Shown here: in pieces, positions 1 to 36,334 of the stretch
Numbering within the stretch: the stretch's first letter is position 1
Layout of the letters: every line of letters begins with the position of its first letter
Assembly: GCA_016937175.1 (NCBI GenBank)
Contig: JAFGWL010000022.1
Coordinates: 1 to 36,334 of the forward strand
Length of the DNA stretch: 36,334 bases
Source: Candidatus Mcinerneyibacteriota bacterium
Lineage (GTDB): Bacteria; Macinerneyibacteriota; Macinerneyibacteria; Macinerneyibacteriales; DSCS01
Reading direction: 5' to 3'
The notes under the pieces: generated by a model
Database searches by the model: none
What the model was told of the DNA's origin: nothing
Seen by the model: only the letters and a program-made list of their open reading frames with translations
Program-made: the position numbers and the translations under genes

Positions 1-156
1 GACAACACTGTCGAATATCATGTTTCTTTTGATACTTCCCCCGCCGTAGACGAGCAGCACCCGGCTTCCGTATTTTGCTGCTTCTTTCCCTAAATGCTTG
101 ATCTGGCCCCGCCCGAAAAAAAGGCGGGTCGGTTGATGATACATGAAGCTTCGCAT
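1..156 (-). CDS. Iron-containing alcohol dehydrogenase (butanol dehydrogenase-like), N-terminal fragment
   Basis: Only the first 52 codons are present; the gene runs off the left edge. The reading frame starts MRSFMYHQPTRLFFGRGQI and continues to a VLLVYGGGSIKRN segment. This matches the N-terminus of group III iron-dependent NAD(P)H alcohol dehydrogenases of the BdhA/YqhD type, which begin with an F-x-x-x-x-P-T-x-x-x-F-G-x-G pattern and then a GGGS nucleotide-binding loop. These enzymes interconvert aldehydes and alcohols in the cytoplasm. The ATG at 156 follows an AAGGAGG-type ribosome site by about five bases, so it is preferred to the internal ATG at 144. A good promoter lies just upstream and diverges from the M28-like gene. 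The substrate cannot be told from this fragment. Confidence 0.8.
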   Translation of the reverse strand, partial: MRSFMYHQPTRLFFGRGQIKHLGKEAAKYGSRVLLVYGGGSIKRNMIFDSVV

Positions 157-176
157 CTCTCCTCCTTACCTTGTAT

Positions 177-205
177 ACTATACCCAAAGGAGAGACAAAA
201 ATCAA
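177..205 (-). promoter_or_regulatory. Sigma-70-like promoter for the alcohol dehydrogenase gene
   Basis: On the minus strand TTGATT (205-200) and TATAGT (182-177) are separated by 17 bases. The predicted transcript start leaves a short leader that contains the ribosome-binding site. It is divergent from the promoter at 231-258. Confidence 0.55.
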
Positions 206-230
206 ATAGTATGATTACCTCTCTTTCTCC

Positions 231-258
231 TTGCAAAGAGAAGGACTTCTTTTATAAT
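231..258 (+). promoter_or_regulatory. Sigma-70-like promoter, probably leaderless, for the M28-like lipoprotein gene
   Basis: TTGCAA (231-236) and a perfect TATAAT (253-258) are separated by 16 bases. Six bases separate the -10 box from the ATG at 265, so a normal start seven bases downstream would fall on the A of the start codon. No Shine-Dalgarno sequence lies at a usual distance. Confidence 0.6.
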
Positions 259-264
259 GTTGCC

Positions 265-1722
265 ATGAAAAGGCTTTTACTCTCTCTTCTTCTTTTTCCT
301 CTCCTCCTCTCCTGTCAGGAAAAAGATCCCTTCGAATACAAAAAAAAGCCTCTGGAAAAGTGGGATTCCATCCAAAAGATAAGCAGGGATATCACCGGCC
401 TGGCCAGCCCGCTCACTGAAGGACGGCTTTCCGGAAGCGAAGGGTTCGACAGAGCTGCCGAATACGTGGCGTTTCAATTTCAGGAAGCGGGAGTCTTGCC
501 GCCCCCTTTTCTGGATCATTACTATCAATATTTTTCTCTGGAGGCGCCCTCCCCCGACCCCTCTCCCAGGGCTTCGCTGGGCTCTGCATCTCTCAGGGCA
601 GGGCAAGATTATGTCATCGCCCTGACTTCGGAAGGGACTTCCCTCAGACAGGCTCCCCTTATCTTTGTGGGATACGGCCTGGCTGAAGGCGTCGGTACCG
701 ACAACGAATACTTGAATTGCGATGTGACGGGGAAAGTGGTGCTTCTTCTGAACCACCTGCCTCCTGAGCTTCAAACCCGCTATCCGGAATATTCGATTCC
801 CGCCTATCGCGCTTATATCGCCAAAAACCGCGGGGCCCTGGGAGTCGTCTTTCTGGATACGGAAGCTGAAACCGCTGCCGCCTGCCGTAATTTCTCCTAT
901 ATCCCACCCGGGCTGAACCTTAAAAACTTTCCCCAGCTCATCGCCGGACGGACCTTCCTCATGGAGATTCTGCAGCAGGAAGGCATCGACCTTATCGCTG
1001 TTAAAAATGATATCGACCTTTCAAGGATACACTACCCCATCGAACTACGGACACGGTTGACACTGGATCTCGACATGGAGTGGAAAAAGATGCGCAGCAT
1101 GAATATTGTGGGTTTTCTACCGGCAAATCCGAGGTTTTCTGATCCGAAAAAAATCGTCTTTACCGCACAACTGGACAGCCTGGGCGCTCAGGGAAGTGAT
1201 CTGTTCTATACCGGAGCCCTGCACAACGTTTCGGGAGCCGTCACTCTTCTGAACCTGGCGCGCCTTATGGCGGATATTCCGTCTGATTTCAGGAAAGCCG
1301 ACATTTATTTTATTCTTCTGTCCGGGTCAGAACAGGGGTATGCGGGAGCTTATGAGGTCACAGAGACACTTTTCTTCGATTCATATAACACCGAAGCTGT
1401 CATCAGCCTGGATGCCACCGGTTCATCGCTTCCTATCCTGCATGTGGAAGGAGGGCTGGACCATCCGGATCTCTACCGCTCCCTGGAGGAGGCCCGCAAT
1501 GAGCTTTTCCCACGCCTGCCGTTGACAGTTTCCAAAGGATCCTACGGAGAAGGTCAGTTTTTTAGAAGCCTGGGAATCCCTTCTCTTTATGTCATGGGCG
1601 ATTTACATGACGTCAGGAACACCATGTCCGACGCTCTCCCTCTCATCGATGAAGATGCCATTACACGTAATGTCCATCTCCTCTTTTTTGCCTTCTACGA
1701 CCTCGCTTTTGAATATAGGTAA
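265..1722 (+). CDS. Lipoprotein with a PA domain and a catalytically altered M28-type peptidase domain
   Basis: The frame is open from 94, but the start at 265 gives a clean lipoprotein signal (MKRLLLSLLLFPLLLSC, lipobox Cys at 17), so the 485-residue form is chosen. A PA-like insert (GYGL, then GKVVLLLN) precedes an M28 zinc-aminopeptidase fold. Against Streptomyces griseus aminopeptidase, the expected metal His is Gln302 (TAQLDSLG), the bridging Asp is His320 (GALHNVSG) and the catalytic-base Glu of the EE pair is Ser355 (SGSEQG). Glu356, Asp383 and the last His (about 448) remain. It may be a pseudo-peptidase or use different chemistry. It is probably anchored in the envelope. Its 3' end overlaps the convergent ComEC-like gene by 62 bases. 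Confidence 0.75.
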   Translation: MKRLLLSLLLFPLLLSCQEKDPFEYKKKPLEKWDSIQKISRDITGLASPLTEGRLSGSEGFDRAAEYVAFQFQEAGVLPPPFLDHYYQYFSLEAPSPDPSPRASLGSASLRAGQDYVIALTSEGTSLRQAPLIFVGYGLAEGVGTDNEYLNCDVTGKVVLLLNHLPPELQTRYPEYSIPAYRAYIAKNRGALGVVFLDTEAETAAACRNFSYIPPGLNLKNFPQLIAGRTFLMEILQQEGIDLIAVKNDIDLSRIHYPIELRTRLTLDLDMEWKKMRSMNIVGFLPANPRFSDPKKIVFTAQLDSLGAQGSDLFYTGALHNVSGAVTLLNLARLMADIPSDFRKADIYFILLSGSEQGYAGAYEVTETLFFDSYNTEAVISLDATGSSLPILHVEGGLDHPDLYRSLEEARNELFPRLPLTVSKGSYGEGQFFRSLGIPSLYVMGDLHDVRNTMSDALPLIDEDAITRNVHLLFFAFYDLAFEYR

Positions 1723-2818
1723 AAACCCCTGCAAGACTCATAAGATAGGCCCCCCAATAGAGAAGAGCCCCTTCTCTGCTGAAGTGGACAGTAAGGCAAT
1801 TCCAGCTGTTATCGAATAAAGTGAGAAATCTCAGGAAGATCACCGAGAGCCCTTCTTCAGCTGCAACGATAAGAGAAGCCAAAAAAGAGGGCAAGGGCAG
1901 CAAAAGAAAAAACCCGAGGAGTATCATTGGATAAAGAAGAACAAGTGCAAAAAGGCTTAAGGCCGGAGAGAGGATATTGACCTTGTGAAAATAGAGTCCG
2001 ATGAGGGGAATAATGGGTAATTGAGCCATGACAGAGACAGCCATGGCTTTAAAGGGTGGCCATCTGATAAGTCCCAGAAACGGAAGAAAGGCCAGGATCC
2101 CGAACGTCGCCAGGACACTCAGCCAGAAGCTCAAAGAGGAGATCTGATAAGGCTGAAGGAGAAGGATGACCGTGGTCGCGAAAGCCCAGGCGTTAAGCGG
2201 CTGGATGCGAAAGGATCTGGAAGCAGCAGCCAATCCGTAGCAGATCATCAGATAGGCGCGAAAAGCGGAGACATAGAACCGGGTCAGAAAAAGGTATAAG
2301 GTGAGGAGCAGAAAAAGGATAAAGAGCCTCTTCTTCTTCGCCAAAGATGAGAGAGGGACCAGAAAAAGAGTCGCTGCCATCCCGAAATGAAGACCGCTGA
2401 TGGCGATAAGATGATAACTGCCTGTCCGTGAAAAAAGATCCTTCAAAGCTGCAGACAAGACATTTCTGTTCCCGGTGACAAGGGATTTGACAAACCCGTA
2501 GACCTCCATGTCTTTAAAAGAGTCCACCTTCTCAACAAATTTCGCTGAAAGGAGAAAAGGTGAAGAGAGCGGAAATCCCGGGTGGTGGGCAAAATAGAAG
2601 AGAAGAAGAAAAAAGAGGCACGCTCCCGAGAAAAAATCTTTTATCTTCCCTGCCCGGAAGATAAGGGAAATAGCCAGGCTCTCCCCCGCCAAAAGGAGAA
2701 GAAACCCTGTGCTGCTGAACGTACACGATCTATGTACGGCCGCTGCTCCCAGGACAAGGAAGAGAAATAGGAAGAGATGATCACGAAACAGTTTAGTCGG
2801 TATCAGAGGAACAGGCAT
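1661..2818 (-). CDS. comEC: ComEC/Rec2-like competence-domain membrane protein (short form)
   Basis: This 385-residue, very hydrophobic protein carries the competence-domain signature HLIAISGLHFGM near residue 135, followed by about seven membrane segments (for example WLSVLATFGILAFLPF). ComEC proteins form the inner-membrane channel for DNA uptake in transformation. Usual members are 600-800 residues, with an N-terminal OB-fold region and a C-terminal metallo-beta-lactamase domain. Here the OB-fold region is very reduced and the beta-lactamase domain is absent; the protein ends in a basic tail. It may be a minimal channel with the nuclease encoded elsewhere, or a degenerate copy. The ATG at 2818 directly abuts the U-tract of the upstream gene's terminator and lacks a clear ribosome site, so the start and expression are uncertain. 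Confidence 0.8.
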   Translation of the reverse strand: MPVPLIPTKLFRDHLFLFLFLVLGAAAVHRSCTFSSTGFLLLLAGESLAISLIFRAGKIKDFFSGACLFFLLLFYFAHHPGFPLSSPFLLSAKFVEKVDSFKDMEVYGFVKSLVTGNRNVLSAALKDLFSRTGSYHLIAISGLHFGMAATLFLVPLSSLAKKKRLFILFLLLTLYLFLTRFYVSAFRAYLMICYGLAAASRSFRIQPLNAWAFATTVILLLQPYQISSLSFWLSVLATFGILAFLPFLGLIRWPPFKAMAVSVMAQLPIIPLIGLYFHKVNILSPALSLFALVLLYPMILLGFFLLLPLPSFLASLIVAAEEGLSVIFLRFLTLFDNSWNCLTVHFSREGALLYWGAYLMSLAGVFTYIQKRGRRRQKRGDGHYV

Positions 2819-2843
2819 AAAAAAAGGGGGCCTCAGGCCCCCT
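2819..2843 (-). terminator. Rho-independent terminator of the zinc-ribbon gene
   Basis: A perfect 8-bp stem (AGGGGGCC/GGCCCCCT, loop of 3) is followed on the minus strand by a run of seven T. The T-run ends at the ATG of the ComEC-like gene. Confidence 0.85.
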
Positions 2844-2851
2844 GAAATAGG

Positions 2852-5014
2852 TTATGGAAGAACAATCGGTTTTCCGTTTTCATCAGTCCTTCGGGCCAAT
2901 TCAGCCAGGAGATACCCCCTGTGAGCCCGGAATCCCGGGACAAAGACTTCGTAATACTCCATCCCGTCCTCCCCTGTAACAGTCTCTTTCCGATAAAGCC
3001 TCAGGACAGTATCAAGGGGGACTTTATAATCATCACGACGCGATCCCAGGCTCGGTTCCGTCCGCAAATAGACAAAACTTCCCAGGCTGGCTGTAAAAGC
3101 CACTTCCGGATGAGCAGCATCCGCCTGCACAGTGACATAATAGCGGGGTTTGAAGAAGTTGTCGTAGATGATGAGAAGCGCTGCGGCAACGATGATGGTA
3201 ATGATAATCGTGGTGATGAGGTTTCGCCGCTTCCCCTTTTCTCTTTTCAGATAGGACATACGGGCAGCTTTTCGCCGCTGGACATCTGCGCGACTCACCG
3301 TTGTCCCGGTACGCCGTGTTGTATCGCTGAACGTCGAGACATCTTCGATCCTGATATTCCAGCCCATCTCCTCGAACTGTTTCCCAAGCCGCTGGGCATC
3401 CTCTTGATTCTGGACACGCAGCTTTACCACAGGCTGAGAGACGATTCCTGCGGCTATATCGGGTGTCATATTCGGATAAATATCCACGATGGATTCTGCC
3501 AGCTTTTCACGGACCACCCAGTTCCGCTTGTCCACTCCTGAAAGGATGAGATACTTAGGTTCTTCAACAAAAAGCCCGTCGTCCACCGGCCGCTTATGGG
3601 CCTTTTCAACGGGGGGCGGGATTTCTTTAGGAGCCTCTTTCTTCTCATGGGGAAGTTCCCCCTCACCCTGATGGCCTTTGTGCTCGATGATCTGAGTTAT
3701 GCAGCCCAGGCGGGACAGGATCTTCTGAAGGTCTCTGGCTGACTCTTCGTTCTCCACAGGAATCCTTTTAGATTCCGAAGAAGCGATCTCCCAGGCCTTC
3801 TCTTCTGTCATGTCAGGCATCATCAAAAGCATCATCTTGACAAACTTTTCCCGCCAGGCCTGGTCATGGCCCTCCATTCCCTTGACGACGAGAGAGTAGG
3901 ATTGTGCCCCTGTTTTGCCTTCGATGGAAGGCTCTTCTTCTTCATAGGCAAAGGATTCGCTTCTCGGAATCTCTTCGCCGATCTTTTCTACGGTACAATC
4001 AAGGTCTTCCAGTTCTGTCTGGAGGCTGGTGAATTTTTCAGCTTCTACGAGGATACTGAAAGTATTGTTGGACATGAGCATGTTGAGCTCATTTTCAGAA
4101 ATAGAGCTATTGCTTTCAAGGATCTTGTTAAACACGAATTTATGCTGGAATTTGTTCTCTTTATCATAAGTGATCTTGACCTTATACAAGGGAGCGGTGC
4201 CGGAAGGAGCTTCAGAAGGAACCTCCTCCTCATCGGTCCTCTGTTCGGCCGTATCGGGAACTTCGGCAGCTGAAGGAGGAGTCAGTTTTGCCCCGCAGAC
4301 CATGCAGAAACGGGCGTCTGCGACATTTTCAAAACCGCACTCCGGGCAGACCAGGGCGTTCTCTTCTTCATTCCCGCCCTCCTCATCTTCGAGGGAAGAG
4401 CCGCAACTAAGGCAGAATTTTGCTATAGTGGGATTCCCGAACCCGCAGGCTTTACAGATCTTCTCTTCCGAAGCTTGGGGGACAGTCCGGGACGGTGCCG
4501 GGCGAACGGGTTCTTCCACCTCACTGTAAGTAATATACTGGACCTCCTCTTCATGGCCCATAGAGAGCGGGGCACTCTCCTCTTCAGATCCGTTGACTTC
4601 TTCGTTTTCAGGTGAGGAGTGTTCGTGTATAGGAGTTGTTTCTTCTTCAGGGAGTTCAGCCTCCAAGATCTCTTCTTCATGCTCCTCAATGATCTCTTCG
4701 ATCTCTTCTTCATGGCCGAAATGATCCTCAGTCTCTTCAAAGGCGGATCCCCGGATCTCGCTGCTTTGAGGGACATTGGAGATCACTTCCCCGAAATGGT
4801 GTGCTCCCAAGTCAGCCAGAGTAGGCTCTCCATCCTGAGAAGAGGCTGCTCCTTCCACGTGCCCGCAAAAGGGGCAAACCGATTCCTCTTCGGGCATTTC
4901 TCTGCCACACTGGCTGCATGTCTTGCCGGGGACTTCATATCCGCAATATTCACATGTCAGCCCATTTTCCAACTCAATGTCTGCACCGCATTGAGGACAA
5001 ATATAAGTGGCCAT
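2852..5014 (-). CDS. Multi-zinc-ribbon membrane protein with three L7/L12-CTD-like repeats and an extracytoplasmic SH3-like domain
   Basis: The 720-residue protein has four zinc ribbons (eight CxxC knuckles) at about 6-25, 33-51, 187-205 and 223-241. A Glu-rich linker separates the second from the third. Three units of about 70 residues follow at 277-345, 372-443 and 487-558. Each runs strand, helix, a P-x-M/T turn, helix, a V/P-strand, an E-x-A-x-x-L-x-x-x-L helix and a final strand. This is the pattern of the ribosomal L7/L12 C-terminal domain, although identity is low. A basic stretch, one membrane helix (598-616) and an SH3-like domain (about 641-705) end the protein. The ribbons and repeats should be cytoplasmic, the SH3 domain outside. 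The ATG at 5014 has AAAGGAG five bases upstream. It follows the 5026-5307 gene by 11 bases. Function unknown; transmembrane sensing or scaffolding is inference. Confidence 0.7.
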   Translation of the reverse strand: MATYICPQCGADIELENGLTCEYCGYEVPGKTCSQCGREMPEEESVCPFCGHVEGAASSQDGEPTLADLGAHHFGEVISNVPQSSEIRGSAFEETEDHFGHEEEIEEIIEEHEEEILEAELPEEETTPIHEHSSPENEEVNGSEEESAPLSMGHEEEVQYITYSEVEEPVRPAPSRTVPQASEEKICKACGFGNPTIAKFCLSCGSSLEDEEGGNEEENALVCPECGFENVADARFCMVCGAKLTPPSAAEVPDTAEQRTDEEEVPSEAPSGTAPLYKVKITYDKENKFQHKFVFNKILESNSSISENELNMLMSNNTFSILVEAEKFTSLQTELEDLDCTVEKIGEEIPRSESFAYEEEEPSIEGKTGAQSYSLVVKGMEGHDQAWREKFVKMMLLMMPDMTEEKAWEIASSESKRIPVENEESARDLQKILSRLGCITQIIEHKGHQGEGELPHEKKEAPKEIPPPVEKAHKRPVDDGLFVEEPKYLILSGVDKRNWVVREKLAESIVDIYPNMTPDIAAGIVSQPVVKLRVQNQEDAQRLGKQFEEMGWNIRIEDVSTFSDTTRRTGTTVSRADVQRRKAARMSYLKREKGKRRNLITTIIITIIVAAALLIIYDNFFKPRYYVTVQADAAHPEVAFTASLGSFVYLRTEPSLGSRRDDYKVPLDTVLRLYRKETVTGEDGMEYYEVFVPGFRAHRGYLLAELARRTDENGKPIVLP

Positions 5015-5025
5015 AAACACTCCTT

Positions 5026-5307
5026 TTACTTACGGCGGGTCCTGTATTGCCAATAGACGACAACGGTGTAAAACACCAGGAAAAAAGCCCCCAGAGTCAA
5101 TAGGACCCAGGGAGCAGTCTTCCCCTGAAGGGCAAGAACCGCATCCAGTATCACATTCCACCCGAAAAGAAGGATCAGAGAGTAGATCCAGCGGGTTTTA
5201 ATCCGGGAAGCAGAATCTTTTTCCAGCTCTTCTTTTTTCAGGGAATGGGTATTGATCAGATAAACGACAATATAAAGGGCAAAAAGCAGAAGGACTTTAT
5301 ATTCCAT
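5026..5307 (-). CDS. Small three-helix membrane protein of unknown function
   Basis: The 93-residue protein has three predicted membrane segments, at about 3-19, 40-61 and 66-87, with a charged stretch (KKEELEKDSASRIK) between the first two and a basic tail (YRTRRK). I recognise no family. It is the first gene of a two-gene unit with the zinc-ribbon membrane protein 11 bases downstream, so a role with that protein is plausible but inferred. There is no Shine-Dalgarno sequence. A strong promoter is placed so that its predicted start coincides with the ATG, suggesting a leaderless message. Confidence 0.7.
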   Translation of the reverse strand: MEYKVLLLFALYIVVYLINTHSLKKEELEKDSASRIKTRWIYSLILLFGWNVILDAVLALQGKTAPWVLLTLGAFFLVFYTVVVYWQYRTRRK

Positions 5308-5313
5308 GTATTA

Positions 5314-5341
5314 AATATACCTGTTATGCGAAAAATGTCAA
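5314..5341 (-). promoter_or_regulatory. Sigma-70-like promoter, probably leaderless, for the small membrane protein
   Basis: Perfect TTGACA (5341-5336) and TATATT (5319-5314) are separated by 16 bases on the minus strand. Six bases lie between the -10 box and the ATG at 5307, so the predicted start is the A of the initiation codon. The -35 box overlaps the stop codon of the ABC-F gene. Confidence 0.65.
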
Positions 5342-7191
5342 TCATTGAATGGGTCCTTTCCTTCAGCGCCGTGAAGTTCTTCCCACTCTTTATAGCAGTC
5401 GGAAAGCTCCCCTTGCAACTCCCTGCGCTCTTTTTCCATGGACTGGATAAAGGCAAAGTCGTCACCCCGGGCATGCATCTGGTCCTCCAGCGCCGCAAGA
5501 GCCTCTTCGCAGGCGTGGATCCTCTCTTCACAACGGATGATCATCTCCTTCTTCTTTTTGATCTGGTTCCGCTCTTTTTTGGAGACCCCATATTCCCCTT
5601 CGTCGCCTTCGGGAGCCTTTCCCCCATCTTTCTTTTCCGAAGAGATCCCCGCCTCCATGTCCAGAAGGACCGGGCCGCCTGTGACAAAGCGGTTATCCGC
5701 GATTCTGATGAAAGAGCGGCAGAGTCTTTTTAAAAAATAGAAATCATGGGAGATAGCCAGAAGGGTTCCCCGATAGCTTGATAAGGCCTCTTCCAGAATA
5801 TCGATAAAGTCCATGTCCAGGTGGTTTGTGGGCTCATCCATCATTATGACGTTGGGAGATTCCAGCATAACCGTCAAAAGCTTGAAACGGGACCGCTCCC
5901 CTCCGCTTAGGGATCCTATGATCTTATAAGCCTCCTCCCCGCTAAAATGAAAATGGCCCAAAGCCTGTCGGGCTTCAAACTCATCCAGGTCATAAAAACG
6001 GTTCAGGTAGGCTGTAAGGCTCAAAGAGTGATCATAAAGGGAGAGCTCCTGGTCAAAAAGGGAGATCCGGATATTATGCCCCCAACGCACCCCGGGCTGC
6101 CCCTCCCTGATGGACCTGAAAAAAGAAGTCTTCCCTGATCCGTTAGGCCCGATGATCCCGACTTTGTCTCCCTTCCGGATATGGAGGTCTCTTACTTCAT
6201 AAAGGTCACGGACCTTCAGCTTACTGACACGCAACACTTCATGGCCGCTCTCCTGAAACCCGTTGAGATCCAGACTCATCCGGTATTGAAAGCGTGCAGG
6301 ACGGTCGACTACAGTGAGCCGTTTCAGGCGGTTCTCGCGGCTTTTCGCCTGTGTCGACCTGTTCCCTGCTTTATATTTACGTATATAAGCTTCCATCGCT
6401 TCGGCTTCTCTCTTTTGCCTCTGATAGAGCTTTTCCTGATAGGCCATATCCTCATTTTTCTGCGCCCTGAACTGAGTATAGTTCCCCTTGTAAAGGGTCA
6501 GACTCCCCCCTTCCAGGTCAAGGACCCTTGTCACTACGGCATCCAGCAGATACCGGTCATGAGAGACAAGGATAACACTCCCTCTGAAAGCGTTTAAATA
6601 ATCCGCTAACCACCGGACCGATCCAAGGTCCAGATGGTTTGTGGGCTCATCAAGAAGCATGATATCGGGCTGGGACAAAAGAAGCCTGGCCAGGCCCAGG
6701 CGCATCTTTTCTCCCCCTGAGAGAGTATCCACAGAAGAATGTTCCAGGGAAGTAAGGTTCAGGCCTGTGAGGACCTTTTTGATCTCTGTCTCATAATCCA
6801 GCCCCCCCTTCCGCTCAAATTCTTCCCATAAAGATTGATAGAGGGAGAGGGCTTCAGGAGAACGGTCCATCTCTTCTGCCGCTTTTTCCAGTCGGCGGTG
6901 AAGTTCCCGGAGGTGGGAGAAATTCTCATACAACTCTTCGATGACACTTCTCCCCCGGCCGAAAACAGGATTCTGGGAGAAATAAGCCGTTCGTGCCGCA
7001 GAGGAGACGAAGATTTCCCCATCATCAGGCAGAAGCTCTCCTGTCAATACACGGAAGAGAGTCGTCTTCCCTGCTCCGTTTTTCCCTACAAGAGCATACT
7101 TCACACCCTCTTCGATGCTCAATGAGACATCTGAAAAAATGGAGACTCCCTGAAAAGAGACAGAGAGGCCTTTAGCGGTCAGGAGTGCCAT
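5338..7191 (-). CDS. ABC-F family ATPase (ribosome-associated, Uup/EttA-like)
   Basis: This 617-residue soluble protein has two ABC ATPase domains and no membrane segments. Domain 1 shows Walker A GKNGAGKTT, signature LSGGEK and Walker B IMLLDEPTNHLD. Domain 2 shows GPNGSGKTS, LSGGERSR and VIMMDEPTNHLD. A linker with many basic residues (about 230-310) corresponds to the P-site tRNA-interaction region of ABC-F proteins. The C-terminus is a charged coiled coil (about 545-605), as in Uup-like members. Family members act on stalled or antibiotic-blocked ribosomes; the subfamily here is not certain. The start overlaps the end of rlpA by 20 bases and has only a weak ribosome site, which suggests translational coupling at the end of the ktrB operon. 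Confidence 0.9.
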   Translation of the reverse strand: MALLTAKGLSVSFQGVSIFSDVSLSIEEGVKYALVGKNGAGKTTLFRVLTGELLPDDGEIFVSSAARTAYFSQNPVFGRGRSVIEELYENFSHLRELHRRLEKAAEEMDRSPEALSLYQSLWEEFERKGGLDYETEIKKVLTGLNLTSLEHSSVDTLSGGEKMRLGLARLLLSQPDIMLLDEPTNHLDLGSVRWLADYLNAFRGSVILVSHDRYLLDAVVTRVLDLEGGSLTLYKGNYTQFRAQKNEDMAYQEKLYQRQKREAEAMEAYIRKYKAGNRSTQAKSRENRLKRLTVVDRPARFQYRMSLDLNGFQESGHEVLRVSKLKVRDLYEVRDLHIRKGDKVGIIGPNGSGKTSFFRSIREGQPGVRWGHNIRISLFDQELSLYDHSLSLTAYLNRFYDLDEFEARQALGHFHFSGEEAYKIIGSLSGGERSRFKLLTVMLESPNVIMMDEPTNHLDMDFIDILEEALSSYRGTLLAISHDFYFLKRLCRSFIRIADNRFVTGGPVLLDMEAGISSEKKDGGKAPEGDEGEYGVSKKERNQIKKKKEMIIRCEERIHACEEALAALEDQMHARGDDFAFIQSMEKERRELQGELSDCYKEWEELHGAEGKDPFND

Positions 7192-7780
7192 GACAGATAA
7201 TCCCGTCTAACCCTTTTCTCTTCATCCTTGTCAGGACATCCTCTGCTTCCTGCCTCTCTTTCCATGGGCCAAGGATAAGACGATAGCGGTTTTCAGAAAC
7301 AAAAAGCCGAGGCTTGTATCCTGTGATCTTCCAAACTTTGTTCATCTGACGTATGGCATTGGCCTTTTCTGTAAAGCTTCCCGCCTGGATATAGACTCCC
7401 TGGAGACTTTTACCCCGGTCCTTATCTTCCTGGAGGATCTTCAGCGCCACCCGGGCTGTCCCCTTTTTCTCCATCCCCAGGGCCCGGGCAGCAGCGTAGG
7501 AGAGGTCGATGACACGGCCTTCGACAAAAGGACCCCGGTCATTGATGCGTACGATGACGCTCCTCCCTGTCTCCAGGTCGATGACCTTCACTCTGGCCCC
7601 GAAGGGCAGGGTCTTGTGCGCAGCTGTCATCTCATACATATTGTAGATCTCACCGTTGGCTGTCTTCCGGCCGTGAAACCCGGGGCCGTACCAGGAGGCT
7701 ATCCCCTGTTCCGTCTGAAGAGCTCCCAAAGGAAGCCCCCCCCAAAGCAATAGGATAAAAAGAAGAACTTTATTTCTCAC
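7172..7780 (-). CDS. rlpA: RlpA-like septal ring lytic transglycosylase with SPOR domain
   Basis: A signal peptide (MRNKVLLFILLLWGGLPLGA) precedes a double-psi beta-barrel with the RlpA hallmarks GIASWYGPGFHGRKTANGE, NMYEMTAAHKTLPFG and VRINDRGPF. A SPOR domain (about 130-200, GVYIQAGSF...YRLILGP) follows. RlpA proteins cleave glycan strands lacking stem peptides, and SPOR domains bind such strands at division septa, so an exported cell-separation role is likely. There is no lipobox Cys, so it appears secreted rather than lipid-anchored. A GTG at 7780 is preferred because GGGGG lies five bases upstream; a GTG at 7786 is possible. It lies between asparaginase and the ABC-F gene, with short gaps or overlaps. 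Confidence 0.85.
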   Translation of the reverse strand: MRNKVLLFILLLWGGLPLGALQTEQGIASWYGPGFHGRKTANGEIYNMYEMTAAHKTLPFGARVKVIDLETGRSVIVRINDRGPFVEGRVIDLSYAAARALGMEKKGTARVALKILQEDKDRGKSLQGVYIQAGSFTEKANAIRQMNKVWKITGYKPRLFVSENRYRLILGPWKERQEAEDVLTRMKRKGLDGIICHGTPDR

Positions 7781-7794
7781 AGACACCCCCGGTG

Positions 7795-8775
7795 TCAGAG
7801 CGAATCAAACAGCCGGCGGACCGCTTCGCGGTCTTCCCCGTATTTCCCCAGGGCAAGCATCAGGAGGATCCTCGCTTTGATCCCCCGGAGGTCGTAAGCG
7901 AAAACAGATCCGATCTCACCCAGATGGCGTCCTCCGCCGTCATAGGCGTAGTCCCCGAAGACCCGTCCCATATAACAGCGCGATGAAATCACAACAGTCA
8001 CTCCGCTCTGGATCGCACGCTCCAGGGAAGGGACGATCCAGTCGGGAAGGTTTCCCCGCCCGAAGGCTTCGATGACCAATCCTTTATACCCCATGGTGAC
8101 AGCTGCGTCGATGAGGTCAGAACTCATCCCGGCATAGGCTTTGATCAGGGCTACTTTTTCCTCAACTTTGGGAGAACGGATCTTTATCCGCTTATAAGGT
8201 TTATAATAGAAGGTGACCTGGTCATTGTCCACAAGGCCCAGGGGGCCGAAGAGAGGGGAACGGAAAGTAGCCACATTGGACGTATAGGTCTTTGTCACAT
8301 CCCGGACGGCGTGGATCTCGTCGTTGAGGACCAGGGTCACGCCGATATCGGATGAGTAGTTTTTTGAGACGACTGTCTTCAAAGCGCCCCAGATATTGCG
8401 GGGGCCGTCTCCGCTTAACTCATCCAGATTCCGCATAGCAGCCGTGAAGACGATGGGTTTTTCACTCTTCACGGTTAGTTCTACGAAAAAGGCTGTCTCT
8501 TCCAGAGTATCGGTCCCGTGTGTGACCACGACTCCGTCATAGCCGTCAGAAAGCTTCTCATCTATAAAGTCCGTCAGTTGGCACCAGAGAGGGACATTCA
8601 TATAGGGGCTGGGAATGTTGGAAAACATGTGGATATCCACGTCAGCAAGGTTCTTCACCGGGGGCAGATAGCGGACAAAATCATCGGCCTGGAGAGACGG
8701 GACAGCCCCTCCCCTTTTTTTGTCCACCTGCATGGCAATGGTCCCGCCGGTGGTGATGAGCAATATTTTTTTCAC
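7795..8775 (-). CDS. L-asparaginase family protein
   Basis: The 326-residue protein begins KKILLITTGGTIAM, carrying the first catalytic Thr region of the asparaginase/glutaminase family. It has the second motif THGTDTLEETA with the Thr-Asp pair near residue 88. There is no signal peptide, which fits a cytoplasmic type I enzyme hydrolysing L-asparagine to aspartate and ammonia. The segment MRNLDELSGDGPRN matches the family's conserved S-x-D-G-P region. It starts with GTG, and its first bases overlap the stop of ktrA (GTGA), so the two are translationally coupled. Co-transcription with potassium uptake genes is unusual. A related amide hydrolase activity cannot be excluded. Confidence 0.85.
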   Translation of the reverse strand: MKKILLITTGGTIAMQVDKKRGGAVPSLQADDFVRYLPPVKNLADVDIHMFSNIPSPYMNVPLWCQLTDFIDEKLSDGYDGVVVTHGTDTLEETAFFVELTVKSEKPIVFTAAMRNLDELSGDGPRNIWGALKTVVSKNYSSDIGVTLVLNDEIHAVRDVTKTYTSNVATFRSPLFGPLGLVDNDQVTFYYKPYKRIKIRSPKVEEKVALIKAYAGMSSDLIDAAVTMGYKGLVIEAFGRGNLPDWIVPSLERAIQSGVTVVISSRCYMGRVFGDYAYDGGGRHLGEIGSVFAYDLRGIKARILLMLALGKYGEDREAVRRLFDSL

Positions 8776-9440
8776 AGACGCTCCTTGGCAAACCGGTCGA
8801 TGTTGGTATTATTACCCACAATGATCAGGGTATCATCCTCCATGATGACATAATCGGAATCGGGGATGACTGTTATCTCCTGTCCCTCTTCATTCTTTTT
8901 CACAGCCACGACATTGATGGAATACTTCTCCCTGAGTTCTGTCTCCTTGAGCATCTTCCCCACCAGATAAGAGGGAGCCTTGAAATGGACGATGGAGTTG
9001 CCGTCTGTGAGAGGGATGGCCTCTTCCACGCTCTTTCTCAAAAGGGTGTTGGCCAGTTTTTTGCCCATCTCCACTTCGGGAAAGACAATCATATCCGCCC
9101 CTACTTTTTTCAGGATCTTCTCTTCTATGATTGTGGAAGCCCGGGCCACGACTTTCCGGACACCCATCTCCTTGAGAATGACTGTGGTAAGGAGGTTCTT
9201 TTCAAAGTCTTCCCCCATGGTCACAATGGCGGCATCGATCTCTTCAAGAGGAAATTTCCGCAAGGCTTCCTCATTGGTCGCATCCAGGATCACTGCGTTG
9301 GCTATCTTGCCTTTCACCTGGGTGATCATCTCCTCGTTATTGTCAAAGACCAGGACTTCCGCATTGGATTCAAGGAGAGTATCCAAGACAGCGGTACCGA
9401 AACGGCCTAACCCGATAATCAAATATTTTCCTTTCGCCAT
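8772..9440 (-). CDS. ktrA: KtrA/TrkA-type regulatory subunit of potassium uptake
   Basis: This 222-residue cytoplasmic protein has one RCK/TrkA-N Rossmann domain, with the nucleotide loop GLGRFG near residue 11 and an acidic residue at the end of strand 2 (VFDNNEE). A TrkA-C domain (about 140-220) follows. A single RCK unit of this length matches KtrA rather than the double-length proteobacterial TrkA. KtrA octamers bind ATP/ADP and gate the KtrB channel. The ATG at 9440 has AGGAG five bases upstream and is chosen over the earlier GTG. It is eight bases downstream of the channel gene and overlaps the asparaginase start. Confidence 0.9.
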   Translation of the reverse strand: MAKGKYLIIGLGRFGTAVLDTLLESNAEVLVFDNNEEMITQVKGKIANAVILDATNEEALRKFPLEEIDAAIVTMGEDFEKNLLTTVILKEMGVRKVVARASTIIEEKILKKVGADMIVFPEVEMGKKLANTLLRKSVEEAIPLTDGNSIVHFKAPSYLVGKMLKETELREKYSINVVAVKKNEEGQEITVIPDSDYVIMEDDTLIIVGNNTNIDRFAKERL

Positions 9441-9448
9441 AAGCACTC

Positions 9449-11161
9449 CTATCCGACCATGATACTGGTCTCTTCGGGATACGTCACTACGCTCTTTTCA
9501 CTCCGGCTCAGGGCAAGGGCCAGGGTCATGGGGCCCAGGCGCCCCACAAACATGGTGAGCATAATGGCCACCTTCCCCGCAGAAGAGAGATGAGGGGTCA
9601 CTCCCGTGGAAAGGCCCACGGTCCCAAAAGCTGAGATCATTTCAAAAAGGGTGTCCATCAGGGAGAAATCCTCACTGACGATGAGAAAGAGATAGACAAT
9701 GAAAAGATAAGCAAAAGAGATGATCACCAGGGACATGGCCCGGTAGGCCAATCGTGACGGGATCCGGCGTTTAAAAAGTATGACCTGGTCCCTTGACTTG
9801 AGATAGCTCCAGACCGTGGCCACCAGGATCCCGAAGGTAGTGGTCTTGATCCCCCCGCCTGTGGATCCTGGAGAGGCTCCGATAAACATAAAGAGAGTGA
9901 AGATCAGAAGCATGGGGGCAGAAAGAAGGCCGATATTTACGGTATTGAACCCTGCTGTCCGGGGAGTCACTGCCTGGAAGAAGGAGGCAAGGAGTTTCTC
10001 TTTCAGAGAAAACCCCTGAAGGACACCGCTGCTTTCCATGATAAAAAAAAGGACTGCTCCGGCCAGGATAAGAAGGAGAGAGGTGGTCAGGACCAGCTTT
10101 GTCTGAACCATGAGCATACGTCTGCGGCCCTCCAGAGGCTGGAAAAAATCCATGAGGACAAGGAAACCCAGCCCTCCGAGGATAATGAGAAACATGACGA
10201 TGAGATTGACCGAGACATCGCCTCTGAAGGCAGCAAGGCTTGTGGAAAAGGTGGAAAACCCGGCATTACAGAAAGATGAGACGGCATGGAAGACCGAATG
10301 GAAAAGAGCTTCACCGGTGTTTCGGAATTTATCATGCCAGGAGGTAAAAAGAAGAAGGGCTCCGGCGGCTTCGATCGTAAAGGTGATAGTTAGGATCTTT
10401 CCGATGATCTTATGCACCCCACCTATATAGTCGGTACTCAGAACGTCGCTCATGAGGAACCGCTCCCGAAAACTCATGGTCTTGAAAAAAAAGATTGTGA
10501 AGAAAGAGGTAAAAGTCATAAGGCCCAGTCCTCCGACCTGGATAAGCGCCAAAATGACAAACTGGCCGAATCGGGTAAAATAAACAGCGGTATCCACCAC
10601 GATGAGCCCTGTCACACAGACAGCTGAGGTCGATGTGAAGAAGGCATCAATGAGGGGCATGGAACCCGGCGCAATCGTCGCCCTGGGAAAGGAGAGGAAG
10701 AGGGTCCCGATGACGATCACACCCAGAAAAGAGAGGATAAAGAGCTGTTCTGGACGCCAGTTGATCCCCGGGAAAACAAGACGGTTGACCTTGGTCAGTT
10801 TGATGATGAACATAAAGACAATATAGACCTGGGCTGCCACAAAATAGCCAGAGAGATGGCCTTCGGCACCTCCTCCGTAGACATCAAACCGTATGAGGAG
10901 AAAGTGAATCAGGATCAAAGCTGTCACAATGTAGAGAGAGCGGCGTTCCCGGAACTCTTCCCAGGGGCGGCCGTTAATGAGAAGCATGAGAATATTGTCA
11001 AGAACGAGGATTCCGGTAAGAATAAAAGCTCCATTCCGGATAATGTTTAAAAGAGATGTTTCCATGTAGAAGCCGTAGAAAGCAATAAATGAGACCACTG
11101 CGACAAAGGTCGCGACTAGCAGAAAGGTGTCTGTTAATGCGATAAACCGGTCCTTTTTCAT
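9449..11161 (-). CDS. ktrB: KtrB/TrkH-type potassium channel subunit with extended N-terminus
   Basis: The 570-residue membrane protein has the four pore-loop repeats of the TrkH/KtrB family: SAVCVTGL, FHAVSSFCNAGFST, QAVTPRTAGFN and MISAFGTVGLST. Each has the glycine of the selectivity filter. The adjacent KtrA-like gene completes a Ktr-type potassium uptake system. KtrB is normally about 450 residues. The extra N-terminal part (about 1-140) contributes about four more membrane helices before the first pore repeat, as seen in some longer TrkH relatives. Its promoter is TTGACA-16-TATACT, with only nine bases between the -10 box and the ATG and no Shine-Dalgarno sequence. It heads a likely five-gene operon down to the ABC-F gene. 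Confidence 0.9.
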   Translation of the reverse strand: MKKDRFIALTDTFLLVATFVAVVSFIAFYGFYMETSLLNIIRNGAFILTGILVLDNILMLLINGRPWEEFRERRSLYIVTALILIHFLLIRFDVYGGGAEGHLSGYFVAAQVYIVFMFIIKLTKVNRLVFPGINWRPEQLFILSFLGVIVIGTLFLSFPRATIAPGSMPLIDAFFTSTSAVCVTGLIVVDTAVYFTRFGQFVILALIQVGGLGLMTFTSFFTIFFFKTMSFRERFLMSDVLSTDYIGGVHKIIGKILTITFTIEAAGALLLFTSWHDKFRNTGEALFHSVFHAVSSFCNAGFSTFSTSLAAFRGDVSVNLIVMFLIILGGLGFLVLMDFFQPLEGRRRMLMVQTKLVLTTSLLLILAGAVLFFIMESSGVLQGFSLKEKLLASFFQAVTPRTAGFNTVNIGLLSAPMLLIFTLFMFIGASPGSTGGGIKTTTFGILVATVWSYLKSRDQVILFKRRIPSRLAYRAMSLVIISFAYLFIVYLFLIVSEDFSLMDTLFEMISAFGTVGLSTGVTPHLSSAGKVAIMLTMFVGRLGPMTLALALSRSEKSVVTYPEETSIMVG

Positions 11162-11170
11162 ATCGAGTGA

Positions 11171-11198
11171 AGTATATATTGTCTTGGGGGGTTGTCAA
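11171..11198 (-). promoter_or_regulatory. Strong sigma-70-like promoter of the ktrB operon, nearly leaderless
   Basis: Perfect TTGACA (11198-11193) and TATACT (11176-11171) are separated by 16 bases. The predicted start is within about three bases of the ktrB ATG at 11161. No ribosome-binding sequence precedes the ATG. Confidence 0.65.
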
Positions 11199-11206
11199 GC
11201 GATTAT

Positions 11207-11234
11207 GGGGGGAGGGAAAGTCTTCCCCTCCCCC
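11207..11234 (-). terminator. Terminator-like GC-rich hairpin after the second cassette copy
   Basis: After the stop codon at 11242, the minus strand can fold GGGGAGGGGA against TCCCTCCCC around a short loop. There is no T-run, so intrinsic termination is uncertain. Confidence 0.35.
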
Positions 11235-11241
11235 TGCCGGA

Positions 11242-12387
11242 TTACTGTAAAAAGATCTTCATGAGAAGATCAGAACCGAAAAGCATCCCGATGATCGAGA
11301 TGATCAAAGCGACGATCACCGCCCCCTTGATCATATCCTGGGCTTTGAGGGTCCCGAGAAGCAGCGGTTCACGGCTCAGATAAGCAGAAGCCGCATAGAG
11401 CTCTTCGCCGATAAGGGTATAGTCGCAGGCTGCAATAAAGAAAGGAAGCTGAGAGGTGGAGTCAGTACCGGCGATCTGAATGGCTCCCACGGTATTAGCC
11501 GTCTCGGCAAGCATCAGGGATTCTGCCCAAAACATACCCAGAAGAAAGACCGTGGCGGGTTTTTCGCGCACCATAGCGCCATTTACGGCAGCGGCATAGT
11601 CGAACTGGCCCACGGAAGCCAGATAGACGATCCCATCGTCATGGAGGTCCGCACGTCCCGCCGCCATATAGGCCTCCTTGACCACATCCTGTGCCACGGT
11701 GAGGACCACCGGGTCTTTGATGGGCACAGAGAAAGGGGTCTCATAGGTCGCCACCTGCTGTGCGACAGGGCGAAGGATATTCAAAGAAGCCAGCGTGGCG
11801 ATATCGTCGATGATGGATGTCCCGGGGATATAGTAGACGGGGCGTCCCATCTCCGTGGCACGTCCCACGGCATCATCGATGGCTTCCAGGCCGGCGATAC
11901 GACGGATGAAGATCTCCTGGCCCCGTTTAGCTTTACGGATAAGCACCATGATGAGGCCGATAAAGGCCATAGACCAGATAAAAGCCCCCACACGGTCGGA
12001 AAAGTACCATTGGGCGGAAGAGGTAGCCTCCTTGACCACGATGGGCCCCTGGCGCTGTCCCTGAGTATCATAGGCAAAGATCTCAGCCCGGACAATGCTT
12101 CCTTTCTTTTCAACCGGAACCGTATGAAGGAAAAGAGCTCCGGCGTTTTTCACCATGATTGTGTTGGAAAAAGTTCCGTCGATGTAGAGGTCGATGGCAT
12201 ACTGGGGCACCTCTTCGGCACTGTTGGCCGGCATAAACTCCAGCTCCACACTGATTCCGTCATCATTGGGAGTGTCATAGAGACTCACGTCACAGGCATA
12301 GAAGGGAGTCTCGTTATCTGTCTCCTGAGCGGCCAGAAGAGGAACGCTCAGCAGGGTCAATACAAGAATAAGCGTAATTTTTTTCAT
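11242..12387 (-). CDS. Cassette gene d, copy 2: signal peptide, beta domain, membrane helix and conserved cytoplasmic domain (DUF6754-like)
   Basis: The 381-residue product starts with a signal peptide (MKKITLILVLTLLSVPLLAA). An exported beta-rich domain (about 25-125, beginning DTPNDDG) resembles an Ig/fibronectin-like fold. A membrane helix (about 133-152) is followed by a basic RKAKRGQ stretch, which places the next domain inside. That domain (about 160-350) contains GLEAIDDAVGRATEMGRP, MVREKPATVFLLG, ETANTVGAIQIAGTD and YTLIGEELYAASAYLSREP. A C-terminal hydrophobic helix (about 355-375) ends it. From memory this matches the domain family catalogued as DUF6754; no function is known to me. 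The ATG at 12387 has GGAGG upstream and follows gene c by two bases. The core is 161/190 identical to copy 1 by hand alignment. Confidence 0.75.
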   Translation of the reverse strand: MKKITLILVLTLLSVPLLAAQETDNETPFYACDVSLYDTPNDDGISVELEFMPANSAEEVPQYAIDLYIDGTFSNTIMVKNAGALFLHTVPVEKKGSIVRAEIFAYDTQGQRQGPIVVKEATSSAQWYFSDRVGAFIWSMAFIGLIMVLIRKAKRGQEIFIRRIAGLEAIDDAVGRATEMGRPVYYIPGTSIIDDIATLASLNILRPVAQQVATYETPFSVPIKDPVVLTVAQDVVKEAYMAAGRADLHDDGIVYLASVGQFDYAAAVNGAMVREKPATVFLLGMFWAESLMLAETANTVGAIQIAGTDSTSQLPFFIAACDYTLIGEELYAASAYLSREPLLLGTLKAQDMIKGAVIVALIISIIGMLFGSDLLMKIFLQ

Positions 12388-12389
12388 CT

Positions 12390-13097
12390 CTACCCTCCTA
12401 TGGTCTGTTTTAAGAGCGGCCACCACTCATTGAAGATGAAGTTCATCCGGCCGATGAAGAGGCTGATCCGGCCCATAAAGGTATAGCCGAAAGAGGCCCC
12501 GAAGCCGATCATGAGGTAGAAGAGCGCCGGTTTGTTAGCAAATTTCACCATGGGATGGTCATGTTTTACAGAAAAGAAGAAGTAGACCAGGACCACGATG
12601 ACCCCGAAGACGAGAAGCGGGCCGGCTGTGGCCAGATCCAGAGTCTTGAGGGAGGGGTTTTTGAAAAAATCACCGATGAGATGGCCGTTGAGAAGCGGCT
12701 GTCCCAGGTCGTCCACCACGGTTCCTCTGATCTGCGTAAGGATATTGGTCTTGAAAGAAGCCACAATGGCGTAACCGCTCCAGAATCCCACAGTTATGGA
12801 GATGGGATAGCGGCTCACCCATTCGACTTTACGCGAAAAGCGGGCTAAAAAGAGAAGCCCGATGAGAGTGGCAATGACCAGCGAGATCAGTGTCAAAATC
12901 TGCCTGTTGTCAAGGGCCACAGAAATAGGGTCGACGATCTTTCTCATAATGATCTGGGAAAAGACCACGACCACCTGGTATCCCACCATTGTCCCCACAA
13001 AGAGATGTTCGGCAAACTTATAGAGAGGATTGTCCTTCCAGAGGAAGGAGAAGATGGCCAGGCTCAGCAACACAGCGATTGTATACCAGATTAACAT
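12390..13097 (-). CDS. Cassette gene c, copy 2: multi-pass membrane protein
   Basis: The 235-residue protein has about six predicted membrane segments and conserved stretches shared with copy 1: YKFAEHLFVG near residue 28, SRYPISITVG near 98, AGPLLVFGV near 160 and FGASFGYTFMGRISLFIGR near 200. I recognise no characterised family. The glycine-rich last segment with buried Arg residues could line a pore or pack against partner helices; that is inference. The ATG at 13097 is chosen because AGGTGG lies five bases upstream; an in-frame GTG at 13106 is possible. The gene lies between b and d, and its last codons contain the ribosome site for d. Confidence 0.65.
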   Translation of the reverse strand: MLIWYTIAVLLSLAIFSFLWKDNPLYKFAEHLFVGTMVGYQVVVVFSQIIMRKIVDPISVALDNRQILTLISLVIATLIGLLFLARFSRKVEWVSRYPISITVGFWSGYAIVASFKTNILTQIRGTVVDDLGQPLLNGHLIGDFFKNPSLKTLDLATAGPLLVFGVIVVLVYFFFSVKHDHPMVKFANKPALFYLMIGFGASFGYTFMGRISLFIGRMNFIFNEWWPLLKQTIGG

Positions 13098-13106
13098 AAA
13101 AACCAC

Positions 13107-14102
13107 CTACCTCTTGTTTTCCGCACGGCGTTTGAAAAAGTAGCCGAGGTTAGCCAGGATGATGAGGACAATGACATAAAAATGGGATGAGGCCTGGGAG
13201 GCCATCCCCGTCCGGGCTGTCTTCCGTGTGGAGAGATGCTCCCGCAGCTCTTCATCGGTAAAACCCGGGGCAAAGATCTTGGTATCCCAGGGAAAGTCAT
13301 CTTCGGGAGAATAGAGGTTTCTCAGGTATCTCTCTATGTCGTCTCCGATGATAGTGATTTCCAGGGCTTCCACGAGTTTCTCATACTCTGCGGCTCCTCT
13401 TAAGCCTCCCATCATCCCGATCATCTGATCGGTTTGGAGAAAGGGGTAGAACTCCGCTGCTGAGACCGCTGTGGTTCCGGTCGCGATCTTTTTGCCGTAA
13501 AGGGTGTTGGCATAGGTCACCCAGAAACGCGGATAAGATGTTCCCGAGACGGTGACGATAAGCCCTATGCTTTTGTAATTATAGATCTTGTTCAGCAGGG
13601 GAAGATCCGTACTGAGATTACCGTAAAAATCCTTGACCAGAAAATTGCGCACATCGCTTCCGAAGGCGATGACAGCAGCATTCATGGGGTAAGGGTATCC
13701 CATAAAGACAAAATCCTGCCCATAAACGGCCCTGAACTCTTTAGCGATATAAGTTGTGATCGTCTTGGCCAGGTCGATGGAATCGGGAAATGCCGACCAC
13801 GTGATGACGGGAATATTGCGCATGAAAGCATGGCGCAGGATACTCATGGTCATGGGGTCCAGCTCAGCGTTGGTGGAGGGGCTATAGTCAAAGGAGACCA
13901 ATATCCCCTGGGGAGTGTCGGGATGAGACTGATTATAGGCATAGATCCCTTCGATCTCGTCGTAGATATCCTTCACTTCAGGCATGACGGCAGGATTATA
14001 GGTCCATTTGGCCAAAAGAGGGATCATGACCACGATAAACATGATGACATAGAGGATCTTTTTGTCCAGAGACATGATCTTATCATACCAGGGTGTTCTC
14101 AT
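13107..14102 (-). CDS. Cassette gene b, copy 2: membrane-anchored extracytoplasmic domain related to the d domain
   Basis: The 331-residue protein has a positively charged N-terminus, one membrane helix (about 14-33), a long globular region and a C-terminal helix (about 303-321) followed by KRRAENKR. The positive-inside rule puts both ends in the cytoplasm and the globular part outside. The globular part shares a pattern with the cytoplasmic domain of d: LRHAFMRNIPVI resembles VGRATEMGRPVYYI, and TYANTLYGKKIATGTTAVSA plus FYPFLQTDQMIGMMGGLRGAAEYE resembles the matching d segment. No known function. The ATG overlaps the TAA of gene a by one base, with GGAGGTGGTGA upstream. Confidence 0.65.
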   Translation of the reverse strand: MRTPWYDKIMSLDKKILYVIMFIVVMIPLLAKWTYNPAVMPEVKDIYDEIEGIYAYNQSHPDTPQGILVSFDYSPSTNAELDPMTMSILRHAFMRNIPVITWSAFPDSIDLAKTITTYIAKEFRAVYGQDFVFMGYPYPMNAAVIAFGSDVRNFLVKDFYGNLSTDLPLLNKIYNYKSIGLIVTVSGTSYPRFWVTYANTLYGKKIATGTTAVSAAEFYPFLQTDQMIGMMGGLRGAAEYEKLVEALEITIIGDDIERYLRNLYSPEDDFPWDTKIFAPGFTDEELREHLSTRKTARTGMASQASSHFYVIVLIILANLGYFFKRRAENKR

Positions 14103-14725
14103 TATTCACCACCTCCCAGGTAAGACCGTTCGATACCTAACACGATCTTGATGGACGTGGCGACGATCCCCAGCCCGATCCCCACATTGACAGCTCGCAT
14201 GGCGGCTGTGGTGGGGACTTTCATGATCCAGGCGGTAATATCGTTAAATATGATGAAGGGGCCGAAGGCGACCCGTCCGATCATGACGATCACACCGGCA
14301 AGAAGCAGGACAGTAGCCAGCCAAGTCCGGGCCCTGAAGGCGCGGTAAGCAGCTGAAGTGATATAGAAGGCCAAAAGAGCGAACATACTGGCATCCAGGG
14401 GCACACGCACATAATTGTACATATTCTCAAAAAGGCCCTGGAGAGCCCCTTCCGGACGGAAATAACCTACAAGTCCGATAATGGTCATAAAAAACATGGC
14501 GATAAATGTCACATAACTGAAAAAGATATCTTTATGTTTCCGCCGGATCTTTGTCATATGATGGCGGGTCAGACTGGAAATGCCCACAGCCAGGGCGAAG
14601 GCGGCGATGATCGCCATCCAGTCGAGCATTGTATCCATCAATCCCTTCAGGGCAGGCACCATCTGAACGATGATCCCGATGATCCCGAAGAAGAAAGCCA
14701 GAAACAGAGGCAGCGTTCTCTTCAT
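14102..14725 (-). CDS. Cassette gene a, copy 2: six-helix membrane protein
   Basis: The 207-residue protein has about six predicted membrane helices. A conserved basic cytoplasmic loop (HHMTKIRRKHKD) lies between helices 2 and 3, and FYITSAAYRAFRARTWLA lies around helix 4. The C-terminus GIERSYLGGGE is identical to copy 1. I recognise no characterised family. The ATG at 14725 is chosen over 14743 because AAGGAG lies eight bases upstream and the length then matches copy 1. It is the first gene of the cassette, under its own TTGCAG-17-TATATT promoter. Confidence 0.65.
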   Translation of the reverse strand: MKRTLPLFLAFFFGIIGIIVQMVPALKGLMDTMLDWMAIIAAFALAVGISSLTRHHMTKIRRKHKDIFFSYVTFIAMFFMTIIGLVGYFRPEGALQGLFENMYNYVRVPLDASMFALLAFYITSAAYRAFRARTWLATVLLLAGVIVMIGRVAFGPFIIFNDITAWIMKVPTTAAMRAVNVGIGLGIVATSIKIVLGIERSYLGGGE

Positions 14726-14769
14726 AAGGTTGACTCCTTCCATTCGTTTAAAGTACAGGTCTTGATGAA

Positions 14770-14798
14770 AATATACTCTGCTTTCTTTTCATCTGCAA
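14770..14798 (-). promoter_or_regulatory. Sigma-70-like promoter of cassette copy 2
   Basis: TTGCAG (14798-14793) and TATATT (14775-14770) are separated by 17 bases. The predicted leader is about 38 bases and contains the AAGGAG ribosome site. It lies downstream of the copy 1 terminator, so the two cassettes can be expressed independently. Confidence 0.6.
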
Positions 14799-14860
14799 TA
14801 ATAAAAGTGGCCTGCCTTTTATACGCTTTTGCCTCTTGATTGTTGTCTTGAAAAGAAGAA

Positions 14861-14889
14861 AAAAAAGGGGGAGGCGGAGACCCCCCCTT
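14861..14889 (-). terminator. Rho-independent terminator of cassette copy 1
   Basis: Just after the stop codon of gene d (14896), AAGGGGG and CCCCCTT arms form a hairpin on the minus strand. A run of T follows. Confidence 0.75.
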
Positions 14890-14895
14890 ATCAGT

Positions 14896-16035
14896 CTACC
14901 ATTGAGGATTCAGAAATGAATCCATGATAAAATCTACTCCCAGAAGCTGAAAAATAACAGCCAGGACAAAGATCACAAGAAGGATCCCTTTGAGGATATC
15001 CTGAGCTTTCAGGGTCCCCAGCAGCAGAGGTTCCCGGCTCATATAGGCTGACGCCGCATAGAGCTCCTCTCCGATGAGAGTATAGTCACAGGCTGCAATG
15101 AAGAAGGGCAGCTGTGAAGAGGCATCGGTCCCGGCGATCTGGATAGCCCCTACACTGTTGGCAGTCTCAGCCAGGATGAGAGATTCAGCATAGAACATCC
15201 CCAACAGAAAGACCGTGGCGGGTTTTTCACGGACCATGGATCCGGAAACCGCTCCGGAGTAGTCAAATTGCCCCATGGAAGCCAGATAGGCTATCCCGTC
15301 TTCATAAAGATCCGGACGTCCCGCTGCCATATAGGCCTCCTTGACCACATCCTGGGCCACAGAGACCACGATGGGGTCTTTGACCGGAACTGAAAAGGGC
15401 GTCTCATATTTGGCCACCTGACGGGCCACAGGCCTTAAAATATTGAGCGAGGCCAGTGTCGCCACATCAGCCATGGAGGATGTTCCCGGAATATAGAAGA
15501 CCGGGCGTCCCATTTCCGTGGCTCTTCCCAAGGCGTCGTCGATAGCTTCCAGTCCGGGTATCTTCCGGATAAAGAGGTCCTGTCCCCTCTTGGCCCGTCC
15601 TACATAGAAGATGATAAGTCCGATAAAGAGAAGCCCCAGGATGAAGGCCTTCATGGAATTCATGTTGAGCCATTCCCCCTTGCTCACCACATCCACAGCC
15701 CCCAGGTCCGTCAGGCTTCCGTCGGGAAGGACTCCCTGGACTTCGACTTTGACGGGAACTCCGGCCTGATGGGTGATCAGGGGAAGAATAACGGGTTTCC
15801 CCGCGTTCACCAGCCGGCGTACCCGCACCGGTTTCTCTCCAATGGTAATATTCAGCAGAAATTCCGGCACCTCTTCGGGAGAAGCAAGGGGCCGGAATGT
15901 CAACTCCACCTGTTCTCCTGCATTATTGGGTGTATCACGCAGGAAAAACTCCGCCGGAGCACTCTCCTGCGCAAAAATAAGCGGCAGGAAGAAGAACAGG
16001 GCACAACCGATCAATACAAATACTTTCTTTTTCAT
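14896..16035 (-). CDS. Cassette gene d, copy 1: signal peptide, beta domain, membrane helix and conserved cytoplasmic domain (DUF6754-like)
   Basis: The 379-residue product has a signal peptide (1-22), an exported beta-rich domain (about 24-125, DTPNNAG at the start), a membrane helix (128-145) and a basic GRAKRGQ stretch. The conserved domain at about 157-347 and a terminal helix (349-370) follow. In the domain, GRATEMGRPVFYIPGTS, SLNILRPVA, AQDVVKEAYMAAGR, MVREKPATVFLLGMF and SQLPFFIAACDYTLIGEELY are nearly invariant between copies. The exported domain is only loosely conserved. The ATG at 16035 has AGGAGGG upstream and follows gene c by ten bases. The domain looks like an alpha/beta enzyme or binding fold, but no known catalytic motif is evident. 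Confidence 0.75.
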   Translation of the reverse strand: MKKKVFVLIGCALFFFLPLIFAQESAPAEFFLRDTPNNAGEQVELTFRPLASPEEVPEFLLNITIGEKPVRVRRLVNAGKPVILPLITHQAGVPVKVEVQGVLPDGSLTDLGAVDVVSKGEWLNMNSMKAFILGLLFIGLIIFYVGRAKRGQDLFIRKIPGLEAIDDALGRATEMGRPVFYIPGTSSMADVATLASLNILRPVARQVAKYETPFSVPVKDPIVVSVAQDVVKEAYMAAGRPDLYEDGIAYLASMGQFDYSGAVSGSMVREKPATVFLLGMFYAESLILAETANSVGAIQIAGTDASSQLPFFIAACDYTLIGEELYAASAYMSREPLLLGTLKAQDILKGILLVIFVLAVIFQLLGVDFIMDSFLNPQW

Positions 16036-16045
16036 GCTCACCCTC

Positions 16046-16762
16046 CTATCCGCTGACCATGTTTTTGAAGATGGGCCACCATTCATGGAAGATAAAGTTC
16101 ATCCTTCCGATGAAAAGGCTGATACGTCCCATGAACGTATACCCGAAGGATGCCCCGAAAGCCACCATGAGATAGACCAGTGCAGGATTCCGGGAAAAGC
16201 GGACCACCGGGTTGTTGTTCTTCAAAGAGAAAAAGAAGTAGACGATGACAACAAAGACCCCGAAGACCAGAAGCGGCCCGGCCATGGCTTCAAAAAAGAA
16301 GTTATGCAGGGTGGGGTGCTTGAAAAAAGTCCCGATCTTTTCGGCATTGAGCAGAGAATCCCCGGCAGGGTCTACAACAGTCCCGTGGAGCTGGCTCAGG
16401 ATCCGCGCCTTCAGGCTGGGGATGATGGAATATCCCGTGAGGTAGCCCACAGTGATGCTGATGGGGTAGCGGCTCACCCAGCTCCAGTTCTGTGAAAACC
16501 GGGAAAAGTAGAGAAAACCGACGATGATCCCCAATCCCAGCCAGATGGCCAGAAGTACATCGCCGTCTCCCAGAGCCCTGCGGAAAGGGTTCCAGACACG
16601 GGGCAGGAAGAGGTTCGTGTAACTGACAAAGATCGTATATCCTACAGACACGCCCACGAAAAGGTGTTCTGCAAACTTATAGACCACATTATCCCTGAAG
16701 AGAAAGGAGAAGACGGCCAGCGTAAGAAATAAAGCAATCGTCATCCATATAAACATACCCAT
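16046..16762 (-). CDS. Cassette gene c, copy 1: multi-pass membrane protein
   Basis: The 238-residue protein has predicted membrane segments at about 4-22, 32-52, 68-87, 99-117, 158-179 and 193-216. It shares VYKFAEHLFVG, SRYPISITVG, MAGPLLVFGV and FGASFGYTFMGRISLFIGRMNFIF with copy 2. The last segment is the most conserved part of the protein. No family is recognised. The ATG at 16762 has GGAGG five bases upstream; alignment with copy 2 would also allow ATG 16756. It follows gene b by nine bases. Confidence 0.65.
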   Translation of the reverse strand: MGMFIWMTIALFLTLAVFSFLFRDNVVYKFAEHLFVGVSVGYTIFVSYTNLFLPRVWNPFRRALGDGDVLLAIWLGLGIIVGFLYFSRFSQNWSWVSRYPISITVGYLTGYSIIPSLKARILSQLHGTVVDPAGDSLLNAEKIGTFFKHPTLHNFFFEAMAGPLLVFGVFVVIVYFFFSLKNNNPVVRFSRNPALVYLMVAFGASFGYTFMGRISLFIGRMNFIFHEWWPIFKNMVSG

Positions 16763-16771
16763 ACTCCCCTC

Positions 16772-17776
16772 CTACTTTTTACTATTCCGCATCCGGGCGA
16801 AATAGGCGATATTTCCGATGATAATGAGGATAATGACATAAAAGTGGGCCGTGGCCTGGGGCGCCATCCCCTGACGGGCTGTGCTTCTCCGGGCCAGGCT
16901 CAGCTGGATCTCTTCCGGAGTAAACTCAGGAGTGTAATACGCGGTATTATACCGGATGAGGTCCTTGCCGTCATAGAGTGTCTCCAGGTAGGATCTGGTG
17001 TCACTCCCGTTGAGTTTTTTCTCCAGTTTTTCCACCAGCTGCTCATATTCGGCAGCTCCTTTGAGTCCTCCCATGAGGCCCACCATCTGGTTGGTCTGGA
17101 GAAAAGGGTAATATTTGGCAGCAGAGACCGCCGTTGACCCCGTGACCACCATCTTGCCGTAGAGTCCGTTGGCATAGGTCACCCATGACTCAGGATAGGA
17201 GGTCCCGGACATGGAAAAGACCAGGCCTATACGGTTGAAATTGTAGATATCTTTAAGCAAGGGAAGCTCTCTTGTGTCGTTTCCCGCCTTGTCACTGGCA
17301 AAGAAGGTCTTGACGTCTGTAGCCAGGGCGATGATAGCCTGGACAAAAGGATAGCCGTAACCCAGGAAGACATAGTCTTGACCGTAGACAGCTCCGTAAT
17401 CCTTGGCGATGAGATGCATATCCTGCTCCCCCAGGTCCACACCTGTGGGAAGCCCTGCCCAGGCGATCACGGGGATCCCGCGCAGGAAGGCATGCCTCAG
17501 CGTGGCAAAGGCCATGGGATCCAGTTCAGCCATGGTGGCCGGATCATAATCGAAAGCGATAAAGATGGCCTTTTTGTTCTCAGGGTTTTCCTCATTGTAT
17601 TGATAGAGCTGCTCCATATGATCGTAGATCCTCTGGACTTCATCTGTGACATAAGTACTGATCTGCATTTTGAAGAGGACCGGCAAAGCGACCACGAAAA
17701 ACATGATAACATAGATCACCTGTTTGGGTATGTTCAGTAGTTTTTCATACCAGACGTTTTTATCTTTTGTCATCAT
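16772..17776 (-). CDS. Cassette gene b, copy 1: membrane-anchored extracytoplasmic domain
   Basis: The 334-residue protein has an N-terminal helix (about 20-38), a globular region and a C-terminal helix (about 307-325) with a basic end. Conserved motifs shared with copy 2 are AELDPM, LRHAFLRGIPVIAW, AVYGQDYVF, SGTSYP, TYANGLYGK, STAVSA, YYPFLQT and GLMGGLKGAAEYEQLVE. Charges predict the globular part outside. It resembles the cytoplasmic domain of d at low identity, which suggests an internal ancestral duplication within the cassette. The ATG overlaps the TGA of gene a (ATGA). Function unknown. Confidence 0.65.
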   Translation of the reverse strand: MMTKDKNVWYEKLLNIPKQVIYVIMFFVVALPVLFKMQISTYVTDEVQRIYDHMEQLYQYNEENPENKKAIFIAFDYDPATMAELDPMAFATLRHAFLRGIPVIAWAGLPTGVDLGEQDMHLIAKDYGAVYGQDYVFLGYGYPFVQAIIALATDVKTFFASDKAGNDTRELPLLKDIYNFNRIGLVFSMSGTSYPESWVTYANGLYGKMVVTGSTAVSAAKYYPFLQTNQMVGLMGGLKGAAEYEQLVEKLEKKLNGSDTRSYLETLYDGKDLIRYNTAYYTPEFTPEEIQLSLARRSTARQGMAPQATAHFYVIILIIIGNIAYFARMRNSKK

Positions 17777-18399
17777 TCACCACCCCCGAGATAGGAACGT
17801 TCGATCCCCAGCATGATCTTGATGGCCGTGGCTACCATTCCCAGGCCGACACCGATCATGATCCCGCGCATGGCGGCGGTGTTGGGGATAAGCATAAGCC
17901 AGTTGGTCACCTCTCCGAAGATCATCAGCGGGCCAAAGGCCACACGCCCCAACATGACGATGAACCCGGAGACCAGGAGAGTCCCCGCCAGCCAGGTCCG
18001 AGCCCGGAAAGCGCGGTAGGCCGCCGAGGAGATGTAGAAGGCCAACAGGGCGAACATCGTAGCATTCAGAGGGACCATGATATGGCGATAGAGGTTGTCG
18101 GCGAAATCTTTCCATAATGAATTGGGATTGTAATACCCTGCGATGGAAACGGTGGCCATGACCACCAGCGCCGTAAAAGTCACAAAACTGAAAAACTGGT
18201 CCTTATGTTTCCGTCTGATCTTTGTGGCATGATGCCGGACCAGGCTGGCCAACCCGATGATCACCGCAAAAGATGAGATGGACGCGATCCAACTGTTGAT
18301 GGGATCGATGAATCTATCCTGCATAATGGGCGAGATCTGCAGAAGGATCCCGATCACAGCAAAGATAAAGGTTATAATGACAGGCAGCTGTCTCTTCAT
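17773..18399 (-). CDS. Cassette gene a, copy 1: six-helix membrane protein
   Basis: The 208-residue protein has predicted helices at about 5-23, 35-54, 69-89, 110-130, 137-157 and 175-195. The cytoplasmic loop HHATKIRRKHKD (56-67) and the block MFALLAFYISSAAYRAFRAR are almost identical to copy 2. So are GRVAFGP and the end GIERSYLGGGE. No known family. The ATG is preceded by AAAGGAG at a normal distance. It heads the copy 1 operon. The last codons (LGGGE) are purine-rich and double as the ribosome site for gene b. Confidence 0.65.
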   Translation of the reverse strand: MKRQLPVIITFIFAVIGILLQISPIMQDRFIDPINSWIASISSFAVIIGLASLVRHHATKIRRKHKDQFFSFVTFTALVVMATVSIAGYYNPNSLWKDFADNLYRHIMVPLNATMFALLAFYISSAAYRAFRARTWLAGTLLVSGFIVMLGRVAFGPLMIFGEVTNWLMLIPNTAAMRGIMIGVGLGMVATAIKIMLGIERSYLGGGE

Positions 18400-18430
18400 A
18401 AATCAACTCCTTTCATGCATTTGCATATTA

Positions 18431-18458
18431 AAAATAACATGATGAGCGGGCTTGACAA
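18431..18458 (-). promoter_or_regulatory. Sigma-70-like promoter of cassette copy 1
   Basis: TTGTCA (18458-18453) and TATTTT (18436-18431) are separated by 16 bases on the minus strand. They lie just upstream of the AAAGGAG site and ATG at 18399. Confidence 0.45.
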
Positions 18459-18529
18459 GAGAAAAAGAGCCAAAGAGCCCCTTTTCTCCCTGATAGAGCC
18501 CCTCAAACCCCCTGGAACACTGTGATTGC

Positions 18530-18564
18530 TAAAAAAAAGGCTGCAGATAAACTGCAGCCTTTTT
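18530..18564 (-). terminator. Rho-independent terminator after tldE
   Basis: An AAAAAGGCTGCAG/CTGCAGCCTTTTT hairpin with a 5-base loop and T-run immediately follows the tldE stop. The A/T symmetry means it could act in either direction. Confidence 0.85.
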
Positions 18565-18567
18565 AGG

Positions 18568-19866
18568 CTAAAAGAGCGTCTTGCTGCTCAGATAGAAGTC
18601 TTTCACAAGAAGCGAGGGGGTAAAGACCGAATACCAGGAGTCCACAAAACCGCTCCCTTTTCCGATATCGATGACATCCCGCATCATGCGCAAGGGAGAG
18701 TCATTCCAGCGGAAGTGCGTCGCCCCGGTCACGATCTTTCCGTCTTCCACATAGAAGAAGCCGTTACGTGTCATCCCGGTGAGAGTGAAATCCTCCATCC
18801 TCACCATGCGGATATACCAGAGGTCTTTAATATAAAAACCCCGGCCCATGGAGGCCAGGAGTTCCTCTTCAGTCTTCTCTCCGTCGCTGATGATGACATT
18901 GGAAGCACTCCAGGGTTCGTAGCCGTTCTTTTCGGCCCAGAAGCGGGAGCAGGGAATATCCTTCAGAACCCCCTTCTCGATCATCATCCTCTGCGGGACA
19001 GCCAGCCCCTCGGAGTCGAAGGGCATAGAGGGAGCACTCGGGCAAGCCGGATCCGTTCCGATGGAGATCCGGGGATCGATGAGCTTCTCCCCTATTTTCC
19101 CTGAGTAGGGAGAATAGCCTTCATCCACAGCCTGCCGGTCCGCTCCGAAAAAACCCATCCAGATCATGAGTTTGGAGGCCGCCTGAGCGGATATCAGGAC
19201 GTTGTATCGGCCCGGCTCAAACTCTTTTCTCTTTTGAAGCAGTTCGGCGTCTTTCAGGGCCTTCTCAAAATCTTTCTCCGGCTGCATGGAAGCCAAGTCG
19301 TATCCGTTGGAGAAGGAATTCCCTTTCTCCCCGTTCTTGTCAATGGTATTGGAATAGCCTGCGGAAGTGTTCTCATAATATTTCATCAGTCCGTTGGCCG
19401 TGGCGAGTCCTGTGGCTTTCAGGGTATGGAAGACCGTCCCGAAAGCAGTGACATGATGTTTTCCCGCCTTCTCTATGGTTCGGGCGGCGATGGCAGCCCG
19501 CTCTTCCGGTCCGGCTTTGAGGACCTCTGGATCCACCATGAGTCCCACCATCTGTCCGTCATCCTCCAGAGTCGGTAGATACTCCTTGTCTTTCACAGAG
19601 GATTCTGCTGCCTGTTCGCTTTTCCTGACCAACTCTTTTAACCCCTCTTCGCTACAGTCGGCGCTGGCCAGGGTGGCTTTTTTGCCGTCACGCCAGACTG
19701 TAAGGGAGACTTTTTCCCGCAGGGCATCAATATTCTGAGTCACTTTATTGTCGGCAAAGCGCGTCAGAGCTTCATTTTCGTTCTCATATCGCAGGATATA
19801 ATCATCGGCCTCTGTCTTCTTGCCGATAAATTCGACGATTTTCTGGAAACGTTCTTTCTTATCCAT
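18568..19866 (-). CDS. pmbA: TldE/PmbA-type subunit of the TldD/TldE metalloprotease
   Basis: The 432-residue protein is similar in fold to TldD but lacks the HExxxH metal site, as expected for TldE. Recognisable parts are an N-terminal region (TRFADNKVTQNIDALREKVSLTV) and a C-terminal barrel region ending FLLS-type (VKDFYLSSKTLF). TldD/TldE heterodimers degrade unfolded peptides and, in some bacteria, mature modified peptides such as microcins or act on antitoxins. The ATG at 19866 has GGGAGGTG six bases upstream and overlaps the end of tldD by eight bases. The pair is a two-gene operon ended by a strong terminator. No peptide precursor gene is visible nearby. Confidence 0.9.
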   Translation of the reverse strand: MDKKERFQKIVEFIGKKTEADDYILRYENENEALTRFADNKVTQNIDALREKVSLTVWRDGKKATLASADCSEEGLKELVRKSEQAAESSVKDKEYLPTLEDDGQMVGLMVDPEVLKAGPEERAAIAARTIEKAGKHHVTAFGTVFHTLKATGLATANGLMKYYENTSAGYSNTIDKNGEKGNSFSNGYDLASMQPEKDFEKALKDAELLQKRKEFEPGRYNVLISAQAASKLMIWMGFFGADRQAVDEGYSPYSGKIGEKLIDPRISIGTDPACPSAPSMPFDSEGLAVPQRMMIEKGVLKDIPCSRFWAEKNGYEPWSASNVIISDGEKTEEELLASMGRGFYIKDLWYIRMVRMEDFTLTGMTRNGFFYVEDGKIVTGATHFRWNDSPLRMMRDVIDIGKGSGFVDSWYSVFTPSLLVKDFYLSSKTLF

Positions 19867-21304
19867 TGAAGGCACCTCCCACATCAATATTCCTGAACCT
19901 GGCCGGAGCCGATCCATGGGTCATCTGCTGTGTCTGTGACGGTTCCCCTTTGCCGCAGTTGAGGACTCCGTAGGGTTCCCAGAACCGCTCGTCACAGATC
20001 GCATCACAGGCATTCCAGAATTCAGGTGTGATCGCCTGATAGATCACGTCTTTGAGGGGCTTTGTGATCTTCCCCTTTTTGATCTCATAAAACATGTCTC
20101 CGCCGAACTGAAAATTATACCGTCTCTGGTCGATGGAAAAACTCCCCATCCCGTCGATGAGGATCCCGTCTTCGGTGTCGGCGATGAGCTCATCCAGGGA
20201 GAGAGGCTCTTTTCCTGGTTCGAGGCTGAGGTTCGGGATACGATTGATGGGCTGGGACGCGTAGGAATCAGCCCGGTTACAGCCCATGCTCTCCGCATCT
20301 CCGATAAAGTGAGCTGTGTCCCGTGTGGTCCCGTAATTTACAAGGATGCCATCTTTGATGATGGGCCATCTCTTCCCGACGATCCCGTCATCATCATTTC
20401 CCCAGGTGGCCAGCCCCCCTTCAAGGGTATTGTCGGCGGTAAAATTGACTAAAGGAGAACCGTAACGGAACTGATTTCTCTTTTCCGGGGTGGCAAAAGA
20501 GGTCCCTGCAAAATTTGCTTCCCACCCCAGGACACGGTCGAGTTCCGTGGGATGCCCTACAGATTCGTGTATAGTCAGACAGAGATGGGAAGGTAGAAGG
20601 ATGAGGTCCTTTTTCCCTGCAGGACCACGGTCAGCTGAAAGTTTTTTCATCACATCTTCGGCGACTTCATCGGCCCTGTCTACTATTTTCAGCGATTCTA
20701 TCCACTCGAATCCCGCATTTTTAGGGTATTCAGGCAGGCCCCTGGTCTGGAAATCCCCCTGCCCCACAGCTGTGGCATTATAGGTCGCCGCCGAAGTATA
20801 GACAAGATTTTCCAGGTCGGCCCCTTCGGTGGAGAGAAAATGTTGATGCATCCGGCGGAAGTACATCCGCCCCGAAACGCGTTTGATCGCCTTCCGGGCT
20901 GCCATCTTCTCATAAGCGGCGATGAGCATACCGGCCTTTTCTCCCAGAGGGATATCAAAGGGGTCTTTCTCGATCTTTGTCTTGAAGACTCCCCGGGCGG
21001 GTTTATCCTGTGTGAGCTTGATGGGTTCCTGCACCACCACAGCTGCTGCTTTGGCTATGGCTACAGCCTTTTTCACTGTTTTCCGGATGTCCTCCTTTGT
21101 CAAAAAAGGTGTCGCGGCAAAACCCCAGCGCCCCTTCACCAGGACCCGGACCCCGATTCCCAGTTCTGTAAAATTATCCACGTACCGTAAGGCATCGTTT
21201 TGTGTCATGATGATCTCGCGGTCTGTCCGGCGAAGACGGGCATCCCCGTAGTCGACGCCTTCAGCCGACATGGCCTCAACGGCCCATTGTGCGATTTCTT
21301 TCAT
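19859..21304 (-). CDS. tldD: TldD-type catalytic subunit of the TldD/TldE metalloprotease
   Basis: The 481-residue protein contains the zinc-binding motif HESVGHPTELDR near residue 256, the HExxxH site of TldD. The following conserved region has GTSFATPEKRNQFRYGSP. Together with the neighbouring TldE-like protein it should form the cytosolic peptidase. Three in-frame starts are close together (GTG 21313, ATG 21310, ATG 21304). The last is preferred because AAGGGGTGAT lies at the best distance. A weak promoter (TTAGAA with TATAAG, 18-base spacing) may precede it. Confidence 0.9.
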   Translation of the reverse strand: MKEIAQWAVEAMSAEGVDYGDARLRRTDREIIMTQNDALRYVDNFTELGIGVRVLVKGRWGFAATPFLTKEDIRKTVKKAVAIAKAAAVVVQEPIKLTQDKPARGVFKTKIEKDPFDIPLGEKAGMLIAAYEKMAARKAIKRVSGRMYFRRMHQHFLSTEGADLENLVYTSAATYNATAVGQGDFQTRGLPEYPKNAGFEWIESLKIVDRADEVAEDVMKKLSADRGPAGKKDLILLPSHLCLTIHESVGHPTELDRVLGWEANFAGTSFATPEKRNQFRYGSPLVNFTADNTLEGGLATWGNDDDGIVGKRWPIIKDGILVNYGTTRDTAHFIGDAESMGCNRADSYASQPINRIPNLSLEPGKEPLSLDELIADTEDGILIDGMGSFSIDQRRYNFQFGGDMFYEIKKGKITKPLKDVIYQAITPEFWNACDAICDERFWEPYGVLNCGKGEPSQTQQMTHGSAPARFRNIDVGGAFNG

Positions 21305-21378
21305 ATCCATCACCCCTTATATTTCGGTTTACTAAATAATTCTAAGGGATGGAGGAGTAAAGGTCAAGAAAAATTGAT

Positions 21379-21407
21379 AAAAAAAAGGGCGGGGAGAACC
21401 CCCGCCC
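21379..21407 (-). terminator. Rho-independent terminator of groESL
   Basis: GGGCGGGG and CCCCGCCC arms with a 5-base loop are followed on the minus strand by eight T. The hairpin is nine bases after the groEL stop. Confidence 0.9.
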
Positions 21408-21415
21408 GTCTGATT

Positions 21416-23068
<1,653 letters not shown>

Positions 23069-23071
23069 TTA

Positions 23072-23347
23072 TTACTTTTCGATCTTAGCCAGGACATCTG
23101 TCTTGTTCAGGATCAGATAATCCTCATTATCGATCTTGATCTCCGTCCCGGCATATTTGGCAAAAATGACCTTGACGCCCTTTTTGATACCCATCTTATC
23201 GAAATCTTCGGAAGTGCCTACTTCGACCACTTCTCCCTGCTGTGTCTTCTCTTTGGCGGTATCGGGCAGATAAATTCCGCTCTTTGTCTTTTCCTGGGTC
23301 AGTTCCACCTTCACCAGAACACGTTCTTCCAAAGGCATGACTTTCAT
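23072..23347 (-). CDS. groS: Co-chaperonin GroES (Hsp10)
   Basis: The 91-residue protein begins MKVMPLEERVLVKVEL and has the mobile-loop region KTKSGIYLPDTAKEKTQQGEV, both typical of GroES. It caps GroEL during folding. The ATG at 23347 is chosen because AAGGAG lies six bases upstream; the in-frame ATG at 23353 abuts that site and is unlikely. It is the first gene of the groES-groEL operon. Confidence 0.97.
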   Translation of the reverse strand: MKVMPLEERVLVKVELTQEKTKSGIYLPDTAKEKTQQGEVVEVGTSEDFDKMGIKKGVKVIFAKYAGTEIKIDNEDYLILNKTDVLAKIEK

Positions 23348-23392
23348 AACCATCTCCTTTCGTTACACTATAAACGCGCACCTAAAATCCTA

Positions 23393-23419
23393 TTAGCACT
23401 CACTTGTGGTGAGTGCTAA
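23393..23419 (-). promoter_or_regulatory. CIRCE element (HrcA operator)
   Basis: A perfect TTAGCACTC-N9-GAGTGCTAA inverted repeat lies between the groES promoter and start codon. This is the consensus operator of the HrcA heat-shock repressor. HrcA itself is not encoded in the window. Confidence 0.97.
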
Positions 23420-23422
23420 TAT

Positions 23423-23451
23423 TTTATAGCACATCTTCTTTTTTTATGCAA
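23423..23451 (-). promoter_or_regulatory. Sigma-70-like promoter of groES-groEL
   Basis: TTGCAT (23451-23446) and TATAAA (23428-23423) are separated by 17 bases. The predicted start lies within CIRCE, so HrcA binding would block initiation. Confidence 0.8.
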
Positions 23452-23464
23452 GCGAAAAATTTCG

Positions 23465-23496
23465 AAAAAAAGGGAGGGGCTTTGCCCCCCCCCCTC
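23465..23496 (-). terminator. Rho-independent terminator of gcvT
   Basis: A GGGGC/GCCCC-centred hairpin with an AAA loop and longer G/C arms is followed by seven T on the minus strand. It is 11 bases after the gcvT stop and separates it from groES upstream sequences. Confidence 0.85.
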
Positions 23497-23507
23497 TGGC
23501 AGCCTGG

Positions 23508-24617
23508 TCAGGCTTTATAGGCTTTGGTATAGAAAGGAGTCTTGACGATGACGGCTTTTTTCATCTTCCCCCGCACATCGATGAGGATCTCCTGTCCCAT
23601 CTTGTGGAAGGGCTTGTCGATATAACCCAATCCCAGATTCTTATCCAAAAAAGGAGCATAGGTCCCGCTGGTGACATAGCCGATTCTTTTATTGTCGGGA
23701 GAATAGATCTCCATCCCGTGGCGGGGGATCCCCCTGTCCACCATCTCAAAGCCCCGGATCAGCCGGGTGGTCCCCTTTTCGATCTGCTCTGTAATGACCT
23801 CTTTCCCGTTGAAATATTCTTTTTCGGGGTCGATAAAGAACTTCAAAACAGCTTCCACCGGTGTCGTCGTATCGTCGATATCATTCCCGTAGAGGGGAAG
23901 TTTTGCTTCAAAACGCAAGGTATCCCTGGCGCCAAGCCCGCAGGGCTCGATCCCGAACTCTTCTCCCGCTTTCATAAGCTTCTTCCACAGGGACTGAGCC
24001 TTGTCATTGGCAACCATGATCTCAAATCCGTCTTCCCCTGTATATCCGGTCCGTGAGATCATGGGGACTGGGATCCCTTCCAGAGACGTCTCTTTGAGCA
24101 GATAGAAAAATTTCAGCTTTTTCAGGTCTTCCTTGACCAGTTTCTGAAGGGTCTTTTCGGCGTCAGGGCCCTGCAGGGCTAACAAAGAAACCTCGTCGGA
24201 AAAATTCTTCAGAATATCCAGATCCATCCCGCGGGCGTTTTTCAAAACCCACTCCCAATCCTTATCGATATTGGAAGCATTGACTACCATGTAAAAATGG
24301 TCCTCTCCCAACCGATAGCAGAGGACATCATCGACGATAGTCCCGTTTTCATAACACATGGGTGTATAGAGGACCTGGAAAAGGTCAAGCTTTTCTGCAT
24401 TATTGGTGATGAGTTTCTGGATCAGGGCGAGAGCGTCCCTCCCCTTCAGTTCGAACTGTCCCATATGGGATACATCGAACAAACCGACATGCTTCCGCAC
24501 GGCCATATGTTCTGCAATGGTTCCCTTGCTGTATTGAACGGGCATCTCCCATCCCAAAAAGTCGACCATCTTTCCGCCGTGTTCCTTATGGATCTCATTC
24601 AATGCCGTCTTTTTCAT
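23508..24617 (-). CDS. gcvT: Glycine cleavage system T protein (aminomethyltransferase)
   Basis: The 369-residue protein has the GcvT landmarks: HKEHGGKMVDFLGWEMPVQY at the N-terminus, VGLFDVSHMGQ, LLALQGPDAEK, SRTGYTGEDGFEI and GLGARDTLRFEA. The last two include the folate-site region and its Asp. It transfers the C1 unit from aminomethyl-lipoyl H protein to tetrahydrofolate, releasing ammonia. No gcvH or gcvP is adjacent, so the rest of the system must lie elsewhere. It has its own promoter (TTGACT-16-TACAAT), a leader of about 51 bases, AGAAGGAGG before the ATG and its own terminator. The leader shows no obvious glycine riboswitch. Confidence 0.95.
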   Translation of the reverse strand: MKKTALNEIHKEHGGKMVDFLGWEMPVQYSKGTIAEHMAVRKHVGLFDVSHMGQFELKGRDALALIQKLITNNAEKLDLFQVLYTPMCYENGTIVDDVLCYRLGEDHFYMVVNASNIDKDWEWVLKNARGMDLDILKNFSDEVSLLALQGPDAEKTLQKLVKEDLKKLKFFYLLKETSLEGIPVPMISRTGYTGEDGFEIMVANDKAQSLWKKLMKAGEEFGIEPCGLGARDTLRFEAKLPLYGNDIDDTTTPVEAVLKFFIDPEKEYFNGKEVITEQIEKGTTRLIRGFEMVDRGIPRHGMEIYSPDNKRIGYVTSGTYAPFLDKNLGLGYIDKPFHKMGQEILIDVRGKMKKAVIVKTPFYTKAYKA

Positions 24618-24668
24618 AAAAAGCCTCCTTCTGTCAGCATCAAAGACATGGAAAAATCTCTTTTCCCC

Positions 24669-24696
24669 ATTGTATGAGGCTTTAGGGGAAAGTCAA
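24669..24696 (-). promoter_or_regulatory. Sigma-70-like promoter of gcvT
   Basis: TTGACT (24696-24691) and TACAAT (24674-24669) are separated by 16 bases, upstream of a normal leader with a strong ribosome site. Confidence 0.7.
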
Positions 24697-24726
24697 TATA
24701 TTTCAGGAGCAAGAAAGAGAAGGAGA

Positions 24727-24799
24727 CAGTCCCAAGGGGAATCGAACCCCTGTCTTCGCCGTGAGAGGGCGATGTCCTAGGCCGCTAGACGATGGGACC
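24727..24799 (-). tRNA. tRNA-Glu (CUC)
   Basis: The 73-base cloverleaf starts GGTCCCA and ends TGGGACT plus discriminator G, with no encoded CCA. The anticodon stem TCGCC/GGCGA encloses CTCTCAC, giving anticodon CUC. The T-arm has GGTTCGATTCC. It is eight bases downstream of tRNA-Gln on the same transcript. Confidence 0.95.
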
Positions 24800-24807
24800 A
24801 AAGTAAA

Positions 24808-24878
24808 CTGGGGAGGAAGGATTCGAACCATCACCGGCGGAGTCAGAGTCCGCTGTCCTGCCATTAGACGACTCCCCA
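24808..24878 (-). tRNA. tRNA-Gln (CUG)
   Basis: The 71-base cloverleaf has acceptor arms TGGGGAG/CTCCCCA and discriminator G, with no encoded CCA. The anticodon stem GCGGA/TCCGC encloses CTCTGAC, giving anticodon CUG. The T-arm has GGTTCGAATCC. The D-arm is short, as is usual for this tRNA. Confidence 0.95.
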
Positions 24879-24891
24879 ATCAACGGGTCAA

Positions 24892-24920
24892 AATATACCA
24901 CAGCCCCCGAAAGCTGTCAA
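24892..24920 (-). promoter_or_regulatory. Strong sigma-70-like promoter of the tRNA-Gln/tRNA-Glu pair
   Basis: Perfect TTGACA (24920-24915) and TATATT (24897-24892) are separated by 17 bases. They lie between the umuC stop and tRNA-Gln. Confidence 0.8.
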
Positions 24921-24936
24921 GGGATAATCGAAATTC

Positions 24937-26205
24937 TCATATCCGGACAGTAAGGATTTCATCCCATACGGTGGTGTACCTGGGCGAGAGCATCTGACGC
25001 TTCATGGGCCACTTCTGAGAGCTCACCCCCTGGGCCGCATAGACCAGGGTATCCCTCCCCCATTTTTCATTGATATGATCCAAAAGAGACGAGACATCCC
25101 TTTCTTTTCCCGCCTCCGGTAAGGGGAAAAGCGACAGGGGGCGCTCCCCTGCAGGGATGACCCCCGAGAGGAGGACCCCGCATTTTTTATAGGAATACCC
25201 TCCCCGGAATATCCGGCCTGTCAAAGCAAGGGCCGTCCTGATCAGGGTCCCGGTGGCATCTGTAGGTTCCATCAGGGAAGAAGTCGCTGTATTACCGTAT
25301 TGAGGCTCCTCTTTTCTGAACCGGTCTGTGTAAAAGAAGACCGTCACAAGAGAGGCCAGCGATTTCTGGGACCGAAGCTTCTCAGCAGCCCGGGCAGCAT
25401 AGGTGGCCACCGCTTCTTCCATCTCCCTCTTTTTGGTAACCGGAGTCCCGAAAGAGCGGGAGCAGACGATCTCCTTTTTCGGAGCGATATCCTCCAGCTC
25501 CAGACAGGATTCTCCCCTTAGTTCCCGTGCGACCCTCAGTCCTGCGATACCGCCCAGATTCTCCCGGATCCACCGGTCCGGCAGAGTAGAGAGGCTATAA
25601 GCCGTTTCCACTCCCCTGCGTCTGAGCTTAGCCGCATAACGGGGGCCGATCCCCCAGACCTCCTCTACAGGGGTCTCTTCGAGAAGGCCCCGGGCTGCTT
25701 CCGGGCTGTCGAGGCAAGTAACCCCCTCGCCCCGGGCCTTAGCCCTTCTGTTGGCCGCTTTGGCAAGGGTCTTTGTGGGCCCGATCCCCACAGAGACCGG
25801 GATCCGCGTCCACTGCCACACGTCACGTTTGATCCTGAACCCATAAGACTCCGGATACTCCTCGATCCCCGTCAGGTCCAGAAAACATTCATCGATCGAG
25901 TAGATTTCAATTTCCGGAGCCAGTCCGGCCAAAAGTGTCATGACCCGGCCGGAAATATCTCCATAAAGGGCATAGTTGGAGGAGAAGGCTTTTCCCCCGT
26001 TGTTTTCCAAAAGGTTTTTGATTTTGAAATAGGGAACCCCTCGTTTGATCCCCAGGCCTTTGGCTTCCTTTGTCAGGGCCACCACGCATCCGTCATTATT
26101 GGACAAGATGACCACAGGGCGTCCTTCCCATTCCGGTGCGAAGACCTTCTCACAGGAGGCATAGAAGCTGTTGCAATCTACCAGGGCAAAGAGACGGCTC
26201 CTCAT
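24937..26205 (-). CDS. umuC: Y-family DNA polymerase, UmuC-type
   Basis: The 422-residue protein begins MRSRLFALVDCNSFYASCE, with the metal-binding Asp and steric residues of Y-family polymerases, and has the catalytic SIDECFLDLTG. A helix-hairpin-helix region (VWGIGPRYAAKLRRRG) and a little-finger domain follow. The C-terminal tail ends LSPRYTTVWDEI, which is typical of UmuC rather than DinB. With UmuD' it would form translesion polymerase V for bypass of abasic sites and UV lesions. The ATG at 26205 has AGGAGG upstream and overlaps the yedK stop (ATGA). It is the last gene of umuD-yedK-umuC. Confidence 0.93.
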   Translation of the reverse strand: MRSRLFALVDCNSFYASCEKVFAPEWEGRPVVILSNNDGCVVALTKEAKGLGIKRGVPYFKIKNLLENNGGKAFSSNYALYGDISGRVMTLLAGLAPEIEIYSIDECFLDLTGIEEYPESYGFRIKRDVWQWTRIPVSVGIGPTKTLAKAANRRAKARGEGVTCLDSPEAARGLLEETPVEEVWGIGPRYAAKLRRRGVETAYSLSTLPDRWIRENLGGIAGLRVARELRGESCLELEDIAPKKEIVCSRSFGTPVTKKREMEEAVATYAARAAEKLRSQKSLASLVTVFFYTDRFRKEEPQYGNTATSSLMEPTDATGTLIRTALALTGRIFRGGYSYKKCGVLLSGVIPAGERPLSLFPLPEAGKERDVSSLLDHINEKWGRDTLVYAAQGVSSQKWPMKRQMLSPRYTTVWDEILTVRI

Positions 26206-26843
26206 CTCGCCTCCTGCAGAGGGGCAGCACATAGGGGAGAATCGTGCTCCGGGTCATTGACAAAGGAAGAGACCGGCCATATCTGAAGTCCTGACGGCTC
26301 CCGGGCCTCTTTAAGAAGAAACCGTCCGTCGCCTGTAAGCCAGGCTTCTCCCAGGGTCTTGTCCATGATAAGGGGCATCCGGTGATGAAAAGAAGAAAGA
26401 CGCTCTCCGGCCTGTGCCGTGATAACGGCACATCCCTCTTCGCTTCCCTCTCTCTCCAGCAGCCCGGCCATAAAAAACAAGCGTCTTCCCGGCAGGCTGA
26501 TAAAGACAGGCCGCTTTCTTTCTCCCTCTTTTATCCACTCATAAAAACCGTCGGCGGGGATCAGGCAACGGCCCACGCTGAGAAGCCGCTCAAAAGTCCT
26601 TTTTTCCAGAAGCGTTTCCGAGCGTATATTGATAAGAGGACGAGTCAGCCGTCCCCTGCCCCAGGAAGGCATCACTCCCCAGAAACTCTTTTTGATCATA
26701 CAAAAGCTTCCTTCAGAGAGAATAACGGCGATATCTTTCCCCGGAGAACAGTTCCAGGAAGCAGGGATATCCCCGGCGGTTTCAGCACCGAAGATTTCTG
26801 CGATCTTTTCCACGGGAAGAGTCCGGGCAAAACGTCCGCACAT
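26202..26843 (-). CDS. yedK: SRAP/HMCES-family abasic-site DNA-protein crosslink protein (YedK-like)
   Basis: The 213-residue protein starts MCGRFA, giving the catalytic Cys2 after Met removal. The other family residues are conserved: Asn72 (NIRSE), Glu102 (GFYEW) and His154 (FHHRMP), with WGVMPSWG in between. SRAP proteins form a stable thiazolidine crosslink with abasic sites in single-stranded DNA, protecting them from error-prone handling. The start codon shares a base with the umuD stop (TGATG), and the stop overlaps the umuC start. It is therefore translated between the two polymerase V subunits, which suggests joint induction on DNA damage. Confidence 0.93.
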   Translation of the reverse strand: MCGRFARTLPVEKIAEIFGAETAGDIPASWNCSPGKDIAVILSEGSFCMIKKSFWGVMPSWGRGRLTRPLINIRSETLLEKRTFERLLSVGRCLIPADGFYEWIKEGERKRPVFISLPGRRLFFMAGLLEREGSEEGCAVITAQAGERLSSFHHRMPLIMDKTLGEAWLTGDGRFLLKEAREPSGLQIWPVSSFVNDPEHDSPLCAAPLQEAR

Positions 26844-27283
26844 CACAGGACCTCGTGGATAACCGCCGTGACCACGCCCCACACTTCAAAACGGTTCTCT
26901 TCTGTGATCTCCAGAGGCTCGTAGGCACTGTTCTCAGGATAGAGATAGATACGCCCCCGTTTCTTCACCAGGCGTTTGACCGTAAACTCCCCGTCCAGGA
27001 CGGCAAGGACGATTTTTCGATGGCCGGGTTCCAGGGACCGGTCTACGACAAGAAGGTCCCCTGAATGGATGCCGGCATTGACCATGGAATCCCCCTGGAC
27101 CCGGACAAAAAAAGTCGCTGCCGGATGCCGGACCAGATACTCGTTGAGATCCAGCGTTCCTTCAGTATAATCATCCGCCGGAGAAGGAAACCCCGCAGAA
27201 ACAGACCCTGTGGCCTGAAGAGCCCCGGGAGCTTCATTCTCTTTGGTCAAATAGATATTCACTTCTTTTCTTTTTTTTCCCAT
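26843..27283 (-). CDS. umuD: UmuD-like self-cleaving SOS protein (LexA-type S24 peptidase)
   Basis: The 146-residue protein has no helix-turn-helix domain, as expected for UmuD. The self-cleavage site is Ala30-Gly31 (SVSA/GFPSPADDY), aligned with E. coli UmuD Cys24-Gly25. The Ser-Lys dyad is Ser66 (GDSM) and Lys103 (GEFTVK), and NSAYEPLEI is conserved. RecA-stimulated cleavage gives UmuD', the partner of UmuC. The start is uncertain: ATG 27283 gives the usual length and has GGAG nearby, but ATG 27304 and TTG 27328 are in frame. No clear LexA operator was recognised upstream. Confidence 0.9.
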   Translation of the reverse strand: MGKKRKEVNIYLTKENEAPGALQATGSVSAGFPSPADDYTEGTLDLNEYLVRHPAATFFVRVQGDSMVNAGIHSGDLLVVDRSLEPGHRKIVLAVLDGEFTVKRLVKKRGRIYLYPENSAYEPLEITEENRFEVWGVVTAVIHEVL

Positions 27284-27392
27284 ATTCTCCGCCGCTTTCA
27301 TCATACGCCCGTTCAAAGAAGATTTCAATTCCCCATTTCATCCTCTTCTTTTGGCCTGAAAAAAGAATTTCTCATCAATTCAATTTTTTAAC

Positions 27393-27420
27393 TTGATTTT
27401 TTATCCGTTCCCTTTATTCT
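27393..27420 (+). promoter_or_regulatory. Sigma-70-like promoter with a very short leader
   Basis: TTGATT (27393-27398) and TATTCT (27415-27420) are separated by 16 bases. The predicted leader before the ATG at 27434 is only about seven bases, and the AAGGTGA there almost touches the ATG. Confidence 0.5.
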
Positions 27421-27433
27421 AGGATAAGGTGAA

Positions 27434-28021
27434 ATGATGGCTAATATTATTTTTCTTATTATCTCTGATATTCTTCTTTTTCTCATCCTTATCGTCTTGA
27501 TCGGTCAAAGAAAGAAAAACACACCTGAGAGTGTCTCCTCATACCATTATCAGACCGTTTCAGGAGAGCGGGTCCTCCGTCATACAGTAGACCTCTCTTT
27601 GCCCCTGGAAGAAGCCTGGGATATCTTCGCATTGTCCTCAGGAGGTTTCAAACCCTTTTTGGCTCCCATCGCCGACATCCAATACACCCTGGGGGGAGTC
27701 CTGGAATCGGGCCAGGAGAGCAGGCACTATCAGGACACTCCGGACCATCTTCTATTCGAAGTGACGGGCTATCTTCCGGGAGAAGTCATCGTCATGCGTA
27801 TCCTGAATACACCGCTGGGCTTTCCCCATCCGGAAATCGCCAAAAGGCTCGTCATCATCATCCAACTCCACGCCCTCTCTTCCCGCAAGACCAGGGTCAC
27901 CTACTCTATGGTCGGTTGGCGGGAAGGCGGCGTCTGGAACGATTTTTTTGACTTCTTTGATTACACCAATCAGCTGCTTTTGAAAAACATCTCTGAACAG
28001 GCCCGGGCCGCCAGGGAATAG
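27434..28021 (+). CDS. Membrane-anchored SRPBCC-like protein
   Basis: The 195-residue protein has one N-terminal membrane helix (about 3-25), then a soluble domain of about 150 residues. The soluble part looks like an SRPBCC/polyketide cyclase fold: LRHTVDLSLPLEEAWDIFA at the first strand and helix, a middle sheet (LLFEVTGYLPGEVIVMRI), and a long C-terminal helix (FDFFDYTNQLLLKNISEQ). Members bind hydrophobic ligands or lipids. No ligand can be assigned, and the family call is moderate. It precedes the LptF/LptG genes on the same strand but has its own promoter. It begins ATGATG, so the start may be one codon later. Confidence 0.6.
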   Translation: MMANIIFLIISDILLFLILIVLIGQRKKNTPESVSSYHYQTVSGERVLRHTVDLSLPLEEAWDIFALSSGGFKPFLAPIADIQYTLGGVLESGQESRHYQDTPDHLLFEVTGYLPGEVIVMRILNTPLGFPHPEIAKRLVIIIQLHALSSRKTRVTYSMVGWREGGVWNDFFDFFDYTNQLLLKNISEQARAARE

Positions 28022-28048
28022 CTTCCTTTCTCTTTTCCTGCAAATTTC

Positions 28049-28077
28049 TTGCCTTTCAGAACCCTTGCCGTTATACT
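28049..28077 (+). promoter_or_regulatory. Sigma-70-like promoter, probably leaderless, for the LptF-type gene
   Basis: TTGCCT (28049-28054) and TATACT (28072-28077) are separated by 17 bases. Exactly six bases precede the ATG at 28084, and there is no Shine-Dalgarno sequence. Confidence 0.55.
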
Positions 28078-28083
28078 CTTTTC

Positions 28084-29406
28084 ATGTCATACAAAGGACT
28101 CTCCACCCTGAACTTTTATATTCTGAAGAAAGTACTCCCGGTTTATTTTATCAACCTGGCTGTCCTGACCTTTCTACTCATTCTGGATAAGATCTTTGAG
28201 ATCGCCGACTTGATCATCACTAAGGGGATCCCTGCCACACTGGTCCTGGAACTCCTCGCCAATATTATCCCGTCCATTATGACTCTGACGATCCCCATGT
28301 CCGTCGTGGTCACCTATCTCATGGTCTATGGGGAACTGGCGGCCGACCAGGAGGTCATAGCCTGTTACAGCAGCGGGATCCACCCCTTCCGTCTCTTTAA
28401 AGGCCCCTTCTTTCTGGCCCTTTTTCTTTCCCTTTTCCTCTTCTATTTCAACACGGCTGTTATCCCGCGTGCCAATTTCGAGGCGAAAAAACTTCTTTTT
28501 GACATCAAGATCAAACGCCCTGCAGCCCAGATCATCGAAAACACCTTCATAGAGGATATCGAGGGCTACCGCATCTACATCGAACGGGTGGATTTTAAAA
28601 AGGGAACCTTGAACAACATCCTCATCTATGATGAAAAGGAAGACGAGTCTGTAAGGACCATCACCGCCGAGCGCGGAAGGCTTGTCTCTCACCCCGGCGA
28701 CGGAACGCTGACATTCTATCTGAACAACGGCTCGATCTACGAGACAGAAAAAAAAGACAGGGCCAAACTCTTCAAGATCGACTTCAACTCACATGAGATC
28801 ACCATGGCCTATGATACAGGGCCCAAAAAGGACTGGGTCACCAAGGGGGACCGGGAACTGACAGGGGAAGAGATCCGCGAGAATATAAGGTCCATAGAAA
28901 AGATGCTCACCCCCCTGAAAGACCAGACCGCAGATTATGAACGCCGGCTCAAAGAGGCGGGACTGACCAGGGCCGATGCCGACCGCCTGAAAAAGGTCTA
29001 TGAGAGTACAAAAAAGAACCTCTCTTATCAATATCAAAAGATCAACAAGCTTCTGGTGGAGTACCACAAAAAGTATGCACTGGCTCTTGCCCCCCTGATC
29101 TTTGCTTTTGTCTCTTTCCCGTTGGGTATTATCACAAGGAAGCGGCAGAAAGGCTACTCCTATGTCATCAGTATTGTGGTCTTTGTCTTCTACTGGGTCT
29201 CCCTTATCGGAGGGGAAGCGTTGGGAGACCGGGGAGTCATCTCCCCCTTTATGTCCATGTGGTTTGCCAATCTCATCCTGGCGATGGTAGCGCTTTACCT
29301 GAACTACCTTATTTTAAGCGGCCACTTCTACTTTTCATTCCGATTCATCCAAACTCTGAAGGAGAAGGCTCTTGGGCTTTTTAAACCGAACAGACGCATA
29401 CGTTAA
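28084..29406 (+). CDS. lptF: LptF/LptG-family permease, longer paralogue
   Basis: The 440-residue protein has the YjgP/YjgQ layout: three N-terminal membrane helices (about 14-38, 52-80 and 100-125), a periplasmic beta-jellyroll region (about 130-260), and three C-terminal helices (about 330-430). LptF and LptG with LptB extract lipopolysaccharide from the inner membrane and push it to LptC. A charged, coiled-coil-like insert (about 262-330, IRENIRSIEKML through KKLSYQ-type helices) precedes the C-terminal helices and is longer than usual. Which paralogue is LptF and which LptG is assumed from order. No lptB or lptC is nearby. The next gene overlaps its end by 35 bases. Confidence 0.85.
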   Translation: MSYKGLSTLNFYILKKVLPVYFINLAVLTFLLILDKIFEIADLIITKGIPATLVLELLANIIPSIMTLTIPMSVVVTYLMVYGELAADQEVIACYSSGIHPFRLFKGPFFLALFLSLFLFYFNTAVIPRANFEAKKLLFDIKIKRPAAQIIENTFIEDIEGYRIYIERVDFKKGTLNNILIYDEKEDESVRTITAERGRLVSHPGDGTLTFYLNNGSIYETEKKDRAKLFKIDFNSHEITMAYDTGPKKDWVTKGDRELTGEEIRENIRSIEKMLTPLKDQTADYERRLKEAGLTRADADRLKKVYESTKKNLSYQYQKINKLLVEYHKKYALALAPLIFAFVSFPLGIITRKRQKGYSYVISIVVFVFYWVSLIGGEALGDRGVISPFMSMWFANLILAMVALYLNYLILSGHFYFSFRFIQTLKEKALGLFKPNRRIR

Positions 29407-30478
29407 CCGGATCTTCTGGAAGATCTTCTTCACAACGACTGCTGCCTTTCTCTTTATCAATATTATCATCGATCTTTTTGACCGTCTGAAGATGTTTTTG
29501 GACAATGAGGCTCCTTTCTACCTCTATTTTTATTATTATCTGATCAAGTCCCCCTACCTTTTGAACTATATGATCCCTGTAGTCACCATCTTCGCCACCA
29601 TCGTCACCCTTCATAAACTCATCAAAAACAACGAGATCCTGATCTTCTTCAATGCGGGGCTCAGTTATCTCAGGATCGCCGCCCCCCTCATTGCCGCTGG
29701 CCTCCTTATAAGCATCTTCTCTTTTTTCCTCAGTGAACTGGTGGTCCCCCCCTGCAATTACATGATCGACAAAACGGAAGCCACCATCAAAAAACGTCCC
29801 TTTGTCCGGACAGGAGATAAAAGCGATTTCTCTTACCGGGGGAAAAACGGTTTTGTCTACAGTATCAGGTCCTATAACCATGAGACCCGGACAGTCTCCG
29901 ACCTTCTCATCGAAAAGTGGGAAGGAAATGGTATCCGTTATCGGGCTGACATCGGCGAAGCCATCTATACAGACGGAAAATGGCTCTGCAAAGATATCTA
30001 TATCAAGCTATTTGATGAAAACAAAAAGGAACTGCCCGTTCTGATCGATCAGCCTGTCAAAGGTCTTTATCTGGATGTTTCCGAGACACCCGCAGATTTT
30101 TCCAAAAATGTCAAAAAACCGGATGAGATGAATTTTCTGGAACTGCGCCGCTTCATCAGAGAAAAACAGAGGGCCGGCCTGGATGTGACACGCTTCCGGG
30201 TAGAATATCAGATGAAATTCTCCTTTCCCCTGGTCTCGTTTCTTGTGGCTCTCCTGGGGCTGGGGATCACCATTACCAAACCCCGGATGGCCCTCTCCAG
30301 TATCATCGGCTTCTCATTGGGGATCAGCTTTCTTTTTTGGGGGGTCTTCGCCACCTCCCGGTCGCTGGGCACATCAGGGCGTCTTTCCCCCTTTGCCTCG
30401 GCCTGGATCCCGGATATTCTCATGGTCATCCTCTCTCTCTCCCTTATCCTGGTCAAACAAAGGGGCACTTTTAAATAA
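29372..30478 (+). CDS. lptG: LptF/LptG-family permease, shorter paralogue
   Basis: The 368-residue protein has an N-terminal helix starting at about 12, two more helices, a periplasmic domain (about 125-255) and three C-terminal helices (about 280-365). It matches the YjgP/YjgQ family. It pairs with the preceding protein to form the two transmembrane subunits of the LPS transporter. The start is a TTG at 29372 with AAGGAG seven bases upstream, inside the preceding gene; no ATG near the N-terminus fits. The MsbA-like exporter follows after 45 bases that contain its own promoter. Confidence 0.85.
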   Translation: MGFLNRTDAYVNRIFWKIFFTTTAAFLFINIIIDLFDRLKMFLDNEAPFYLYFYYYLIKSPYLLNYMIPVVTIFATIVTLHKLIKNNEILIFFNAGLSYLRIAAPLIAAGLLISIFSFFLSELVVPPCNYMIDKTEATIKKRPFVRTGDKSDFSYRGKNGFVYSIRSYNHETRTVSDLLIEKWEGNGIRYRADIGEAIYTDGKWLCKDIYIKLFDENKKELPVLIDQPVKGLYLDVSETPADFSKNVKKPDEMNFLELRRFIREKQRAGLDVTRFRVEYQMKFSFPLVSFLVALLGLGITITKPRMALSSIIGFSLGISFLFWGVFATSRSLGTSGRLSPFASAWIPDILMVILSLSLILVKQRGTFK

Positions 30479-30480
30479 CA

Positions 30481-30509
30481 TTGACAGAAAGCCGCCTCTC
30501 AGTTATCCT
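30481..30509 (+). promoter_or_regulatory. Sigma-70-like promoter of the ABC exporter, very short leader
   Basis: Perfect TTGACA (30481-30486) and TATCCT (30504-30509) are separated by 17 bases, giving a predicted leader of about eight bases. GAGG lies four bases before the ATG at 30524. Confidence 0.6.
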
Positions 30510-30523
30510 TAGCCCGAGGTTTT

Positions 30524-32239
30524 ATGAACGAAATCAAACGTCTTCTCAGATATCTACGGGGTTTTGAAGCCTATTACCCCATCGCCATCATCTTTATGCT
30601 GACCCTCTCGGTGAGCCAGAACTTCCTGGCCATCATCATCGGCCAGTTCATCAATATCGCCCTGGATAATCTGGAAACCCTGAAAACCATCATCTTTCTG
30701 GGTGGGATCAATGCTGTGATCCTCTTCTTTTCCAAATTCGGGCAGGACTATACCCTGAACTACCTCTCTGAAAACCTTCTTATCAGACTGAAAAACGACG
30801 TCCTGGGGCGTGTCCTCTATCTGCCCATGCATTTCTTTAAAAACACCCAGAGCGGGGACATCCTTTCCCGCCTGACCAACGATATCACCAATATTCAGAA
30901 CTTCATGCGCCGGGGCGTGGTAGACATGATCATGAACACCGCCACTCTTCTGGGAGCCATCTATATCATGGTCCGTATGAATCTGAGGCTTTTTCTGATC
31001 ATGATGGTCGTCCTTCCCCTCATTGTCATCATCATCTATTTTCTGGGGATCTTTGTTAAAAAATATACCCTGCTGACCCAACACCTCTTAGCTGTGACCG
31101 TGTCCATCATGCAGGAGATCGTCCAGGGGATCGAGGTCATCAAGATCTTCTCCTCCGAGCGCCGGGAAAGCCAGCGGTACCGGAAATCCAATAATGACTA
31201 TCTCGACAAAAAACTCAAGGAGATCAGGGTCACCGCCCTCAGCCTGCCTCTCATGGAGATCCTGGGATATACCGCCCTTCTCCTCATCTTCTGGTTCGGA
31301 GGAAAGGATGTCGTCGAGGGACGGATGAACCTGGGAGCATTCATCACCTTTTTCGTAGCCGCGGGGAACGCCTCCACCCCCATCAGGCGCCTCTCCAACC
31401 TCCATCTCATGGTCCAGCGCACCACAGCCTCCGCCTCACGGATCTTTGAGATCATGAATGTGGAAAACCCCATTTTGAAAACCCAGGGAACCCTGGAAAA
31501 AGAATCCATCGATGGTACCGTTACCCTGGAAAATGTCACTTTTTCCTACGACACCGGCGAAGAGATCCTCAAAGATATCAACCTTCATGTCAAAAAAGGA
31601 GAGGTCGTGGCCCTGGTGGGCCCCAGCGGCGGCGGCAAAACGACCCTGGTCAATCTGATTCCCCGCCTCTATGACTGCACACAGGGGGCCGTGACCATCG
31701 ACGGGATCGATATCCGTAAATTTAAACTGGCCAACCTGCGCTCCCATATCGCCATGGTAAGCCAGACCAATTTCCTTTTTTCGGGGACCATAGCCGAAAA
31801 CATCGGATACACCCAGGCCTCCCCTGACAACGAGGCGATCATCGAAGCGGCTAAAGCCGCCTATGCCCATGACTTCATCATGGACCTTCCCCGGCAGTAC
31901 GATACGGAGATCGGAGAACGCGGGGTCAAACTTTCCGGCGGACAGAAACAGAGGATCGCCATTGCCCGGGCTGTCCTTAGAAACCCTTCCATCCTCATCT
32001 TCGACGAGGCCACATCAGCACTTGACACCGAGTCTGAAAAGTATGTGCAGGATGCCATCAACAATATGATCCAAGACCGGACCACATTTATCGTGGCTCA
32101 CAGGCTCTCCACCATCCTCCATGCTGACCGGATCATCGTCATCCACCGGGGGCGTATCGAAGCCATGGGAAATCACGACGAACTCATGGAGAAGAGTTCT
32201 CTTTACAGAAAGCTCTACTCCCTTCAATTCAACAATTAG
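30524..32239 (+). CDS. ABC exporter, MsbA-like (transmembrane domain fused to ATPase)
   Basis: The 571-residue half-transporter has six N-terminal membrane helices (about 1-300). The ATPase domain has Walker A GPSGGGKTT, signature LSGGQKQR, Walker B ILIFDEATSALD and switch His in IVAHRLST. Such homodimers export lipids, drugs or peptides. Position directly after the LptF/LptG genes favours an MsbA-type lipid A-core flippase, but this is inferred from context and not from a substrate motif. It has its own promoter, ends without a clear terminator and converges on the lipoprotein gene six bases away. Confidence 0.9.
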   Translation: MNEIKRLLRYLRGFEAYYPIAIIFMLTLSVSQNFLAIIIGQFINIALDNLETLKTIIFLGGINAVILFFSKFGQDYTLNYLSENLLIRLKNDVLGRVLYLPMHFFKNTQSGDILSRLTNDITNIQNFMRRGVVDMIMNTATLLGAIYIMVRMNLRLFLIMMVVLPLIVIIIYFLGIFVKKYTLLTQHLLAVTVSIMQEIVQGIEVIKIFSSERRESQRYRKSNNDYLDKKLKEIRVTALSLPLMEILGYTALLLIFWFGGKDVVEGRMNLGAFITFFVAAGNASTPIRRLSNLHLMVQRTTASASRIFEIMNVENPILKTQGTLEKESIDGTVTLENVTFSYDTGEEILKDINLHVKKGEVVALVGPSGGGKTTLVNLIPRLYDCTQGAVTIDGIDIRKFKLANLRSHIAMVSQTNFLFSGTIAENIGYTQASPDNEAIIEAAKAAYAHDFIMDLPRQYDTEIGERGVKLSGGQKQRIAIARAVLRNPSILIFDEATSALDTESEKYVQDAINNMIQDRTTFIVAHRLSTILHADRIIVIHRGRIEAMGNHDELMEKSSLYRKLYSLQFNN

Positions 32240-32245
32240 TTTCTA

Positions 32246-32992
32246 TCAGAACATCCTCAATTGCCAGAAACGGCCAGACCATTCTTCCCCTTCAAAGGGA
32301 AAGACAAGGCTGAATTGCTCCGCTTCAGGAGAGAGCTGGAAAAAGACAAAGCCTTTAGCAGGCTCCCCTTTCTGAAGCACACATTTAGTCAAAGTCTTCG
32401 ACTCCATATCCTTGACCATAATATCGAATTTTTCTTCTCTGTCTCTGTTGGCTTTCTCCCACTCATAGTAGAGCATTTTTTTGCGATACTTCCTCTCTTC
32501 CTTTTTCTCCATCTGCTCTTCCCACTCTTCATCCTCTTCCCCTCTGATCGCCTTGATAATACCGGTAGCTAAATCTAAAAAATCTCCGGCCTTTTCAAAG
32601 CCTGATTCAGCGTAAGGATTTCTTAAAGCGATTTTTCTTAAAGGCCCATAGATCTTCTGGCTTCTTTCATCACTCTCCAAAGCGGGAAAACGTTTTCCTT
32701 CGAGGGAAGAAGAAAGAGCTTTATCGATCACCGCATGAAATTTTGAAGGGTCGACCTCAAGAAGTCCCTCCGATTCATTTGTGACAGTCACGTTGAATAC
32801 CAGGCTTCTGTAGAAGTAGTCGTAGAATATGGCACTGACTGTGATCCCCCGGCTCTGATCCTCTTCTCCAGAGGGAGCGACAGCTGAGGCCTGGACGACG
32901 CGTTTCATGTCTCTTCTCTGCACCCCGGAAGAGACACAGCCCGGCAACACCAGGACGAGGGAAAGAAGAGCAAAAGAGAACCAAACCCGCAT
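32246..32992 (-). CDS. Predicted lipoprotein of unknown function
   Basis: The 248-residue protein has a lipoprotein signal (MRVWFSFALLSLVLVLPGC, lipobox Cys near 19). A beta-rich part (SAIFYDYFYRSLVFNVTVTNES) recalls extracellular domains that support surface assemblies. A highly charged helical segment follows (about 155-200, many Glu/Lys), then a C-terminal beta part (GFVFFQLSPEAEQFSLVFPF). I recognise no family. The ATG at 32992 has GGAGG five bases upstream and is preferred to the in-frame ATG at 33022. It stands alone between the SDR operon and the convergent ABC exporter. Confidence 0.7.
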   Translation of the reverse strand: MRVWFSFALLSLVLVLPGCVSSGVQRRDMKRVVQASAVAPSGEEDQSRGITVSAIFYDYFYRSLVFNVTVTNESEGLLEVDPSKFHAVIDKALSSSLEGKRFPALESDERSQKIYGPLRKIALRNPYAESGFEKAGDFLDLATGIIKAIRGEEDEEWEEQMEKKEERKYRKKMLYYEWEKANRDREEKFDIMVKDMESKTLTKCVLQKGEPAKGFVFFQLSPEAEQFSLVFPFEGEEWSGRFWQLRMF

Positions 32993-33080
32993 GAGATCCT
33001 CCTTTTTATATTTTTTAAACATCTATAAAAAAGAGAAGTTCCTTTAAAGAAAGATTTCCCCTTGATTTTTCACAGATCTG

Positions 33081-33740
33081 TTATCGTCTGAAACGGATCT
33101 TGTCATTGGGCCACTCCACATGAGAGAGATAGATGTCTTCGCAGACCATCCATGCGATGAGAGCAGCGACCTTCACAGGTGAGATCGCCTGTGCCCTGTC
33201 GAAAGAAAAAGGAAGCGCTGAACTGAAGGGCGTGTCGATGATTCCGGGATAGATCTCTGAAATGCGGATATCGGCTCTTCCCCGCTCTTTTCTGGCTGTC
33301 TCAAGAAAACCCTTCAGGGCAAACTTGAAGGGGACATAGCCTCCTCCCTGAGGGTAGCCGTGGAGACCGGACAGGGAGTTGATATTGATGACCCAGCCCT
33401 TCCCCCTTTTCTTCATCGTTTTCAATGCAGAACTGATCAGGCGGGCGGGGACCTCAAAATTGCTTTCATAAGACTTGCGGGCCTCGTCCTGTGAAAAAGA
33501 CGAGGCTTCGAAATAGCAGGCTGCACCGATGGAGTTGATGAAGACATGTCCCTCTCCCTGATACTCTTCGATGGATTGAAACTCAAGGCCGGGATAACGG
33601 CCAGCCAAAGAGAGGAATTTGTCCCGGTCCCGTCCCAGGATAAGAAGAGGCGCCTTCTCGAACAAAGCCTCCACCAAGCGCTCTCCCAGAGCCCCGGTTC
33701 CTCCTGCGATGACGATGGTCCCATCAGTCCATACAGACAT
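33081..33740 (-). CDS. Short-chain dehydrogenase/reductase
   Basis: The 219-residue protein has the SDR nucleotide loop AGGTGALGE (12-20), an NINSLSG segment with the catalytic Ser (122 or 124), and Tyr135-x3-Lys139 (YVPFK). It should be an NAD(P)-dependent oxidoreductase; the substrate is unknown. It overlaps the 3' end of the nucleosidase/radical SAM fusion gene by 17 bases, so it is translationally coupled to it. This position suggests, but does not prove, a role in the same pathway or repair process. Confidence 0.85.
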   Translation of the reverse strand: MSVWTDGTIVIAGGTGALGERLVEALFEKAPLLILGRDRDKFLSLAGRYPGLEFQSIEEYQGEGHVFINSIGAACYFEASSFSQDEARKSYESNFEVPARLISSALKTMKKRGKGWVININSLSGLHGYPQGGGYVPFKFALKGFLETARKERGRADIRISEIYPGIIDTPFSSALPFSFDRAQAISPVKVAALIAWMVCEDIYLSHVEWPNDKIRFRR

Positions 33741-35460
33741 AATAACACCCCCCGAACCCCTCCTCTAATACTTTCCCCAGACGCTCATCCGCTTCTCTGC
33801 GCACATCCTCGGGATACCTGTAAAACCCCTCTTCAAGGGCAAGCCCTTTGAGAAGAGCACCCCGCCCCTTATCCCTGATGGCCCGGAAGGTATCGCGTTT
33901 CATACGCAAGGTCCCCATGGATACAGAAAAAAGGCCTTTCTTCCCCCATTCGTCTCTCAAGAGCCGGGCAAGATCCTCATAACCCGCCCACTCCTTCTGA
34001 GTCTGGATGATCACAGGATCCAGATGAAAAGAGAGGTGAAAACCCTTGTCAGCCAGCTTGCGGGCCATTTCAAGCCGTCTGTGTAACGAGGGGGTCAGCC
34101 GCTCCCATCTCTCGATAGCCTTTTGAGGTGCCAGCGAAAAACCTATGATGAGATGCTCATGAGCTGACCGGGCTTCAAGATGGCTTAATGCTGCTGATTT
34201 CGTCCGGAATTCACAATAGATCCGGTTCTGATTTTTACTTTTTTCTGAAAACCAGGCGATATTTTGTGTAACCCTGTCAAAGGCGGCTCCGTCACAGAGG
34301 TCCCCGAAATGGAAAAGTACAGGCATATCCTCTTCTTCTGCCTTTTTTTTCATTTCATCAAAGAGTTCCTCCCTGTTGAGAAAAAGAACGGGAGAAGGGT
34401 TTTTAAAATATCCCTGAAGAAAACAATAGAGGCAGTCCATGGGACAATTATATCCGTTAAATGCCGAATAGTGGCGCCATCCCGGCCGCCCGTAATGCTC
34501 CGGTTTTGATCGGACCAGCTCCCCCTTCTTCCGGGCGATAAACAGGGCAGAGCAGCCTTCGTTCCTGGGGCTCTGAAAATAGTCCAGATAGGATTTGATG
34601 GTAAAGGGCTTATATTCCGAAAAAGCGGTTTCAAACCTTTCTTTTCCCCGGATATCCTCTTCTAAAAAGAGAAACCGTCTGCAACTCTTGGCGGCTGAAG
34701 CTGGTCCCTGTATGCCTTTTTCCAGCTTGAGAGACTGGTAAAGCTGATGCCGCCGTGTAAAGGAAAGCCTCTCGTCCCGGCATTTCTCTGCCCACTTTCG
34801 TGCTTCCCCGCTTTTTTCAAGAGGAAGGGCCAGCCGCAGGAGAACTTCCATAAGGAGAGAGTCTCCGGCCAGCTCCTGAAGAATAGGAAGATCTTGCTGA
34901 AAACGTGTTGCCATCGGCCTGGGATCGATTCCCGGCCCTTCAGGAATATCGACATTATTGTCAGAGACCATCTTATAGAGAAGAACAGGAACCCTGTTTG
35001 CCCTTCCCCAGGAAAGAAGGTAATACCCCTCCCTGTCCACAAGGGATCCCCATACATACGCCTTTTCATAGACCCCCGGCTGGAGAAGAGGAAGCGTGAT
35101 CAGGCGGCTGGAGAGTTTGCCTTGCAAAGGAGCTTCGATATATGGGCCCAGCACCTTCTCATGGCGGAGGTCCGCCATCATTCCACCTGCTGCTGTCAGG
35201 ACTTCCCCCGGTGCATAGCTTGAGTCCAAGGCTCCACAGAGCCCTGCATTTACGACAATCTGAAATTCATTCTCGCGTGAAAGACCATAGAGGAGATGGG
35301 TCATCTCGATTCCGCCCCGGCCCTGGTTTGAATAGAAAAAAAGATCTCCTGCGGGGAGAGACAGACGATATCCCTTCCCTTCGGGGACGGGCCGGAAAAA
35401 ATCGATAAAGGGCTGAAGTTCACCCCTGTGTTCTGTCAGAACCAGAATAGAAGGTCTCAT
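33724..35460 (-). CDS. Fusion of a nucleoside phosphorylase/nucleosidase domain with an SPL-like radical SAM domain
   Basis: The 578-residue protein has two parts. Residues 1-215 look like the MTA/SAH or futalosine nucleosidase fold: NAGLCGALDSSYAPGEVL (71-88), DREGY with the likely catalytic Glu144, and MVSDN with Asp167. Residues about 300-578 look like the spore photoproduct lyase family. They have CPMDCLYC (339-346), a CxxxCxxC iron-sulfur site, followed by FLQGYF, then HFGDLCDG and IGFSLAPQKAIERWE. SPL enzymes repair UV thymine lesions using a 5'-deoxyadenosyl radical. Nucleosidases of this type can split 5'-deoxyadenosine, so the fusion may clear that by-product; this is inference. The start overlaps the pth stop (ATGA) and the gene lies in the rplY-pth-fusion-SDR unit. 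The true substrate is unknown. Confidence 0.75.
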   Translation of the reverse strand: MRPSILVLTEHRGELQPFIDFFRPVPEGKGYRLSLPAGDLFFYSNQGRGGIEMTHLLYGLSRENEFQIVVNAGLCGALDSSYAPGEVLTAAGGMMADLRHEKVLGPYIEAPLQGKLSSRLITLPLLQPGVYEKAYVWGSLVDREGYYLLSWGRANRVPVLLYKMVSDNNVDIPEGPGIDPRPMATRFQQDLPILQELAGDSLLMEVLLRLALPLEKSGEARKWAEKCRDERLSFTRRHQLYQSLKLEKGIQGPASAAKSCRRFLFLEEDIRGKERFETAFSEYKPFTIKSYLDYFQSPRNEGCSALFIARKKGELVRSKPEHYGRPGWRHYSAFNGYNCPMDCLYCFLQGYFKNPSPVLFLNREELFDEMKKKAEEEDMPVLFHFGDLCDGAAFDRVTQNIAWFSEKSKNQNRIYCEFRTKSAALSHLEARSAHEHLIIGFSLAPQKAIERWERLTPSLHRRLEMARKLADKGFHLSFHLDPVIIQTQKEWAGYEDLARLLRDEWGKKGLFSVSMGTLRMKRDTFRAIRDKGRGALLKGLALEEGFYRYPEDVRREADERLGKVLEEGFGGCYYVCMD

Positions 35461-36041
35461 TCTTCAGGGCGTTCAACAGCCCGCCCGTTGAACCGAGCCA
35501 TGGCTTTTTCTGGGCCTTCAGTGACCAGGGTGATCAGGGCTTTCCAAGAGAGTTCAAAGATATCGGGAAGGAGAGCCTGTTCATCCGAGGAAAAGGTGTC
35601 CAGGACATAATCACGCAAAGGCTCATGTTCCCCCTGTGCTCCGGCGATACCAATGCGTATCCGTGCAAACCGGTCGTTTCCGTTAAAGGCGTTTATGATT
35701 GACGTAATCCCGTTATGCCCGCCGCTGGATCCTCCGGGGCGGATTCTGATCTTTCCCAGGGGAAGGGCAGCATCATCATAGGCCACGATGACATCCTCAG
35801 GGGCGACCTGTTCTTTTTTCAGACTCCAAACCACGCGCCCTGAAAGGTTCATATAGGTCTGAGGCTTGATAAATGTCAGGGTTTCTCCTTTGATCCTGCC
35901 ACGGAACCAGACATACTCCGATTCATGTTTTTCGGGGACCTTCAGGTAACGGGAATTGATATAGTCCAAAAAAAGAAACCCGACATTATGCCGGGTTTCT
36001 CCATATTCAAGACCGGGGTTTCCAAGCCCGAAGATATACAC
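35457..36041 (-). CDS. pth: Peptidyl-tRNA hydrolase
   Basis: The 194-residue protein has the Pth signatures: FGLGNPGLEYGETRHNVGF with the catalytic His near residue 18, FIKPQTYMNLSG, VAYDDAALPLGKIRIRPGGSSGGHNG and FARIRIGI. It frees tRNA from stalled peptidyl-tRNA in the cytoplasm. Translation starts at GTG 36041 with AGGAG upstream. It lies 12 bases after rplY, a common bacterial pairing, and overlaps the start of the fusion gene by four bases. Confidence 0.96.
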   Translation of the reverse strand: MYIFGLGNPGLEYGETRHNVGFLFLDYINSRYLKVPEKHESEYVWFRGRIKGETLTFIKPQTYMNLSGRVVWSLKKEQVAPEDVIVAYDDAALPLGKIRIRPGGSSGGHNGITSIINAFNGNDRFARIRIGIAGAQGEHEPLRDYVLDTFSSDEQALLPDIFELSWKALITLVTEGPEKAMARFNGRAVERPEE

Positions 36042-36053
36042 GCGGATTCGCTC

Positions 36054-36334
36054 CTACTCTTCCTCTTCTTCTTCCTTCTTAGCTGTAATGACCTCAGGTT
36101 CAGCCATAACCTCTTCCTCTTCTTCCTCTTCAGCTTCCACGAGCCGCGGTGCGGCCACATGTGCGATGAGTTCTTCCTTGTCGACTAAAACCTTAAGCGT
36201 CTCGTCTTCGATGGCAACATCTTTCACGTGGATACTGTCGCCGATTCCCAAGGCGGAGATATCCACATCGATGTGAGAGGGCAGGCTGGAGGGCAGCGCC
36301 TCGATCTCGATCTCCCAAAGATTCTGCTCTAGAA
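36054..36334 (-). CDS. rplY: Ribosomal protein L25/CTC family, C-terminal fragment
   Basis: The gene continues beyond the right edge; about 93 C-terminal codons are seen. The segment IEIEALPSSLPSHIDVDI followed by LGIGDSIHVKDV is characteristic of the C-terminal beta domain of the L25/CTC (general stress) family, which binds 5S rRNA through its N-terminal part. The tail is extremely acidic, with two Glu runs separated by a short linker containing KK. It precedes pth in the same direction. Confidence 0.92.
   Translation of the reverse strand, partial: LEQNLWEIEIEALPSSLPSHIDVDISALGIGDSIHVKDVAIEDETLKVLVDKEELIAHVAAPRLVEAEEEEEEEVMAEPEVITAKKEEEEEE

Follow-up and report, generated by a model that had tools for sequence, protein, structure and literature searches.

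Cassette organization

Two complete a-b-c-d cassettes lie in tandem, head to tail, on the minus strand of the window (the whole 36,334-nucleotide stretch of DNA that was analyzed). All eight genes described in the initial annotation were found:

17773..18399, minus strand: a, copy 1; ORF, 208 aa, multi-pass membrane protein that opens cassette 1; family A3, E 4e-81
16772..17776, minus strand: b, copy 1; ORF, 334 aa, TM at both the N- and C-terminus, exported alpha/beta domain; family A2, E 6e-109
16046..16762, minus strand: c, copy 1; ORF, 238 aa, multi-pass membrane protein; family A4, E 2e-76
14896..16086, minus strand: d, copy 1; ORF with likely start at 16035; PF20539, E 8e-111; FN3 match
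14864..14889, minus strand: terminator-like hairpin 3' of cassette 1; 9-bp stem, T-run
14102..14743, minus strand: a, copy 2; ORF, 213 aa; family A3, E 2e-85
13107..14102, minus strand: b, copy 2; ORF, 331 aa; family A2, E 8e-104; AF2 model, pTM 0.65
12390..13106, minus strand: c, copy 2; ORF, 238 aa; family A4, E 2e-78
11242..12426, minus strand: d, copy 2; ORF with likely start at 12387; PF20539, E 1.6e-108

Gene composition and the topology class of each product are direct observations. The junctions are as tight as had been claimed: a and b overlap by 4 nt in copy 1 and 1 nt in copy 2, and b and c are separated by 9 nt and 0 nt, respectively. The overlaps of c and d are only apparent because the earliest start was taken for d; the signal-peptide Met of d, at 16035 in copy 1 and 12387 in copy 2, is 10 and 2 nt past the c stop. 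The clear terminator proposed for copy 1 corresponds to a terminator-like hairpin at 14889-14864 with a T-run. The proposal that each copy has its own promoter was not supported: the region has 7 sigma-70-like sites vs 7.6 +/- 2.9 in shuffled sequences, which is not above chance. The promoter scan placed a weak sigma-70-like site at 18458-18431 and none in the gap from the copy 1 terminator to where copy 2 begins.

Component proteins

The d protein consists of a signal peptide, an exported FN3-like domain, a TM, a cytoplasmic DUF6754 domain and a C-terminal TM. The resemblance to DUF6754 noted in the initial annotation was confirmed: PF20539 matches the two copies with E 1.6e-108 and 8e-111 (362 and 370 bits; cut-off 27) over model positions 2-256 of 257, and the 28 columns that are invariant among 47 family members are all intact in both. 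The FN3 part of d (profile A1) matches PDB chains; no PDB relatives were found for a, b, c, the DUF6754 domain, or the B and M proteins described below. An AF2 prediction for d copy 2 reached confidence only in the exported beta domain, at roughly residues 45-135. For the DUF6754 domain, AF2 run from four sequences gave a pLDDT of ~30 and no usable model.

Proteins a, b and c have no significant match in Pfam, NCBIfam or PHROG. Several hydrophobic segments are present in a copy 1. The AF2 model of b copy 2, also from four sequences, is of medium quality (pTM 0.65) and shows a Rossmann-like exported domain, a generic fold without a significant match in the PDB (best hit E 3e-3, TM 0.24). Motif resemblance prompted a comparison of b with d and of a with c as paralogues, which was rejected at hhalign probabilities below 3%.

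The wider module

The genome contains more of this system than the window reveals. A third cassette is present, with the gene order d-a-b-c, and another contig (C68), away from that of the window, carries the gene run f-e-M-B. Here f is a 2-TM/PH-like protein and e a small protein; M belongs to the MutL family of ASKHA ATPases, and B is a protein of barrel-sandwich/KOW type. These four were not visible from the window because they are encoded on another contig. Thus, of the two-cassette, four-gene system that had been proposed, both cassettes are real, but the genome has three, and the module of which they form the membrane half is larger.

Since M and B are unlinked to the cassettes in the host genome, the partnership rests on other genomes. 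In many lineages and families f-e-M-B-d-a-b-c is a single operon, and in G333 e-d-a-b-c-M is one operon. Module components diverge together in three genomes (G062, G203 and G333). In G137, a single contig, d and B, M, c, and b are scattered at about 0.29, 0.79, 2.30 and 3.53 Mb, and the genome has nonetheless retained every one of them.

Co-inheritance and gene linkage were likewise observed directly. Of the 386 diverse bacterial genomes sampled, 102 (about a quarter) encode d. All 100 genomes with a and all 97 with B are d-positive, as are 92 of the 94 with module-type M (Fisher P for association with d: 1e-91, 6e-86 and 2e-74 for a, B and M). In 52 d-negative genomes b was never found and c was found once, in an 85%-complete assembly (G089) where M is present too. 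Across 41 loci, a, b, c and d lie side by side with few exceptions. The four genes thus belong together, as had been suggested; the check for rare co-occurrence, which would have spoken against this, found them nearly always together. Of 99 genomes from the phylum to which G142 belongs, 97 carry d, in most cases 2-3 copies of it.

The copy numbers of the two halves differ. Cassettes number 1-6 per genome, whereas M/B pairs are almost always single: 191 d were counted vs 98 full-length B, and 48 of the 49 genomes with more than one cassette carry just a single full-length B. B is absent from five d-positive genomes and a strong M match from ten; some of these genomes are incomplete or divergent. 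In one single-contig genome (G060), d, a, b and c are present and M and B were not found.

M matches the whole PF13941 model with E 1.1e-128. Its ASKHA motifs, DCGSTTTKA, DIGGATTD and GSGGVLSH, fall in invariant or near-invariant columns and are intact, by which M is predicted to be an active ATPase. In a tree built by a quick method and containing several long branches, M forms a clade separate from GlmL with support of 100. In some genomes M and B are fused into one chain of ~1000 aa. B gives weak but repeated matches to RnfC_N (9 of 15 members) and NQRA_N (3 of 15), with a best E of 9.4e-6.

A model of the probable complex

The cassettes probably supply the membrane half of an ATP-driven envelope complex, as yet undescribed, that has a common cytoplasmic motor. 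The existence of a physical complex, its coupling to ATP and a function in transport or assembly are what we infer from the pattern above. In the proposed arrangement, a and c would form a multi-pass core, and b would be anchored in the membrane on either side of its exported alpha/beta domain. The d protein would present its variable exported FN3 region outside and its strongly conserved DUF6754 domain in the cytoplasm. Energy would come from the cytoplasmic pair, with M as the ASKHA ATPase and B as a barrel-sandwich/KOW adaptor; e and f may be small accessory proteins. M and B may engage the DUF6754 domain, and ATP cycling could then drive movement or assembly across a/c and the exported parts. 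Copy numbers suggest that several paralogous d-a-b-c complexes, distinguished mainly by the exported part, are served by a single M/B pair. By analogy with other such systems, this would be a common motor with exchangeable specificity units. The pattern would also suit a sensor, a chaperone or a role in envelope assembly.

The best lead to the substrate comes from the gene neighborhood, a link to glycine cleavage/lipoyl metabolism. Genes for gcvP subunits lie at most 2 genes upstream of f-e-M-B in 8 of 35 M-bearing loci, spread over six families among which M is 64-71% identical, an average divergence. In G136 (L092) the overlapping genes run gcvT-gcvH-gcvPA-gcvPB-f-e-M-B-d-a-b-c-lplA, and lplA-like genes occur near the module in three loci. 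The module might import, export or handle glycine, lipoate or a lipoyl-linked product. Such a tie is possible but doubtful: 27 of the 35 M loci have no such neighbor, the lplA-like matches are below NCBIfam cut-offs, and the lipoyl-like domain of B lacks an invariant lysine in the hairpin where modification would occur, the candidate lysines varying among 15 members. Moreover, glycine-cleavage enzymes function without the module in other bacteria. A glycine/lipoyl role is compatible with the ATP-driven envelope complex and would supply its substrate field.

An alternative is that M and B are a reactivase/chaperone pair, like the glycerol (diol) dehydratase reactivase, with a membrane part that senses or localizes; an enzyme would be repaired or reloaded and no substrate moved. 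The MutL family of ASKHA ATPases, to which M belongs, includes the glutamate-mutase accessory protein, and both the M-B fusions and the eight loci with glycine-cleavage neighbors would suit such a pair. It is nevertheless improbable, as four membrane proteins with exported domains, in 1-6 sets per genome, are unexpected for a soluble enzyme reactivase. Nor does M track glutamate mutase: MutE occurs in 1 of 40 d-positive genomes, with a separate GlmL of its own adjacent. Partnership of M with glutamate mutase was rejected on this ground and on that of the separate clade.

Cassette 2 is followed by trkH-trkA, encoded on its own strand, in the window as well as the sister genome, which raises the idea that the cassettes encode accessory subunits of this TrkH/TrkA potassium system. 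The idea is largely refuted and very unlikely, since the linkage is confined to the genus of the window, trkH-trkA are not kept beside other cassettes or the host's third cassette, and a strong promoter-like site (11/12) separates d from trkH.

Finally, the head-to-tail arrangement could have reflected a recent duplication without function. Each gene pair of the two copies aligns end to end with just 51-58% identity, and each copy is 79-93% alike to its own counterpart in the sister genome (L004), which fits the earlier suggestion that two specialized versions are kept. The dN/dS values against the L004 orthologues, a direct measure of selection, are about 0.02-0.1 for all eight genes (about 0.02 for a copy 1). 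None of the genes is broken. By these substitution patterns, both cassettes are under strong purifying selection and not decaying. Tandem multi-copy arrays recur in unrelated genomes. Recent functionless duplication is thereby refuted. A mobile-element origin was also rejected, cassette copies being absent from the plasmid and viral sequences searched.

Significance

A more specific picture can be put forward tentatively, at somewhat less than even chance. The module would be a new class of envelope machine, in which a MutL-type ASKHA ATPase and a barrel-sandwich adaptor form the common motor of exchangeable, outward-reaching d-a-b-c complexes, near-universal in at least one phylum and partly coupled to glycine cleavage/lipoyl attachment. 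Its presence in about a quarter of the sampled diverse genomes, and in 97 of 99 of one phylum, means that it is almost certainly important to those cells. A family name is missing for five of the eight parts, and the sole named membrane component is a DUF. If the model is true, the module would be an ATP-driven envelope complex of a new kind and would give a large, separate branch of the MutL family of ATPases its role. With a parts list, a motor in single copy and a complete chromosome on which the parts are scattered, the idea is directly testable.

Comparison with known systems

The module seems to be undescribed in the literature, where searches yielded analogies only and no paper naming DUF6754 or PF13941 was found among those searched. 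Through its cytoplasmic domain, d belongs over the full length to Pfam DUF6754 (PF20539), but that entry gives no function and omits the partners a, b, c, e, f, M and B. B shares a weak match with the N-terminal barrel-sandwich domain of RnfC/NqrA but is without the remainder of these proteins, and no Rnf or Nqr subunit or domain was matched by Pfam in a, b, c, d, f or M. M is of the same family as MutL/GlmL, the glutamate mutase accessory protein (PF13941), and keeps the ASKHA motifs; however, it is ~610-640 aa long vs ~460 aa, and it occurs with d, a and B rather than MutE and is linked to a membrane complex.

The glycerol dehydratase reactivase combines an Hsp70-like ATPase domain with a swiveling domain (PMC7674605). 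The glycerol/diol dehydratase reactivase resembles the module in having an ASKHA-like ATPase and a second part, as M and B do, fused in some genomes. It differs in being without membrane proteins, and no sequence match and no B12 link were found. In group II ECF transporters, a single ATP-using module is common to several membrane units (PMC7755397). M is an ASKHA protein, with a MutL match and no ABC domain, and no EcfT or S-component homologues were found among the module parts. In spite of these differences the module may work alike, with one M/B pair per 1-6 cassettes, a ratio known here from copy numbers.

Two complete cassettes in the window

The cassettes are confirmed, and they belong to a larger system than the initial annotation recognised. 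Reading of the ORFs bore out two full a-b-c-d copies, with all eight genes on the minus strand of the window, one cassette following the other. The features of the region are:

18568-21313, minus strand, TldD/PmbA metallopeptidase pair directly upstream of the cassettes
14896-18399, minus strand, copy 1 (a-b-c-d)
11242-14743, minus strand, copy 2 (a-b-c-d)
11198-11171, minus strand, near-consensus sigma-70-like promoter (11/12, spacer 16) between d of copy 2 and trkH

Gene by gene, the two copies are 51-58% identical to each other, and each is 79-93% identical to its own counterpart in the sister genome (L004, MAG 'Bacillota bacterium SpSt-1200'). A check for an inactivated copy found none: dN/dS is ~0.02-0.1 for 8/8 cassette genes (window versus L004), and the residues invariant among 47 relatives of d are all kept in both window d proteins. 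The terminator claimed for copy 1 is present as a good hairpin at its end; the claim that each copy has its own promoter was not supported, promoter-like matches in the cassette region being no commoner than in shuffled sequence. The site at 11198-11171 suggests that trkH-trkA-asparaginase is a separate transcription unit. The TldD/PmbA pair occupies the same place in L004 and in a related locus, L041, and was seen in this lineage only.

The four gene trees concur: this lineage's a-b-c-d cassettes group together, and its d-a-b-c cassette falls outside that group. In L041, two of three copies pair alike in all four gene trees; as judged from this concordance, the cassette was duplicated as a unit.

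A larger module with an ATPase partner

The cassettes are part of a conserved envelope module, not described before, with a cytoplasmic ATPase partner. The genome of the window carries a third cassette (contig C27, order d-a-b-c). A gene-order survey took in 39 loci of other genomes and contigs. The genes d, a, b and c are contiguous in nearly all of them, usually as d-a-b-c in 1-3 tandem copies; in one locus (G137), d stands without the other three. Two genes recur immediately upstream in the same orientation: M, for a MutL-family ATPase of ~620 aa, and B, whose product (~375 aa) has barrel-sandwich and KOW signatures. Ahead of them come the genes of two small proteins, e (~90-170 aa) and f, which has two TM segments and a weak bacterial PH match. 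Mean conservation across very different lineages is ~64% for M and ~63% for B. The f-e-M-B block of the window's own genome lies on contig C68.

A ~1000-aa single chain joining a MutL-like ATPase to a B-like barrel-sandwich part occurs in L081, L087, L088 and L132-L135. The copy in the window's genome (L081:7878-10925, contig C8) starts with a helix-turn-helix that looks XRE-type, so a regulatory role is possible for a relative of the M/B motor pair. Downstream of this lineage's d-a-b-c cassette come genes for a TPR protein and a phosphoglucose-isomerase-family protein (L042:11040-13694, L043:3581-6087), the latter also in L044.

Identity of M with GlmL, the glutamate-mutase accessory protein, was rejected. 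The mutase large subunit, MutE, was found in 1/40 d-positive genomes, with its own GlmL, distinct from M, next to it. Four d-negative genomes also have MutE, each time adjoining an ordinary GlmL. A tree made by a quick method, with long branches, places module M, the M-B fusions and divergent M on one side and GlmL on the other (support 100).

Protein anatomy

Protein d consists of a signal peptide, an exported domain with a fibronectin type III fold by profile search, a TM segment, the DUF6754 domain, whose positive flanks place it on the cytoplasmic side in the predicted topology, and a further TM segment at the C terminus. The exported part differs in other genomes: it is absent in L072 (266 aa total) and, at the other extreme, comprises several FN3-like domains in forms of ~1000 aa total, sometimes with a lipobox-like signal. 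Protein b has a TM segment at both ends and an exported alpha/beta domain between, and a and c are multi-pass membrane proteins. Profile-profile comparison found no sequence relation among the four.

In a divergent version (L104:6232-10758, L103:10079-12199), dozens of 'P-x-W-L' repeats make up a very long N-terminal tail of b, predicted to be cytoplasmic, which in L104 begins with a zinc ribbon. The C-terminal tail of L104 M bears the same motif, which is perhaps a shared docking motif.

Co-inheritance across genomes

The co-occurrence sample was 386 genomes, most of them representing separate families; 102 carry d. Those with a (100) and B (97) lie strictly within the d-positive set, as do 92 of the 94 with module-type M; the other two are incomplete assemblies. 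The expected co-occurrence of the four genes was upheld: b was found in 0/52 d-negative genomes, and c in one of the 52, G089, which also carries M. Fisher tests give P <1e-73, for genomes that are not independent of one another. Operon hitch-hiking alone does not account for the link: G137, a closed single contig of 6.4 Mb, keeps all the parts although they are spread round the chromosome, with d and B near 0.29 Mb, M at 0.79, c at 2.30 and b at 3.53. In G062, G203 and G333, all components found are divergent together, and in G333 e-d-a-b-c-M is one operon. By phylum, d is present in 97/99 genomes of that of G142, mostly as 2 or 3 copies of distinct length classes, and in 37/139 of that of G137. 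An exception worth explaining is the single-contig genome G060 (C1:3817000-3821000, L084), where d, a, b and c are present and M and B were not found.

A possible metabolic link

Glycine cleavage is a lead to a possible metabolic link of the module. P-protein subunit genes lie <=2 genes upstream of f-e-M-B in 8/35 M-bearing loci, with glycine-cleavage genes directly upstream in L092 (G136), L058, L062, L093, L109, L113, L114 and L116. These represent six families, and their M proteins are no closer than average. L092 is a run of overlapping genes, gcvT-gcvH-gcvPA-gcvPB-f-e-M-B-d-a-b-c-lplA; lplA-like genes are near in three loci, and in the window a gcvT gene shares the strand of the cassettes, upstream of them by a few genes. 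It is kept as a lead because most M loci are without it.

A proposed shared cytoplasmic unit

The 97 B-bearing genomes carry 191 d versus 98 full-length B, and 48/49 multi-cassette genomes have a single full-length B. Since, in addition, the most variable region of d is its exported part, the gene counts suggest that one cytoplasmic unit may serve several envelope units. The components would form a physical complex coupled to ATP. What the analysis establishes is the make-up of the module, its co-inheritance and the selection on it, whereas the complex, its coupling to ATP and its substrate are inferences. Group II ECF transporters follow the same principle, one shared unit for several membrane units (PMC7755397), but the ATPase of the module belongs to another superfamily, and the likeness is therefore functional only.
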